DNA from: Desulfobacterales bacterium
GTDB lineage: Bacteria > Desulfobacterota > Desulfobacteria > Desulfobacterales > Desulfosalsimonadaceae
Assembly (NCBI GenBank): GCA_007134875.1
Contig: SLJY01000026.1
Coordinates: 1 to 56,812 of the forward strand
DNA length: 56,812 bases
Direction: 5' to 3'
A program made the position numbers and the translations under genes. A model generated the notes under the pieces. The model was not told the DNA's origin. It saw nothing but the letters and a program-made list of their open reading frames with translations, and ran no database searches. Below are positions 1 to 56,812 of this stretch, piece after piece; the stretch's first letter is position 1, and each line of letters begins with the position of its first letter.

Positions 1-2
1 CC

Positions 3-260
3 GGGGAAAGCGTTCCCGTGGTAATGGCGGGCGGGGCCATCCGGCAGGACCGGGTCGAACGCTTCGACGAGATATCGGCTGTCCGGGGAAGCGCCGGGTT
101 TCTCCGGGGGGATGACCTGATGCACATGATTTTAAACTGTACGAACCGTGCGGTTCTGGATGGTCTTCGGCTCGGGTCGGTCCGGCGCCCGTACCGGCAT
201 AGGGACTATCCGCCGTTTGTGGTTGAAAAAAGGGAATCGGAGGGCATAAAGGGTTCCTGA
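3..260 (+). CDS. 3' end of an unrecognised gene (partial)
   Basis: Only the end of this gene lies in the window. The frame is open from the first bases and stops at TGA (258-260), giving about 85 residues. Third codon positions are GC-rich as in neighbouring genes, which favours real coding, but I recognise no family. The visible part is hydrophilic and arginine-rich with no membrane segment; the end (RHRDYPPFVVEKRES) looks like an ordinary soluble C-terminus. A GTG at 18 could be taken as a start, but the frame continues upstream without a stop, so a longer gene cut by the window edge is more likely. It converges on the carbonic-anhydrase-like gene, with a hairpin in the 85-base gap. Confidence 0.4.
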   Translation, partial: GESVPVVMAGGAIRQDRVERFDEISAVRGSAGFLRGDDLMHMILNCTNRAVLDGLRLGSVRRPYRHRDYPPFVVEKRESEGIKGS

Positions 261-270
261 GGTTATTCAA

Positions 271-296
271 AATCGCAATCGATTTCGATTGCGATT
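271..296. repeat. perfect 12-bp inverted repeat between convergent genes
   Basis: AATCGCAATCGA (271-282), a 2-base spacer TT, then TCGATTGCGATT (285-296) form a perfect stem. It is followed by short tandem units of ATTTCG. It lies between the stop of the partial gene (260) and the stop of the minus-strand gene at 346. It could work as a two-way terminator, but there is no clear T-run on either side. Confidence 0.5.
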
Positions 297-345
297 TCGA
301 TTTCGATGGCAGGATAGACGGGAGAGACCGTTTTTCAGGGGGCCG

Positions 346-894
346 TCATATTCCGTCAATCTTCTGCGAGACTTCCCCCATCTTTTCCGCGAGCGCTTCC
401 GGATCAATTGTCTGCTTGCCGTCCCGGTAGTTCTGGGCAAGCGCCAGGTAGGCCAATACGCCGGCCTTGATGCGGTCGAGCTGCCCTTCCTTTCCGGGGG
501 TTGTTTTGGCGGGGATCCCCGCCACAAATGATCCCGGCGGCACCTCGGTGCCTTCCCGGAGCACCGCTCCAGCGGCAATGATGGAGCCTTTTCCGATAAC
601 CGCGCCGTCCAGCACGGTGGCGTTCATACCGATCATGCAGTAGTCTTCGACGGTGCAGCCGTGAAGCACCGCCCCGTGGCCGACCGTTACAAAATCCCCC
701 ACGGTCACGGGATGGGTCGGCGTGGAGTGGAGCACACAGCAATCCTGTATGCTGGTTCCCTTTCCGATCCGGATGGGAGAAAAATCTCCCCGGATGGAGG
801 CGGCCGGCCACAGGCTTGCATATTCGCCGACTTCCACGTCCCCCATACACGATGCGGTTTCATGGATATAAGCGGTATGCGATATTCTGGACAT
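346..894 (-). CDS. gamma-carbonic anhydrase-like hexapeptide-repeat protein
   Basis: A 182-residue left-handed beta-helix protein of the gamma-carbonic anhydrase/PaaY/YrdA group, of normal length. Hexapeptide repeats run through roughly residues 12-125 (for example IRIGKGTSIQD and VTVGDFVTVGH). The three histidines expected to bind the metal between subunits of the trimer are present as H56 (VLHST), H73 (VGHG) and H78 (LHGC); RGD at 35-37 is also the family pattern. Family members hydrate CO2 or hydrolyse CoA thioesters, so the reaction cannot be fixed from sequence. It is the last gene of the minus-strand run that starts at 7491, 141 bases after the M24 peptidase gene. No signal peptide; cytoplasmic. 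Confidence 0.85.
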   Translation of the reverse strand: MSRISHTAYIHETASCMGDVEVGEYASLWPAASIRGDFSPIRIGKGTSIQDCCVLHSTPTHPVTVGDFVTVGHGAVLHGCTVEDYCMIGMNATVLDGAVIGKGSIIAAGAVLREGTEVPPGSFVAGIPAKTTPGKEGQLDRIKAGVLAYLALAQNYRDGKQTIDPEALAEKMGEVSQKIDGI

Positions 895-1035
895 GTCGTA
901 ACTCCTTGTTTATGGTGTCATTCAATGGTGATAATCCATTCGCAGGATACATCCTCCGGCGCTTCCGCCGGTCTTTCATCGGGCGGTGTGAATACGCGGC
1001 GGACTGTTGCGGAAGGATCGACGCGGGTGGCCGCA

Positions 1036-2238
1036 TCACACGTCAACCACCACGATGTCCTCCCGAAACGTGCCCAACTGCTCCAGGCCGTTTTCCGTCA
1101 CCACATGGGTGTTTTCGACGCCCACGACCCCCTTGCCGGGAAAAATGACCTTGGGCTCCAGGGCGATGACCATGTTCTTTTCAAGGGCCATCTGCTGGCC
1201 CCTGGCCAGCACCGGGAGTTCGTCCACCTCCAGCCCCACGCCGTGCCCCACAAAACGGATACGGTTTTCGCCAACACCCATGAAATGGTCGGCCAGGCCG
1301 CTGGATTGTGCCTTTGCGACCGCCATGTCGTAGAGCTCACCGGCGGTGGTGCCGGGCACGGCAGCGGCTTTGACCGCTTCCTGAATGTCGAGCATGGCGT
1401 TGTGGGCGGTTGAAAGCGATTTATCCGGCTCTCCCATGCAGAAAATACGCGTGTGATCCGAGTGGTATCCGTCCAGGGCGAATACCATGTCCACAAGTAT
1501 CGGCTCGTTGCGGCCGATGGGGCGCATGCTCGCGCCCTGGGCTACCGCCGGGTTCAATCCGGCGCCGCCGGTGGGGGAGGAAAGATGGCTGGGTTCGGCG
1601 GCTGTCGGGCCCGCCATGACGTGCCCGTAGAACAGTTCGGCCCCGAAAAGGCGCATCCGGGTGACCCCCTGGTGCCCCCATTTCCGTGCAGTGGCTTCTA
1701 TCATGCCGGCGAGTTCCACCTCGGTGATGTTTTCCCGTAGAAGACCCGGCACCTCGGCTGCGAGGCGGTCGGACATGGCGGCCGCCTTTCTGATGAGCTC
1801 GGTCTCGTAGTCGGACTTGACGGCGCGGATCGTTCGGATGGCCATGCTCACATCGGCAAGCGCCGCCGGTTTGAACAGATGTTGAAAACTGAAATACTGA
1901 TTCGCGGGCAGCACGTCAAGCTCCAGGCCCATGGTTTCGGGAATTGAAAGGCCGTGGTCTTCCAGTATGCCGGGGATTTCGCGGGGGCTGGAGATGGGAA
2001 CAACCTGGGAGAGGGCGGATTCGTCCCTGGCTCGGTTTCGGTCCTTACGCGCCATGAGCACGCAGTCCCCCTCCGCCGGGATGTAGAGGTAGCACTGCTG
2101 TGTGGTGCCGCTGAAGTAGAACAAGTCGGCATTTTGAAGGATCAGCGCGCCGCCGGTGTTTTGTTCGACAAGGTGTTTCTGGAGTTTTTCCTTCCGGGCT
2201 GTTAGTTCCTCAATGGGCGTCAGTGTCTGTGAATGCAT
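1036..2238 (-). CDS. M24 family metallopeptidase (Xaa-Pro peptidase type)
   Basis: A 400-residue protein with the two-domain layout of prolidases: a creatinase-like N-terminal domain (about 1-145) and a pita-bread catalytic domain (about 146-395). All five metal ligands are visible with normal spacing: D250 and D261 (in LVDMVFALDGYHSDHTR), H332 (VGHGVGLEVDE), E361 (ALEPK) and E375 (GVENTH). It should remove an N-terminal residue before proline or cut Xaa-Pro dipeptides with a dinuclear metal centre in the cytoplasm; exact specificity is open. The start at 2238 has AAAGGA 9 bases upstream. It follows the membrane-protein gene by 36 bases and belongs to the same minus-strand run. Confidence 0.9.
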   Translation of the reverse strand: MHSQTLTPIEELTARKEKLQKHLVEQNTGGALILQNADLFYFSGTTQQCYLYIPAEGDCVLMARKDRNRARDESALSQVVPISSPREIPGILEDHGLSIPETMGLELDVLPANQYFSFQHLFKPAALADVSMAIRTIRAVKSDYETELIRKAAAMSDRLAAEVPGLLRENITEVELAGMIEATARKWGHQGVTRMRLFGAELFYGHVMAGPTAAEPSHLSSPTGGAGLNPAVAQGASMRPIGRNEPILVDMVFALDGYHSDHTRIFCMGEPDKSLSTAHNAMLDIQEAVKAAAVPGTTAGELYDMAVAKAQSSGLADHFMGVGENRIRFVGHGVGLEVDELPVLARGQQMALEKNMVIALEPKVIFPGKGVVGVENTHVVTENGLEQLGTFREDIVVVDV

Positions 2239-2274
2239 TATGGCATGTCCTTTCTGATTCGTTTGCGCTTCCGG

Positions 2275-3024
2275 TTACGTGCTTACGACCACATTGCTGT
2301 CCGGATCGAACGGGTTGGTCCGCATCTCCAGTGAAAAAAGGTACGGATAGGCCTTTTTAAGATGGGCAAGATGGGAAAACCATTCCTGGAGCAACTGCAC
2401 GTATACGCGCCGGGCATCATTTTCCAGGTGGGCAAGGTCGCTTTGGGGCAGCGATTCCAGATCCGTGCGCCGGGAGAGTTCGTCGGACAGGTGGAAGGCC
2501 GCCCAGAGCATGTCGCTGAACGATTCATGTTCAAGCAGGTTCGGATTGCCCAGAAGAAGAATCAGGTACTGCCGTTTGGCTGTAAGTAGCTCCCGGAGTT
2601 CATACAGGATGGACGTATCGGCTTTCAGGGTGATTTTCATCCCGGGGATCTCCCGCAAGGCCCGGTCGAAATCCTTTTTGGTCCATGTGTTTCGTACGGC
2701 GATTTTTATGGCCTGTTTCGGATCAATGGAAGCGGCCCGGTGGAGGAGGCCTATCAGGTCGGATCCGATTTCGCTGAAAAATGCGCCCGAGAGCATGTTC
2801 ATCTTTTTTTTCAGCATGGACCGCTCATGCATGCCGAGCAGCCGGTGGAAAATGAGCGTGATGAAAAGGACCTCTAAGGGGACGAAGGCGATCTTTTTCC
2901 CCAGAAACGACAACAGCGGAGAGACCTCCCCGAATACCATGAAATGGATATAGTGGAGCAGGGCGGCAAGAACGATCAGGCCGATGCCGAATGCCAGCTC
3001 CCACCGGACGGCATGTTGTTTCAT
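2275..3024 (-). CDS. membrane protein of unknown function
   Basis: 249 residues. Two hydrophobic segments near the N-terminus (about 9-31 and 43-62) are followed by a mostly helical, charged cytoplasmic part of about 180 residues. I recognise no enzyme motif. The C-terminal half has helical repeats rich in Leu, Glu and Arg, suggesting protein-protein contacts. It sits 8 bases downstream of the FlgT-like secreted protein gene and 36 bases before the M24 peptidase gene, so it is almost certainly co-transcribed with both; a partnership with the secreted protein is plausible but unproven. Confidence 0.75.
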   Translation of the reverse strand: MKQHAVRWELAFGIGLIVLAALLHYIHFMVFGEVSPLLSFLGKKIAFVPLEVLFITLIFHRLLGMHERSMLKKKMNMLSGAFFSEIGSDLIGLLHRAASIDPKQAIKIAVRNTWTKKDFDRALREIPGMKITLKADTSILYELRELLTAKRQYLILLLGNPNLLEHESFSDMLWAAFHLSDELSRRTDLESLPQSDLAHLENDARRVYVQLLQEWFSHLAHLKKAYPYLFSLEMRTNPFDPDSNVVVST

Positions 3025-3032
3025 AGCTCTCC

Positions 3033-4274
3033 TTATTCGGTCAGGGGTTCGGAACGAAACCCCCGCAGCAGTTCGATTTCGATGTTTTCTTCGGAGACCT
3101 GTTCAACCTGGACGCCAAACGGGCCGTATGACTGCCGGACAAGGCCGTCGGCCAGTTCGTCCGTCGTTCCCCGGAAGTCGACCCACAGTTCGACCGTGCC
3201 CGGCGACAGACGCATGGTCCGGATGCCGGACACGCCGTCCATCCCGGCAATCGTCTGCCGGAGAGCCTCTATGTTGGCAAGGATGTTTTCACCGGAAACC
3301 GAAAGGGTCGTGCCGCCTTCCTGGATCGCTTCGCCCTGCCAGAGAGACTCGATCCGGGGCGCCAGGTGCATGCCGGCCTGGAATGCGGCATCAGCCATGG
3401 CGTTTCTGGCCGCAGTGCTTTCATCGGGCCCGATGGAGACCATATTCCGGCGGGCACTGGTCAGTACCCGCCCCGTGCGGGTATCGATGACCTTCAAATC
3501 CACGCGGCCTTCGTAGGTTCGTCCGTCTTCGCCCATACGGTTGCTGCCTTCCATGGATTCGGCGACTCCCGTGATGACAAGGTGCGCCCCCATGCGGCGA
3601 CCGAAAACAGCCGCCTCGAAATCAGCGGGCATAGCGCCGGGGGAGAGGCCCTGCTTGTAGGGCACCAGGTTGCCCATCACCCGGCGTGGATTGATGACCG
3701 TAAACCCTTTTTCGGTCATGATGCCCGTCATGGCAAAGGCTGCCGTGCCCGTCGCCTGCGGGTTGCCCCTGCCCTCCCACCAGTAGGTATGGTCCTGCTC
3801 GCCCGCGTGACGTTCGGCCACCATAAACAGTACCGACGGCATTTCGTCGGGGCGGATCTGCAGGCCGGCCTCGGCAAGCGCTTTTTCTATTTCGCCGCTC
3901 AGCACGGTGGCCCGCACCAGGACCCTGTAGGAGCGGCCCGCCTGAAATTCCTTCAAAATTCGGTAGTTCTGGATGAAGCGGTTGGGATTGCGCAGCAGTT
4001 CGGCGCTGATGGTTTCGAACGCTTCGGTGATCTGGTTTTCCGAGAGCATCTCCAATGCGCTTGTGTGAACGGCAAACCGGATGCTTTCTGCAATGGCCGC
4101 ATTTTTGGCATCTCCCACATCGCCGTAGATCCGGCTGAAGCCCGGGGCCACGATGGTCTTTTCGTCCGCAAGGCTTTGCGCGCGGACGCTTTCTGTGAAA
4201 GTCGGAATAAAAGCTGCAGCCAGCAATACCAGCGCCATCTTCCGCAGGCCGGTCGAAATGATCGTGTGTTTCAT
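3033..4274 (-). CDS. secreted FlgT-like (LPP20-fold) protein
   Basis: 413 residues with a clear Sec signal peptide (basic start, hydrophobic 12-24, cleavage likely after residues ending SVRA near 32). After it comes a region resembling the N-terminal domain of flagellar assembly protein T and LPP20-type proteins: GFSRIYGDVGDAKNAAIAES and the following helical segment to about 135. A middle domain with a VDLKVIDTRTGRVLTSAR motif resembles the CsgG/FlgT strand-turn pattern of periplasmic outer-membrane-associated proteins, and a compact alpha/beta domain ends the chain (about 310-400). No lipobox cysteine. FlgT supports flagellar ring assembly, but no flagellar genes are in the window, so only the fold is claimed. 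Confidence 0.6.
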   Translation of the reverse strand: MKHTIISTGLRKMALVLLAAAFIPTFTESVRAQSLADEKTIVAPGFSRIYGDVGDAKNAAIAESIRFAVHTSALEMLSENQITEAFETISAELLRNPNRFIQNYRILKEFQAGRSYRVLVRATVLSGEIEKALAEAGLQIRPDEMPSVLFMVAERHAGEQDHTYWWEGRGNPQATGTAAFAMTGIMTEKGFTVINPRRVMGNLVPYKQGLSPGAMPADFEAAVFGRRMGAHLVITGVAESMEGSNRMGEDGRTYEGRVDLKVIDTRTGRVLTSARRNMVSIGPDESTAARNAMADAAFQAGMHLAPRIESLWQGEAIQEGGTTLSVSGENILANIEALRQTIAGMDGVSGIRTMRLSPGTVELWVDFRGTTDELADGLVRQSYGPFGVQVEQVSEENIEIELLRGFRSEPLTE

Positions 4275-4315
4275 AGGTATCTAATCCCGTATCTTACTAA
4301 AACATGGTATGCGTT

Positions 4316-5296
4316 TCATGCCCTTCTGTCCAACGCATAATCGGCCATCAACGACAAAATCGTTTTGGTTTCGGAAGGTTCGAACATCTCCAGGCTCTTT
4401 TTTGCCGCCTTCACGTGGTCCGAGGCAACGGTTTTGGCGTATTCGATCCCGCCGTAGCGGTGAAGGAGTCCCTGCAGTTCCGCGAACTCTTCTGTTGTGA
4501 AGTCCGGGTTGGCCACGATGGCTTCCATGCGCTGTCTGTCTGTTGCCGTCGCAGCTTTCAGGGCATGGATTACCGGCAGGGTCAGCTTCCCCTCCCGGAG
4601 ATCCGCGCCCACGATTTTTCCCAATTCGTCCGTATCCGCGGTGTAATCGAGAATGTCGTCGGCAATCTGGAATACCAGTCCGAGATGGTCTCCGTATTGC
4701 GTAAGGGCGTTTTCCGCTTCAGACGACGCCCCTGCAAGAATGGCGCCGGTTTTGCATGCGCCCTGGATGAGAACGCCCGTTTTTCGGCGAATGACGTCCA
4801 TGTATTCATCTTCGGTGATGGAAACATCGCCTTTCCGGATCAGTTGGTGGATTTCACCCTGGGAGATTTCCTCGGTCATGGCGGACACCACCTCGATGAT
4901 TCGCAGGCTCTCGGATTCTGCCGCGATGCGAAGGGCCCGGGCGAGCAGGAAATCGCCCGTCAGAACGGTGACGGACGGCCCGAACACGGCGTTGGCCACG
5001 GGTTTTCCCCGGCGCATGGTCGCGCCGTCGATGACGTCGTCATGGAGCAGGGTGGCGGTATGAAGAAATTCAAATATGGATGCGAATTTTGTTACAAAAG
5101 GGATTTCGTGCCCGCAGATCCGCGCGCTCAAAACGATCAGAAGCGGACGGAGGCGCTTCCCGCCGGCGAACATGAGGTGGCCAGCCGCCTTGCGCACGAG
5201 TTCGAGATGGGGGGTCAGGTTGCTTTCCAGGGCGGTTTCGATCCTGTCAAGATCGTCTAGCACCATGGAAAGGAGCTGCTGCTTGATTCCGGTCAT
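4316..5296 (-). CDS. polyprenyl diphosphate synthase
   Basis: A 326-residue trans-prenyltransferase of the IspA/IspB/HepT family. GGKRLRP (45-51) binds isopentenyl diphosphate; the first aspartate-rich motif is D86-D90 (HDDVID) and the second D213-D217 (ADDILD). It condenses isopentenyl diphosphate onto an allylic primer. The length and the late DDxxD pattern fit a long-chain synthase making the side chain of menaquinone, but chain length cannot be read with certainty. The start codon overlaps the rimO stop by four bases (5293-5296, ATGA type), so the two are translationally coupled. Gap to the FlgT-like gene: 41 bases. Confidence 0.92.
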   Translation of the reverse strand: MTGIKQQLLSMVLDDLDRIETALESNLTPHLELVRKAAGHLMFAGGKRLRPLLIVLSARICGHEIPFVTKFASIFEFLHTATLLHDDVIDGATMRRGKPVANAVFGPSVTVLTGDFLLARALRIAAESESLRIIEVVSAMTEEISQGEIHQLIRKGDVSITEDEYMDVIRRKTGVLIQGACKTGAILAGASSEAENALTQYGDHLGLVFQIADDILDYTADTDELGKIVGADLREGKLTLPVIHALKAATATDRQRMEAIVANPDFTTEEFAELQGLLHRYGGIEYAKTVASDHVKAAKKSLEMFEPSETKTILSLMADYALDRRA

Positions 5297-6660
5297 GCCG
5301 GCACTCCTTCGAGATCGTATTCCGTTGCCTGGGTTATGGTAACATGGATGCGTTTGCCGATAAAGTCCCCGATATCCGCCGGGGATGTTTCCTCAGCCGT
5401 GTTTGGACCTGGCCTGGACGATGCGTAGACGACCGTGATCCCGTCCACCTCGGGCGCCTGGAACATGGTGCGGCCGATGAGCGTGCCGTCGTGCTGGTTT
5501 TCCTCCAGCAGCACGGGAACCGTTTGTCCCACGCGGGCTTCGTTGTTTTCAAGCGATATTTCCGCCTGGAGGGTCATGAGCCGTTCCATCCGGTCTTTGG
5601 CCACCTCGGCGGGAACATGGCCGGCAAGACGGTGGGAGGCCAGGTCATCTGCATCCGAATAAACGAATGCGCCCAGGTGATCGAAGCGCACAGTTTTGAC
5701 GAATTCAGCAAGCTCGTCGAAATCCGCATCGGTTTCGCCGGGAAACCCTGTCATCACGGTGGTTCGGAGCGCGGCATCCGGGACCGTGCTGCGGATGCGT
5801 GAGAAAAGATCCTCCAGAAAACGCCGGTCATGGCCGCCCCGCCCCATCCGTTTCAAAACGGTTTGGCTTACGTGCTGGACCGGTATGTCGAAATAGGGGC
5901 ATATGTTGGGATGATCGCGGACGGTCTCCAACAGCCGGTTGTCGATACGGTCCGGATGACCGTAGAGAAAGCGGATCCACGTATCCGGTGCGGATTTGGC
6001 CGCCATAGCGAGAATGTCCGTAAGTTCCGGCCGGCCATCCAGGTCGTCGCCGTAGGAGGTGGTATCCTGCCCGATGATGACGATTTCGGAAAACCCCTGT
6101 CCGGCCATGTCGCGAATTTCCCGGCCGATGTCTTCCGGCAAACGGCTCCGGAGCCCTCCGCGCAGCTGAGGAATGATGCAATAGGTGCAGCGGCGGTTGC
6201 ACCCCTCCATGATCTTGACGTAAGCCACGGGATGGGGGCTGCGGGCGCGCGGGGTGCCACGGGTATGCAGGGGGATGTCGGCAGGGTCCGGAAGAAGGCA
6301 TGCACCTTTTTCCATTTCACCCGACAATGCATGCGCCACGCGGTCGTAGGCCCCGGTGCCCAGAAACGCGTCGACCTCGGGCAGGGCTTCGGCCAGGTTT
6401 TCCCTGTACCGCTCGGGCATGCAGCCGGTCACGATCAGGCGGCCGCACGAGCCCTCGCTTTTAAGCCGGGCCATCTCCAGGATCGCATCGACGGATTCCT
6501 CCGCGGCCGGCTCGATAAAGCTGCACGTGTTGACGATGATGGCCCCGGCATCCCGGGCGTCTTCCACAAAAGTGTGCCCGGTTTTTTCAAGAAGGCCCTG
6601 CATGGCCTCGCCGTCCACGATGTTTCGCACACAGCCCAGGTTGTAGAGATAGATTTTCAT
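5293..6660 (-). CDS. rimO: ribosomal protein uS12 methylthiotransferase RimO
   Basis: 455 residues with the three domains of methylthiotransferases. The UPF0004 domain carries C10, C46 and C80, which bind the auxiliary 4Fe-4S cluster; the opening MKIYLYNLGC and NIVDGE are typical of RimO rather than MiaB. The radical SAM domain has CxxxCxxC at C154, C158, C161 (in EGCNRRCTYCIIP), and a TRAM domain fills roughly the last 70 residues. It adds a methylthio group to the conserved Asp of ribosomal protein S12. GGAA lies just upstream of the start. Its stop overlaps the start of the polyprenyl synthase gene; the dienoyl-CoA isomerase-like gene ends 9 bases before it. Confidence 0.93.
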   Translation of the reverse strand: MKIYLYNLGCVRNIVDGEAMQGLLEKTGHTFVEDARDAGAIIVNTCSFIEPAAEESVDAILEMARLKSEGSCGRLIVTGCMPERYRENLAEALPEVDAFLGTGAYDRVAHALSGEMEKGACLLPDPADIPLHTRGTPRARSPHPVAYVKIMEGCNRRCTYCIIPQLRGGLRSRLPEDIGREIRDMAGQGFSEIVIIGQDTTSYGDDLDGRPELTDILAMAAKSAPDTWIRFLYGHPDRIDNRLLETVRDHPNICPYFDIPVQHVSQTVLKRMGRGGHDRRFLEDLFSRIRSTVPDAALRTTVMTGFPGETDADFDELAEFVKTVRFDHLGAFVYSDADDLASHRLAGHVPAEVAKDRMERLMTLQAEISLENNEARVGQTVPVLLEENQHDGTLIGRTMFQAPEVDGITVVYASSRPGPNTAEETSPADIGDFIGKRIHVTITQATEYDLEGVPA

Positions 6661-6669
6661 TTTTCCGGT

Positions 6670-7491
6670 TTATTCACCCGTGAATTCGGGTTTTCGTTTT
6701 TCGGCAAAAGCCGTCATGGCCTCCATGAGGTCCTTCGAAGGAATGATGTTGGCGCTGATGGTCGCTACATATTTCAGGCTCTCTTCAACCGTTCTGCCTG
6801 CGCCGAAATTGAGCACCTCCTTGGATGCCTCAACGGCCAGAGGCGAGTTGGCCGCGATTCGGAGCGCGGTTTTTTCCGCCCCGTCCATCAGCGCATCGTA
6901 TCCATCGTAGACCTCATTGACCAGAAGCATTTGCCGGGCGCTTTCGGCGTCAAAATTCTTCGCGGTGTAGGCCAGTTCACGGGCGTAGCCCTGTCCTATG
7001 ATGCGGGGGATACGTTGGAGAACGCCCACGTCCGCCACGAATCCCACGGCGGCTTCCCGGAGGGAAAAGACCGCGTCCTCGGTGCAAATACGGAAATCGC
7101 ATGCGCTGGCCATGTCGAGGCCCGCGCCGATGCAATAGCCGTGAATGGCTGCAATGACGGGTTTTCTGCACCGCTCGATGCAGCTGATGGCGTCCTGGAG
7201 TGCGTAGATCCTCTTGAGAAGCCGCCATTTGACGCCTCCTTTCTGCTCGCCGTCCATGAGCTCCGGCAGTTCGCCCGCCATGCCCATAAGATCGATGCCC
7301 GCGGAAAAGCAGGGGCCTCTCCCGCTGATCACCACCACGCGAATCTCCTTGTCGGCATCGAGATCCTCGAAAATGGGAATGCTTTCCTTCCATGCCGGCG
7401 GGTTCATGGCGTTTTTTTTCTCCTGCCGGTTCAGATACACCCATGCGATGGGCGGTTTTTTTTCCACCTGGTAAAATTCGTATCCGCTCAT
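6670..7491 (-). CDS. enoyl-CoA hydratase/isomerase, dienoyl-CoA isomerase-like
   Basis: 273-residue crotonase-fold protein. Instead of the two glutamates of ordinary enoyl-CoA hydratases it has three acidic residues, D126 (IGAGLDMA), E146 (SLREAAVG) and D154 (VADVGVLQR), with the same 20- and 8-residue spacing as D176, E196 and D204 of rat ECH1, the delta3,5-delta2,4-dienoyl-CoA isomerase. The surrounding ACDFRIC, ADVGVLQRIPRIIG and ARELAYTAK also match that group. It would shift double bonds of polyunsaturated acyl-CoA during beta-oxidation; a related isomerase role in an anaerobic aromatic or alicyclic pathway is possible. GCGGAGGAAACA precedes the ATG. It is the first gene of the minus-strand run. 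Confidence 0.82.
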   Translation of the reverse strand: MSGYEFYQVEKKPPIAWVYLNRQEKKNAMNPPAWKESIPIFEDLDADKEIRVVVISGRGPCFSAGIDLMGMAGELPELMDGEQKGGVKWRLLKRIYALQDAISCIERCRKPVIAAIHGYCIGAGLDMASACDFRICTEDAVFSLREAAVGFVADVGVLQRIPRIIGQGYARELAYTAKNFDAESARQMLLVNEVYDGYDALMDGAEKTALRIAANSPLAVEASKEVLNFGAGRTVEESLKYVATISANIIPSKDLMEAMTAFAEKRKPEFTGE

Positions 7492-7718
7492 TGTTTCCTC
7501 CGCTTTGGGTTGTTTCCCCGAAGTCGCCTAAACGGTCTCTCGCCGTATTGGGTATCGGTATCGGTATTGTGTTTATACGGCTTTTGGTGCAACCGGCACC
7601 GATCGTTTCGGGCCGGTCCGTGCATCGCATGATATCTTCCAACCAGCAACCGTGTTTACGGGTGCTGTAAACTAATATATATATCATCTCACGGGGAATC
7701 TTTCACGAATATAATGGT
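7492..7718. other. intergenic region between divergent genes
   Basis: This holds the upstream region of the minus-strand operon starting at 7491. A short tandem run of GGTATC units lies at about 7551-7566 and an alternating AT stretch (TAATATATATAT) near 7672-7684. No gene or clear promoter hexamer pair was seen. The right border is repeat F1-a. Confidence 0.5.
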
Positions 7719-7870
7719 GATGACTTCGTAAAAGTCCAATATCTGCAACTGCGCGCAATACTGAAAAATTTCATGTACGCCAGGTGCGCTGCATTCGAAG
7801 GAACCCGGCAACCCTTGATCTTAAACTTTTTACAAAGTTGTCGGATGGCGACTTTTTTACGAGTGCATCA
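7719..7870 (-). repeat. dispersed repeat family F1, copy a (full length)
   Basis: Begins with GATGACTTCGTAAAAGTCC and ends with TTTTTTACGAGTGCATCA. Internal arms (AATATCTGC...GCGCGCAAT and ACTTTTTACAAAGTTGTC) match other F1 copies. It is flanked by TGGT on both sides (7715-7718 and 7872-7875, one base offset at the right), a possible degraded target duplication. It ends 21 bases before the dihydrouridine synthase start. Confidence 0.8.
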
Positions 7871-7891
7871 GTGGTAAATCGATGGTAAATC

Positions 7892-8920
7892 ATGGCAATG
7901 TCACCTGAAACCCGGCGGTTTTTAAATACGTCATTAAAAATTGGAAACCGGTCCATATCCGGACGGCTGATCGTCTGCCCCATGGCCGGCTATACCCATG
8001 TCGCGTTCCGGCAGCTCCTTGAATATTTCGGCGGATACGGGCTTTGTTTTACGGAAATGTGCAGCGCAACGTCTCTTCCCAATGAGAATCCGATGCATTC
8101 GCTGGTTTTCCGGTGGCGCCGGGAGGAGCTGGACCGGCTGTCCTGCCAGATTTTCGGGTCCGATCCGGGTATCATGGCCGAGGCGGCCAGGCGGATCGAA
8201 AGCAGCGGGTTTTTCGGGGTCGACATCAACTTCGGCTGCTCCGTGGCGACGGTGTGCAAGCGCGGAGCGGGTGCCGCGCTTCTGAAGACGCCCGGGGCTG
8301 CGGTATCCGTGGTCGAAGCGGTTCGCAGCGCGGTTTCCATCCCCGTAACGGTTAAGTATCGTACCGGCTGGAGCGACGATGCCGGGTTTGCCGCGGAAAT
8401 GGGCCGGCGATTCGAGGGCGCCGGTGCCGACGCACTGATTTTTCACCCGCGGGTGGCGCCGGACCGACGCACCCGGCCGCCGCGCCGGGACTATATCGGC
8501 CGGGTCAAAGACACGGTCGGAATCCCGGTATTCGGCAACGGAGACATCTTCGACGAAAACGACCTCGAGCGCATGGTCGAAACCACCGGCTGCGACGGCG
8601 TGGCGATCGGCCGGATCGCGCTGGCCAATCCCTGGATGCCTGCCCGAATGACAAGCGGCCTGATGGAGGATAACGCGCTGTACCGCTTCACCGCGGAGCG
8701 GTACATGGCGCTTCTTGAGCAGCATTTTGAACCGGTTACCGCCCTGCGGCGCTTCAGGAAGTGGGCGCTGTTCTTCTCGGCGGGTTTTCGGTTCGGGCAC
8801 CGGTTTTCGGCCGATATCCGCCGGGCTGGTGATATGGGCGCCGCACGCGACGTGATTGGCCGGTTTTTTGACGCGTATCCCGAGCGAAACGCCCGGCCGA
8901 ATATGAATCTCTTCCGTTGA
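7892..8920 (+). CDS. tRNA-dihydrouridine synthase family protein
   Basis: 342-residue FMN-dependent TIM-barrel enzyme of the Dus family, which reduces uridines in the tRNA D-loop with NADPH. Family signs: IVCPMAGYTH (27-36), the catalytic cysteine C116 in NFGCSVATVCKRGAGAALL, VTVKYRTGW, HPR at about 188 and GNGDIF and AIGRIALANPW near the C-terminal phosphate-binding part. The usual GCP around the catalytic Cys is GCS here, and HPRVAPDRRTRPPRRD replaces the usual HGRTRxQ, so it is a divergent member; I do not assign A, B or C. No convincing ribosome-binding site precedes the ATG, and repeat F1-a ends 21 bases upstream, so the native leader may have been displaced. Confidence 0.85.
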   Translation: MAMSPETRRFLNTSLKIGNRSISGRLIVCPMAGYTHVAFRQLLEYFGGYGLCFTEMCSATSLPNENPMHSLVFRWRREELDRLSCQIFGSDPGIMAEAARRIESSGFFGVDINFGCSVATVCKRGAGAALLKTPGAAVSVVEAVRSAVSIPVTVKYRTGWSDDAGFAAEMGRRFEGAGADALIFHPRVAPDRRTRPPRRDYIGRVKDTVGIPVFGNGDIFDENDLERMVETTGCDGVAIGRIALANPWMPARMTSGLMEDNALYRFTAERYMALLEQHFEPVTALRRFRKWALFFSAGFRFGHRFSADIRRAGDMGAARDVIGRFFDAYPERNARPNMNLFR

Positions 8921-9174
8921 TCCGCCTATGGCTTTTTTTGACCAGGTATGCATTGGCGGGTTTGCTTTGACGCTTTACAAACCGGATCGGATATGGTTTT
9001 TTATATCTTTTGGATTTCGGGAGCCGGCCACAGTTTATTTTTGTTATGGCGTGTAAGCGGGCACGACCCGGCAAACAAAGAATCAGTCGATCAGGACGGA
9101 TCTGCCGGGCAGGTCCTGAAAAACGGGAAGGCTGGCAGTAAGCTTCGGAGGATTAAGGACAATCGGTTGTCATC

Positions 9175-10233
9175 ATGAGCAGCATTCGAGAGGATTTTGA
9201 AAAGCGGGAGGAATCCTTCATCTCTTCCTGGGGGACGCCATCGGCCGCCAGCCGGGGAAGGCAGAAGGAGGAGGAGCCGTGTCCCGTGCGGACCCTGTTC
9301 CAGCAGGACAGGGACCGCATCGTGTTTTCCAATGCGTTTCGGCGGCTGAAACACAAAACCCAGGTGTTTCTCTCTCCGCTGGGGGATCACTACCGGACCC
9401 GGCTGACCCATACCCTGGAGGTGGCCGAAGTGGCCCGGACCATTAGCCGGGCGCTGCGTCTGAACGAGGATCTTGCCGAGGCTGTTGCCCTGGGCCATGA
9501 CCTGGGGCATACCCCTTTCGGCCACAGCGGCGAAACCGCGCTCAAGGAGATTTATTCGCCGGATTTCCGGCATGCGGACCAGAGTCTCCGGGTTGTGGAC
9601 GTGCTGGAACGAAACGGCCGGGGGCTTAACCTGTCGTGGGAGGTTCGGGATGGCATTCTAAAACATTCCAAGGGGTTCGGTGATATTATCCCGGCCGAAC
9701 CCGGAGACATGGCAGCCACCGTGGAGGGGCGTATCGTCCGGTTCGCGGACATAATCGCCTATCTCAACCATGATCTTGACGATGCTGTCCGCTCGGGCGT
9801 GATCTCGGCGGATCATATCCCGCAATCCTGCGTGAAAACGCTCGGGAAATCCCATGCCCAACGCTCCACCGCCATGATCCGGGATCTGATCTATTCCAGC
9901 CAGGCTGAAAACGGAAGCCTTGCACTTTCTTTTTCAGAGCCGATTTTTTCCGCCATGTCGGATCTCAGGATTTTTCTGTATGAAAAGGTCTACCGCTCTG
10001 AAAAGGTTCACGGGGAGTTCATAAAGTCCAAAAAGATTATATCGGAGATATTTACCCATTTCTCCGACCATCCGGATCAGCTCCGGCAAAGGCTCGCAGG
10101 GCTTGAAATGGTGGCAGCCTATTACAATGACGCCCCGGGGGAAAGGATCATTTGCGACTATATTGCGTCCATGACGGACAGATACCTGCTCAATCTCTAC
10201 AACGAGATATTTATCCCGGCGCCGCTGGTATGA
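9175..10233 (+). CDS. dgt: deoxyguanosinetriphosphate triphosphohydrolase (dGTPase family, HD domain)
   Basis: 352-residue HD-superfamily phosphohydrolase. FQQDRDRIVFSNAFRRLKHK (42-61) and TQVF mark the dGTPase family; the metal site is H79, H108-D109 (GHDLGHTPFGH) and a later Asp in RFADIIAYLNHD. The enzyme removes triphosphate from dGTP or other dNTPs and so controls dNTP pools. 352 residues matches the shorter bacterial dGTPase-like group rather than E. coli Dgt (about 505). The start has no close ribosome-binding site; GGAGG and AAGGAC lie 20-30 bases upstream. A second, differently diverged paralogue is at 33262. It is followed after 25 bases by two Cys-cluster genes. Confidence 0.88.
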   Translation: MSSIREDFEKREESFISSWGTPSAASRGRQKEEEPCPVRTLFQQDRDRIVFSNAFRRLKHKTQVFLSPLGDHYRTRLTHTLEVAEVARTISRALRLNEDLAEAVALGHDLGHTPFGHSGETALKEIYSPDFRHADQSLRVVDVLERNGRGLNLSWEVRDGILKHSKGFGDIIPAEPGDMAATVEGRIVRFADIIAYLNHDLDDAVRSGVISADHIPQSCVKTLGKSHAQRSTAMIRDLIYSSQAENGSLALSFSEPIFSAMSDLRIFLYEKVYRSEKVHGEFIKSKKIISEIFTHFSDHPDQLRQRLAGLEMVAAYYNDAPGERIICDYIASMTDRYLLNLYNEIFIPAPLV

Positions 10234-10258
10234 TACGATTCGCGAAACAGGAGCATTC

Positions 10259-10888
10259 ATGATCAGGGAAGCTGTCATAACCCGGGAACACATTCATCTC
10301 CGCGCTACGGCGGAAAAAGGCGGCTTTTTTGACCGACTGGGTGAGATTTACGGGGAGATGGATCGCGTCTATGACGAGGTGGCGAGCCTTTACGGGTTTT
10401 CCTGCACGGGATGCGTTGACAATTGCTGCCAGACGCGGTTTTACCATCATACCGCCATAGAATACGCCTACCTTGTCCTATGCTTCACGGGTCTTCCCCG
10501 GGACCTGAGGACCGAGTGCATGGACCGGGCTTTGGCCTACAACCTGGAGATGAAGCGGGTTCATGCTGAAAACGGATCGTTTTTCCGCATGTGCCCGCTC
10601 AATGAAAACGGGCTTTGCCTCTTGTATTCCAGCCGCCCCATGATCTGCCGGCTCCACGGCATACCCCACGAACTTGCCCCGCCCGGCCGGGCCAAAACCT
10701 ACGGTGCCGGGTGCGGCGCGTTCGATGCGCATTGCGGAAAGGGCGTTTATCACCCCTTTGACCGGACGCCCTTTTACACCGCCATGGCCGACCTGGAGCG
10801 CCGCTTCAAAGAAGCGGCCGGGATTTCCGGGAAAGTGAGAATGACGGTTGCCGAAATGCTGGCATCCGTATCGGAGCATACACCATGA
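10259..10888 (+). CDS. YkgJ-type cysteine-cluster protein
   Basis: 209 residues. Cysteines fall in the pattern of the YkgJ family (proteins once annotated as Fe-S oxidoreductases): CTGCVDNCC near residues 48-56, then CPLNENGLCLLYSSRPMICR near 117-136, plus a later GCGAFDAHC. These probably bind zinc or an iron-sulfur cluster; no activity is established for the family. AGGAG lies 6 bases before the ATG. Its last bases overlap the start of the next gene (ATGA at 10885-10888), and that gene encodes a second member, so the two are coupled and probably act together. Confidence 0.8.
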   Translation: MIREAVITREHIHLRATAEKGGFFDRLGEIYGEMDRVYDEVASLYGFSCTGCVDNCCQTRFYHHTAIEYAYLVLCFTGLPRDLRTECMDRALAYNLEMKRVHAENGSFFRMCPLNENGLCLLYSSRPMICRLHGIPHELAPPGRAKTYGAGCGAFDAHCGKGVYHPFDRTPFYTAMADLERRFKEAAGISGKVRMTVAEMLASVSEHTP

Positions 10889-11670
10889 AATATGTGCAGA
10901 TCGAAAATCCGGAGGCGGTTTCCGGAAAACTTCTGGCGCCGGGGGAGTCGTTTTCTTTCGCCTGCCATCCCGGTGTGTCGTGCTTCAACCAATGCTGCCG
11001 GAATCTCAGGCTTTTTTTGTATCCCTACGATATCATCCGCCTGAAAAAGGCCCTGGGCATCGGGACCGGCGACATCATCGACCGGCACACGGATCTCGTG
11101 CTGCGGGATAGCACGCATTTTCCAAGCGTGCTGCTTCGGATGGCGGACAACGCGGAAAGAACCTGCCCCTTTTTAAGTGATAACGGTTGCAGCGTCTACC
11201 CGGATCGCCCCCAGACCTGCCGTGCGTTTCCGGTGGAGCAGGGGCTGTACTTCAAAGACGAAAACACCCCGCCGGCAATGCTGCATTATTTCCGCCCGCC
11301 GGATTTCTGCATGGGGCAATACGAAAGTTCCCGGTGGACGGCCGCATCGTGGGAGGCCGACCAGAATGCCGTGTTTTACAACCGGATGACCCTGGAATGG
11401 GCCGATATCCTTCGGCTGTTTCACACCGACCCGTTCGGCGGGGAGGGCCCGTACTCCGGCAAGGGAAAAATGGCGTTCATGGCTGCCTACAATGTGGACG
11501 CATTCCGGGATTTCATTTTGAACAGTTCTTTTCTCAGGCGCTACGCCGTTGCCCCGAAGCTTCGGATGAAAATCAAAACCGACGACGCGGCCCTTCTCCG
11601 GCTGGGGTTCTCGTGGATCCGGCTGTTCGTGTTCGGCCTGCCGACCGGCGATATAGTCGTCAGGAAATAG
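10885..11670 (+). CDS. YkgJ-type cysteine-cluster protein, second copy
   Basis: 261 residues, same family as the preceding gene but not a close duplicate. Cluster cysteines: CFNQCC near 33-38, then CPFLSDNGCSVYPDRPQTCR and FCMGQ further on. The C-terminal 100 residues carry a helical extension absent from the upstream protein. Translation is coupled to the upstream gene by a 4-base overlap. Function unknown; a metal- or cluster-binding role is inferred from the cysteines only. The next gene converges on it, with 20 bases between the stops. Confidence 0.8.
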   Translation: MKYVQIENPEAVSGKLLAPGESFSFACHPGVSCFNQCCRNLRLFLYPYDIIRLKKALGIGTGDIIDRHTDLVLRDSTHFPSVLLRMADNAERTCPFLSDNGCSVYPDRPQTCRAFPVEQGLYFKDENTPPAMLHYFRPPDFCMGQYESSRWTAASWEADQNAVFYNRMTLEWADILRLFHTDPFGGEGPYSGKGKMAFMAAYNVDAFRDFILNSSFLRRYAVAPKLRMKIKTDDAALLRLGFSWIRLFVFGLPTGDIVVRK

Positions 11671-11690
11671 CGGTGTGGTGTTGGCGGGTC

Positions 11691-12224
11691 TCAGGATGGA
11701 TCTGTTGACTTTCCGGCAATCAGCTCGCTGAAGCGGACCATGAGATCCGCCTCGTCGCGGGCGGGCGGCTCCCTGTTGGCGAAAAAGCTGTCCATGACCG
11801 CTTCCGGTACCCGGTCCTCCCGAGGCCTGTTTCGCTGCCGGCAGGTATCGGCCGGGGTGTCGAAATAGACGATCTGCGTGCGATATCCATGCTTTTTCGC
11901 AAGCTTGATGAGCGGTGCCCGGTACCGCCTGAAAATGCTCGTGTTGTGCACGATGATGCTCTTGTTCTCCTGCATGGCTGCGCTAATGACGGCATCCTGC
12001 AGCACGAGCAGCGCATCCGTGCCCCCGGGTCCGTCCTGGATTCGCCGGTCTCCCCAGAGAGCTTCCCTGAAATCATCGAGACAGACGGCCATGTCGAAAC
12101 CGGCCGCCTTGGCAAACGTGGATTTGCCCGATGCCGGGGGCCCCACGGTGAGGGTCAGCACCCGGCCGCTTGTTTTAAATTGTGCCGCCGGCGTCCGGCC
12201 TTTTTCAGGGTTGTTCATATTCAA
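11691..12224 (-). CDS. P-loop kinase (polynucleotide-kinase/AAA_33 type)
   Basis: 177 residues. A Walker A motif GPPASGKST (28-36) is followed by CLDDFREALWGD, a D-x-F/R pattern typical of small kinases of the polynucleotide kinase and Zeta-like AAA_33 group, and by the lid region CRQRNRPREDRVPEAVMD. The likely reaction is ATP-dependent phosphorylation of a nucleotide, RNA end or small metabolite; the substrate is not evident. No signal or membrane segment. It lies downstream of the CBS protein gene on the minus strand, with a terminator-like hairpin in between, so it may have its own promoter. Confidence 0.75.
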   Translation of the reverse strand: MNMNNPEKGRTPAAQFKTSGRVLTLTVGPPASGKSTFAKAAGFDMAVCLDDFREALWGDRRIQDGPGGTDALLVLQDAVISAAMQENKSIIVHNTSIFRRYRAPLIKLAKKHGYRTQIVYFDTPADTCRQRNRPREDRVPEAVMDSFFANREPPARDEADLMVRFSELIAGKSTDPS

Positions 12225-12263
12225 ACCGAGCGTTTCAAATTTTTAAACGGTTTTGTTTCCATG

Positions 12264-12300
12264 AAAAAAAGCTCCTCCGGTATAATGCCCGGGGGGCTTT
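12264..12300 (-). terminator. probable intrinsic terminator after the CBS gene
   Basis: On the minus strand an imperfect stem (AAAGCCCCCCGG with CCGGAGGAGCTTT, one mismatch and one bulge) is followed by seven T. It lies 20 bases beyond the CBS gene stop and 40 bases before the kinase start. Confidence 0.5.
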
Positions 12301-12319
12301 TCGCAGCAAAAAATAATTG

Positions 12320-12796
12320 CTATGCGCGATTTTTGAAAAGGTGTTCGTATATGTCGGATATGTAGACCACCCCGACGGGGCGGCCGTCTTCCAGGACAGG
12401 CAGTCGCCGGTACTTGTTTTTGATCATCCGGTCCAAAACGACCATCAGGTGCTCATCCGCCTGCGCATTGATAACGTTTTCGCTCATGATCTGCATGACG
12501 CGTTTCGATTTGAGATCCGAGATGAAGCGCTCGAGGTATGCGTCCCACTCAAATCCGATCTCATCGCCATTCACGCCGTAGTTGAGAAAGGAGGGGCGCA
12601 GATGGTACAGGATGTCGAACATGGTGATAACGCCCGTCAGCTTGCGAAAATCATCAATTACCAGAAGACTTACGGTCTTATGACCCGTGGACCGGACTTT
12701 TCCCCTTGCGATTTGTTCAATGGCCTTTTCGACCGGGTCGTCCTTGTGGATGACGTCAAAGGATGTTTCCATGATGTCTTTTGCATAATACGGCAT
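12320..12796 (-). CDS. CBS-domain pair protein
   Basis: 158 residues from the ATG at 12796, chosen because AGGAG stands 7 bases before it; the open frame continues upstream to 12913 but that extension is Arg/Pro-rich and lacks such a site. Two CBS motifs are visible: the first in MPYYAKDIMETSFDVIHKDD through GVITMFDILYHL, the second in RVMQIMSENVINAQADEHL through PVGVVYISDIYEHL. CBS pairs bind adenine nucleotides and act as energy or ligand sensors; with no catalytic domain attached, this stand-alone protein would work by binding a partner. It sits between the Cfa gene and the P-loop kinase gene on the same strand. Confidence 0.85.
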   Translation of the reverse strand: MPYYAKDIMETSFDVIHKDDPVEKAIEQIARGKVRSTGHKTVSLLVIDDFRKLTGVITMFDILYHLRPSFLNYGVNGDEIGFEWDAYLERFISDLKSKRVMQIMSENVINAQADEHLMVVLDRMIKNKYRRLPVLEDGRPVGVVYISDIYEHLFKNRA

Positions 12797-12925
12797 GTTT
12801 CGGCTCCTGTTTTTTCTGGCCCCGGCGGTTTGCATCCCGCCGTTTTTCGGGGTATGATTTACGCGCTTTGCCGGCTTGCGGCAAGCCGGCATTCGTTTTC
12901 CGATTGATGGCACGAAGCCGTCAGG

Positions 12926-14107
12926 TTATGAAAGGCGGCAGCCGGGCTGCGCCCTTCCCTGCGGAGTCATGGTGATCTGCCAGAGCTGGTTCAGCCTGGA
13001 CCGGAACGTGCCCGCACAACTCAGCAGATAGAATTTCCACATCCGGTAAAACCGCTCCCCGTAAAGGTCCCTGTGCTTCGGCCACATTTTCTCGAAATTT
13101 TCATGCCAGGCCATGAGTGTTCTGTCGTAATGGGGACCGAAATTGTGCCAGTCCTCCATGACGAAAACGCCTTCCATGGCCGACCCGATCTGGGCAATGG
13201 ACGGAAGCATGGAATTCGGGAAAATGTACCTGCTCATCCATGGATTGCTGATCGTCGTGCTCCGGTTGCCGCCGATGGTCTGAACCAGGGCGACCCCGTC
13301 GTCTTTCAGGCAGCGCCGGGTAACATCCATGTAGGTCAGGTAGTTCTTGTAGCCGACGTGCTCGAACATTCCGATGGAAAGAACGCGGTCGAATCTTCCG
13401 CTTACCTCCCGGTAGTCTTGAAGCAGGATATCCACGGGAAACTCCCGGCAGTATTCTTTCGCCATCTCCGCCTGTTCGCCGGATATAGTGATCCCGGTAA
13501 CCGATACGCCGTATTTTTCCGCAGCATAGCGGGCAAATGAGCCCCAGCCGCAACCGATATCGAGAACGCTCATTCCCGGTTCCAATTCGAGTTTGCGGCA
13601 GATCAGGTCCAGCTTGGCTTCCTGGGCCTCGTCCAGGGTCGTTGCGTTCTGCCAGTAGCCGCACGTATACGTCATCCGAGAGTCGAGCATATCCCTGTAA
13701 AAGTCGTTTCCCACGTCGTAATGGTGTTTGCCCACTTCGTAGGATCGCTTTCCTTCCTGGAGATTTTTCAGGCGGGATTTCAGCACATGGAGGTAGAAAT
13801 GCCAGTTCCCTTCGAAATATCGCTTCAGGTCGGCCCTGAAAATCCTGTCGAAAAAACGGTCGAGAGCCGGACAGTCCCACCATCCGTCCATGTAGCTTTC
13901 CCCCACTCCCAACGATCCGTCCCGCAGGATCCGTTCATAGAGTTGGTCGTTGTATACCAGGATGTCGTGGGGCTGGTCTCCGTTGATGGTGATTCCCGCA
14001 TGGTCGAGTGCCTCTTCGACGAACTGCCGGCAGGTTATGGATTTGCGGGTTATAGACGGAGCGCGGGTTCGAGGTTTTTTAAGCATATCAGAATCGGTCT
14101 TTTCCAT
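12926..14107 (-). CDS. cfa: cyclopropane-fatty-acyl-phospholipid synthase
   Basis: 393 residues, the length of E. coli Cfa. The N-terminal lipid-binding domain has LGVGESYMDGWWDCPALD (65-83); the SAM-binding motif is VLDIGCGWGSFARYAAEKYG (181-200). HYDVGNDFY and TYTCGYW (C149, a bicarbonate-site position) are conserved, as is MFEHVGYKNY with the catalytic Glu and His. It adds a methylene from S-adenosylmethionine across cis double bonds of membrane phospholipids. GGGAGGATGAC immediately precedes the ATG. It heads a minus-strand group and is divergent from the tyrosine phosphatase gene. Confidence 0.94.
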   Translation of the reverse strand: MEKTDSDMLKKPRTRAPSITRKSITCRQFVEEALDHAGITINGDQPHDILVYNDQLYERILRDGSLGVGESYMDGWWDCPALDRFFDRIFRADLKRYFEGNWHFYLHVLKSRLKNLQEGKRSYEVGKHHYDVGNDFYRDMLDSRMTYTCGYWQNATTLDEAQEAKLDLICRKLELEPGMSVLDIGCGWGSFARYAAEKYGVSVTGITISGEQAEMAKEYCREFPVDILLQDYREVSGRFDRVLSIGMFEHVGYKNYLTYMDVTRRCLKDDGVALVQTIGGNRSTTISNPWMSRYIFPNSMLPSIAQIGSAMEGVFVMEDWHNFGPHYDRTLMAWHENFEKMWPKHRDLYGERFYRMWKFYLLSCAGTFRSRLNQLWQITMTPQGRAQPGCRLS

Positions 14108-14280
14108 GTCATCCTCCCTTCGGTATTTTTCCCGTTTAATCAGGGTGAAACACGCCGGGCGAAATACTGCGCAAATCGGTGTGATTCACGCTGACATGTT
14201 ATACTTATAATCATCCACCGCGATATTGTCCATATTGGCCGGCCGTTTGAATATCGGTCAACTCAGAAGAAATCTTGATC

Positions 14281-14409
14281 TTGATGGCTTTGTAAAAAGT
14301 TCAAGATCAAGGCTTGGGCGATTTTGAAGAATGCAACGCACCTGGCGTGCGTAAAATTTTAAGAAAATGCGCGCAGGGCCAGATATTGAACTTTTACGAG
14401 GCAGTTAAA
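14281..14409 (+). repeat. dispersed repeat family F1, copy b (short form)
   Basis: Starts with TTGATGGCTTTGTAAAAAGT and ends with GATATTGAACTTTTACGAGG. It lacks the outer TGATGCACTCG module of full-length copies. It fills the centre of the 343-base gap between the divergent cfa and phosphatase genes; nothing else was recognised in that gap. Confidence 0.75.
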
Positions 14410-14450
14410 TGAATGGTGTTTGGACTGGATTTCCTGTAAAATAGGCAACC

Positions 14451-15482
14451 ATGGAAAAAATGAAAAACACAAATAGGTGCCGGGCCTTTACAATTGTCGA
14501 TGTTGCGGCCTTGCAAATCGGAGGCGGTGTTTTGCGAATCTGCTGGGAGACCAACGATCCCGGCGGGGAAGCGATTATATATCACGGCAGGTCCCCCGAT
14601 GCTATCGACCGGCGCACACCGCTGGCGGTTTCCGATGACGGGTGCGTCGACATCGATTGGCTGGATCCTCGCGCGAGGCATTACTTTGAAGTTGTGTCGG
14701 GGAAGAGCCGAATGATCGTTGCCGAGCGCCGACTGCATCTCGACGGGGCGGTCAACTTCCGGGATCTGGGCGGATACGGCGCGCGTGACGGCCGCCGCGT
14801 CCGGTGGGGGCGGGTCTTCCGCTCGGACGGTCTTGGGAAGCTATCGGAAAGGGATTTAGCTCTTTTGCGCGAAATGAACGTTCGCCGCGTCGTCGATTTC
14901 AGGACCGACTCGGAAATTGCAAACAGCCCCGACCGCCTCCCGGTGGACGATACAGCCTACATCCATTTGCCGGTCACCCATGGAAAATATGATTTCGGGG
15001 AGGCCGTGAAACGTTTACGGGAGGGGGATACGGATTGGCTCAATCCGGATTTCATGGTGGACGGGTATATCGGCAACATCGAATCATTTGCCCCTGCGTG
15101 GGAGCGGGTTGTTTTCGAGCTGCTCGATCCGGAAGGCGGGCCCCTTGTATTTCACTGCACCGGGGGAAAAGACCGTACCGGCACCTGTGCCGCCCTGATA
15201 TTGCTCGTCGTGGGGGTCCCGGAGGAGGCGGTCATAGACGACCATCAGTTATCCAACATCTATATCGCGGAGCTGCTGCCCGATCTCTACCGGCTGATGA
15301 GCGGGCAGGGAATCGATCCGGACTGCGTGTTTCCCTACCTGACGGCGCCCCGGGACTGCATCGAGGCGGTGATCGAACATATCAAAACCCGTTACGGTTC
15401 CGCGGCGGGCTATTTTCTCGAACGAACCGACCTGACGGAAGAAGACATGGAGCGTTTGCGGGATATCCTTCTTGAAACATGA
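14451..15482 (+). CDS. tyrosine/dual-specificity phosphatase (Y_phosphatase3 type)
   Basis: 343 residues. The catalytic P-loop is HCTGGKDRTG with nucleophile C236; the family's NFRDLGGY motif is at 102-109 and FRSDGLGKLSERD just after. These proteins resemble mycobacterial PtpB and the lipid/tyrosine phosphatase group. The first 90 residues form a beta-rich module (GGVLRICWETNDPGG, YFEVVSGKSRM) that resembles a fibronectin type III-like domain. No signal peptide. The stop codon TGA (15480-15482) is also the first three bases of repeat F1-c, so the present C-terminus may have been set by the insertion. Confidence 0.85.
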   Translation: MEKMKNTNRCRAFTIVDVAALQIGGGVLRICWETNDPGGEAIIYHGRSPDAIDRRTPLAVSDDGCVDIDWLDPRARHYFEVVSGKSRMIVAERRLHLDGAVNFRDLGGYGARDGRRVRWGRVFRSDGLGKLSERDLALLREMNVRRVVDFRTDSEIANSPDRLPVDDTAYIHLPVTHGKYDFGEAVKRLREGDTDWLNPDFMVDGYIGNIESFAPAWERVVFELLDPEGGPLVFHCTGGKDRTGTCAALILLVVGVPEEAVIDDHQLSNIYIAELLPDLYRLMSGQGIDPDCVFPYLTAPRDCIEAVIEHIKTRYGSAAGYFLERTDLTEEDMERLRDILLET

Positions 15483-15800
15483 CAACTTGGTATAGGTCCA
15501 ATATTCGCGTTATACGCAATTTGCCGGGACTTCACATAGGCGGGGGGCGGCGGCGGCACTCCTTGAAATTGCCCAATCCTGCCATAGCGCCAGAATGAAA
15601 GCCGGAATTTTTCGCCAATCTCTGCGTCCGGCTCAAATTTTAATCCTCAAAATACGCAAGGTATTCCTGCGGTTAAAATTTACGCCGTCCTTGACTTTGA
15701 CGAAAAATTCCGGCTTTCGTTCTGGCACTACTATATCTTAAGCTCGGATTTGAATTTTTTACAAACGCTTTTGATTACGACGTTTTACGAGTGTATCAAA
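15480..15800 (-). repeat. dispersed repeat family F1, copy c, split by an F2 element
   Basis: The left part (TGACAACTTGGTATAGGTCC and on to about 15580) matches an F1 end with four differences. The right part (about 15745-15800, ATTTTTTACAAACG...TTTTACGAGTGTATCA) matches the other end. An F2 copy (15585-15730) separates them. The element begins in the stop codon of the phosphatase gene. Confidence 0.65.
15585..15730. repeat. dispersed repeat family F2, copy a
   Basis: 146 bp with long inverted ends: TAGCGCCAGAATGAAAGCC at the left and GGCTTTCGTTCTGGCACTA at the right, continuing as GGAATTTTTCG / CGAAAAATTCC. The inner arms are AAATTTTAATCCTC and GGTTAAAATTT. It lies inside F1-c. Confidence 0.8.
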
Positions 15801-15808
15801 CAGGCGTT

Positions 15809-16372
15809 TCAATCGATTCTTGTCAGGGAAACATTATCAATCCATACGGTTCCCTTTGTAATGATCATGTCGAATATGAACTCCCGGGCATCATCGGGGG
15901 CGGTGATCTGCATGGTCAGTTTTTCCCAGTCCCTGGTGCTGCCAACGTCATCCATCAGGTTGAACATCGGGGTGGGACGTACGTGGGTCGGCCGGAAGTT
16001 GAATCGTACGGCAGGCGTTACCATAATGCGGTTGTAGGTCAGGTCCAGGGTCTTGATCCACAGGGACAGTTCGTAGGTCGCCCCAGGTTGAGGCGTTGCC
16101 ATGGCCGTTGCCTCGGGCATCAGGTTGACCTGTCCTGTATCGTCTTTCACGGAGATTTTGAGGGAATGGGAACCCTGAATCCGTTCCGCCTCGTCAAGGG
16201 AAATCTCCGCCTGGGTATTTCTGGCCAGTACCCATGTCCATCCAGCGGGAGAGGCATCCTCCCTGCTCTGTTCAAAATTGCCGTTTTCAACCAGGTTGGT
16301 GCCAAAGGCGGTGCTATGTATTGTTGCAATCAGCACGCCGGTCAGAGCCAGGATGATCAGGGGTTGTTTCAT
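15809..16372 (-). CDS. secreted jelly-roll (carbohydrate-binding-like) protein
   Basis: 187 residues from the ATG at 16372, chosen because GGGAGGTG precedes it by 4 bases; an upstream in-frame ATG at 16399 lacks such a site. A signal peptide (MKQPLIILALTGVLIATIHS) is followed by NLVENGNFEQSRED and SPAGWTW, the opening of a CBM4/9-type galactose-binding-like domain, and ends with GTVWIDNVSL, the usual closing strand of that fold. It has no catalytic domain. The likely place is the periplasm or outside, binding a glycan or a protein; the ligand is unknown. It is isolated between repeats and transcribed toward the phosphatase gene. Confidence 0.7.
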   Translation of the reverse strand: MKQPLIILALTGVLIATIHSTAFGTNLVENGNFEQSREDASPAGWTWVLARNTQAEISLDEAERIQGSHSLKISVKDDTGQVNLMPEATAMATPQPGATYELSLWIKTLDLTYNRIMVTPAVRFNFRPTHVRPTPMFNLMDDVGSTRDWEKLTMQITAPDDAREFIFDMIITKGTVWIDNVSLTRID

Positions 16373-16417
16373 TGCCCACCTCCCAAAGTGTTTCATCATT
16401 TTTGCTACGATACACTT

Positions 16418-16580
16418 GACGACTTCGTAAAAAGTTTAATATCTGCGCCTATACGCGGTTTCTCAGGGTTTCGCGTGCGCCAGGTAGTACTCCGCATTCT
16501 TCGGAGTCGCACAGGCCCCAATCCTTGATCTTAGGACTTTTTATATAACCGTCTGATTGCAATTTTTTACGAGAGCATCA
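16418..16580 (-). repeat. dispersed repeat family F1, copy d (full length)
   Basis: Starts GACGACTTCGTAAAAAGTTT, ends TTTTTTACGAGAGCATCA, with TTGATCTTAGGACTTTTTAT inside. ACTT abuts or nearly abuts both sides (16414-16417 and 16582-16585), a possible short target duplication. It lies upstream of the secreted protein gene. Confidence 0.8.
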
Positions 16581-16694
16581 TACTTAAACTGGCTTAAACT
16601 GGTAAGTCAAATAACGCCGAAAATCAAGCGAAAATGAAATAGCAGCATTATCGACAAATAACAGTTGGTTTTATTCTGCAACAATATTACGGTT

Positions 16695-16819
16695 AAAGGC
16701 TTGGTAAAAGTTCAATATCTACGCCTGCGCGCAATCCTTGAAGAATATCACGTATGCTGAGCACTCTTCATTTTTTGGTATTGCGCAAGCAGTGATCTTG
16801 AACTTTTTCCAAAGTGTTC
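16695..16819 (-). repeat. dispersed repeat family F1, copy e (short form)
   Basis: Begins AAAGGCTTGGTAAAAGTTC, continues AATATCTACGCCTGCGCGC, and ends TTGAACTTTTTCCAAAGTG. It is the second F1 copy in the 616-base gap between the secreted protein gene and the small lipoprotein gene. Apart from the two copies I see only AT-rich sequence there. Confidence 0.7.
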
Positions 16820-16988
16820 GCAATGAAACCAATTGCGTCAAACCGGTTCGTTGGAGCGTTTTTTTCGTGGCTTGTTACTTGATTCTGTTATTTTTTGATG
16901 GTATTAAAAAACGATTTAATCCGCCGAAAGCCAGTTCCTTTTAACCGACAGGAAATCAACAATAACGGGTAATGGAGGCAAGGAAGCA

Positions 16989-17438
16989 ATGATGATCAGG
17001 TTTGTATCGATTGCCGCGGCGGCATGCATGGTTATGGCCGTAGGCGTATTTTCACTGACCGGCTGCGGCGGTGATCCCCCCGAGCCGGAACTGCTGATAA
17101 CCAACGAGTCTTTTTCCATTGCTATGGCCACGGAGCGGCAGTATGCCGTGAAGGCCACGGGTACGGTGCGAAACGTTGGCGACGTGGATGTCAGAAAACT
17201 TGTGATTACAGGAGGTTGTCCTTCCTGCTCCCCGACATACCGGCACGGCCGATGGTATCTCCCGGAAAGGGAAAAGGCCGATGAGGAAACAGCAGTTATT
17301 CGTTACCTGGGCGCCGGCGAACAGGATGATTTCGAATTTATCGGTGTGGCCTACTACCCCACGGGCGGAGGCGAAGCCCCTGAGGAAATACCCGATGAGA
17401 TGGAAGTCTACATCATGTCCTATGAGGTGAGTCAATAA
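16989..17438 (+). CDS. small lipoprotein of unknown function
   Basis: 149 residues. The signal sequence ends in the lipobox LTGC (about 23-26), followed by GGDPPEPELLI, so the mature protein is a lipid-anchored periplasmic or outer-membrane lipoprotein. The body has a beta-rich region (YAVKATGTVRNVGDVDVRKL) resembling FxLYD-like or DUF3426-like folds that carry an averaged immunoglobulin-type strand pattern, and a short CPSC pair. AATGGAGGCAAGGAAGCA precedes the ATG. It converges on the PaaK-like gene through a strong shared hairpin terminator. Function not known. Confidence 0.75.
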   Translation: MMIRFVSIAAAACMVMAVGVFSLTGCGGDPPEPELLITNESFSIAMATERQYAVKATGTVRNVGDVDVRKLVITGGCPSCSPTYRHGRWYLPEREKADEETAVIRYLGAGEQDDFEFIGVAYYPTGGGEAPEEIPDEMEVYIMSYEVSQ

Positions 17439-17459
17439 ACATGTCCGGCATGTACTGTG

Positions 17460-17489
17460 TTAAAGCGCCCTACGACCCGGGCGCTTTAA
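17460..17489. terminator. bidirectional hairpin between convergent genes
   Basis: TTAAAGCGCCC (17460-17470) and GGGCGCTTTAA (17479-17489) form a perfect 11-bp stem with an 8-base loop. It includes the stop codon of the minus-strand PaaK-like gene and lies 22 bases after the lipoprotein stop. The stem ends in A/T pairs that serve as short U-tracts in both directions. Confidence 0.75.
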
Positions 17490-18745
17490 CCGGATTGTCC
17501 TTTTTCCAAGAGGCGGATGGCCACCGCAACGCCTAGATCCTCCCGCAGGCGGTCTTCCGTTTTTCGGAGCAGCATTTCGATTTCCTTGATCTCATCCGAG
17601 AAGATTTCTTCGTTCATCGGGAGAAAAATTTCAAGAAATTTTCGGCCGTTGTCGTCATTTACCCGGCAGTTGACCTGTGCTGCGGATACGGGCAAACCGT
17701 CTTCTATTATGCTTACAACCTGCTGTCGGTGGATATTGACACCGTCTACTTTCATGATGTCATCGACGCGCTCGCTGAACCATTCGATTCTGGCAAGGGG
17801 GCTTTTGCAGGAGCACGGCTCCTCCATGATACGCGCCTTGTCGCCGGTCCGGAAACGAATGAGGGGAAAGGCGCGTGTGGTCAGCGTCGTGAGCACCAGT
17901 TCTCCGGGCTGCCCTGGTGGAATGACCTGCATGGTTTCCGGGTCGATGATTTCGGCTAGAAAGTGGTCCTCGTTGATGTGCAGTCCGCCGTGCATCTTGC
18001 ATTCAAACGCGATCGCCGGTCCGGGAACTTCGCTTAAGCCGTAATGCTCCCAGCATGTTACAAAAGCTTGCTCCCCGATGGTTTGACGGAGTTTATCCGA
18101 AATCTTTTCCCCTGCTGTAATGATCGTGTGGAGGTTCAGGGCGGCCGGACCGACCTGCATCCTGTGCATGTAGCCGGCAAGTTGAAGGGCGAATGCCGGG
18201 GAAGTGATCAGTACGGTGGTTTTGTAGTCGCGCAGCACCATGAATTGCTTTTCCGTGGAGAGCCACGTATTGGGGATCACGCTGACGCCCATGTCTTCCG
18301 CTGCGTCCTTGTAATTCCGGCCCCAGTTGGCAAGGCCGGGGTTGAAAGCGATCTGGAGGATGTCGTTGGGTGACACCGATGCCGCGGAAAGGGCCCGTCG
18401 GGTCATATGCCGCCAGTTGACCAGGTCCTGGGCCGTATACCCGCTGACGGTCGGGTTTCTCGATGTTCCCGGCGCCGTGTGGATGCGGACGATATCCCGC
18501 AAGGGAACGGCGAAGAGTTCATAGGGATAGTGCTCGTTGAAATCGGCCCGCTCCAGAAAGGGGAGTTTCGCCACGTCCGCAGCGGATTCAATCTGCCCCG
18601 GCTCGATGCCGGCCGCCTTCATACGCTGCCGGTGGAAGCTGACCTGCCGGAACGCACGGTTCAGGGTGCTCTGCAGCCTTTCAAGCTGGAGCTGGTGTTT
18701 GTCTTCCGGCGAATAGCTCAAAAAATCATCGTTGTTCATCGTCAA
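17486..18745 (-). CDS. PaaK-like AMP-dependent ligase with altered P-loop
   Basis: 419-residue member of the phenylacetate-CoA ligase family, related over its length to the canonical PaaK at 24265. The ATP-binding loop, SSGTTGxPT in active enzymes, reads APGTSRNPT (91-99), losing the Ser-Ser and Thr-Gly positions. Other regions are kept: HYGLSEVPGPAIAFEC, EIIDPET, PGELVLTTLTTRAFPLIRFRTGD and the C-terminal hinge ERVDDIMKVDGVNI. It may have weak or changed activity, or act on another acid. Its ATG lies inside the end of livF (20-base overlap, or 14 if MNNDD is the start), so it is the last gene of the liv operon and is coupled to livF. Confidence 0.78.
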   Translation of the reverse strand: MTMNNDDFLSYSPEDKHQLQLERLQSTLNRAFRQVSFHRQRMKAAGIEPGQIESAADVAKLPFLERADFNEHYPYELFAVPLRDIVRIHTAPGTSRNPTVSGYTAQDLVNWRHMTRRALSAASVSPNDILQIAFNPGLANWGRNYKDAAEDMGVSVIPNTWLSTEKQFMVLRDYKTTVLITSPAFALQLAGYMHRMQVGPAALNLHTIITAGEKISDKLRQTIGEQAFVTCWEHYGLSEVPGPAIAFECKMHGGLHINEDHFLAEIIDPETMQVIPPGQPGELVLTTLTTRAFPLIRFRTGDKARIMEEPCSCKSPLARIEWFSERVDDIMKVDGVNIHRQQVVSIIEDGLPVSAAQVNCRVNDDNGRKFLEIFLPMNEEIFSDEIKEIEMLLRKTEDRLREDLGVAVAIRLLEKGQSG

Positions 18746-19478
18746 ATTCCTCGTAGTCCTTGCCGAGATAGGCGCGTTTCACGTTCCGGTCGGAAAGCAG
18801 CTCATCCGCCTTTCCCTCCAGTACGACAGTGCCGGTTTCAAACACATATCCCCTGTCGGCAGCTTCAAGCGCCGCCCGGGCGTTCTGTTCCACCAGCACA
18901 ATGGTAAGACCCTTCCGGCGAAGCGTCTCCAGGACTTCCATAATTTTTTCCACGATAAGCGGCGCAAGCCCCATGGACGGTTCGTCCAGAAGAAGCAGCC
19001 GGGGTTTGGCCATCAGCGAGCGGCCGATGGCCAGCATCTGCTGTTCCCCGCCGGAAAGGGTCCCAGCCGGCTGGGTGAAACGCTCCGCGAGGATGGGAAA
19101 CAGGGCCGTGACCATCTCCATGGATTGCCCCACCTCTTCTTTTGCCCGCTGCCGCAACCGCGTGTATGCGCCCAGCCGCAGGTTGTCGTAGACGTTAAGC
19201 GGCGGAAAGATCAGTCTGCCTTCCGGGACGAGGCTGATTCCGGAGCGGACCACCGCCGGGGGATCCAGTCCCTTAATGCTTTTTCCTTCAAAGACAATCT
19301 CGCCGGTCCAGGAACGTAAAATGCCGCTGACGGCTTCCATCAGCGTGCTTTTCCCCGCGCCGTTGGCGCCGATAAGGGCGATGATCTCGCCTTGCTTCAC
19401 CGAAAGGCTGATTCCTTTCACGGCCATGATGCGGCCGTAGAAACACTTCAGATTGCGTATGCGAAGCATCGATTCCAT
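18726..19478 (-). CDS. livF: branched-chain amino acid ABC transporter ATP-binding protein LivF
   Basis: 250-residue ABC ATPase of the high-affinity branched-chain amino acid (HAAT) family. Walker A GANGAGKST (36-44), signature LSGGEQQMLAIGRSLM, Walker B LLLLDEPSMGLAP and the switch His replaced by the LivF-typical VEQNA. It pairs with LivG to power import through LivH-LivM. It is separated from livG by repeat F1-f, while its 3' end overlaps the PaaK-like gene. The substrate could be a branched-chain or aromatic amino acid, or an aromatic acid, given the ligase genes around it. Confidence 0.93.
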   Translation of the reverse strand: MESMLRIRNLKCFYGRIMAVKGISLSVKQGEIIALIGANGAGKSTLMEAVSGILRSWTGEIVFEGKSIKGLDPPAVVRSGISLVPEGRLIFPPLNVYDNLRLGAYTRLRQRAKEEVGQSMEMVTALFPILAERFTQPAGTLSGGEQQMLAIGRSLMAKPRLLLLDEPSMGLAPLIVEKIMEVLETLRRKGLTIVLVEQNARAALEAADRGYVFETGTVVLEGKADELLSDRNVKRAYLGKDYEEFDDEQR

Positions 19479-19498
19479 TTACAGTACCTTATATCGGA

Positions 19499-19695
19499 AT
19501 TTTCAAGTTTGACGGCTTCGTAAAAGTCCAATATCTGCGTTACGCCCAATTTCTCAGAATTTGCGGCTTACGCCTTGTAAACATACACGTACGCCAGGTA
19601 CGCTGCATTCTTCGAAATTGCGCAAGCCTTGTTCTTCAACTTTTTACAAAGCGGTCAGATCGCGACTTTTTACGAGTGCATCAAACTTGAAAATC
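19499..19695. repeat. 12-bp inverted flanks around repeat F1-f
   Basis: ATTTTCAAGTTT (19499-19510) directly before F1-f and AAACTTGAAAAT (19684-19695) directly after it are perfect reverse complements. The element thus sits in the centre of a palindrome. No direct target duplication is visible here. Confidence 0.75.
19511..19683 (-). repeat. dispersed repeat family F1, copy f (full length, long form)
   Basis: 173 bp: GACGGCTTCGTAAAAGTCC at the left, TTTTTACGAGTGCATCA at the right. It carries the extra internal segment (GCGGCTTACGCCTTGTAAAC) shared only with copy n at 44182, which has the same length. It lies between livG and livF inside the operon. Confidence 0.85.
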
Positions 19696-19702
19696 GATCA
19701 GA

Positions 19703-20512
19703 TTAGGTTTTAGCATCGTTTCGGGGTTTTCCGAGATATGCCGCCATCACGGCCTCATCATCCTGAACGGACCGCGGCGGTCCGTCTGCAATGAGGCGAC
19801 CCCGGTCCAGGACGATAATCCTGTCGCAGAGCTTCATGGTAAGGGCCATATCGTGTTCCACGAGCAAAACGGTTACGCCACGGCCCCGGATGCTTTCAAT
19901 CAGATCGCCAAGCATGTCCGTCTCGTTGGTATTGAGCCCTGCGGCCGGTTCGTCGAGAAGCAGCAGTTGGGGCTCAGATGCCATGGCGCGTGCGAGCTCC
20001 AGCAAACGCTGCCATCCAAGGGGCAGATCGGCGCTTCTGCGCTTCGCATGCTCCCCGAGGCCCACGAACTCGAGCAGTTGGGCAGCCTTTTCCAGCGACC
20101 GGTTTTCTTCCCGCACGATGCCCGGCGTACGAAGGGCGCTGCCGAAAATGCCGCACGACGTCCGGGTATGCATCCCCACCTGCACATTTTCCAGGACGCT
20201 CATGGAGGAGAAAAGCTCCACGTTTTGAAACGTCCGGGCAATGCCCATGCGAACCAGCTCATGGACAGGCTTTTTTCCGATGGGCTGCCCCATGAACAGG
20301 ATACGTCCGGAGTCCGGCGGGATTATTCCCGTTACCAGATTGAAAAGCGTAGTTTTCCCCGCACCGTTGGGGCCGATAAGGCCCGTGATGGATCCCGGGG
20401 CAAGGGAAAAATTGATGTCGATCAATGCCCGGACGCCTCCGAAACTGATGGACGCCGTTTCGATGTCGAGAATGGTATTATCACTGGTCATGTTTTTTCC
20501 GGCTGCTTTCAT
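19703..20512 (-). CDS. livG: branched-chain amino acid ABC transporter ATP-binding protein LivG
   Basis: 269 residues. Walker A GPNGAGKTT, Q-loop FQNVELFSSMSVLENV with the LivG insert, Walker B LLLLDEPAAGLN and switch VEHDM. The signature motif is LPLGWQRLLELARAMA, where most LivG proteins read LPYGxQRRLEIARAL. The annotated ATG overlaps the livM stop; an alternative ATG at 20491 (MTSDN) would reduce the overlap. It powers the same importer as LivF. Confidence 0.92.
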   Translation of the reverse strand: MKAAGKNMTSDNTILDIETASISFGGVRALIDINFSLAPGSITGLIGPNGAGKTTLFNLVTGIIPPDSGRILFMGQPIGKKPVHELVRMGIARTFQNVELFSSMSVLENVQVGMHTRTSCGIFGSALRTPGIVREENRSLEKAAQLLEFVGLGEHAKRRSADLPLGWQRLLELARAMASEPQLLLLDEPAAGLNTNETDMLGDLIESIRGRGVTVLLVEHDMALTMKLCDRIIVLDRGRLIADGPPRSVQDDEAVMAAYLGKPRNDAKT

Positions 20513-21437
20513 AAAGATCGATAATGCCGCGGGTCAGGCCCTGGGGCAGAAAAATCATCACGAGCATGAGGATCAAGCCGTAGACCATCATTTCGTAGTC
20601 CGCAAAGGCGTGCAGCCACTCCGGGAGGATCGTGAGCAGGGTCGCCCCGAAAAGCGAACCCCAGATGCTGGCCATTCCCCCGATAACCACCATGGTGACA
20701 ATCTTGATCGAAGCCATGAAGCCGAAGGTTTCCGGGCTGATGAAATAGACCTGGTGGGCATAGAGAAAACCCGCCAGAGATGCCATGGTCGCGCTCAGTA
20801 TAAAGATGTGCAGCTTCATCCTGGCCGTGTCGATCCCCATGGCCGAGGCCGCGTGCTCCCCGTCGTGGATGGCCCGCAGGGCGCGCCCCACCCGGGAGTC
20901 GATGATCCGCCGGCTGAGAAGAAAGAAAAAAAGGACCACTGCCCATACCAGGAAATAATAGCTGCGGTCCGTGTCGAAGGCAAAACCTGCGATTTCCAGG
21001 GGCGGAATGCCCACGAACCCGGATGCGCCCCCTGTAACGCTGTGCCATTCCCGGAAGACGATGCTGACGATCATCCCGAATCCCAGAGTGCCCATACCCA
21101 GGTAATAGCCGGTCAGCCGCAGGGTCGGCCTGCCGACGATGTAGGCGACGGCCATGGCCATGACAATGGCGGCCGGAAGGGCCAGCCACGGTGAAAATCC
21201 GTAGGTTGCCGACAAAACAGCGGTGGTGTAGGCGCCGATTCCGTAAAATGCAGCATGTCCCAAAGAGATCTGGCCGGCATACCCCATCAGGAGATTTAAG
21301 CTCAGGGCCAGCAGGGTGTTGATCCCGATGAAGATGAGCACCTGGAGGTAATAGGCATCGTCTGTCATGAGCCCGACCGCTGCGGCGCCTGCAGCGAAAA
21401 GGATGCATGCGATGGTGTGTTTGTCTGGCTTTCTCAT
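20481..21437 (-). CDS. livM: branched-chain amino acid ABC transporter permease LivM
   Basis: 318-residue inner-membrane permease of the HAAT family with about nine hydrophobic segments. Family marks: NLLMGYAGQISLGHAAFYGIGAY near 48-70, GMGTLGFGMI, and the cytoplasmic coupling region RRIIDSRVGRALRAIHDGEHAASAMGI that contacts the ATPases. It forms the pore with LivH. The gene ends inside livG and begins 2 bases after the livH stop, so the three are tightly coupled. Confidence 0.93.
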   Translation of the reverse strand: MRKPDKHTIACILFAAGAAAVGLMTDDAYYLQVLIFIGINTLLALSLNLLMGYAGQISLGHAAFYGIGAYTTAVLSATYGFSPWLALPAAIVMAMAVAYIVGRPTLRLTGYYLGMGTLGFGMIVSIVFREWHSVTGGASGFVGIPPLEIAGFAFDTDRSYYFLVWAVVLFFFLLSRRIIDSRVGRALRAIHDGEHAASAMGIDTARMKLHIFILSATMASLAGFLYAHQVYFISPETFGFMASIKIVTMVVIGGMASIWGSLFGATLLTILPEWLHAFADYEMMVYGLILMLVMIFLPQGLTRGIIDLYESSRKKHDQ

Positions 21438-21439
21438 GG

Positions 21440-22315
21440 TTAAAACCGTTTCACCGAGACTGCGCTGATAATGCCGCCCGGGCGGAAATACAGGACAAGC
21501 AGCAGCAGCAGGAAGGCCATTGCGTCCTTGAGGCCCGAGGAAATGAACCCGACGCCCAGTGCTTCGAGTATGCCAAGAAGAAACCCTCCCAGGACGGATC
21601 CCCAGAGGCTGCCCAGACCGCCCAGCATTGCCGCGCAGAAGCCTTTGAGGCCTAGCATGGTGCCCATGTCATAGGCGGGCATGGTAATGGGCGCGATGAT
21701 GGTGCCGGCGACGCCGCCCATGCCGGTGGAGATCCCGAAAGCCAGTAGGATCATGACCTTGAATGGAATCCCCACGAGCCAGGCTGCCTGTTTGTTGATG
21801 GCGCAGGCGTGCATGGCCTTGCCTGCAAGCGTTTTTTTGTAGAAAAAATGCAGGCTCCCCGCAATCAGCACCGATATGGTGATAATCCAGATGCTCTGCA
21901 TCAAAAGTCTCGCCCCCGCAATATCGATTGGCGGATGGGGGGTAAACGATGGCATGGCGTATGCATCCTTGCCCCATATCAGCATTGCCGTACCCCGTAG
22001 AAAAATCGATGCCCCCACAGTAATGATAATTAGCACGATGGGTTCCGGGCGTCGGACCGTACGAATGGCCAGCCGTTCGAATAGGAGTCCCAGGAAAGCC
22101 ACGCAAATGGTGGTCATGATTATGGCCGGCAGAACCGGTATCCTGAATCCCATGGTCAGGGTGACCATGGTGAGGGCCCCGATCATGACGAACTCGCCGT
22201 GGGAGAAGTTGATCAGATCGGTGGACCGGTAGAGCATGGAAAAACCCAGCGCGATGACACCGTAGATGGCCCCGTTGGTCATACCGGAGAAAAAATATTG
22301 TAGGAATTCCTGCAT
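21440..22315 (-). CDS. livH: branched-chain amino acid ABC transporter permease LivH
   Basis: 291 residues from the ATG at 22315 (MQEFLQYFFSGMTNGAIYG), the usual LivH start; the open frame runs on upstream to 22390 but that part is Pro/Arg-rich and lies over a hairpin. Typical segments: YRSTDLINFSHGEFVMIGA and GLKGFCAAMLGGLGSLWGSVLGG. It is the second membrane half of the importer. An intergenic hairpin 36 bases upstream separates it from the binding-protein gene. Confidence 0.92.
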   Translation of the reverse strand: MQEFLQYFFSGMTNGAIYGVIALGFSMLYRSTDLINFSHGEFVMIGALTMVTLTMGFRIPVLPAIIMTTICVAFLGLLFERLAIRTVRRPEPIVLIIITVGASIFLRGTAMLIWGKDAYAMPSFTPHPPIDIAGARLLMQSIWIITISVLIAGSLHFFYKKTLAGKAMHACAINKQAAWLVGIPFKVMILLAFGISTGMGGVAGTIIAPITMPAYDMGTMLGLKGFCAAMLGGLGSLWGSVLGGFLLGILEALGVGFISSGLKDAMAFLLLLLVLYFRPGGIISAVSVKRF

Positions 22316-22350
22316 GAATGGCCGTCCAATGCTTATTTGAGAGTCCGCCC

Positions 22351-22393
22351 TGCATGCGGGCACCTGCGGTGATGCCGGAGGTGCCCGCATGCA
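22351..22393 (-). promoter_or_regulatory. strong hairpin between livJ and livH
   Basis: TGCATGCGGGCACCT (22351-22365) and AGGTGCCCGCATGCA (22379-22393) form a perfect 15-bp stem around a 13-base loop. There is no following T-run, so it is more likely an mRNA-stabilising or partial-termination hairpin that keeps binding-protein mRNA more abundant than the permease mRNA, as known for other ABC operons. Confidence 0.6.
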
Positions 22394-22411
22394 GCGTGCA
22401 ATCGGTTGTTA

Positions 22412-22512
22412 TATTAGCGGCAGAACGAAAACCGCCTCTTTCTGTGTGGTCCCGTTGTCAAGGAACATGGGATGTGCTGACGAAAAATCCTGTTTTTCAT
22501 TCAGCCACTATA
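22412..22512. repeat. degraded F2-like repeat, copy e
   Basis: The left end, TTAGCGGCAGAACGAAAACCG, is cut here to GGCAGAACGAAAACCG; the right end is CGAAAAATCCTGTTTTTCATTCAG followed by CCACTATATA. Both match F2 ends, but the centre is short and unrelated. It lies just after the livJ stop. Confidence 0.5.
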
Positions 22513-22546
22513 TATGGACTGAGCTGAGCGATCAACAGGGAGCTGG

Positions 22547-23716
22547 TCAGTCCACGAGCTCCCATGTGCCGTCCTGGATGCGAACCATGACGAATGCATC
22601 CGGGGCAAGCCCGTTGTGATCGGTTTCGGAGAAATTGAACGTACCGCTGATGCCCACATGGTTTTCAATGTTTTCGAGGTTGTCCCGGATCTTGTTCTTG
22701 TCGCCGTCCGTCCCCTTCATCGCCTTGGCCAGAAGATTGATGGCGTCAAAAGCGTAGCCTCCGAATGCCGATGCGGGTTCCTGGAAGCGGGTTTCATAGG
22801 CCTCGATATAGTCTTTGAGAATCTGTTTCTGGGGATCGTCGTCCGGCAGGATGTCTGCCACCAGGATGCGCCCGGTGGGCAGCAGGATTCCTTCGGCCGT
22901 GTCACCGGCCAGGTCGATGAACCGGGGGGAGGCGACCCCGTGGCTCATGTAAAGCGGTATATCGATATCCAGTTGATCGATGTTCCTGGCGACCACGGCG
23001 GGGCCCGGGTTGGTACCCCAGCATATGATTGCATCCGGTTGGGCCCGGCGTATATTGGTGAGCTGGGCGGTCATATCCGTGTCGGACACCCCGAAGTTTT
23101 CCTGTACCACGAGTTCGAGGCCGAAGTCATCCGCCTGTTCGATGAGCTGGTCCCTGCCGCTTTCGCCGAAGGAATCCGATACGGTGATGATGGCAATCTT
23201 AGTGAGGTCGTTTTCCTGCAGGTGCTTGTAGATGCTGCTGACCGCGTGTATGTCGCTCTGCGCGGTCTTGAAAACCCAGGGCTTGATGGGCTCCGTGATC
23301 CGGTTTCCCGCAGCGCAGCTGATCATGGGTACCCGCGCCCGTTCTGCAACCGGTACGGCCGCAAGGGAGGTGGGCGTGAGGCTGGGGCCCACGATGGCGG
23401 TGACATTGTCGCGGTTGATGAGCCTGCGGGCGTTCATCACGGCACGGGATGGGTCTCCCTCGGTGTCGTAGATAACCGCCTCGAGCATCCGCCCGTCGAT
23501 GCCGCCGGCTTCGTTGATCTGATCGATGGCCATTGTCATCGATTTTCTTTCGGGATCACCCAGAAAGGATGCCGGTCCGGTCACGGAGAAGATCCCGCCG
23601 ATTTTGATGGGGTCTTTTGCGGAATCTGCCCCGGCCGGAGACGCCAGCATCAGGCAGGCTGCCGTGAGGATGCCCGCAATGATTGCTGTGATGCGGTGTT
23701 TGTTTTTCGATGACAT
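22547..23716 (-). CDS. livJ: branched-chain amino acid ABC transporter substrate-binding protein
   Basis: 389-residue periplasmic binding protein of the Leu/Ile/Val type I fold. The signal peptide covers about 1-30 (cleavage near SPAGA). Then DPIKIGGIFSVTGPASFLGDPERKSMTMAIDQINEAGGIDG, the classical opening of the family, and AIVGPSLTPTSLAAVPVAE, the first ligand-binding loop. It should deliver a hydrophobic or aromatic amino acid, or a related acid, to LivHM. It is the first transporter gene of the operon, 68 bases after the ACT-domain gene. Confidence 0.92.
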   Translation of the reverse strand: MSSKNKHRITAIIAGILTAACLMLASPAGADSAKDPIKIGGIFSVTGPASFLGDPERKSMTMAIDQINEAGGIDGRMLEAVIYDTEGDPSRAVMNARRLINRDNVTAIVGPSLTPTSLAAVPVAERARVPMISCAAGNRITEPIKPWVFKTAQSDIHAVSSIYKHLQENDLTKIAIITVSDSFGESGRDQLIEQADDFGLELVVQENFGVSDTDMTAQLTNIRRAQPDAIICWGTNPGPAVVARNIDQLDIDIPLYMSHGVASPRFIDLAGDTAEGILLPTGRILVADILPDDDPQKQILKDYIEAYETRFQEPASAFGGYAFDAINLLAKAMKGTDGDKNKIRDNLENIENHVGISGTFNFSETDHNGLAPDAFVMVRIQDGTWELVD

Positions 23717-23784
23717 GCTGTTCTCCTTGTGTTTGAAAGGTTTTCTGCCGCTTCGCCGGAAAAGGCTTATGCCTTTTTCACGTG

Positions 23785-24216
23785 CTACATGGCATAGAGC
23801 CTGTCGCCGTCAATGATCTCCGCGCCGTTTTCGGAAAGGATGCGCGCCGCTTCGTCGATTTTATCGAACCGGAAGATCATGACGGCGTTGTCGCCGCTTT
23901 GCTGAACGAATGCATACATGTATTCCACGTTGATCCCGTTGCGGGTCAGTAAATCGAGAATGCCGTGGAGTCCGCCGGGCCGGTCGTTGACCAGTGCCGC
24001 GACCACGGGGGTTGTCTTGACCGTGAACCCGCCTTGCTTCAGGGCGCTTTCGGCTTTTTCGTTGTCGTCCACGATCAGCCGGAGCACACCGAAATCCGAG
24101 GTGTCGGCCAGGGACAGGGCCCGGATGTTTACCCCGGCATCCGACAGGATCCCGGTTACCTCGGACAGCCTGCCCGCCTTGTTTTCAAGAAAAATGGATA
24201 TCTGCTGTGCCTGCAT
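23785..24216 (-). CDS. tandem ACT-domain protein
   Basis: 143 residues made of two ACT domains: QQISIFLENKAGRLSEVTGILSDAGVNIRAL at the front and TPVVAALVNDRPGGLHGILDLLTRNGINVEYM in the second half. The GRL/GGL turns are the usual amino-acid-binding sites between subunits. No catalytic domain is attached. Such proteins are commonly next to phenylacetate-CoA ligase and indolepyruvate oxidoreductase genes in anaerobes and probably sense an aromatic or branched-chain amino acid. It lies 48 bases after the paaK gene. Confidence 0.9.
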   Translation of the reverse strand: MQAQQISIFLENKAGRLSEVTGILSDAGVNIRALSLADTSDFGVLRLIVDDNEKAESALKQGGFTVKTTPVVAALVNDRPGGLHGILDLLTRNGINVEYMYAFVQQSGDNAVMIFRFDKIDEAARILSENGAEIIDGDRLYAM

Positions 24217-24264
24217 AGGTTCCCTCCCTTGATAAAAATGTTTCGTTATTCCTTGTTTTGCCTG

Positions 24265-25566
24265 CTACAGTTTCCGGCGATCGATCACCCGGGCGGCTTT
24301 GCCTTCGCTCCGGGCGATGGTCTTGGGTTCGGCGAGCTTGACACTGGCCGACACGCCCAGGGTTTCCTTGATGTTATTTCGAATGGTTTCGCTCAGGCGC
24401 TGCAGCTCCTTGACCTCATCGGAAAACGCCGAATCGCTGATTTCAACCCGGACGGTCAGGACATCGAGGTTGTCCTTGCGGTCCACCTCGAGTTGGTAGT
24501 GGGGCTCCACGCCCCGTATTTCCATAAGCACGCTTTCTATCTGAGAGGGAAATACGTTAACGCCCCGAATGATCAGCATGTCGTCGGTCCGGCCGCTTAC
24601 CTTGTTCATCCTGGCCATGGTCCTTCCGCAGATGCACGGCTCCGGATTGAGCGAGGTGATATCGCGGGTCCTGTAGCGAATGACCGGGAAGGCTTCCTTT
24701 GTGATGGAGGTGATGACCAACTCCCCGGTTTCTCCCCAGGGAAGCGGCTGGCCGGTTTCCGGGTCGATGATTTCGGGGATGAAGTGGTCTTCGAAAATGT
24801 GCAGCCCGTTTTGCGCTTCATGGCACTCCATCGATACGCCCGGCCCGATCACTTCGCTCAGTCCGTAGATATCGACAGCCTTGAGATGAAGCTTTTCCTC
24901 GATCTCCCGCCGCATGCTTTCGGACCATGGCTCCGCGCCGAAAATGCCGAAGCGGAAATTGAGATCCCGGAATGAAACGCCCATTTCGTCGGCCGCCTCG
25001 GCCAGATGGAGGGCGTAGGAGGGCGTTGCCGTCATAATGCTTGGTCCGAAATCCTTCATGATGATTACCTGGCGGCGGGTGTTGCCGCCGGAGACCGGTA
25101 TGACCGAGGCGCCGAGTTTTTCGGCGCCGTAATGTACGCCCAGTCCCCCGGTGAAAAGCCCGTAGCCGAATGCGTTGTGTATGATATCCCCCCGGGTCGC
25201 TCCGCCCGCGCTCAGGGAGCGTGCCATGAGCTCCGCCCACGTATCGATGTCCCGGGCGGTGTAGCCCACCACGGTGGGTTGGCCGGTGGTGCCCGACGAG
25301 GCGTGGATCCGGACGACATTGTCCATGGGCACGGCGAACATGTTGAAGGGATAATTGTGCCTCAGGTCCTGCTTGGCGGTAAAGGGCAGGCGCGACAGGT
25401 CTGAAAGGGATCTGACGTCACCGGGTTTGACCCCTGCGTCGTCAAGTTGTTTTCTGTAGAACGGAACCGCGGCATAGGCGCGCGAAAGTGTTGCCTGCAA
25501 GCGCCGGAGCTGGATCGATTCCAGTGCTTCCCGGGGCATGGTTTCGTATTCGATGTTGAAAATCAT
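24265..25566 (-). CDS. paaK: phenylacetate-CoA ligase
   Basis: 433 residues from the ATG at 25566, chosen because AAAGGACGAAACGG precedes it; the frame runs upstream to 25635 but through the leader hairpin. The adenylation P-loop SSGTTGQPT (90-98) is intact, with GYTARDI after it, [42 protein letters not shown] and the C-terminal domain [21 protein letters not shown]. It activates phenylacetate or a similar aryl acid to its CoA thioester with ATP. It is the first gene of the ligase-ACT-Liv operon and has an unusual leader (25636-25750). Confidence 0.93.
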
Positions 25567-25635
25567 CCGTTTCGTCCTTTGCGGCTTGGGTGTGCGGAAA
25601 ACAAAAATGGCCGGGGGCGGGCGCCCCACGGCCAT

Positions 25636-25678
25636 AAAAAAGAAAAACCACGGGCGACCCTTGCGCGTCTTCCCATGG
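25636..25678 (-). terminator. terminator arm of a paaK leader attenuator
   Basis: On the minus strand, CCATGGG (from 25678) pairs with CCCGTGG (to 25648) across a 17-base loop with one G-U pair. It is followed directly by TTTTTCTTTTTT (25647-25636). This is a good intrinsic terminator about 70 bases before the paaK start codon. Its 5' arm is also part of the long-range stem at 25667-25750. Confidence 0.65.
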
Positions 25679-25750
25679 CATGCTCATGATCCGGCTGGCA
25701 GATTTTTACCTGTCGCTTATGGTGCCGATCCGGCCGATGCATGGGAAGAC
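25667..25750 (-). promoter_or_regulatory. candidate structured leader RNA (antiterminator or aptamer) of paaK
   Basis: GTCTTCCCATG (minus strand, 25750-25740) pairs perfectly over 11 bp with CATGGGAAGAC (25677-25667), enclosing 62 bases that contain two CCGGATC copies and a small CAGGTAAAAATCTG fold. This stem and the terminator share CATGGG, so only one can form. It does not match any riboswitch class whose core I know. Confidence 0.55.
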
Positions 25751-25835
25751 CTTCTAAAAAAGAAGAAGTCCCCGAAATCCGCCGGGCGGGCTGGCAGTTT
25801 GCTCATGGCCTTGATTACCCGGTTATGGTCTATTG

Positions 25836-25874
25836 AATGCCTGAACGAAAACCCCTGATTTTCGTTCAGGCATT
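25836..25874. repeat. perfect 16-bp palindrome derived from F2 ends
   Basis: AATGCCTGAACGAAAA and TTTTCGTTCAGGCATT enclose a 7-base loop. The arms are the F2 terminal sequence without the F2 body. It lies between the crotonase stop and the paaK leader in a 409-base gap; there is no T-run, so it is not a simple terminator. Confidence 0.7.
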
Positions 25875-25975
25875 ATTTGTGTTGTTGGGTTTCAAATGCG
25901 CAGTGAAACGAAATCCTCCAAAGCGCATGTTGTTCCTGTCTAAACGGATGGACAGCCGATGTCAAGAAAAAAAAA

Positions 25976-26767
25976 CTATCCCTTGCGGCTTGCCTTGAAA
26001 TTCGGGGTTCGCTTCTCCAGAAACGCGGTAGTGCCTTCCTTTGCATCCTCACTGGCAAGGCACAGGGCGAATGCGTTGATCTCGATTTCGCAGCCGCTTG
26101 CGAGATCGACGTTCATGCCGTCGTTTACGGACTGTTTGGCCGCACCCAGGGAGACCTTCCCCTTGGCGGCCATGGCGCCGGCCGTTTTTTTCACCTCATC
26201 CATCAGTTGGTCTGCGCCCACGACCCGGTTAACGATACCTTTTCGCTCGGCTTCCGCGGCGTCGATCATCTTTCCGGTAAAAATCATTTCCCTTGCCAGG
26301 TTTTTTCCTACGATCCGCGCAAGGCGCTGGGTTCCGCCGAATCCGGGTATGATCCCAAGGTTGATCTCGGGAAGGCCGAATTTCGCATTTTCGGAGGCAT
26401 AGATGAAGTCGCACGACAGGGCAATTTCGAGTCCTCCCCCAAGGGCGAAACCGTTCACCGCCGCAATGGCCGGTATGGGCAGATCTTGCAGCTTGTCCAT
26501 GACCATGTGGCCCTGTTTGGAAAAATGGCGCGCCTGTACCGGGTTGAGGGTTGCAATCTCGGTAATGTCTGCACCGGCGACAAAGGCTTTTTCTCCGGCA
26601 CCTGTAAGAACGAGCACACGGATATCTTCGTTCTCACCCACTTCGTCAAGAATTGCTGATACCTCCGTGATCAGTTGGGAATTAAGCGCATTAAGGGATT
26701 TGGGCCGGTTGAACGTAAGGGTTGCAATGCCGTTTTGCTCTTCAAAAAGTACGTTTTTGTAGCTCAT
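25976..26767 (-). CDS. enoyl-CoA hydratase (crotonase)
   Basis: 263 residues from the ATG at 26767, which has GCGGAGGATCGAG in front; the upstream frame to 26809 has no such site. Both catalytic glutamates of the hydratase family are present, in GGGLEIALSCDF and PEINLGIIPGFGGTQR, as is the oxyanion-hole AGADI. It hydrates trans-2-enoyl-CoA in beta-oxidation or in butyryl-CoA type pathways. It stands alone on the minus strand upstream of the paaK operon and is separated from it by 409 bases, including repeat and leader sequences. Confidence 0.92.
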   Translation of the reverse strand: MSYKNVLFEEQNGIATLTFNRPKSLNALNSQLITEVSAILDEVGENEDIRVLVLTGAGEKAFVAGADITEIATLNPVQARHFSKQGHMVMDKLQDLPIPAIAAVNGFALGGGLEIALSCDFIYASENAKFGLPEINLGIIPGFGGTQRLARIVGKNLAREMIFTGKMIDAAEAERKGIVNRVVGADQLMDEVKKTAGAMAAKGKVSLGAAKQSVNDGMNVDLASGCEIEINAFALCLASEDAKEGTTAFLEKRTPNFKASRKG

Positions 26768-26830
26768 CTCGATCCTCCGCGACTGGTTTGGTGTTTTCGG
26801 GGTTTTCACAGCATACGGTTAAAAAATACT

Positions 26831-26859
26831 TTGAAACTGTCCCGGTTCTTTGATACAAT
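26831..26859 (+). promoter_or_regulatory. sigma70-type promoter candidate facing the methyltransferase
   Basis: TTGAAA (26831-26836), a 17-base spacer, and TACAAT (26854-26859). It points right toward the gene at 27340, 480 bases away, with repeat F2-b in between. Confidence 0.5.
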
Positions 26860-26867
26860 TTTTATTT

Positions 26868-27019
26868 ATTTTTTTGGCCGAACTCACGCAAAAAAACATG
26901 CCTTATCCGATGGTTTGCAGGGAACATGAGGGAAGGAATCCGACGGAGAATCATATTACCGGATCTTTCCGTTGACTTCATCCTTCCATCGCAAACCGAG
27001 CCTGCAGATGGTTTGTAAA
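26868..27019. other. intergenic stretch without a recognised gene
   Basis: Part of the 572-base gap between the divergent crotonase and methyltransferase genes. It holds no open frame with gene-like codon use. Only a repeated short word (GATGGTTTG at about 26911 and 27007) was noticed. The rest of the gap is the promoter candidate at its left and F2-b at its right. Confidence 0.4.
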
Positions 27020-27163
27020 TGGCGGCCGAACGAAAACCAAAATTTTTCGTCAAGGTCAGGGACGGCGAAAATTTTAACCGCAGGAATACATGGCGTATTT
27101 TGAGGATTAAAATTTGAGCCGGGCGCAGAGATCGGCAAAAAAAGTCGGTTTTCGTTCAGCCGA
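27020..27163. repeat. dispersed repeat family F2, copy b
   Basis: Left end GGCCGAACGAAAACCAAAAT, right end AAGTCGGTTTTCGTTCAGCC, with the family core AAAATTTTAACCGCAGG and ATTTTGAGGATTAAAATTTG between. It lies between the promoter candidate at 26831 and the methyltransferase gene. Confidence 0.8.
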
Positions 27164-27339
27164 TAGATTAAGATAAACAGTCACTCTTGTCAATTGCGTT
27201 CAGAAGGCGTTCAGTTCAGAAGGTCACATGCCGGGGCATGGCAAACAGGATTGTTTTCCGGGACGCCGAAAATCGGTTGTCGATACGGTTCGAAATGCGA
27301 GGGGCTTAAAAACAGAGTGCATCGATATTGGAGTTCTTT

Positions 27340-27975
27340 ATGTTTCGTTTGGAAGATGAAGCGATAGTCAGGGCCTACAGGCGATACGCCAGAAACTACG
27401 ACCTGATATTCGGCAAAATATTTGAACACGGGCGTAGGCAGCTCATGAACAAGATGAGCTGCAAGTCCGGCGATCACGTCCTGGAAGTGGGAATCGGCAC
27501 GGGTATCACCCTTCCGTACTATGGCGACGATATCAATGTGGCCGGAATCGATATCTCACCGGATATGCTACAGATCGCAAAGCAATATGTAAACGGCAGC
27601 CGGGATGCAAAGCGCTCCCTGTTTCTCATGGACGCCCAGAACATGAGTTTTGCGGACAATTCGTTTGACAAGGTGGCGGCCATGTACGTGGTTTCCGTGG
27701 TTCCGCAGCCAAAGGCCCTTGTTGACGAAATGAAGCGGGTCTGCAAACCGGGCGGGGATATTTTCATACTCAACCATTTCAGCAATAACAATCTGCTGCC
27801 GAGAATGCTGGAAACTTTTCTATTGCCTTTTCAGAATGTTTTGGGCTTCAGCCCGCGCCTGCCCATGGAATGGCTCGTCGATAACATGGGCATACCGGTG
27901 ATCGATGTGGATTCGGTTAATCTTTTCGGCTACTGGACCTTGATCCATGCCCGGAATACCGGCGACGGGCACTAG
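27340..27975 (+). CDS. class I SAM methyltransferase (PmtA-like)
   Basis: 211 residues from the ATG at 27340, with GGAG 7 bases upstream (a TTG at 27328 is less likely). The SAM-binding motif is VLEVGIGTGITLPYYG; IDISPDML and DAQNMSFADNSFD follow in the usual order. The opening YARNYDLIFGKIFEHGRR resembles bacterial phosphatidylethanolamine N-methyltransferases of the Rhodobacter PmtA type, so a phospholipid methylation role is the best guess, with ubiquinone/menaquinone-type C-methylation as an alternative. No membrane segment. The stop TAG is also the start of element F3. Confidence 0.7.
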   Translation: MFRLEDEAIVRAYRRYARNYDLIFGKIFEHGRRQLMNKMSCKSGDHVLEVGIGTGITLPYYGDDINVAGIDISPDMLQIAKQYVNGSRDAKRSLFLMDAQNMSFADNSFDKVAAMYVVSVVPQPKALVDEMKRVCKPGGDIFILNHFSNNNLLPRMLETFLLPFQNVLGFSPRLPMEWLVDNMGIPVIDVDSVNLFGYWTLIHARNTGDGH

Positions 27976-28118
27976 AACCCATCTCAACATTCGGATCTCG
28001 CTTCAAGATCGCGGTGGCGTCTTATTTCGAACCGCAGACATACCGGGGCATTTCGAGGATTTGAAATAAGGCGCCAACAAAGATATTAGGCCGAAAGACA
28101 GTTTTGTGATAGGTTCTA
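27973..28118. repeat. element F3, related in its core to F2
   Basis: 146 bp with inverted ends TAGAACCCATCTC and GTGATAGGTTCTA (11 of 13 pair). An inner pair GGCGTCTTATTTC / GAAATAAGGCGCC differs at one base, and the centre ACCGCAGACATACCGGGGC resembles the F2 core ACCGCAGGAATACC. Its first three bases are the stop codon of the methyltransferase gene. Just to its right (28122-28150) is a lone F2 left end, TAGTGCCTGAACGAAACCC. The remaining 220 bases before the tRNA gene show no gene. Confidence 0.65.
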
Positions 28119-28371
28119 ACTAGTGCCTGAACGAAACCCGGGATTTTTACATTTCCCCGGACATTTCCGCTGGCACCGGATTCCGGCCGTTGGCAAACAC
28201 GGTATCAACCGGCAAGGGGCTTTTCGGACTGCAAAGCCCCATGCCGGTTGATGCGTTTTTCGGTTGATTGTTCAAAGAGGATCAGGGAGACGTTTTAAGA
28301 TTGCTTGCGGATGGCTTTTGGGGACGGGCGGTTTCGGATTGCGGTTCGATTGCGGGCATGAAAGTGAAAGA

Positions 28372-28448
<77 letters not shown>

Positions 28449-28541
28449 ATCAATGAATGATAGATATCCGGCACAGGTAATTTGACAGATAATTTGCAAG
28501 AAAGGGGCAAAAATAAGATTTTTTACCATTGATTGTGTTTT

Positions 28542-28570
28542 TTGTCCATATAAATTATAATGTGTATAAT
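28542..28570 (+). promoter_or_regulatory. sigma70-type promoter candidate for rpoH
   Basis: TTGTCC (28542-28547), a 17-base spacer and a perfect TATAAT (28565-28570), about 67 bases before the likely rpoH start. The surrounding DNA is AT-rich. It is divergent from the tRNA gene. Confidence 0.5.
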
Positions 28571-28636
28571 ATGAAAGAAACGGGGAATTGCTAAGCTATT
28601 CAATGATCCGGGTTGATTGACAGTGGAAAAATACAG

Positions 28637-29776
28637 ATGACGAAAAACGAGCGACAAAAGGAATCGGGATCTTTGGCTGGCTCCGGAACGCTGGATTCGC
28701 AGGGCATGGAAGATATAAACGGCGTCCGGGACGACGTGGATGGTGACGGCGCGGATGGACTGTTAAACGTCGATCCATTCGAAGGCCTGAAAGACGAAGC
28801 TGCCCCGGGCGAATCGGATGGCGGGACGGGTACCGCACCGGTTCGGGCGGACGTGGTGGAGCGGCTCAAAAGCGCCATAACGGACAATTCCGAACAGACC
28901 AGCCTGGTCCCCTACGACCCGCTTCAGCGATACCTCAATGAAATCAGCCGTTACAAATTATTGACGCGTGAAGAGGAAATCGAGTTGGGCCGCCGCGTCC
29001 AGGAGGATGACGATCCGGATGCCGCTTTTCTCCTTGCAGCGTCCAACCTGCGCCTGGTGGTCAAGATCGCCATGGAATTTCAGCGGACGTGGATGCAGAA
29101 TCTCATGGACCTGATTCAGGAAGGAAATATCGGCCTGATGCAGGCGGTCCAGAAATTCGATCCCTACAAGAATGTCAAGTTTTCCTATTACGCGGCATTC
29201 TGGATCAAGGCCTATATTCTCAAGTTCATCATGGACAACTGGCGTCTGGTCAAGGTCGGCACGACCCAGGGACAGAGGAAGCTTTTCTTCAAGCTGAAAA
29301 AAGAAAAGCAGAAGCTGATCGACGAGGGGTTTTTCCCTGAGACCAAGCTTCTGTCCGACCGGCTGGGCGTTTCCGAGCAGGAAATCCGGGATATGGGACA
29401 GCGCCTGGATAGTTGGGATCTTTCCCTCGACGAGCCGATGAAGGACGATTCGGATACGGAGCGGGGCGCGTTTTTCAGCTCCGATGAAGAGTCCGTGGAA
29501 AGCCGCGTTGCGCGCAAGGAACTGGAAAGCCTGATCCGGCAGAAAGTCGGGGAGTTCAAGAAACAATTGAATGAGCGGGAACTCGACATATTCGAAAAGC
29601 GCGTGTTTACGGATACGCCGGAGACCCTCCAGGAAATCGGGGACAAGTACGTCATTTCCAGAGAGCGGGTCCGCCAGCTGGAAAAGAACATCGTCAAGAA
29701 GATGAAGGCCTTTCTTGAAAAGGAAATTCCGGATTTCGAGTCCTATTATTACCTGCAGGACGAAACCGACGCCTGA
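28637..29776 (+). CDS. rpoH: RNA polymerase sigma factor RpoH-type
   Basis: 379 residues from the ATG at 28637; a TTG at 28613 in frame is the alternative. Regions 2 to 4 are complete: DPLQRYLNEISRYKLLTREEE (region 1.2), LMDLIQEGNIGLMQAVQKFDP and FSYYAAFWIKAYILKFIMDN (2.1-2.4), and the helix-turn-helix TLQEIGDKYVISRERVRQLE (4.2). The box QRKLFFKLKKEK is the mark of heat-shock sigma factors. The first 85 residues are an acidic, low-complexity extension that most RpoH proteins lack. It directs polymerase to heat-shock type promoters; the extension may tune activity or turnover. Confidence 0.9.
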   Translation: MTKNERQKESGSLAGSGTLDSQGMEDINGVRDDVDGDGADGLLNVDPFEGLKDEAAPGESDGGTGTAPVRADVVERLKSAITDNSEQTSLVPYDPLQRYLNEISRYKLLTREEEIELGRRVQEDDDPDAAFLLAASNLRLVVKIAMEFQRTWMQNLMDLIQEGNIGLMQAVQKFDPYKNVKFSYYAAFWIKAYILKFIMDNWRLVKVGTTQGQRKLFFKLKKEKQKLIDEGFFPETKLLSDRLGVSEQEIRDMGQRLDSWDLSLDEPMKDDSDTERGAFFSSDEESVESRVARKELESLIRQKVGEFKKQLNERELDIFEKRVFTDTPETLQEIGDKYVISRERVRQLEKNIVKKMKAFLEKEIPDFESYYYLQDETDA

Positions 29777-29889
29777 GACCCAAGCTGAACTCGGGTGACA
29801 ATTTCCTGAACCCGGATTAGGAGTTTGTTTTCCGGCGTGCCGATACAACCCAATGCAGTCCAATGCAACAGCAATTATCGTGATGGATC

Positions 29890-31668
29890 ATGGAATTCCG
29901 CCTTAAATTGCACTCCCTTTTCGCCGTTCTTCTGGCCGTCTTTGCCCTGAGCGCGTGCGCCGCTCTTCGGCCGGGCGCTCCGGCCGGAAATGGCGAGGAT
30001 CCTCCCCGTGTCCGGCTGGAAGAACGGCCCGGCAATTATTATTATTACCTTGCGGCTCTGGACATGATTCGCCGCGGCGGTATGGAGGAGGCGGCCGAAC
30101 TTCTGGTCACGGCCGTTTCGATGGATCCGGAATCCGTATTGCTTAAGCGGGAGCTCGCACTGGTCTATCTTCAGATCGATAAGAAGGAAAAAGCCCTGGA
30201 TTTATGCGAACAAATCCTTAAAGACCGGCCGGATAATATCGAGGCGTTGATTATCAGTGCCAGCATACGGCAGTCGGAAAACGAGACCGAAGAAGCCGCC
30301 CGGCTCTATGAGAAGGTGCTTGGAATCGAGCCGGGTCGTAAGAATATCCACCTTGTTCTGGGACGCCTCTACCTGGAGGATAAGCGCTATGCCGAAGCGA
30401 AGCGGGTGTTCGATACCATGGTCGAACGCCATCCGGATGCCTATATTGGCCATTACTATCTCGGCCTGGCGTTTGCCGGTGCAGGGGAAAAGGATAACGC
30501 GATTCGGGCCTTCAGGCGTGCCGTGGCTATCGAGCCGGGTTTTATGGAGGCTCGTTTCGAGCTCATCGACCTCTACGATGACCGGGATGAGCCGCATAAG
30601 GTGATCGATATGTATGAAAAAATCATCAGCGAGGATCCTGATGACGTGTCCGCGGCCATTGCCCTGGGGTTAATATATTTGGAGCAGGAGTATTTCGACA
30701 AAGCCGGCGATTTATTCGAGCATCTGGGCCGGATGGCCGATATCGAAAGGGGTGTTGTCGATACGGTCGTGCAGGAGTTGATTGCCCGGAAGCGCTACGA
30801 GGATGCCATCGACGTAATCGAGGGGATGCTCAAGGGCCTCCCCGACGACCAGGATCTTCACTACCTTGCAGGGATCAGCGCATATCTCGTGGAACGCTAT
30901 GATGATGCCCTGCATCACCTGAAGCGGGTGGGCGTCCTTTCCCGGTTTTACGGGGATACGGCGTTACAGAAGGCAACCATTTACAGCCGCCTGGAGCAGC
31001 CCGCCGAAACTCGGCGTGTACTCGAGGCGGTCCTGGAGCATCCCGACAGGCTCGACCGATCGGAAAAGCTGCGAATTATACGCTTTCTGGGCGCGATTCA
31101 TATCGACGCGGGACGCTACGATATGGCTGTAGATGTTCTTGAGCAGGGACTCGCCATTGATCCGGACAGTGCGGATATCCATTATGAAATGGGCATTGCC
31201 TGGGACCGGAAAGGAAACCGGGCAAAGACGGTCGAGCAGATGAAAACCGTCATCGAACTCGATCCGGAACATGCCGATGGACTGAATTATCTCGGGTATA
31301 CATGGGCGGAAGAGGGCATCCGTCTGGACGAGGCGGAGGACCTGATTCGCCGCGCCCTTGAAATCAAGCCGGAAAGTGGCTACATTCTCGATTCCATGGG
31401 CTGGGTCTATTTTCAGAAAGGCGAGATCGACAGGGCGGTGCCTTATCTCGAGCAGGCGGTGGAAAAGCGTCCGATGGACCCGATCATACTGGAGCACCTG
31501 GGGGATGCCTACCGGGAGATGGGGCGCACAGACGATGCGCTGGAGCTTTACCGGCGGGCGTTGAAAGCCCGTAAGGCATCGGAAAACGAAGATCCCGGCG
31601 CCCGAAACGATGAAGAGCGCCGGAAAATTAAAGAAAAAATTCAGGAAACAGAAACCGATAGACCATGA
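29890..31668 (+). CDS. TPR-repeat lipoprotein
   Basis: 592 residues. The signal sequence ends at the lipobox LSAC (C23), so the protein is lipid-anchored. It then has about 14 tetratricopeptide repeats (for example AAELLVTAVSMDPESVLLKR and EEAARLYEKVLGIEPG), the last ones near 450-560. Such proteins organise envelope complexes. The end overlaps the start of the LolB-like gene by four bases (31665-31668), so the two are translated together. Function beyond a scaffold role is not visible. Confidence 0.85.
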   Translation: MEFRLKLHSLFAVLLAVFALSACAALRPGAPAGNGEDPPRVRLEERPGNYYYYLAALDMIRRGGMEEAAELLVTAVSMDPESVLLKRELALVYLQIDKKEKALDLCEQILKDRPDNIEALIISASIRQSENETEEAARLYEKVLGIEPGRKNIHLVLGRLYLEDKRYAEAKRVFDTMVERHPDAYIGHYYLGLAFAGAGEKDNAIRAFRRAVAIEPGFMEARFELIDLYDDRDEPHKVIDMYEKIISEDPDDVSAAIALGLIYLEQEYFDKAGDLFEHLGRMADIERGVVDTVVQELIARKRYEDAIDVIEGMLKGLPDDQDLHYLAGISAYLVERYDDALHHLKRVGVLSRFYGDTALQKATIYSRLEQPAETRRVLEAVLEHPDRLDRSEKLRIIRFLGAIHIDAGRYDMAVDVLEQGLAIDPDSADIHYEMGIAWDRKGNRAKTVEQMKTVIELDPEHADGLNYLGYTWAEEGIRLDEAEDLIRRALEIKPESGYILDSMGWVYFQKGEIDRAVPYLEQAVEKRPMDPIILEHLGDAYREMGRTDDALELYRRALKARKASENEDPGARNDEERRKIKEKIQETETDRP

Positions 31669-32450
31669 ACCTATCAAACTGTTTTTTCTTAGTTTTGTTT
31701 ATGCTTCTTGCTTTCGGGCTCGGGGGGGGATGCGCTCGCCTTATCGTTCCCGACCAGCCGGAACAGCGGGTGGCGCCCGCAGAGGTTCAGCTTGCAAGGA
31801 TTGCGGAGATCAACGAACAGATTCTTCCCTACAAGGGGATCGGTGAACTGCGTGTATACTCCGGTGAGGGATCGTTTTCGTTCCGCGGCGCATGGCTCGG
31901 AGTGCCTGAAAAGCGATTCCGGATCGAAACCGTCGGTGTGGCCGGGCAGCCGGGGGTCCGCCTGATTTGCGACGGCGATGCGTGCCATTTTTTGTATGCT
32001 GAAAACGGGTGTTTCCGAAAAATCAGCAGCCTACGGCAGAACCTGTCCCAGCTTGCGGACATCGATATGGATGTGGCTGACCTGGTTTTACTTCTTGGCG
32101 GCGGCATTCCCGTTGCGGATCATGATACGGCCTGGATCGAGGGGGAAGACGACCCGGAGGGCCCGGTAATGAAACTGCACCGGCGGTTTTACGGTGAAGT
32201 CGGAACGATACGCTTTACCGGCGACATGAGCCGCGTCCGGGAGGTAGCGGTTTATGGCTTTCGGAACCTGAAATACCGGGCAGAAATCGTCTCCACACGC
32301 ATGGTGAACGGGCGGCGGATACCCGATCGGCTGCTTGTGGAAAATGCGGATGCGGCCATGCAGCTCGTGGTTGAACGAGTCTGGTTCGACACGGAGTATG
32401 CGCCCGACGCATTTATCCCCAGGGTTCCGGAGGAAAGGCTGTGCGACTGA
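31665..32450 (+). CDS. LolB/DUF4292-like lipoprotein
   Basis: 261 residues. A hydrophobic start runs to GLGGGC (about 18-23), an acceptable though weak lipobox. The body has the half-open beta-barrel pattern of LolA/LolB-like lipoprotein carriers: PYKGIGELRVYSGEGSFSFR, a strand-rich middle, and GFRNLKYRAEIVSTRMVNG. It may take part in outer-membrane lipoprotein insertion, but identity is low in any recognisable motif. It is coupled to the TPR lipoprotein gene and followed after 33 bases by the ATP-grasp gene. Confidence 0.65.
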   Translation: MNLSNCFFLVLFMLLAFGLGGGCARLIVPDQPEQRVAPAEVQLARIAEINEQILPYKGIGELRVYSGEGSFSFRGAWLGVPEKRFRIETVGVAGQPGVRLICDGDACHFLYAENGCFRKISSLRQNLSQLADIDMDVADLVLLLGGGIPVADHDTAWIEGEDDPEGPVMKLHRRFYGEVGTIRFTGDMSRVREVAVYGFRNLKYRAEIVSTRMVNGRRIPDRLLVENADAAMQLVVERVWFDTEYAPDAFIPRVPEERLCD

Positions 32451-32483
32451 TGGACCGGCCCGTGAAGCCAAGTTCCGTTTTCT

Positions 32484-33281
32484 TTGCACGTTGACATGCC
32501 TGCCGGCCGTCTCCATATCGCCCTGGAAAGACGCCTCAGAAACTGCGGCAACGTCGAAACGCTGGGCGTCCGCCCCAATTTTCCGGATTATTCGGAGCGG
32601 GAGCGGGATCTGATTTGCAGTGCGCCGAAAATTTATTATCCTTCCACTTTTTACGCGGACATGTTTGCCGCCATGGGCAAGCCGATCTTCCCCAGCGTGC
32701 ATACCTACCGCTTCGTGCAGGACAAGATTCGCCAGACGGCCATGTTCGATCTGGCCGGTATCCCTACGCCCCGGACCCGGACGTTTTACGGCAGCCGGGT
32801 TCGCGACAAAATCCTTTCCCGGTTCGATTTTCCCATGGTCGGAAAAATACCGCGAGGATCCGCCCTGGGCCGGGGGGTTTTCCTTCTGGAAGGCGAAAAG
32901 GACCTGGACCGTTACCTGGAACTGCCCCGACCCGCCTATATCCAGGAGTACCTCCCGGTGGACCGGGACATGCGGATTGTTGTGATCGGCGGACGAATCG
33001 TTTGCGCGTACTGGCGCATTTCGCATGCCGGTGAGTTTCGTACCAACCTGGGACAGAAGGGCCGGCTCAGCTTGGAGCCGGTCGCTTCCGGTGCGGCAGA
33101 ACTGGCCCTTCATACCGCAAAGGTATGCGGGTGGGACGATGTGGGCCTGGACATATGCGCCCACGGGACAAATCTTTACGTGCTGGAAGCGAACATGAAA
33201 TACGGCCGCCAGGGACTGGTGGCGGCAGGGATCGATTATTCGCAGATGATGGAGGAGATGATTGAAAAAGGGTGGATCTGA
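32484..33281 (+). CDS. ATP-grasp ligase (RimK-like)
   Basis: 265 residues. ATP-grasp features: FPMVGKIPRGSALGRGVFLL (nucleotide-binding lysine and glycine-rich loop), PAYIQEYLPVDRDMRIVVIGG, and VGLDICAHG...YVLEANMKYGRQGL with the metal-binding Glu and Asn. The group joins an amino acid or other amine to a carboxylate with ATP, as in RimK and related peptide ligases; the substrate is unknown. The start is uncertain: TTG at 32484 or ATG at 32496, neither with a good ribosome-binding site. Its last 20 bases overlap the HD-domain gene, whose ribosome-binding site lies within it. Confidence 0.75.
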   Translation: MHVDMPAGRLHIALERRLRNCGNVETLGVRPNFPDYSERERDLICSAPKIYYPSTFYADMFAAMGKPIFPSVHTYRFVQDKIRQTAMFDLAGIPTPRTRTFYGSRVRDKILSRFDFPMVGKIPRGSALGRGVFLLEGEKDLDRYLELPRPAYIQEYLPVDRDMRIVVIGGRIVCAYWRISHAGEFRTNLGQKGRLSLEPVASGAAELALHTAKVCGWDDVGLDICAHGTNLYVLEANMKYGRQGLVAAGIDYSQMMEEMIEKGWI

Positions 33282-34443
33282 AAGCCGGCTGGCACCCGGC
33301 GCGCTTCGCGCCGCGGCCGCTGCAAGGGAAAAGGAGATGATTTCCGGGCGCGCGACTCCGAGCGATACGGGCATACGAAGAAAACCGGAAAACCGGCTTG
33401 AATCCGATTACCGGCTCAGCTTTGCGGTGGATGTGGACCGCATTCTCCATTCGCTTGCCTACAGCCGCTACATCGACAAAACCCAGGTTTTTTACCTGGT
33501 CCGCAACGACCATATAACCCACCGGATGCTGCATGTTCAGATCGTTTCCAAGGTGGCCCGGACCATCGGCCGCTACCTGGCACTGAACGAGGACCTGATC
33601 GAGGCCGTCGCCATCGGGCACGACATCGGGCATACGCCCTTCGGCCATGACGGGGAGCGGTTTTTATCCGCGCTGTGCAAATCGCGCGGCATCGGGGAGT
33701 ACCACCACAACGTGCAGAGCGTGGAATTTCTCGAGCGGGTCGAGCGGAAAGGCAAAGGGTGGAACCTCTGCCTGCAGACCCTGGACGGCATTTTGTGCCA
33801 CGACGGCGAGACCCATGACGGCGTCCTGCATCCGGCGGCGGACAAGATCTTTGCAACGCATGACGCTGAAAAAGCGGCGAAAACAGCCGGCGATCCGGTT
33901 CGGTTGATCCCCATGACCCTGGAAGGGTGCGTTGTTCGTTTTTCCGACTCCATCAGTTATGTCGGCCGGGATATCGAGGATGCCATACGCCTGGGTCTGA
34001 TCCGGCGAAGCGACCTGCCGGCGGCTTGCGTTGGGCGTCTGGGGAATACCAACGGTACCATTGTATACAACCTGGTAACGGATGTGATCACCAACAGCCA
34101 GGGCAAAGGATACGTGGCTTTTTCCGGCGAAGCGTCCGAGGCGCTTTCCCTGTTGAAGCGTTTCAATTACGATAGAATTTACACCAATCCGACATATAAA
34201 TCCGCGCTTTCGTTAATCGGGGAGATTTTTGAGGAACTGTTCGACCGCTACAATGATGATATCGAACGGAATAATGCAGACTCTCCTATTTATGCCGGAT
34301 TTATCGACCAGATGGCGGATGACTACATGGATCAGCGACAACCATCTGAAATTGTAAGGGATTTTATAGCAGGCATGACCGACCAGTATTTCCTCGAGCA
34401 GGTGCCGGAAAAGCGGCGCCCGAAGGTGAGCTACGTTGCCTGA
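33262..34443 (+). CDS. dGTPase-like HD-domain phosphohydrolase
   Basis: 393 residues starting at TTG 33262; GGAGGAG lies 6 bases before it, inside the ATP-grasp gene, so it is translationally coupled. The metal site reads HRMLH, GHDIGHTPFGHDGE and the later RFSDSISYVGRD. The opening SFAVDVDRILHSLAYSRYIDK is that of the dGTPase family but differs from the paralogue at 9175. Expected reaction: hydrolysis of a dNTP to a nucleoside and triphosphate; the real substrate may differ. Two such enzymes within 24 kb suggest split roles. Confidence 0.82.
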   Translation: MKKGGSESRLAPGALRAAAAAREKEMISGRATPSDTGIRRKPENRLESDYRLSFAVDVDRILHSLAYSRYIDKTQVFYLVRNDHITHRMLHVQIVSKVARTIGRYLALNEDLIEAVAIGHDIGHTPFGHDGERFLSALCKSRGIGEYHHNVQSVEFLERVERKGKGWNLCLQTLDGILCHDGETHDGVLHPAADKIFATHDAEKAAKTAGDPVRLIPMTLEGCVVRFSDSISYVGRDIEDAIRLGLIRRSDLPAACVGRLGNTNGTIVYNLVTDVITNSQGKGYVAFSGEASEALSLLKRFNYDRIYTNPTYKSALSLIGEIFEELFDRYNDDIERNNADSPIYAGFIDQMADDYMDQRQPSEIVRDFIAGMTDQYFLEQVPEKRRPKVSYVA

Positions 34444-34666
34444 GCGTCGCCATGCGCTGCTTCAGGGCTGTGCCCGCATTTTCCGCCGCGGCTTTCGTGG
34501 AAAAAACGGTTGAGTTTTTTTCGTAAACGCGTCAATATAGGGTGCAGAAATACAGGAAAAAATCCGCTTCCGCTTTTTTCATTTCCCGGCGCCGGATCCG
34601 GATAGCCATACGGTCGTAAAAGCGATCGGCAGCCAGGATGCAATGACATTGTCAAAGGAGATATGG

Positions 34667-35107
34667 ATGCAGAAGGTCAAATACTTTTTGGGGCTTGTCG
34701 TCGTTGTGATACTGGTGACGTTCATCTACCAGAACAATGAGTATTTCATGGCGGAACAGCAATTAGGCCTCAATCTATATTTTGCTGAGGAATCGGTAGA
34801 ATTTCCGAATCTGTTGTATTTTGCGGTTGTGTTTGTGGTGGGATTTCTTGCGGCTCTTCTCCTGGGGTTTTCCTATGGACGTAAAAAGCGAAAGACCATC
34901 CGGGAACTCAATGAGAAAATCACCGCCGACAAGAAGCGGATCGATGAACTCGAATCCAGGCTGGCATCCTCCCAGGGTGCGGAGAGGACTGCGGCTGACA
35001 CGCCCGGGACCGGATACGGATCCGGGTCCGGAGAACAACAGGCCGGCAGGGGTGAATCCCGCAATAAAAACGCCGATGCGGTGGATGTGGAATTTTCGCG
35101 TAAGTAA
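34667..35107 (+). CDS. LapA-like (DUF1049) membrane protein
   Basis: 146 residues from the ATG at 34667, which has AAAGGAG 7 bases before; the upstream ATG at 34643 lacks one. Two membrane segments (about 5-21 and 49-69) are joined by a periplasmic stretch, followed by a basic RKKRK and a coiled-coil (about 72-100) and a low-complexity tail. This is the layout of LapA/YciS proteins, which work with LapB in envelope lipopolysaccharide control. No lapB is nearby, so the role is inferred. The stop TAA overlaps the first copy of the 7-bp repeat that flanks F1-g. Confidence 0.7.
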   Translation: MQKVKYFLGLVVVVILVTFIYQNNEYFMAEQQLGLNLYFAEESVEFPNLLYFAVVFVVGFLAALLLGFSYGRKKRKTIRELNEKITADKKRIDELESRLASSQGAERTAADTPGTGYGSGSGEQQAGRGESRNKNADAVDVEFSRK

Positions 35108-35267
35108 AGGCCAGATGCATTCGTAAAAAAAATCGCGGTCTGGCGTCTTTGTAAAAAGTCCAAGGCTTGCTTGATCCATTCGGATGCAGCGTACTTGGCG
35201 TACGTGAAATTCCAAAAAATCGCGCGCATTCCCAGATATTGGACTTTTTATGAAATCGTCAAAGGCC
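35106..35267 (+). repeat. dispersed repeat family F1, copy g, with 7-bp flanking direct repeat
   Basis: The element (35113-35260) runs from AGATGCATTCGTAAAAAAA to GGACTTTTTATGAAATCGTC. AAAGGCC directly precedes it (35106-35112) and directly follows it (35261-35267), as expected for a duplicated target. It separates the LapA-like gene from mutS. Confidence 0.85.
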
Positions 35268-35292
35268 AAATTGATACCGGCTCCGTCACGAT

Positions 35293-38007
35293 ATGGTTGA
35301 AACCAGCGCTGAACCGAAAAATGCTTCAAAGATTACCCCCATGATCCGGCAGTATACGGAGATCAAGGCGGCGTATCCGGACAGTCTATTGTTTTATCGG
35401 ATGGGTGATTTCTACGAGTTATTTTACGGGGATGCGACGGTTGCCGCCCGTGCGCTGGACATTACCCTGACATCGAGGAACAAAAACGAGCCGGAACCGG
35501 TCCCCATGTGCGGTGTTCCCGTAAAGTCGGCAGAAGTCTATATCGGCCGTCTCATCGAAAAAGGATTCCGTGTGGCGGTTTGCGAGCAGACGGAGGATGC
35601 GTCCGCGGCCAAAGGCCTTGTTAAAAGGGAAGTCGTCCGGGTCGTGACACCCGGTATGGTGTTGAGCAGCGAGTTGCTCGACGAAAGGGCGAACAACTAC
35701 GTTCTTTCGGCCTTCCGCGCAACAGACGGCTACGGTCTGGCCAGCCTCGATTTATCGACCGGCACGCTCCGCCTGACGCAAAGCGATGATATGGAACTGA
35801 CGGTGGACGAAGCGCGCCGCATCGCGCCGAGCGAGGTGCTTTTGCCCGAATCCGCCCGGGAAAACGCGGATTACGGAATGCTGGCCGAATCCTTTGGCGA
35901 TGAATGCATCCGCTATAACGCGGACGACCGGTTCGAGTATGAGTCGGCTCGCGGCCGGATCATGGATCAGTTCGGCACCCGCAGCCTCGACGGTTTCGGA
36001 TGCGAAGGGCTTCAGGGAGCGGTCGGGGCCGCCGGAGCGCTTTTGCACTATGCACAGGAAACGCAGAAGCGGCAGCTCATCCACCTCAAATTCCCGGAAA
36101 CCTACAACCTTTGCAACCACCTGCTTATCGACGAAATCACCTGCCGCAACCTGGAGCTCGTGGCGGAGCTTCAGACCGGCGGTCGCAAAAACGCGCTGCT
36201 GGGCGTCATGGATATGACTGTCACCGCTATGGGCGGCCGCCTTCTGGCCCGGTGGATACGCTACCCGCTGCTCGATCCGGAGGCCATCGGCTCCCGTCAG
36301 AGTGCGGTGGCCGCAGCGTGCCTTCAGGCCGTGCAAAGGCATGAGGTACGCGCCAGCCTGAAGCACGTGCTCGACATGGAGCGCCTGGCCGGACGAATCG
36401 CCATGGGCCAGGGAAACGCCAGGGATCTTGCGGCCCTTTGCCGTTCCATCCGGGCGCTTCCAGGTCTTATCCGGGCACTGTCCGGCATTGATGCGGAACT
36501 GTTCCGGGTGGATGAATCCCACTTTGCATCGATGTATGCAGCGGCTGATGAGATTGACAGGGCGCTTGTGGATGATCCGCCGCAGACCGTGACCGAGGGG
36601 TTCATGATCCGCCGCGGCTATGACGGGCGGCTGGATGAACTTATTGATATTTCCAGGGACGGCAAGTCCTTTATCGCTGAAATAGAGGCCGGGGAAAAGG
36701 CGCGTACCGGCATCAATTCCTTGAAGGTTCGCTACAACAAGGTGTTCGGATACTACATCGAAGTGTCCAAAGCACACCTTCCATCCGTGCCGGAGGACTA
36801 CATCCGCAAGCAGACCCTGGTGAACGCAGAACGATATATCACCCAGGAACTCAAGGATGTGGAAACCAGGGTGCTCACGGCCCAGGAACGGCGCGCAGCG
36901 CTCGAGTACGAGATTTTTTCACAGCTTCGCGAAAAAGTAGCGGCTGAAAACCGTATCCTGCAGGAGGCTGCCGGATTTGCGGCACGGGCCGACGTTCTGA
37001 CGGCGCTTGCCGAGCTTTCCGAAAAATACGGTTATTGCCGCCCGGAAATTAACACGGCGGGCCGGATCATTATAGACGAAGGGCGCCATCCGGTAGTCGA
37101 ACGTCTCACCCCCGGTGGCCGCTTTGTTCCCAACAGCATCCGGATGGATAACGCCGAAGAGCAGGTTCTGATCATTACCGGCCCGAACATGGCCGGTAAG
37201 TCGACCGTCCTGAGGCAGGTGGCCCTGATGGTCATCATGGCCCAGACAGGGTCATTCGTCCCTGCCAAAAACGCCGATATTTGCGTTACAGACAGGATTT
37301 TTACCCGCGTGGGCGCACTGGACAATCTTTCCATGGGGAAGAGCACCTTTCTCGTGGAGATGGAGGAAACCGCCAACATCGTCAACAATGCCGGCCCTGA
37401 CAGCCTGGTGATCATGGACGAGATCGGCAGGGGAACCTCCACCTACGATGGGCTGAGCATTGCATGGGCGGTGGCGGAATACCTTCATGATTTAGGCGGC
37501 CGGGGCGTCAAGTCCCTTTTTGCTACCCATTACCATGAACTGACGGAACTGGAAACAACGAAAAAGCGTATAAAAAATTACAACATCGCGGTGCAGCAAA
37601 TCGGGGATGAGATTGTTTTTCTCCATGCCCTTGAGGCAGGGGCGACCAACCGGAGCTACGGGATCCAGGTGGCACGACTGGCCGGAGTGCCCCCTGCCGT
37701 GATCGGACGTGCCAGAGAAGTCCTTGCCGCAATCGAAAAAGGCGCAGCCGAAAAAAAGCCGCGTATAAAGAAGCAGCCCGGCAAGCCCCCCGAAAGGGGA
37801 AATTACCGGCAGCTCTCCCTTTTCCAGCGGCCGGAAGAGATCGTGGCCGAGGAATTGATATCGATGGATATTAACAACATGACACCCATGGAAGCCATCA
37901 GCTGCCTGCATGGGCTGCGGGAGAAGGTCATGGGGTCAGCGGGCGATGCGTTCGAAAAGGACAATCCGCCATATCAGGCCCGGCGTACGGGTGGTGAACG
38001 GGGATGA
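35293..38007 (+). CDS. mutS: DNA mismatch repair protein MutS
   Basis: 904 residues. The N-terminal mismatch-recognition motif is GDFYELFYGD (FxE); the connector, lever and clamp domains follow. The ATPase has Walker A GPNMAGKST (about 631-638), Walker B VIMDEIGRGTSTYDG and ATHYHEL. It recognises mispaired bases and recruits MutL. The C-terminal RQLSLF-like stretch (YRQLSLFQRPEE) resembles the beta-clamp binding motif. No ribosome-binding site is visible before the ATG, and repeat F1-g with its flank ends 26 bases upstream, so the native leader may be altered. Confidence 0.95.
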   Translation: MVETSAEPKNASKITPMIRQYTEIKAAYPDSLLFYRMGDFYELFYGDATVAARALDITLTSRNKNEPEPVPMCGVPVKSAEVYIGRLIEKGFRVAVCEQTEDASAAKGLVKREVVRVVTPGMVLSSELLDERANNYVLSAFRATDGYGLASLDLSTGTLRLTQSDDMELTVDEARRIAPSEVLLPESARENADYGMLAESFGDECIRYNADDRFEYESARGRIMDQFGTRSLDGFGCEGLQGAVGAAGALLHYAQETQKRQLIHLKFPETYNLCNHLLIDEITCRNLELVAELQTGGRKNALLGVMDMTVTAMGGRLLARWIRYPLLDPEAIGSRQSAVAAACLQAVQRHEVRASLKHVLDMERLAGRIAMGQGNARDLAALCRSIRALPGLIRALSGIDAELFRVDESHFASMYAAADEIDRALVDDPPQTVTEGFMIRRGYDGRLDELIDISRDGKSFIAEIEAGEKARTGINSLKVRYNKVFGYYIEVSKAHLPSVPEDYIRKQTLVNAERYITQELKDVETRVLTAQERRAALEYEIFSQLREKVAAENRILQEAAGFAARADVLTALAELSEKYGYCRPEINTAGRIIIDEGRHPVVERLTPGGRFVPNSIRMDNAEEQVLIITGPNMAGKSTVLRQVALMVIMAQTGSFVPAKNADICVTDRIFTRVGALDNLSMGKSTFLVEMEETANIVNNAGPDSLVIMDEIGRGTSTYDGLSIAWAVAEYLHDLGGRGVKSLFATHYHELTELETTKKRIKNYNIAVQQIGDEIVFLHALEAGATNRSYGIQVARLAGVPPAVIGRAREVLAAIEKGAAEKKPRIKKQPGKPPERGNYRQLSLFQRPEEIVAEELISMDINNMTPMEAISCLHGLREKVMGSAGDAFEKDNPPYQARRTGGERG

Positions 38008-38064
38008 CTACCCTGGAAAAGGGTTCTTGTTTTGCCATTTAAATTATCGGACAAGACGGTTGAT

Positions 38065-40065
38065 ATGACGAAGCGTGCAATCTTTCCCGTAATGCTTCTT
38101 TGCCTTTTTCTGGTGATGGTTTCATGCGCCACTACCGGCGCATCTCCCAGTCAGCGATACACCGAGGCCGAGGCCTGCTTCAACCGTCTCCAGAGGGATG
38201 AAGATCGAAAGCAATACCGCAGCTACTGGCTCAACTGCATCCGCCAGTTCGAGTCGGTATGCCGGGTCAACCCGGAAGGGGCATGGGCCCCTGCCGGATT
38301 ATACATGTCCGGCCGTCTCTACCGGGAACTGTATGAAATATCCCGGAAGCCCTCCGATCGGAACAATGCGCGCGAGGTATTCGAGCGTCTTCAAAACGAC
38401 TATCCGGACAGTGCCTACAGCAAGCGAGCGGCTGGGGAACTTGGCCGCATGGACGGAGGATCCGGTAAAAAAAATCTGACCGAAGTGGCCAGAAGCCAGT
38501 ATTTCAGGGCGGAGGCTGCCTACTCGGATTTGAAAAAATCCAAGGAAAAGCAGAAGTACCGATCCTACTGGCTTGAAGTGATCCGTGAATTCGATTCGGT
38601 TCACGAAACCGAGCCCGAAGGACCGTGGGCCGCGGCGGGCCTTTACAGAACCGGAGAACTCTACCGGGAGCTCTACTCGCATTCCTACAGCCCGGCGGAT
38701 GAAAGAAAGGCCGAGGAGATTTTCCGGAAGGTCGCCAGGCAATACCCGGACAGCGCATACAGCAAGCGCGCGCGGGTGTCCCTGGGTGGTTCCGGGGATG
38801 GCTCCGGGGGCGGTTTTGGAAAAGATAAAGACGATCCTATTTCCCGGCTTACGGGAAGTAAGACGGCTTCCGGTACGGTCGTTTCGTCGAAGGACAGGGC
38901 GGACAAAGCGCCGGGGGCGGGGGATCCGACAACCGTCACAGGCATCCGGTACTGGTCCAACCCGGATTATACGCGCATCGTCATCGACGCCAACCGGGAA
39001 ACCGACTATGTAAACAACCTGTTGAAAAAGGATCCCTCCATTAATTTGGATCATGAGCGGCTCTACGTGGATCTGAAAAAAAGCAGGCTCTCCGAGGATA
39101 TCCAGCGGCGGATATCCATTGACGATACGCATCTGAAAGATGTGCGGGCCGGCCAGTTCTGCCCGGATACGGTGCGGGTCGTGGCGGACATGAAATCCTT
39201 CGAGGACTACAATGTCTTTGCACTCAAAAACCCCTTCCGGATCGTCATCGATGTTAGGGGAAAGGCCGATCCGCCGCAGCCGGTCACGGCGACCCTGGAC
39301 GACGATTATTACACCGGGGAGATCGACCGGCAGGATTCCGCGTCCATTGCCCGGCAGCTGGCCCTGGGCGTTCGGCGTGTTGTCATAGATCCCGGTCATG
39401 GCGGCAGGGATCCGGGGGCGCCGGGCGCGCTGCCGGGCGTCTATGAAAAGGACGTGGTACTCGATCTTTCCAGAATCCTGGCAAAAAAGATCGAAAGGGA
39501 TCTCGGCCTTGAAGTCATCCTGACCCGGACGACGGACACTTACCTGACCCTGGAGGAACGAACGGCCATGGCAAACACCCACAGGGCGGATTTGTTCATT
39601 TCAGTGCATGCCAATGCGTCCAGAAACCAGCGTGCCCACGGGATTGAAACCTATTTTCTGAACCTGACGACGGACGAAGACTCCATTGCCGTGGCGGCAA
39701 GGGAAAACGCCACGTCGAAGAAAAACATCAGCGAGCTGCAGGAGATTTTGAACGATCTGATGCAGAATGCCAAGATCAATGAATCGAGCAGGCTTGCCAC
39801 CTACGTGCAAAGGGGCATGTACTCCAAGGCCTCCGCACAGTTCAACCCGGTGGCGGACAAGGGGGTGAAGCAGGCCCCGTTTTACGTACTGCTCGGGGCC
39901 AATATGCCGTCGATTCTCATTGAGGCCGGATTTCTCAGTAATCCCCGGGAATGCAAACGCCTGATAGACGAGCAATACCAGCGAACCCTCGCCAACGGCA
40001 TCGTCGATGGCATCCGTTCTTTTATCAGCGACACCCGTCCCCCGGTCTATGTCTCTTCGGACTGA
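38065..40065 (+). CDS. N-acetylmuramoyl-L-alanine amidase, lipoprotein with AMIN domain
   Basis: 666 residues from the ATG at 38065; an upstream TTG at 38032 is less likely because the signal sequence begins at 38065. The lipobox is MVSC. Two copies of a module of about 95 residues follow (YRSYWLNCIRQFESV and YRSYWLEVIREFDSV, each ending PDSAYSKRA). Then an AMIN domain (RYWSNPDYTRIVIDANRET), and the amidase_3 catalytic domain with zinc ligands in IDPGHGGRDPGAPG, YEKDVVLDL and ISVHANAS, and the catalytic Glu in ILIEAGFLSN. It cleaves the peptide from MurNAc in peptidoglycan during cell separation. Confidence 0.9.
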   Translation: MTKRAIFPVMLLCLFLVMVSCATTGASPSQRYTEAEACFNRLQRDEDRKQYRSYWLNCIRQFESVCRVNPEGAWAPAGLYMSGRLYRELYEISRKPSDRNNAREVFERLQNDYPDSAYSKRAAGELGRMDGGSGKKNLTEVARSQYFRAEAAYSDLKKSKEKQKYRSYWLEVIREFDSVHETEPEGPWAAAGLYRTGELYRELYSHSYSPADERKAEEIFRKVARQYPDSAYSKRARVSLGGSGDGSGGGFGKDKDDPISRLTGSKTASGTVVSSKDRADKAPGAGDPTTVTGIRYWSNPDYTRIVIDANRETDYVNNLLKKDPSINLDHERLYVDLKKSRLSEDIQRRISIDDTHLKDVRAGQFCPDTVRVVADMKSFEDYNVFALKNPFRIVIDVRGKADPPQPVTATLDDDYYTGEIDRQDSASIARQLALGVRRVVIDPGHGGRDPGAPGALPGVYEKDVVLDLSRILAKKIERDLGLEVILTRTTDTYLTLEERTAMANTHRADLFISVHANASRNQRAHGIETYFLNLTTDEDSIAVAARENATSKKNISELQEILNDLMQNAKINESSRLATYVQRGMYSKASAQFNPVADKGVKQAPFYVLLGANMPSILIEAGFLSNPRECKRLIDEQYQRTLANGIVDGIRSFISDTRPPVYVSSD

Positions 40066-40169
40066 TCGTATCATTTTATAGTGCCTGAGATAAAAGCATG
40101 GGGTTTTGTAAGGATCAGGACCTGCGAGCTCTGCGGAAAATCTCATGTTTTTTATATGTTTGAAATTAT

Positions 40170-40216
40170 GATAAATTACGCATAGCGAAGATATCGGACT
40201 TTTTGCGAAGTCGTCA
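40170..40216 (+). repeat. F1 fragment, copy h (right end only)
   Basis: TAAATTACGCATAGCGAAGA and GGACTTTTTGCGAAGTCGTC match the right end of F1. The left part of the 184-base gap after the amidase gene has an F2-like TAGTGCCTGAGATAAAA at 40079, but no complete element. Confidence 0.55.
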
Positions 40217-40249
40217 TAACTGATTTGAATAATAAATGATAAGGACTCG

Positions 40250-41623
40250 ATGGATATGGGAATACGATCGCTTTCCGTGCTCGATGGCCGTTATGGACAC
40301 CTGACGGAATCGTTTCATGACATTTTTTCGGAATACGGGCTGATTCGTTACCGGGTCTACGTGGAAACCCGGTGGCTCCGATTTCTGCTGGAAGATCTCG
40401 GACTGGAAAAAGCAAGCGCCGATCTTTTGGCGTATATCGACCGGATATACGAGCGCTTCGATGTAAACGGCGCGCTTGCGGTAAAAGAGATCGAAGCACA
40501 GACCAATCATGACGTGAAGGCCGTTGAATACTACATCAAGCGGCAATTGTCGGAAGCCGGCTACGCTGAAACCGGTGAATGGGTTCATTTCGCGTGCACA
40601 TCGGACGATATCAACAATACGGCCTATGCCATGATGCTCCGGGAGGGCAGAAACCTGCTGGCGGATCTTCTGCGGGAGATGCTTGTCCGGCTGGAGCAGT
40701 TGGCGCAAGAGCACAAGGGCGTGCCGATGATGGCGAGAACCCATGGTCAGCCGGCAACGCCGACTACCGTGGGAAAAGAGTTCATCAACTTCGCCTGGCG
40801 TATCCGACTGGAAACGGAAGGCCTCGAAGGCCTGCCGGTTGCAGGCAAGATGAACGGCGCCAGCGGCAATTTCAACGCACACCATTTCGTGCTCCCGGAT
40901 GTGGACTGGATCGGGGCGAGCAAGCGCTTTTTGAGGGATTACCTGGGGCTTGAGCCGCTGCTGTACACCACCCAGATCAATCCCTCCAATCACCTTTCCG
41001 CCATGCTGCATGCCATGGTGCGGGTTGCGGCGGTCTTAACCGACCTGGACCGTGACATGTGGGGGTATATTTCACTCGGTTATTTCCGGCAGAAGCTGAA
41101 AGAGGGAGAGGTCGGCTCCTCCACCATGCCGCACAAGGTCAATCCCATCGACTTCGAAAATTCCGAGGGGAACATGGGCATTGCCATTTCCATTATGGAG
41201 CATATGGCTGTAAAGTTGCTTAAGTCCCGTTTTCAGCGGGATCTGAGCGACAGCACTGTGCTTCGCAACCTGGGCGTCGGGTTCGGGTACATGGCGGTGG
41301 GGCTCAGGAGCACCCTGAAGGGCCTGGACAAACTTGCCATCCACGCGGAACGGATCGAAAAGGATCTTCAGGACAACCTGGAACTGCTGGCTGAGCCTGT
41401 CCAGACGGCCATGCGTCTTTACGGGGAGCCCTCGCCCTACGAGAAGCTGAAAGCCCTGACCCGGGGGCGGAAAATTACACGGAAGGATTTAGATGATTTT
41501 CTCGGCAACCTGGAAAGCCTTCCGGAATCCGTCAAAGGCCGAATCGCCGCGATGGAGCCCCGGGATTACATTGGGCTTGCCGAAAAGCTTGTTGAAAACT
41601 ATTTTTCGGACGACAAATGGTGA
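40250..41623 (+). CDS. purB: adenylosuccinate lyase
   Basis: 457 residues of the fumarase/aspartase superfamily, close to the E. coli PurB type (456 residues). The signature GSSTMPHKVNPIDFENSEGN holds the mobile catalytic loop; ARTHGQPATPTT has the catalytic His and TSDDINNT binds substrate. It acts twice in purine synthesis, releasing fumarate from SAICAR and adenylosuccinate. The ribosome-binding site is weak (AAGGACTCG before the ATG). Its TGA stop (41621-41623) is also the first three bases of repeat F1-i. Confidence 0.94.
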   Translation: MDMGIRSLSVLDGRYGHLTESFHDIFSEYGLIRYRVYVETRWLRFLLEDLGLEKASADLLAYIDRIYERFDVNGALAVKEIEAQTNHDVKAVEYYIKRQLSEAGYAETGEWVHFACTSDDINNTAYAMMLREGRNLLADLLREMLVRLEQLAQEHKGVPMMARTHGQPATPTTVGKEFINFAWRIRLETEGLEGLPVAGKMNGASGNFNAHHFVLPDVDWIGASKRFLRDYLGLEPLLYTTQINPSNHLSAMLHAMVRVAAVLTDLDRDMWGYISLGYFRQKLKEGEVGSSTMPHKVNPIDFENSEGNMGIAISIMEHMAVKLLKSRFQRDLSDSTVLRNLGVGFGYMAVGLRSTLKGLDKLAIHAERIEKDLQDNLELLAEPVQTAMRLYGEPSPYEKLKALTRGRKITRKDLDDFLGNLESLPESVKGRIAAMEPRDYIGLAEKLVENYFSDDKW

Positions 41624-41727
41624 CGGCTTTGTAAAAAGCCCGATATCCGCGTTATGCGCAATTCCCGAAGAATTCCACTTATGCCGGTTGCGCTGCATTC
41701 GTCAAGGAAAGATATTGACTTTATGTC
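41621..41727 (-). repeat. dispersed repeat family F1, copy i (short form)
   Basis: Starts at TGACGGCTTTGTAAAAAGCC, the first bases being the purB stop codon, and ends near GATATTGACTTTATG. The outer module is missing. The remaining 275 bases before 42003 are AT-rich on the right and hold no gene; a TTGACG at 41815 has no good partner hexamer. Confidence 0.65.
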
Positions 41728-42002
41728 TTAAATTACATAAGACAAGGTGTAGAAGCCTTATACGATTTTTCTGGTTGTTATCCACGGCCGCGCCCGGCCC
41801 CCGGCCTCTTCCTGTTGACGTGCTTTGCCCGCTTGTGTTCCAAATGTTTTTTTAATTGCTTAAAATCTTTAAATGATTTAAAAAATAGTTGTATGAAATA
41901 ATAACGGTCTTTCTGCGGACTGAATACCTGCACATCCGCCGCCTTCATTAGAAGAGTATATATCCAACGGGTTATCGGGCTTTGTAAAAGGGGTGAAAAA
42001 AC

Positions 42003-42395
42003 ATGGACTTTACAATTGATTTTACTAAAGAGCAAATCGAGGCGATCGAGAACGTCCTGGAAGAGGAACTCATTGAACTCGGTGTTCAAAGCGTTATCCT
42101 GATGGATCTCGCCGGCAATGTTATCGTCAACCTCGATTCCGGCGGAACCAGCCATGACGTGTTTTCTCTTGCGGCACTGGCTGCCGGAAACTACGGGGCA
42201 GTCAGTGCCATGGCCAATATTATCGGTGAGCAGGAATTCTCCCTGCTGTTTCACAAGGGGGAAGAGGAAAGCATTCATTTCAGTAAAGTGGTCGATGATC
42301 TGCTCCTGCTCACAATTTTCAACAAGAACGTCTCTTTGGGGTTTTTGCGCCTGAAAGTTGCCGAAGCCATCAAACGGATACAGTTGCTGGTCTGA
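42003..42395 (+). CDS. roadblock/LC7-domain protein (MglB-like)
   Basis: 130 residues with the roadblock fold: an N-terminal helix (KEQIEAIENVLEEEL), then VQSVILMDLAGNVIVNLDSGG and the later strand EFSLLFHKGEEESIHF. MglB proteins of this fold are the GTPase activators of the small GTPase MglA, and a gene for such a GTPase follows after 170 bases. The likely role is to control or dock that GTPase. AAAGGGGTGAAAAAAC is a good ribosome-binding site. First gene of the signalling module. Confidence 0.82.
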   Translation: MDFTIDFTKEQIEAIENVLEEELIELGVQSVILMDLAGNVIVNLDSGGTSHDVFSLAALAAGNYGAVSAMANIIGEQEFSLLFHKGEEESIHFSKVVDDLLLLTIFNKNVSLGFLRLKVAEAIKRIQLLV

Positions 42396-42565
42396 TCGTT
42401 TTACATGTTGACACCGGCCGGATGCCGCGGTGATGGTGTGCAGCAAGGATGGATTCCGTATGCCCGCCTGATGACGCCGGCGACGCAAAAACACGAATGG
42501 TTCTGCCGGACGGCGTGTCATGAGCAGCGAAGGCTTTAACTACAATAGTTTCGGAGGACGGGGCG

Positions 42566-43171
42566 TTGGCATTAATTAATCCGAAAAAGCGGGAGGTTCA
42601 GGTCAAAATCGTTTATTACGGTCCCGGGCGGGGCGGTAAGACGACCAATCTGGAGTATATCAACCGGAAATTCAAAAAAAGAATTTTAAACGAGATGGTC
42701 ACGGTCAAGACCTACGGGGACCGGACGCTTTTTTTCGACTTCCTGCCGTTCGATATGGGGGAAATCAAGGGGCACAGCATCAAAATCCAGCTGTACACGG
42801 TTCCCGGGCAGGTCAAGTACAATGCGACGCGAAGACTCGTTCTGCGGGGGGTCGACGGCATTGTTTTCGTTGCTGACTCCATGGATCTCCGGCGGGAAAT
42901 GAATATCCGGTCCCTCCAGAACCTTAAGGAAAATCTCGAATCATTCAACAAGAACATCAACAATATTCCGCTTGTCATGCAATACAACAAGCGGGATCTC
43001 TCGGAGGAAGGTATCCCCATTTTACCGATCGAAACCTTGCAGAAGGATATGAACAGCCAGTTGAATGCCCCTTATTTTCAGGCAAGTGCGATAACCGGTG
43101 AGAATGTGACCGCCACCATGAAAAAAATCATCGCATTGACGGTGAGTTCTCTTAGAAAAAAACTGGAATAG
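42566..43171 (+). CDS. MglA-like small GTPase
   Basis: 201 residues starting at TTG 42566 with GGAGG 8 bases upstream. The P-loop is GPGRGGKTT (19-27); LYTVPGQVKYNATRR is the MglA form of the switch II region, and QYNKRDL is the base-specificity motif. MglA switches a cell pole or a motility machine between states in Myxococcus and relatives. Here it stands with roadblock proteins, a pilus-type ATPase, a PilZ protein and a cyclase, which suggests control of a surface or polarity function. The acidic-protein gene begins 12 bases later. Confidence 0.9.
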   Translation: MALINPKKREVQVKIVYYGPGRGGKTTNLEYINRKFKKRILNEMVTVKTYGDRTLFFDFLPFDMGEIKGHSIKIQLYTVPGQVKYNATRRLVLRGVDGIVFVADSMDLRREMNIRSLQNLKENLESFNKNINNIPLVMQYNKRDLSEEGIPILPIETLQKDMNSQLNAPYFQASAITGENVTATMKKIIALTVSSLRKKLE

Positions 43172-43183
43172 GAGGATAGTCCA

Positions 43184-43951
43184 TTGGAAAAAACCGAAGA
43201 TGACGGAGACATCGGTGCCGAGGTGGAAAGCAGGCTGGATGAGTTGTTTTCCGAGGGTGACGATTTTGAATCCGATGGGCCTCTTGAAATAGCGGATTCC
43301 CCAGAAGGCGGCGGTGCGGGTGATTTCTCCGAAGAAGGGGTGGATGCCGGTGATGAATCTGGAACCGCGGACTATTCGGCCGCGACAGAGGAGCTTGGAA
43401 ACGGCCTGGACCGGGCGGAAGACCCTGTTCATAACCTCAGGGCCCTGGTCTCCGAGATTGAATGGGAAATAACCGACGGGGCAATGCAGAGTTATCTGGA
43501 TGAAGTGGGCATTCTCAAGGAAAAATACGGTCAGGATACGATCTTGCTAATGTTTCTCCGGCTTCACGAATCGATCGGCCGCTATATCCGGGCAAGAAAG
43601 GCACGTGCCCACCCGGACGCTATCAAGTTCGTCACTACTCTGTTTGTATCTTTTGAAAAGGTGATCCGGAATCCAGAGATGCCGAAAGCGCAGCAAAAGC
43701 GGCTGCTTTCCGAGGAACTTAAATCCTTCAAGGCGTTCAAGGCGCGTCTGCAGAGCCGGAAGCGGCGGGCGGGAGGTACCTTGCCGGAAGGAGCAGCCGC
43801 ATCCGATGCTGCTGAAAGAACGGCCGGTGCGCCTGCGGGACTGGAAAGTCCCGATGCGATCGAGCGTCTTGCGGATCAGATTGTGCAGAAACTAAGAGAC
43901 ACGATTGCGGAAGAAATTTCAAAAGCCGTGCAGGTAATGGAAAAACCCTGA
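43184..43951 (+). CDS. acidic protein of unknown function in the GTPase module
   Basis: 255 residues starting at TTG 43184, with AGGAGG 8 bases before. The first 85 residues are strongly acidic and low in complexity; a helical domain follows (SYLDEVGILKEKYGQDTILL, then LHESIGRYIRARKARAH), and a helix-rich end (IERLADQIVQKLRDTIAEE) could form a coiled coil. I recognise no family. Its place right after the GTPase suggests an effector or regulator of it. It ends before repeats F2-c/F1-n. Confidence 0.7.
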   Translation: MEKTEDDGDIGAEVESRLDELFSEGDDFESDGPLEIADSPEGGGAGDFSEEGVDAGDESGTADYSAATEELGNGLDRAEDPVHNLRALVSEIEWEITDGAMQSYLDEVGILKEKYGQDTILLMFLRLHESIGRYIRARKARAHPDAIKFVTTLFVSFEKVIRNPEMPKAQQKRLLSEELKSFKAFKARLQSRKRRAGGTLPEGAAASDAAERTAGAPAGLESPDAIERLADQIVQKLRDTIAEEISKAVQVMEKP

Positions 43952-44051
43952 ATCAATCCGTTTCAGACCGATGCGCCTGCGATCGGCAAGGACCGGTCCG
44001 CAGCGGACGGAAACAGGGTTTTGTCTATACAATACCGGCATGATATCTCAA

Positions 44052-44372
44052 TAGTGCCCGAACGAAAACCAGGATTTTTCGTCAAAGTCAAGGACGGCGA
44101 AAATTTTAACCACAGGAATACCGGGTGTATTTTGAAGATTAAAATTTGAGACGGACGCAGAAATTTGAGAAAAAGACGGTTTGATGCACTCGTAAAAAGT
44201 CGCGATCTGACGGATTTGTAAAAAATTCAAGATCAAGACTTGCGCGATTTCAAAGAATGCAGGGCACTTGGCGTACGTGTATGTTTACAAGGCGTAAGCC
44301 GCAAATTCTGAGAAATCGCGCGTAACGCAGATATCTGACTTTTACGAAGCCGTCACGGTTTCGTTCAGGCAC
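44052..44372. repeat. dispersed repeat family F2, copy c, carrying an F1 insertion
   Basis: Left end TAGTGCCCGAACGAAAACC, right end GGTTTCGTTCAGGCAC, with the F2 core at 44080-44160. F1-n (44182-44354) interrupts the right arm. The 446-base gap between the acidic-protein gene and the next gene is filled mainly by this pair. Confidence 0.85.
44182..44354 (+). repeat. dispersed repeat family F1, copy n (full length, long form)
   Basis: 173 bp from TGATGCACTCGTAAAAAGTC to CTTTTACGAAGCCGTC. ACGGTT stands directly before (44176-44181) and directly after (44355-44360). Removing the element and one ACGGTT rebuilds an uninterrupted F2 arm. It shares the internal GTTTACAAGGCGTAAGCCGC segment with copy f. 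Confidence 0.88.
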
Positions 44373-44397
44373 CGAATAGCATACGGAGGCTTCTCAA

Positions 44398-44871
44398 ATG
44401 GGGGACATGTTTTCAGGTGATATATCCAGGCTGGTTTTGAAGCGAACGGTCAGGGCCGACATGGGGGAGGTGTCCCTCGACAGCCAGATGCTGCATGTTT
44501 TGATGGAACTGGATGGGAAAAAATCGCTGGGTCAGATTGCCCAGTCGCTGGATATGAATATGAAGACCCTGCGGGAGGTCGTAAACCGGATCTATCAGCT
44601 GCGGCTCTGCGAGACGGCCGCGGAATCGATGCCGGTGCTCGACTGGGATTTTCTGAACATATTGTCTTCGGAACTCTCCAAGGCCATGGGGCCGATTGCG
44701 GATGTTGTCATAGAAGATGAGATTGCCGATATGGGCGAAAGCATGGATCGTTTCCCCGCCCATCGGGCAGCCGAACTCGTGGATGTCCTGGCCCGGCAGA
44801 TATTGCGCGAAGAAAGGAAGGTAGCCTTTCAGCAGGCAATGGTAAAGAAACTAAGAGAGATAAAATTTTAA
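44398..44871 (+). CDS. helix-turn-helix signalling protein of unknown function
   Basis: 157 residues. GDISRLVLKRTVRADMG opens the protein; KKSLGQIAQSLDMNMKTLREV (about 41-61) is a winged helix-turn-helix type stretch. The C-terminal half (WDFLNILSSELSKAMGPIADVVIEDEI and following) is a helical domain found with receiver, kinase and roadblock proteins in Deltaproteobacteria (DUF8082-like, by eye). It may bind DNA or serve as a docking module. ACGGAGGCTTCTCAA precedes the ATG. Part of the GTPase module. Confidence 0.65.
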   Translation: MGDMFSGDISRLVLKRTVRADMGEVSLDSQMLHVLMELDGKKSLGQIAQSLDMNMKTLREVVNRIYQLRLCETAAESMPVLDWDFLNILSSELSKAMGPIADVVIEDEIADMGESMDRFPAHRAAELVDVLARQILREERKVAFQQAMVKKLREIKF

Positions 44872-44952
44872 GGACAATGATTACGATAACACATAGAAAG
44901 GCGGCATTACCCGGATGAAGCCAACTATTTTTTCATCAAGGAGGAGTGACTC

Positions 44953-46158
44953 ATGACGGTGATTTGCGAGGAATGCGGGAAAATATACCATGTGGACCCC
45001 GGCAAGATCGAGACGTTGCGCAGCAAGAACGTCAAGGTCCGGTGTGGCGAATGTGATCATGTGACGCAACTGTCGAACCTCATTGATACGACATCCGCTT
45101 CCACCGACTCGCCCACCAGGGAGTTCGTCCCGGACTCCGGGGAAGCTTCCCAGCCGGGAAGCATTGGTACGATGCCCCCGCAACAACCCGCAGCGGATAT
45201 ATCGGAAGAGCCGAAAGCTGCGCCCTCTTCCCGGAAGATCACCGGAACGGGCAGGAAAAAGGGTTGGATTGGCCTGCGCGGAAAAATGTTTCTGCTGTTT
45301 TTCTTAATCCCCATTATCCTGATAGCCGTATCCGGCGGTTTTACCCAGTGGCAGCTGCAGCTCCTCGTTGATGGGATCACCGATGAAAGTACCCAGTTGG
45401 TAGCCGAGGCGGGTGAGGAATTCCTGCTGGAAAAAGCCCGGGACGTGGCCCTGCAGTCGGAGATTTACCTGAGAGCCCATCCAGGTCTGGAGCGGGAGGA
45501 TTTCGCTTATGATCCCGTTTTCAGCCGTATTGCCGTACAGGCGGTCGGTGAAACAGGATACACCACGCTCATCCAGGAGCCAGATGATCGCAGGGACTGG
45601 ACGATATGGGCCCATCCGAATCCGAATATCGTCGGCGTAATGGATATGGACGGCGTCCGGGCGTCGATCGGGCCGCATTTTGATCCCTTCTGGGAGCTTC
45701 TTACGAGCGCGGAAGGCGGCAATGAAGTTACGGGACAGTATCATTGGCTCGACCCCGACGGCGTCGTCCGGGAAAAATTCATGGCGGTTGTTCCCATTGA
45801 GATCGAGGATTCTCCTTTTCTGTTAATGGCCACCTCCAACATCGATGAATTCGAGCAGAGAACCGAGGGGCTAAGGCGTGATGCGGATGAAATGGCCATG
45901 CAGACCTTCTACGTGAACATCAGTATGTTCATCGGCGCCATCGTGATCATCGGTCTTTGCATTATGATTTACGGCTACCGGCTCACCCGGAAAATCCAAT
46001 ACCTGACCGACGTCGCCGACCGGATCAGCGTCGGGGACATGGAGGCGGAAATCGATATTCGTTCCAGGGACGAAATCGGAAGCCTTGCCGATGCGATCTC
46101 CCGGATGCAGGACAGTCTTCGGTTTTCCATAGAACGGCTGAGAAGGCGCCGCAGATAG
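44953..46158 (+). CDS. membrane receptor with zinc ribbon, Cache and HAMP domains, no output domain
   Basis: 401 residues. An N-terminal MJ0042-type zinc ribbon has CEEC (5-8) and CGEC (31-34). After a Pro/Ser linker, the first membrane segment (about 112-132) leads to an extracytoplasmic Cache-like domain (TDESTQLVAEAGEEFLLEKA to SNIDEFEQRTE), a second membrane segment (about 321-342), and a HAMP domain (YGYRLTRKIQYLTDVADRIS to DAISRMQDSL). It ends 15 residues after the HAMP, so there is no methyl-accepting, kinase or cyclase output. Output may go through the cytoplasmic zinc ribbon or a partner. Confidence 0.85.
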   Translation: MTVICEECGKIYHVDPGKIETLRSKNVKVRCGECDHVTQLSNLIDTTSASTDSPTREFVPDSGEASQPGSIGTMPPQQPAADISEEPKAAPSSRKITGTGRKKGWIGLRGKMFLLFFLIPIILIAVSGGFTQWQLQLLVDGITDESTQLVAEAGEEFLLEKARDVALQSEIYLRAHPGLEREDFAYDPVFSRIAVQAVGETGYTTLIQEPDDRRDWTIWAHPNPNIVGVMDMDGVRASIGPHFDPFWELLTSAEGGNEVTGQYHWLDPDGVVREKFMAVVPIEIEDSPFLLMATSNIDEFEQRTEGLRRDADEMAMQTFYVNISMFIGAIVIIGLCIMIYGYRLTRKIQYLTDVADRISVGDMEAEIDIRSRDEIGSLADAISRMQDSLRFSIERLRRRRR

Positions 46159-46188
46159 CACGGCTTTGATGGGACTGTTTTTCCATGG

Positions 46189-46234
46189 AAACAAGCAGTG
46201 CCGTTCCTGCGGGAGCGATATTGCTTGTTTTTCA
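46189..46234 (+). terminator. probable terminator after the receptor gene
   Basis: AAACAAGCA (46189-46197) and TGCTTGTTT (46222-46230) form a perfect 9-bp outer stem with a GC-rich inner part, followed by TTC. It lies 30 bases after the receptor stop and before repeat F1-j. Confidence 0.5.
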
Positions 46235-46247
46235 TTTGAAAAAGCCT

Positions 46248-46386
46248 TGATAGACCCGTAAAAACGCTCGATCCGACAGCTTTGTAAAAAGTTCACGATC
46301 AAGGCTTGCGCGAGTCCGGAAAAAAGCAGCGCACTTAGCGTAGGTGACATAATATTTTTGCAAATCAGAGTTTTTTCGAGGTAAGA
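46248..46386 (+). repeat. dispersed repeat family F1, copy j
   Basis: Starts TGATAGACCCGTAAAAACGC, continues CGACAGCTTTGTAAAAAGTT and ends near GAGTTTTTTCGAGGTAAG. The ATG of the next gene is about 6 bases beyond. It supplies the whole leader of that gene. Confidence 0.7.
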
Positions 46387-46391
46387 CCGAA

Positions 46392-47444
46392 ATGATTATT
46401 ATTCCCAAAGAAAAGCCTGCGATCAGGAACCTGAACAGCTACTATCTGAATATCCAAAAACTGGTCGAGCACTACCAGGGAGAGTTGGGATCGGGCGTTG
46501 TCCATTTCGAGTCTCCTGCGATGCGATGCGCCCTTTATTTTGATGAATACCAGGTGGTCAACGGTTGCTTGGAGTATAAAAAAGGAGTGGTGAGCGGGAA
46601 GCCCGCCATTGAGCAGATTATGCGGGTGGCTTCTAGCAGCAATTTTGTCGTGTCGGTTTACGGTATCCTTACGGATCGGCTTTATTACTGGGCCAATCTT
46701 TCCAATTCGGAAGTTCTCTATGACGGGCTTACAACGGAATTCACAGACCTTGAAGGCCTTCTCCGCAAGATGGAGGCGGAAAAGCTCACAGGTTACATCG
46801 ATTCCCGGTTAAAGGGGGACTTCAAAGGCGGGTTTCTCTTTTTTTTCAACGGGGAGACGATCGGAGGCTTGCCTGCGGAAGATTCCGGCAATATCGATCG
46901 GTCCGGGGCGTTTCGGGAAGAATTGATCAACCGCTCAAGGGCATACGGCGGGGAATTCAGCGTTTCGCGGATTTTTCTTGATAATGCGGAAAAAGGCTCC
47001 CCCCTAACACCGCGGACACCGCCGGAAGCCAAACAGGAAAAAAAGGCTTCAGCCGCAAAGGGGCCTCAAGAAAATCGCAAATCCGCCGAAAAGAATGACA
47101 GGCGCATTCTTGCAATGCTGGAAGGATTGCTGGGCACCCTTGAACGGGTGATACGGAATAACCGGAAAATCCGGCATGACTTTGAAACGCTCTTGAACCG
47201 GAAATTTGTTGAAAAGGTGGACACGTATGATTTTCTCGACCCCTTTGCAGCTGAATTCCAGTATGAGGGCGGCAAAGTGACCTTTACGGGCGATGCATCG
47301 CCAAAAGAACTGGTAGCGGCCATATCGGAGATCGTATCCGGCATTGCGGAAGAAACCGGCGTCGTCCCCGAACTACGCCGGGAGCTTTATTCGTGGCGCC
47401 AGGCGTTTGCCGATGAAGTGATTGAGTTCGACCTGCGGCTCTGA
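46392..47444 (+). CDS. protein of unknown function, PATAN-like segment
   Basis: 350 residues. An N-terminal domain (IRNLNSYYLNIQKLVEHYQG to about 120), then GFLFFFNGETIGGLPAED (about 145-162), which resembles the strand-turn of PATAN/DUF4388 domains, a charged linker (KQEKKASAAKGPQENRK), and a C-terminal alpha/beta domain (YDFLDPFAAEFQYEGGKVTF). The next gene encodes a clear PATAN domain, so the similarity is meaningful. No ribosome-binding site is visible because F1-j abuts the start. Function unknown; probably an adaptor of the same signalling module. Confidence 0.65.
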   Translation: MIIIPKEKPAIRNLNSYYLNIQKLVEHYQGELGSGVVHFESPAMRCALYFDEYQVVNGCLEYKKGVVSGKPAIEQIMRVASSSNFVVSVYGILTDRLYYWANLSNSEVLYDGLTTEFTDLEGLLRKMEAEKLTGYIDSRLKGDFKGGFLFFFNGETIGGLPAEDSGNIDRSGAFREELINRSRAYGGEFSVSRIFLDNAEKGSPLTPRTPPEAKQEKKASAAKGPQENRKSAEKNDRRILAMLEGLLGTLERVIRNNRKIRHDFETLLNRKFVEKVDTYDFLDPFAAEFQYEGGKVTFTGDASPKELVAAISEIVSGIAEETGVVPELRRELYSWRQAFADEVIEFDLRL

Positions 47445-47506
47445 AACCTGTAAGGGACATCCGCGGCATAGCCGCCCCTGAAATCCAATACCGACAGGAT
47501 ATCGTT

Positions 47507-48592
47507 ATGACGCCCAATGTGTTGATAGTAGAAGATGATCCCGCATTTCTTCGGCTGCTGGAAAAGGAACTGGAGGGATATGCCGATTTTTTTTCCGTTA
47601 TCACAGCCGAAGACGGGCGGGCTGCCTTGCAAACCCTGTCCGGAACCGATATTTCGCTTGTCATATGTGATCTTCGAATGCCGGGAATGGACGGGTTCGA
47701 GCTGATCGGGCGCATTATCAAACAGTTTCCCGATATTCCCGTGATGGCGATGACCGCCCATGATCGTCCCAAGACCCGGGATGTGGTTTTGAAAACCGGG
47801 GCGGTGGATTATATCACCAAACCCATCGACAGCGCCGGGCTCTCCGGCCGTATTATAAAGATTCTCAAAAAACGAAGCGAAGGCGGGAGTCTCAGGAAGG
47901 TATCGCTTGAAACCTATCTTCAGTTGGTTGAGATGGAAGCGCAGACGTGCACCCTCCACATCACCCACCCTTCAGAAACGAAAAGCGGCGTGTTGTTTTT
48001 CCGGGAAGGACGGTTGATGGAGGCGCGCATCGGCAGCCGGCGGGGAGCGGATGCCGCTTACGAGATTCTTTCCTGGTCGGGCGTAGCCCTTTCCATTGAA
48101 AATACCTGTCCGGTCACGGAAAAACACATCGAAGGCGAATTGCAGGCCATTCTTCTCGATGCGATGCGCTCCCGGGATGAGTCCGGATACAGCCCTGCGG
48201 AAGAGGAGACAGCTGGCGACGTGCAGGCAGGGTCATCCGCCACGGACATTGACATCTCTGATGAACATCCGGCAGAAGAACCGGCTGCTCCGGCAGCGGC
48301 GCCTTCGACCGCCCAGGACGAATCGATTTCGCCCGCAGCGTTCGCCGAGCGGAAGCTTCTCAGGGCAATGGGCGAGAACAACGGTATTCAGGACGTTTAC
48401 AGCGATCCGATATGGTCCGGGATGGTTTACCAGGCCAACGACGCCGGCCGGATATTTGAACTGGGCGATCTGAATGTGATATACTTGGACCGCAATAATG
48501 AGCAGGTACTGGTGGTTCCGTGGGAGGAAAATGTCGTAGTCGTGCTGGACAAGCAGGTGCCCCGGGAGCACGTTATTTCCGTATTTGTTTAA
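47507..48592 (+). CDS. response regulator with receiver and PATAN (DUF4388) domains
   Basis: 361 residues. The receiver domain (1-120) has D10/D11, phospho-acceptor D55 (VICDLRMPG), T83 and K105 (YITKPI). A PATAN/DUF4388 domain follows (GSLRKVSLETYLQLVEMEA to SGVLFFREGRLMEARIG, about 128-230), then an Ala/Pro linker and a C-terminal domain of about 80 residues with a strand-rich pattern (ELGDLNVIYLDRNNEQVLVV). PATAN domains are protein-interaction modules linked to GTPase and roadblock partners. No dedicated kinase is in the window, so its phosphodonor is elsewhere. Confidence 0.88.
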   Translation: MTPNVLIVEDDPAFLRLLEKELEGYADFFSVITAEDGRAALQTLSGTDISLVICDLRMPGMDGFELIGRIIKQFPDIPVMAMTAHDRPKTRDVVLKTGAVDYITKPIDSAGLSGRIIKILKKRSEGGSLRKVSLETYLQLVEMEAQTCTLHITHPSETKSGVLFFREGRLMEARIGSRRGADAAYEILSWSGVALSIENTCPVTEKHIEGELQAILLDAMRSRDESGYSPAEEETAGDVQAGSSATDIDISDEHPAEEPAAPAAAPSTAQDESISPAAFAERKLLRAMGENNGIQDVYSDPIWSGMVYQANDAGRIFELGDLNVIYLDRNNEQVLVVPWEENVVVVLDKQVPREHVISVFV

Positions 48593-48715
48593 ACCCCAGT
48601 AGGGACGAAGGTTTTGCTTTTACATGCTGAAACGGTTATGATCATGATATGAAACGGTATCCGGTGGCTGGACCGGGCACGCACCGGATACGAAATGGGG
48701 GTTGCAGGAATTTTC

Positions 48716-49084
48716 ATGAAAGATGTTTTCAAGGATCTGGTCGGGATAGAGGGGGTTCATGCCGCAGTGGTGCTTGATTCGGCAGGGGGCCTGGTTGCAA
48801 CCCGGTTTTCGGATCAATACCGGGGCAACACCGGGGCCGTTACAACATTTAACTGGGATCCGTTCATCCTGGAGTTGGGAGGGCATGCGGAAGCGGATTT
48901 TGTTTACGACAAGGGACGAATTTACCTTCGCAAGCTGCCGGCCGGTTTTTTGCTGGTAGCCATGAATGATATCGCACCGATATCGATGGTTCGGCTCAAC
49001 TGTGAAGTTCTGCTGCCCAAAATCGATGGTATGAAAAGCGCCGGCAGCCGGATTGGCCGGATTCTTAAAAAAAGGATTTTCTGA
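48716..49084 (+). CDS. second roadblock/LC7-like protein
   Basis: 122 residues from the ATG at 48716 (AGGA 8 bases before); an upstream ATG at 48695 would add 7 residues. It shows the roadblock order of elements: helix DVFKDLVGIEG, strand AAVVLDSAGGLVAT, then VYDKGRIYLRKLPAGFLLVAM. It is not closely similar to the protein at 42003. In other systems pairs of roadblock proteins make heterodimers that act on one GTPase. It lies 124 bases after the response regulator gene. Confidence 0.7.
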   Translation: MKDVFKDLVGIEGVHAAVVLDSAGGLVATRFSDQYRGNTGAVTTFNWDPFILELGGHAEADFVYDKGRIYLRKLPAGFLLVAMNDIAPISMVRLNCEVLLPKIDGMKSAGSRIGRILKKRIF

Positions 49085-49250
49085 CGTTTTTATCTCTCCG
49101 TCATCTACAATGCCCATACCGCCGCAAACGATAATTGAACCGATGCATCCGGCGCAGTCCGCGCGCCATGTTTCAAACCCGCCCGTTGTCCTGCATTGTT
49201 TTTGGGGCCGAATGAAACCCTGGATATAGAGAAAAAGGATTTATCCGAAA

Positions 49251-51629
49251 ATGACAACCGTATCCGAGAAATCCGGTATTCAGTCGAAAATCAAGGCCGC
49301 CGAGGCATACGAGTCGCATGGTCTCTATGACGAGGCGCTTTCCGTCTATCAGGGCTTACTGGAAGACAATTCCGACCTGGATGAAACCAAACGCTCCGAG
49401 ATCGAGGCCAAGATCAAGGCACTGGGCCGTGAAATGGAGGAGATGGAGCAGGAGATCGCCCAGGATATTTCCTCCGAAGAAGTGACCCACCTGAAAACAG
49501 GCCTTTCCATCGGAGAAAGTGCGCCGGAAACCTTCGACAGTGCAACGGCATTCAAGGAGCTCGGCCTCTACAAAGAGGCGGTCGAAGAGTACAAGAAGCT
49601 GTTTTCCATGGACTTCCCCGCGGATAATTTCCTTTCCGATTTCATGGAGTGCCTGTTTACCGTCTATTCCCCGGAAAATGTGCTTGATCGGGTAAACGGC
49701 ATGATCGGAGAACTCAAGCTGGACAAGCAAAAGGAGGCCTCGGTCCGATACCATCTCGGCGTTTCATTTGAGCAGCGGGATTACAAGGAACTTGCGGTCA
49801 AAAGTTACCAGACGGTGCAGAAGATCGATCCGGTCTATCCGAAGATCAAGGAAAAGATTCAGTCGACGGAGCCCGGAAAACGCTATGAGTCGAAATACGA
49901 TTATCTTCTGAAAAACGATATCGTTACCACCGATAAACTGCAAAAGGCCCTTGGCATCTCAAAGAAGAGCAGAAAAAGTGTCGAGCACGTACTGATGCAG
50001 CAGTTCAAGATTTCCAAGGAGGAAATCGGAAAATCCCTGTCCGTTTATTACAACTGCCCGTTTAAAACTTTCGACCCGCAGATGCCCATCCCCTTCGAGC
50101 TTCTTTCCAACCTTAAAAAGCCGTTTCTCCTTCAGGATCTGTGGGTTCCGCTGCACTGGGAAATCGATCATATCGAAATCCTGCTCGACGACCCCAAGGA
50201 CCTGCGAAAGCTCGACCATGCAAAAGCATTGTTCAATACGAACAAGTTCACGTTTTCAGTGGGCATCAAGGAGGATATCGAGGCGGTCATCAATCACTTT
50301 TTCTCGGGAAAAAAGCAGGAGGTGCCCCAGCGGTCCACGAACACGGCTTTCGAGGACCTCCCGGAAATATCCTTCGACGAAGAGGACGATGACGAAGACG
50401 AGGATCTGGCCGATGCGGTGGACGAGTCTTCCAGCAAAGTGGTCCGGCTGGTCGACCAGGTGCTGATATCCGCATACCGGAAGAGTGCATCGGATATTCA
50501 CATCGAGCCCTGCGGCATCAGCAAGCGGACCAAGGTCCGTTTCCGGATCGACGGCGTCTGCCAGGACTTTACTGAGATTCCGAATAATTTTGCCACGGCG
50601 ATCCTGTCCCGTATCAAGATCATGGCCAACCTCGACATCTCGGAGCGGCGCCTCCCCCAGGACGGCAAGATCAAACTGAAGCGAAAGGGAATTCCCCCCT
50701 TTGAACTGCGTGTCGCGACCATGCCAACCACCGGCGGCTTCGAGGACGTGGTGCTGCGTATCCTGGCGGCATCCGGTGCCATGAAAATCGACGATATGGG
50801 GCTGACCGAGAGAAACCTCAAGGTTTTAAAAAATTCCATCGCCAAGCCGTACGGCCTGATTCTCTGCGTAGGCCCGACCGGTTCGGGTAAGACGACCACC
50901 CTTCACTCCGCGCTGGGCGCCATCAACACACCCGAACGGAAGATATGGACCGCTGAGGACCCGGTGGAAATTTCCCAGCAGGGACTGCGCCAGGTGGAAA
51001 CCCATAATAAGATCGGGCTCGATTTTGCCCGTATCATGCGCTCATTTCTGCGCGCCGACCCGGATGTCATAATGGTCGGCGAAATGCGGGACTACGAAAC
51101 CGCATCCATCGGTGTCGAGGCGTCCCTGACAGGGCACCTGGTGTTTTCCACCCTCCATACCAACTCCGCCCCTGAAACCGTCACCCGTTTGCTGGATATG
51201 GGGCTGAATCCGCTCAACTTTTCGGATGCTTTCATTTGCGTACTTGCCCAGCGTCTTTTGCGGCGGCTTTGCAAGAATTGCCGGCAGGGATTTCACCCCG
51301 CCAAAGAGGAATACGATGAGATTGTGGCGGCCTATCATTCGGAAACGTTTGATTCTTTAGGTATTAAATACACGGATGACTTGCAGTTGTATACCCCGGT
51401 CGGCTGCGAGCAGTGCGGCGGTACCGGCTACAAGGGAAGGCTGGGCATCCATGAAATGATGGAGGGTACGCCCGAGATCAAGCGGATGATCAAAAAGCAG
51501 GCCAGTGCGGAGGAATTGTTCGCCCAGGCCAGCAGCCAAGGTATGCGGACCCTTATGCAGGATGGCATCGGGAAGGTGTTTCAGGGCCTTACGGATATGA
51601 GCGAGGTGCGGCGTGTTTGCATCATGTAA
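49251..51629 (+). CDS. GspE/PilB-type ATPase with N-terminal TPR region
   Basis: 792 residues. The first 205 residues are TPR-like (EAYESHGLYDEALSVYQGLL, FKELGLYKEAVEEYKKLF), an unusual addition. A MshEN-type domain (YDYLLKNDIVTTDKLQKALG to about 350) and an acidic linker (FDEEDDDEDEDLADAVDE) follow. The ATPase core has SDIHIEP, Walker A GPTGSGKTTT (541-550), the Asp box AEDPVE, Walker B DPDVIMVGEMRD and the His box GHLVFSTLHTN. Zinc cysteines are C674, C677, C719 and C722. Such ATPases drive pilus assembly or type II secretion, but no pilin, platform or prepilin peptidase gene is nearby. Confidence 0.92.
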   Translation: MTTVSEKSGIQSKIKAAEAYESHGLYDEALSVYQGLLEDNSDLDETKRSEIEAKIKALGREMEEMEQEIAQDISSEEVTHLKTGLSIGESAPETFDSATAFKELGLYKEAVEEYKKLFSMDFPADNFLSDFMECLFTVYSPENVLDRVNGMIGELKLDKQKEASVRYHLGVSFEQRDYKELAVKSYQTVQKIDPVYPKIKEKIQSTEPGKRYESKYDYLLKNDIVTTDKLQKALGISKKSRKSVEHVLMQQFKISKEEIGKSLSVYYNCPFKTFDPQMPIPFELLSNLKKPFLLQDLWVPLHWEIDHIEILLDDPKDLRKLDHAKALFNTNKFTFSVGIKEDIEAVINHFFSGKKQEVPQRSTNTAFEDLPEISFDEEDDDEDEDLADAVDESSSKVVRLVDQVLISAYRKSASDIHIEPCGISKRTKVRFRIDGVCQDFTEIPNNFATAILSRIKIMANLDISERRLPQDGKIKLKRKGIPPFELRVATMPTTGGFEDVVLRILAASGAMKIDDMGLTERNLKVLKNSIAKPYGLILCVGPTGSGKTTTLHSALGAINTPERKIWTAEDPVEISQQGLRQVETHNKIGLDFARIMRSFLRADPDVIMVGEMRDYETASIGVEASLTGHLVFSTLHTNSAPETVTRLLDMGLNPLNFSDAFICVLAQRLLRRLCKNCRQGFHPAKEEYDEIVAAYHSETFDSLGIKYTDDLQLYTPVGCEQCGGTGYKGRLGIHEMMEGTPEIKRMIKKQASAEELFAQASSQGMRTLMQDGIGKVFQGLTDMSEVRRVCIM

Positions 51630-51634
51630 TGCCC

Positions 51635-51786
51635 GAGCGCTTCGTAAAAAGTCCAATACCTGCGCCTGTGCGCAATCCATCAGTATTTTGTGCATGCTAA
51701 GCCCTCTGCATTCCCCGGGATTGTGCAAGCCTTGGTCTTGAATTTTTTACAAAGCCCCCGGATAAAGACTTTTCAGGCGCTTATCA
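51635..51786 (-). repeat. dispersed repeat family F1, copy k (full length)
   Basis: Starts GAGCGCTTCGTAAAAAGTCC, ends GACTTTTCAGGCGCTTATCA, with CTTGAATTTTTTACAAAGCC inside. It begins 6 bases after the GspE-type gene stop and ends shortly before the PilZ gene. Confidence 0.8.
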
Positions 51787-51840
51787 CCGCCTGCTCGTAT
51801 GTGTTTTTGCCGCGAAGTGCGGCAAGGTGTTTTCAAGGGT

Positions 51841-52326
51841 ATGGAACATGGCAAGATGGGACTTTTAAAATTTTTCCGCAAGTATCTATCCTCCGGAAGC
51901 AGAAGCAGGGGAGGTGAGGATCAAGGCCCGCCGGTTTCAACGGATGCCGTTAAACAGGTAAGCCAGTCGGACCAGCGGGATTTTTCACGGCACTGGGTTT
52001 CATTTCCGATCATTGTTTACCGGGTGGGCGCCGAAAACGGCGACGAGGGGGAGCAAACCGCCCTCAGGGACATATCCGGAGGGGGCGCGTTGTTCGTATC
52101 CCCAAATCCGGAATACTATTATCCCGGTCAGATGTTGAAAATATCGATCATGCTCGATGGTGTGGGCGATGTTCGGGCCCGTATACGAACGGAGGCTACG
52201 GTGATCCGTATTCACCACGGCAAGGCGCCCGGAAGGAGCGCCGGCGAGGCCGGAATTGCTGTGCAGTTCGACCGGGCTTTCGAGTTCGACCGGGTTGACA
52301 ATCATGGGTTTGGATCTGTTGGATGA
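51841..52326 (+). CDS. PilZ-domain protein
   Basis: 161 residues if translation starts at the ATG at 51841; 51856 (MGLLKFFRKY) is equally possible, while the open frame back to 51799 lies in sequence bordering the repeat. The PilZ pattern is visible: RDFSR (RxxxR type) and, later, LRDISGGGALFVS (D/NxSxxG type), followed by the barrel strands to AGIAVQFD. PilZ domains bind cyclic di-GMP and pass the signal to pili, flagella or polysaccharide export. It is coupled to the cyclase gene by a 4-base overlap (52323-52326). Confidence 0.8.
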   Translation: MEHGKMGLLKFFRKYLSSGSRSRGGEDQGPPVSTDAVKQVSQSDQRDFSRHWVSFPIIVYRVGAENGDEGEQTALRDISGGGALFVSPNPEYYYPGQMLKISIMLDGVGDVRARIRTEATVIRIHHGKAPGRSAGEAGIAVQFDRAFEFDRVDNHGFGSVG

Positions 52327-53450
52327 TGCCGGGTTACAGAAAAACCTATAATACCTTTTCGGGGAAAATCCTCGTGGCGCTGGGCTTGATGGCCCTTCTG
52401 CCCTATCTGCTGGTAATCTACCTGTTTATACACGAACGGATTACACCCTCGGAAACCGTCTATCTGTTTTCCTTTCTTGCCTTGTTTTCTATTTTTGTTG
52501 GTTATTCTTTGCTGCGCCGTTCCGCAGACCAGATTTACGCCCTCAGCCGCGAGATCAGTAAAATCGACTCAGGGGAAAAGAAAGATCCCATCGAGATCCA
52601 GGGCGATTACGAGCTTGCCGAAATCGCCATGCATTTTAACTCGATGCTGAAAAAGCTCGACGAGATGAACCGAAAAAACCAGGAGCAGGCTACCCAACTT
52701 ATGGTGTATGCGCGGGATTTATCTCTTTCCTACCAGCGAACCCGGCAGGAGGAGGAGCTGCGAAACCGGATCAGTCGGTATGTCGGCAACAACCTGGTCG
52801 AAAAGCTGATTGAACTGCAAGACGGTGTTTTTCTGGAGACCGAGAGAAAAAACGTGAGCATTTTGTTTGCCGATATCCGTTCTTTTACGGCCATGGCGGA
52901 GCGGCTGGACGCCGGGGAGGTGGTCTCCATGCTCAATGAATACTTCTCGGTCATGGTGGATATCATCTTCCAGAACAACGGCCTGCTCGATAAGTTCGTG
53001 GGGGATCAGCTCATTGCCGTTTTCGGCCTTCTCGATTCCGACGACAACCACCCGGAAAACGCTATCCGGACAGCCCTGGAAATGGAGGATGCCAACCGGA
53101 AGATTCAGGCGGCAAGAAGAGAAAAAGGCCTTGAGACGTTTGAGGCGGGGATCGGAATCAATACCGGCCAGACGATTATCGGCAACATTGGATCGGAAAA
53201 CCGCATGGACTACACCGTGATCGGAGACTGCGTCAATGTCGCCGCCCGCCTGGAGCAGATGGCCAAAGGCGGGGAGATTATCATCGGCGAACAGACCTGG
53301 CTGCAAAACACCGGTTCTTTCCACTTTGAAAGCCGCGGCGAAGTGTATGTGAAAAACAAGCTCGAGCCAGTGATCTGCTATAACGTGCTGGGCTATGCAA
53401 AGGAACATTCCGTAGAAGCCCACGGAGGCCGGACGCATACGATTGGATAG
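52323..53450 (+). CDS. class III adenylate/guanylate cyclase with HAMP domain
   Basis: 375 residues. Two membrane segments (about 14-36 and 46-64) are joined by a very short loop, so it has almost no periplasmic sensor. A HAMP domain (about 62-115) and helix lead to the cyclase domain. Metal ligands are D184 (LFADIRSF) and D228 (FVGDQ); K224 and D302 fit the base-selecting positions for ATP, and N305 and R309 stabilise the transition state (GDCVNVAARLE). It should make cyclic AMP. Coupled to the PilZ gene, it closes the signalling module. Confidence 0.92.
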   Translation: MMPGYRKTYNTFSGKILVALGLMALLPYLLVIYLFIHERITPSETVYLFSFLALFSIFVGYSLLRRSADQIYALSREISKIDSGEKKDPIEIQGDYELAEIAMHFNSMLKKLDEMNRKNQEQATQLMVYARDLSLSYQRTRQEEELRNRISRYVGNNLVEKLIELQDGVFLETERKNVSILFADIRSFTAMAERLDAGEVVSMLNEYFSVMVDIIFQNNGLLDKFVGDQLIAVFGLLDSDDNHPENAIRTALEMEDANRKIQAARREKGLETFEAGIGINTGQTIIGNIGSENRMDYTVIGDCVNVAARLEQMAKGGEIIIGEQTWLQNTGSFHFESRGEVYVKNKLEPVICYNVLGYAKEHSVEAHGGRTHTIG

Positions 53451-53499
53451 CCCGCCCGTTATGGTGCTTTAGCGTTCTGCCTTTTATGACACGCGCATG

Positions 53500-54753
53500 C
53501 TATCTTCCCTGTGCGATCGTCCGCCTTGTTTTGAAGCCGCCGCTTTTCTGTCGTGCCTGACTGGGTTTTTGTTTTTTTGCCTTATGCTGCAGAATGTCCC
53601 GGACCATTGTTTTTTCTCCGGTTTTCCCCGAAACCCCGCCATAATTGAAATCCGCCAGTTTCCTTCGTTCGACTTTGGATCCCATTACACGGTCAATGGC
53701 ACTGACCATTCGGGCGTCTTCGCTGGTAACCATTGTAAACGCTTCACCGGTGCATGTGGCGCGGCCGGTACGCCCGATCCGGTGTATATAGGCGTCCGCA
53801 GTGTTGGGAATGTCGTAATTGATTACGTGGGAAACATTGGCGATATCAATTCCGCGCGCTGCGATATCGGTGGCCACAAGGATCTGATAGGTCCCGTTGC
53901 GGAAACCGTTTATTGCATTCTGCCTCTGGCTCTGGGAAAGATTGCCCTGAAGCGATGCCGCCTTGTATCCGGCCTGGCTCAGTTGCTCCCCGAGACGCCT
54001 GGCCCTGTGTTTGGTACGGGTGAAAATAAGGACCGAACTGGTTCGCGTCTGCTGTAAAAGCCGAAGCAGAAGCGGCGTCTTCTGGTTCTGATCGATCGGA
54101 AAAAGTGCGTGGGAAACCGTCTCTGCCGGTGCGGTGATTCCAACCTGCACCGTAACCGGTTCCGTGAGGCTTTCTGCCGCGAGCTGCCGGATTTCCTGCG
54201 GCATGGTGGCTGAAAACAGCAGTGTCTGTCTTTTTGCCGGAATTTGTTTCAAGATGCGCCGGATATCGGGCAGAAATCCCATATCGAACATGTGGTCGGC
54301 CTCATCGAGTACCAGCATCTCCAGGGACGATAGATCGACGGTTTTGCGATTCATATGGTCGAGGAGCCTTCCGGGGCAGGCAACGATAATATCTGTCTTT
54401 TTGGCGGACCGGATCTGTGGGCCGATAGCCACCCCGCCGTAAATGGCAGTGCAGCGCAAGCCCGTCTTTTTGGCAAGCTCTTCAATGGCCCCGTGGATTT
54501 GTTCGGCCAGCTCCCGGGTTGGCGCCACGATCAGGGCTCGCGTGGTGCCGCGCTTGCCGGAGATGATCCGGTTCAAAATGGGCAGCACAAAAGCCGCTGT
54601 TTTGCCTGTGCCGGTTTGGGCCAGGCCGATGAGGTCTTTTTTAGCCAGAGCCGGCGGAATCGCGCGGGACTGGATGGGAGTTGGATTCGTAAATCCAACG
54701 GCTCGAATGCCCGCCGTGACAGCGGGGTGGAACGTGAAGGTAGTAAAACTCAT
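53500..54753 (-). CDS. rhlE: DEAD-box RNA helicase (RhlE-like)
   Basis: 417 residues. All helicase motifs are present: Q-motif (FTNPTPIQ), AQTGTGKT, PTRELAEQ, VLDEADHMFDMGF, FSATMP, VLIFTRTKHRAR, VATDIAARGID and HRIGRTGR. The basic C-terminal tail (KAKKQKPSQARQKSGGFKTRR) fits RhlE, which acts in ribosome maturation, RNA decay and cold adaptation. AGAGGATTT precedes the ATG. An intrinsic terminator lies in the leader about 25 bases upstream, so expression is probably controlled by attenuation. It converges on the cyclase gene with 49 bases between the stops. Confidence 0.92.
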   Translation of the reverse strand: MSFTTFTFHPAVTAGIRAVGFTNPTPIQSRAIPPALAKKDLIGLAQTGTGKTAAFVLPILNRIISGKRGTTRALIVAPTRELAEQIHGAIEELAKKTGLRCTAIYGGVAIGPQIRSAKKTDIIVACPGRLLDHMNRKTVDLSSLEMLVLDEADHMFDMGFLPDIRRILKQIPAKRQTLLFSATMPQEIRQLAAESLTEPVTVQVGITAPAETVSHALFPIDQNQKTPLLLRLLQQTRTSSVLIFTRTKHRARRLGEQLSQAGYKAASLQGNLSQSQRQNAINGFRNGTYQILVATDIAARGIDIANVSHVINYDIPNTADAYIHRIGRTGRATCTGEAFTMVTSEDARMVSAIDRVMGSKVERRKLADFNYGGVSGKTGEKTMVRDILQHKAKKQKPSQARQKSGGFKTRRTIAQGR

Positions 54754-54778
54754 AAATCCTCTTGTTGTGATTTGGCAT

Positions 54779-54811
54779 AAAAAAAAAGCCCCGGAATTAT
54801 TCCGGGGCTTT
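54779..54811 (-). terminator. intrinsic terminator in the rhlE leader
   Basis: AAAGCCCCGGAA and TTCCGGGGCTTT (54785-54796 and 54800-54811) form a perfect 12-bp stem with a 3-base loop. On the minus strand it is followed by T's out to 54779. The only gene downstream in that direction is rhlE, 25 bases on; no minus-strand gene lies upstream. Confidence 0.75.
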
Positions 54812-54849
54812 AAGATTTTGATTTCATTGTCCAGGAAAACTTTGTATAC

Positions 54850-54878
54850 ACCTTACAGCTTCGAAAGATATCTGTCAA
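54850..54878 (-). promoter_or_regulatory. promoter candidate for the rhlE leader
   Basis: On the minus strand, TTGACA (54878-54873) is a perfect -35 box. At 17 bases is TAAGGT (54855-54850), a weak -10 box; TATACA at 54848-54843 is better but 24 bases away. A transcript from here would reach the leader terminator after about 55-65 bases. Confidence 0.45.
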
Positions 54879-54879
54879 T

Positions 54880-55237
54880 GTAAATTATGGGCTGACGAAT
54901 AATTGATTGCAATTCGGTCCGGTTTATTTAATGGTAGTTCCGGGACGTCTTTGAGTGAAAAGCAGGCGTGGATTGGATGTATAACCCCTTATAGTTGTAT
55001 AAAAATGGTGGACAGTGCATGGGAATCGAAACCGTGCAGGACGTAACTTCTCAATAAATAATGGTAGTCAAAAAAATCTAGCCATCGTTATATCCGTTTG
55101 ATATGACATAATACATGACAATACCAGTCGACGAATCAAAACTTTCTAAAATAGACGATCAGAATCCGATTTGCGGGTTGATATAATGATATTTCAAAAT
55201 GTTACTTACAATCTATATTTGACCGGGGTTATCTGAG
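54880..55237. other. intergenic region, AT-rich, no gene seen
   Basis: Between the divergent rhlE leader and the permease gene. No open frame with gene-like codon use. TGATATAAT at 55179-55187 is an extended -10 type promoter box facing the permease gene, without a good -35. Base composition falls toward AT compared with everything to the left. Confidence 0.5.
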
Positions 55238-56014
55238 ATGCCGGAACCGACGCTGTTAGCTATAATGCTGGTTCTTGGCGTAACGATTTTTGCATCATTT
55301 GCCACTGGTTTCAGCGGATTTGGCTCCACTCTTTTGATTATGGCGGGACTGTCTTGGTATGTGCCGGAGCCGGAGCGCCTGTCGGCCGTCTGTATGCTGA
55401 TTGGGATTGTTGTTATGGGATCTATTTTCCTCATTTCCCGGCTGGACTCGCCAATAGACTGGGGGGCTGTTAGTTTGCTCTATATAGGATTGCTGCCGGG
55501 CGCGCCTCTTGGTTATCTGTTTATTCAGAAGCACGGGGCATCCCCTGTCTTTTTGGTAATATTGGGTATGGTTTTGATCGTTTTTTCCGTTAACGGATTG
55601 GTTCGTCCGAAGTTTCCGAGAGTGCATTTCGGTTGGGCGCTGCCGTTGGGGTTTCTCAGCGGGTTTCTCAGCGGGGCATTTATTTCGGGGGGACCGCCGA
55701 TGGTTCTTTATCTGTACTCACGTGAACAGGATCCTAGACGGGCGGTAGTTTCACTGCAGACAATTTTCCTGATGTCCATGGCAACACGCATTATTATTAC
55801 TGAACGTATCGGGCCGGGTTTGTCGTCTGGGGTGTGGGGGTGGTTTATAGGGGTTCTGCCAGTTGTTGTAGTAGCAACATTGATAGGGCGATATTATTCA
55901 AGGCGTGTTAGCGCTGAGCGTTTTACGCAAGCCGTATATATGCTGATCGGCATTGGCGGCACGATGAATATAATGAAAGGACTCTTTGCATTGATCACCG
56001 AATTTAGCGGTTGA
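55238..56014 (+). CDS. TauE/SafE family permease
   Basis: 258 residues with about eight membrane segments in two related halves. The paired motifs GFSGFGSTLL (26-35) and GFLSGFLSGAFISGGPPMVLYLY are the family's inverted-repeat marks. Members export sulfite or organosulfonates, or take up sulfur compounds. The ATG has a weak ribosome-binding site. Codon use is less GC-rich than in the left 54 kb, in line with the composition drop there. It may serve with the TAXI receptor gene to its right, but a separate promoter stands between. Confidence 0.85.
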   Translation: MPEPTLLAIMLVLGVTIFASFATGFSGFGSTLLIMAGLSWYVPEPERLSAVCMLIGIVVMGSIFLISRLDSPIDWGAVSLLYIGLLPGAPLGYLFIQKHGASPVFLVILGMVLIVFSVNGLVRPKFPRVHFGWALPLGFLSGFLSGAFISGGPPMVLYLYSREQDPRRAVVSLQTIFLMSMATRIIITERIGPGLSSGVWGWFIGVLPVVVVATLIGRYYSRRVSAERFTQAVYMLIGIGGTMNIMKGLFALITEFSG

Positions 56015-56583
56015 ATCTGACATGAAAATTCGAAATCATGCCATCCATTCGCTTTGGAAATAATCAATATAATTACAAAAAGTTATAGCGACGCAACTGA
56101 CGCTGCCACTTTACGGAAATCTTATATCCTGTGACGCTTTTAAGGATCCTGAGCTGAAGCTAAAGGTTGTTAATTCAGAATCTCGTACTTGTCGGCACAA
56201 GCCGGTTTTAATGGCAGGGTGCGCAGGGGAAAAAAGCGGGCGTTAACATTTTTGTTGTATCGTTTAACAATTTTGTAAAATACTGCATGCTGTCCATATT
56301 TTTTATTTCCATCACAAGCTATATGTTTTTATATGTATTTTATGCTTTTGGATGTAATGGCATATCCGTTGCAATCAATTAATACAGCAATGCGAAAGGA
56401 AACGATCCAGGCAATACAAGCAAGTTGAATGTTCATAAGTGGCGTTGCGGGATTAATCATTTGTGTTCACGGGGTTAAACACAGTCTTTAAAAAAAAACA
56501 TTGACAAACTGATGTCTGATATATTAGATATCAATATACGCAGTAATAGATAGCCCATACTATTTTCAAAGGAGGAGGTAAGG
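56015..56583. other. AT-rich intergenic region upstream of the TAXI gene
   Basis: 569 bases without a recognised gene or F1/F2 repeat. A perfect TTGACA lies at 56500-56505, with TATATT 13 and TTAGAT 17 bases beyond as possible -10 boxes. TGATAT/ATATCA (56516-56521 and 56527-56532) is a small inverted repeat over the same place that could be an operator. AAAGGAGGAGG precedes the next start. Confidence 0.45.
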
Positions 56584-56812
56584 ATGAAGATTAAATTCTT
56601 TTCAACCATGATTGTTTGCGCTTTGTTTGCGGTCTTTTCGACCAGTTCTTATGCACAACTCAATTTCTATTCAGTTGGTACCGGGGGTACAGGGGGTACA
56701 TGGTATGGTGTCTGGGCAGGAGCCAGCAGTGTAGTCAACGCCAATTCAGACACTGTCAGGCTGGATGTCCAAGCCACCGGCGGATCACTGGAAAATGTAA
56801 GGCTTTTGCACA
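56584..56812 (+). CDS. TAXI-type TRAP transporter solute receptor (5' part)
   Basis: The first 76 codons lie in the window. A signal peptide (MKIKFFSTMIVCALFAVFST, cleavage after SYA) is followed by QLNFYSVGTGGTGGTWYGV and VRLDVQATGGSLENVRLL, the hallmark start of TAXI periplasmic receptors (usually TIGTGGTGGVYYPLG and ATGGSVENLRLL). The gene runs off the window. AAAGGAGGAGGTAAGG is a very strong ribosome-binding site. TAXI systems take up small organic acids such as glutamate or other carboxylates with a sodium or proton gradient; membrane-subunit genes should follow. Confidence 0.88.
   Translation, partial: MKIKFFSTMIVCALFAVFSTSSYAQLNFYSVGTGGTGGTWYGVWAGASSVVNANSDTVRLDVQATGGSLENVRLLH

Follow-up and report, generated by a model that had tools for sequence, protein, structure and literature searches.

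A very probable phenylalanine transcription attenuator with a his-like six-segment relay in front of a paaK-ACT-liv cluster in Desulfobacterales

The pheL leader of E. coli and other gammaproteobacteria combines a short ORF containing runs of Phe codons with alternative hairpins and an intrinsic terminator, and it is controlled by Phe supply. The his leader follows a six-segment scheme, in which the pairings A:B, C:D, and E:F are set against B:C and D:E. Attenuation has reportedly been surveyed further by Seliverstov, Lopatovskaya, and Lyubetsky, whose work may touch on Desulfobacterota. The accessible portion of PMC1183508 lists pheA among the attenuator operons and describes the his leader of Salmonella and E. 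coli as rich in regulatory codons, with an extra hairpin lying after the pause hairpin and before the terminator, and that of PMC3766115 cites Vitreschak et al. 2004 for Phe and Ile/Val attenuators in proteobacteria. On the metabolic side, the accessible portion of PMC4162585, citing Porat et al. 2004, describes how Methanococcus maripaludis forms aromatic amino acids from aryl acids via indolepyruvate oxidoreductase (IOR). In the accessible open-access literature, we found no description of a Phe attenuator in Desulfobacterota or before paaK and none of an attenuation regulon for aromatic amino acids in the phylum; the former holds for the accessible portions of PMC3766115, PMC5343134, PMC4833913, PMC5109826, PMC1183508, and PMC4162585, and the search terms do not occur in that of PMC2965389. 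The class of mechanism proposed below is known, and its lineage and operon context are without an earlier description that we found.

The window analyzed here is a stretch of 56,812 nucleotides from a Desulfobacterales bacterium (contig SLJY01000026.1 of assembly GCA_007134875.1). On its minus strand lies a cluster in the order crotonase, leader, paaK, ACT, livKHMGF, and paaK2, with the following features.

25937-25965, minus strand: likely sigma-70 promoter by sequence, TTGACA (25965-25960), 17 nt, TAGACA (25942-25937)
24265-25566, minus strand: paaK-like aryl-CoA ligase (TIGR02155, 635.7 bits, just below the curated cut-off of 646.3)
23785-24216, minus strand: ACT-domain pair protein (PF19571)
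22547-23716, minus strand: livK-type substrate-binding protein (family match)
18726-22390, minus strand: four ABC-transporter ORFs with homologues in the same order in relatives, which we provisionally take from their sequence to be livH, livM, livG, and livF
17486-18745, minus strand: second PaaK-like protein (paaK2), end of the cluster (profile matches)

The likely promoter lies directly past the upstream crotonase gene. Its -10 match is weak, a consensus promoter scan called none at 25937-25965, and TTGACA is, by eye, similarly placed in several relatives. For paaK, the likely start is the ATG at 25566, with AAAGGACG upstream; relatives use the same codon (MIFNIEYE...), which favors it over the start at 25635 given by the ORF finder. 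Gene order is kept in relatives with the leader (e.g., L034, L040, L049, and L055) and in relatives without it (L037, L041, and L042), and the livK homologue is preceded by its own leader copy in some of them. A 39-base near-perfect palindrome (AATGCCTGAACGAAAA...TTTTCGTTCAGGCATT, 25836-25874) between the promoter and the leader ORF looks like a dispersed REP-like repeat. A query containing it gave 51 matches in the window's own genome at E values up to 1, a count that includes its own place, may take both strands of one place separately, and contains many partial matches. By eye, the close relative L033 lacks the palindrome at the corresponding position.

The whole leader element spans approximately 25806-25598 and is made up as follows.

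25717-25806, minus strand: leader ORF of 29 codons by coding signs, MSKLPARPADFGDFFFFRRSSHASAGSAP and a stop codon
25756-25767, minus strand: four Phe codons in a row, TTC TTC TTT TTT (regulatory codons), directly 5' of the stem
25762-25774, minus strand: segment 1, pairs with segment 2 (hairpin 1:2, which includes Phe codons; six pairs between segment 2 and the upstream sequence in the window)
25740-25750, minus strand: segment 2, 5' arm of the antiterminator (pairing)
25679-25739, minus strand: variable loop between segments 2 and 3 (length and identity)
25667-25678, minus strand: segment 3, 3' arm of the antiterminator and 5' arm of hairpin 3:4 (pairing)
25648-25656, minus strand: segment 4, pairs with segment 3 (3:4) or segment 5 (4:5) (pairing)
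25636-25647, minus strand: T5CT6 run after hairpin 3:4 (sequence)
25622-25633, minus strand: segment 5, pairs with segment 4 (4:5) or segment 6 (5:6) (pairing)
25609-25619, minus strand: segment 6, 3' arm of the second terminator hairpin (pairing)
25598-25608, minus strand: T-rich run ATTTTTGTTTT after hairpin 5:6 (sequence)

A preliminary description of this DNA had reported an 11-bp stem that shares an arm with a terminator hairpin ending in a U5CU6 run, and these elements are present where it placed them, with conserved pairing. The minus-strand sequence GTCTTCCCATG (25750-25740) perfectly complements CATGGGAAGAC (25677-25667) over 11 bp, enclosing 62 bases, and CCATGGG (25678-25672) can alternatively pair with CCCGTGG (25654-25648); the T5CT6 run (25647-25636) comes right after the latter. 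Three parts of the element had been missed: the Phe-rich leader ORF, a hairpin 5' of the stem, and another hairpin that has a T-run of its own (25633-25598). A simple terminator scan listed this next hairpin (25628-25612) and did not list the U5CU6 hairpin, because the loop of the latter is longer than the scan allows; the T-rich run at 25598-25608 is a possible main termination point. Folded alone, 25750-25667 reaches -31.3 kcal/mol (z = -3.14, equaled by 3 of 200 shuffles). The longer stretch 25765-25622 is unremarkable (z = -1.40, with 19 of 200 shuffles as good), so that energy alone is insufficient and conservation carries the claim.

Covariance model A2, built from 12 leaders, gave 76 hits at E values up to 0.01 in 71 of the 389 genomes of the order, spread over 32 of 150 genera. 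Conserved pairing among homologous leaders, which the preliminary description had itself named as one of two tests of its reading, was looked for in this set and found. Helix 2:3 is 98.0% paired over the 76 aligned leaders, and 8 of its 12 pairs show double changes, a level that none of 500 shuffles reached; these figures come from alignment A3, which was fitted to the 2:3 structure, while the three that follow come from alignment A4, made without structure. Pairing reaches 93.1% in helix 3:4 and 94.7% in 5:6, and double changes affect 3 of 8 and 7 of 9 pairs, respectively. Helix 4:5 is 90.1% paired and holds 35 double-change cells (0 of 500 shuffles), although the number of its pairs with a double change, 3 of 9, shows no excess over the 3.5 of the shuffles, most pairs varying on one side. 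Among the first 12 leaders, there were zero double changes in 2:3 and 3:4, because these leaders are too alike; the wider set showed them. Hairpin 1:2 forms at least five pairs in 73 of 74 leaders, with a mean of 7.6 pairs versus 5.2 when the upstream sequence is shuffled, and it overlaps the regulatory codons upstream of the antiterminator, as is characteristic of attenuators.

These helices alternate with one another. Of 72 leaders, 63 adopt 2:3 together with 4:5 if segment 1 is omitted and segment 6 is still to be made, and 68 adopt 3:4 together with 5:6 if segment 2 is omitted; with segment 6 absent, 4:5 has at least five pairs in 64 of 72. Antiterminator and terminator are mutually exclusive, as in an attenuator, and the comparisons support a predicted set of five alternating helices (1:2, 2:3, 3:4, 4:5, and 5:6). 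The opposition of 4:5 to both 3:4 and 5:6 is that of a his-like six-segment relay, but 5:6 wins in the minimum-energy fold of the window: at full length and with segment 1 masked, 2:3 forms, yet 5:6 persists. It follows that 4:5 must act kinetically before segment 6 is made or that the first T-run matters. The inverted repeats might also be taken for a DNA-binding site or for chance palindromes, with no RNA switching, and most relatives do carry a CCATGG palindrome within segments 2 and 3. Given the compensatory changes in 2:3, 4:5, and 5:6, the T-runs, and the recurrence of the alternative folds in 63/72 and 68/72 leaders, we regard the chance of this being so as practically negligible. The conserved pairing and the alternative folds instead support a transcription-attenuation leader for paaK-ACT-liv, in which the stem is an antiterminator that excludes the downstream hairpin, much as the preliminary description had proposed.

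What drives the switch is suggested by the sequence just upstream. In the expected frame of 75 leaders, the 14 codons upstream of segment 2 are 41.7% Phe, 6.8% Tyr, and 0.3% Trp, while the other two frames reach 20.2% and 15.7% Phe, owing to the T-rich DNA; the expected frame is the one highest in Phe plus Tyr in 70 of the 75. At least four Phe/Tyr codons occur in the most Phe/Tyr-rich ORF of 74 of 76 leaders, although the script behind this count picks the richest ORF and sets some starts too far upstream, and the frame test is less biased; in the remaining two model hits, L138 and L160, the script found no Phe/Tyr-rich ORF. Among 293 leader pairs from different genera that share at least 7 of 11 residues, there were 502, 546, and 1,098 differences at codon positions 1, 2, and 3, respectively, and 619 synonymous versus 419 nonsynonymous single-base codon differences, counts that are descriptive and carry no test because leader pairs are not independent. 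An SD-like motif precedes 33 of 71 leader starts versus 17 of 213 control windows. The upstream FFFF reading frame is kept in relatives from the genus and family (YFFF in one), and the peptide cores are FGNFFFF in the window's family and GFFFRKS in other families; leader peptides differ strongly among families, and the richness in Phe/Tyr codons stays. By its coding signs, then, a short leader ORF enriched in Phe codons appears to lie in front of the switch, as expected of a Phe-type attenuator. A different leader peptide, with its start within the stem (ATGCATCGG for the window and ATGGATCGG for relatives), was considered as well and rejected, as its frame shifts among relatives and L014 has a stop at the fourth codon.

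The short conserved cores, FGNFFFF and GFFFRKS, could point to arrest by the nascent peptide, in which FGxFFFF, acting from within the ribosome along with free Phe or an aryl metabolite, would cause the stall, and a shortage of tRNA would play no part. The strong divergence of the peptides between families with retention of Phe/Tyr codon richness speaks against this, as does the fact that the RKS/SHG residues are encoded by and next to segment 2, so that RNA pairing explains them. A similar leader before aroF-pheA, moreover, carries another peptide, and we hold arrest of this kind to be highly improbable.

A second candidate for the trigger was the 62-base part enclosed by the stem, in which the preliminary description had suspected an aptamer for an aryl acid, an aryl-CoA, or an amino acid that would stabilize the outer stem. 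A small-molecule riboswitch would indeed present antiterminator and terminator folds that exclude each other ahead of a metabolic operon. The enclosed part is, however, the least conserved stretch of the leader, with 31.5% identity versus 81 to 87% for the arms among the 76 leaders and 38.3% versus 95 to 97% among 12 leaders of the near family (a gap against a letter counting as a difference), and its length varies: 73 of 74 leaders fall between 34 and 60 nt, and one has 9 nt. An Rfam scan of the window at gathering thresholds found no family matching the leader, and a permissive scan of 25560-25960 gave three subthreshold matches, none of them relevant, which agrees with the earlier view that the leader does not fit the TPP, FMN, glycine, lysine, cobalamin, SAM, fluoride, c-di-GMP, or THF classes. 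Neither scan matched the T-box model or the gammaproteobacterial Phe leader, which we take to be an Rfam family. With a variable loop and no Rfam class, there is no sign of the conserved aptamer core of a metabolite riboswitch, and conservation is found instead in the Phe-codon ORF with its excess of synonymous change. A riboswitch thus seems scarcely credible to us, and the aptamer reading was dropped on account of the loop variability and the coding signal. Of the earlier reading as a whole, the attenuation leader with mutually exclusive folds stands and the ligand trigger with its aptamer falls; the trigger is most likely a ribosome on the Phe-codon leader ORF, with no small ligand.

We consider it very probable that this is a transcription attenuator of the ribosome-mediated kind, specific for Phe and partly for Tyr, with a his-like six-segment relay; it would sense charged tRNA-Phe and probably charged tRNA-Tyr in addition. 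The sequence basis for this is the ORF, its codon bias, the excess of synonymous change, the conserved pairings, and the gene context, and we infer from it that the leader is translated, that the ribosome stalls, and in which direction the system responds. As RNA polymerase transcribes the leader, its ORF would already be under translation by a ribosome. When Phe is plentiful, the ribosome would run through, hairpin 1:2 would re-form or the ribosome would cover segment 2, and segment 3 would pair with 4, leaving 5 for 6, so that transcription would end at the T-runs. In the window, the leader stop codon (25719-25717) lies about 20 nt past segment 2, inside the variable loop, so that a ribosome paused there would not necessarily cover segment 2, a point against this scheme. 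When charged Phe-tRNA is scarce, the ribosome would stall on the Phe codons and cover segment 1, segment 2 would pair with 3, leaving 4 for 5, and the terminator would be weakened, allowing transcription of paaK-ACT-livKHMGF-paaK2.

After the 76 hits, the next gene is paaK in 66 cases, livK of the same transporter in 8, and a gene for a DAHP synthase-prephenate dehydratase (aroF-pheA) in 1, and the remaining hit is at a contig end. All hits with an examined downstream gene thus lie before aromatic-metabolism or cotransported genes, with no off-target hit among the 75 identified. The 66 PaaK ORFs are 67 to 100% identical to the window's protein over the aligned part, and identity for the 8 livK ORFs is 60 to 65%. 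Copies directly before livK were seen at L150, L152, L157, L158, L161, L163, L164, and L111. In G047, G114, G326, and G346, paaK and livK each have a copy in front, perhaps as separate attenuators of a single split operon.

When 36 genomes of the family were searched at the DNA level, strong, near-full-length matches came from the window's own genome and four others of the genus, and a shorter strong match came from another genus; the sequence inside the stem is variable among these relatives. A protein search of a species-level genome collection gave 51 loci, 24 of them paaK loci of Desulfobacterota. By inspection of up to 480 nt upstream, the leader is present at 10 of the 24, much diverged at one of these (L045), and absent at 14. 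Given these leader-free loci and the 318 of 389 genomes of the order without a model hit, the leader is, as far as the genomes indicate, not essential to the operon. In the diverged copy before paaK at L045:7380-7640, the peptide has no FFFF run and the arms are mainly cut to CCATGG. It gave no match when offered to the covariance model, and it is perhaps a case of attenuator loss under way.

Related leaders were also found before genes for aromatic amino acid synthesis. In 10 of 16 prephenate dehydratase loci of the order, of which only L181 (the same place as L165) is known as a covariance-model hit, a peptide ending in RFFFxFRSVHP or close to it is encoded upstream, for example, MFFFSFRRFFFIFRSVHPVILL before its stop. 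The gene was a DAHP synthase-prephenate dehydratase-ACT fusion in all three of these loci that were tested. A second model, built from the 76 leaders and searched in 395 genomes of the phylum, had hits in 66 of them. Among the best 29 of the 67 listed hits outside its own set, 14 lie before paaK, with a TPR gene in between in one (L200), and 15 lie before DAHP synthase (L195, L198, L199, L201-L205, and L207-L213). Several of the latter leaders mix Phe, Tyr, and Trp codons, as in MDRPQIFNNLGWWFYFYYWGGVCPWAGKT (with stop) from L208, and such leaders could possibly sense all three aromatic amino acids at once.

The cluster, whose first gene (paaK) takes its name from phenylacetate activation, appears to be tied to phenylalanine shortage, and this wiring of the leader suggests that the cluster helps to obtain phenylalanine rather than to degrade aromatic compounds. 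A supply role fits the similar leaders before aroF-pheA and DAHP synthase and is plausible for paaK-ACT-liv, for which we infer it as part of the best explanation. Phe or aryl acids would be taken up and activated to aryl-CoA, followed by reductive carboxylation by indolepyruvate:ferredoxin oxidoreductase and transamination. The regulation would be just as consistent with a transporter that imports Phe or Tyr directly. IOR, which could carboxylate aryl-CoA, is present in the window's own genome (alpha subunit by model and beta by eye), and the alpha model matched strongly in 45 of 46 leader-bearing genomes, in 40 of them above the curated cut-off, counts that cover leader-bearing genomes alone and are descriptive. 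In the window's own genome, an ORF that by eye resembles a pyridoxal-dependent decarboxylase (L092:3054-4769) converges on iorAB.

The same attenuator could instead merely fine-tune a catabolic operon for Phe or phenylacetate degradation. The accessible portion of PMC5109826 assigns CoA ligases and IOR of Desulfococcus multivorans to phenylacetate/phenylpyruvate catabolism, which counts against the supply role, although the uptake and ligase genes it names (a TRAP system and FadD4) differ from those here in a comparison by name only. A Phe-codon attenuator switches on at Phe-tRNA shortage and is ill-suited to an operon that degrades Phe, and aroF-pheA and DAHP synthase have similar leaders; a catabolic role is on balance unlikely. 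We also considered whether the genome might lack pheA and depend on aryl-acid salvage. A search for prephenate dehydratase gave nothing in the window's own metagenome-assembled genome (89% complete) or in G001 and G003 of the same genus, which are also incomplete, but the gene is present in 335 of 389 genomes of the order, including G002, G004, and G005 of the same genus. The absence was taken as incompleteness, and the idea was dropped.

Returning to the supply role, we see an evenly poised case for a phylum-wide regulon in which attenuation would join synthesis by aroF-pheA/DAHP synthase with aryl-acid salvage by transporter, PaaK, and IOR. The branched-chain-type ABC transporter would import phenylacetate, other aryl acids, or Phe/Tyr, PaaK would form the CoA ester, and IOR would carboxylate it to the aryl-pyruvate precursor of Phe/Tyr. 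If the leaders before aroF-pheA and DAHP synthase work alike, the phylum would have an attenuation regulon for aromatic amino acids, and if such a regulon exists, genes labeled "phenylacetate-degrading" would be biosynthetic in many environmental Desulfobacterota. The leader gives the paaK-ACT-liv clusters of many uncultured Desulfobacterota a testable role.

Compared with known systems, the leader would belong to the same class of mechanism as the proteobacterial amino acid attenuators of Vitreschak et al. 2004, as far as the accessible portion of PMC3766115 conveys them. It shares with the aryl-acid route of M. maripaludis the presence of IOR in leader-bearing genomes, aryl-acid salvage being a proposal here; M. 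maripaludis differs in being an archaeon, and the accessible portion of PMC4162585 mentions no attenuator. Like the leader of pheA (pheL), the element has a Phe-codon ORF, alternative hairpins, an intrinsic terminator, and predicted control by Phe supply. Unlike it, the element occurs in another lineage and before paaK-ACT-liv (similar leaders also lie before aroF-pheA), mixes in Tyr codons, and, in the window, has a longer hairpin relay and no Rfam match. Compared with the his leader, Phe/Tyr codons replace those for His and the genes are others, whereas the many regulatory codons, the extra hairpin, and the six-segment relay are held in common.
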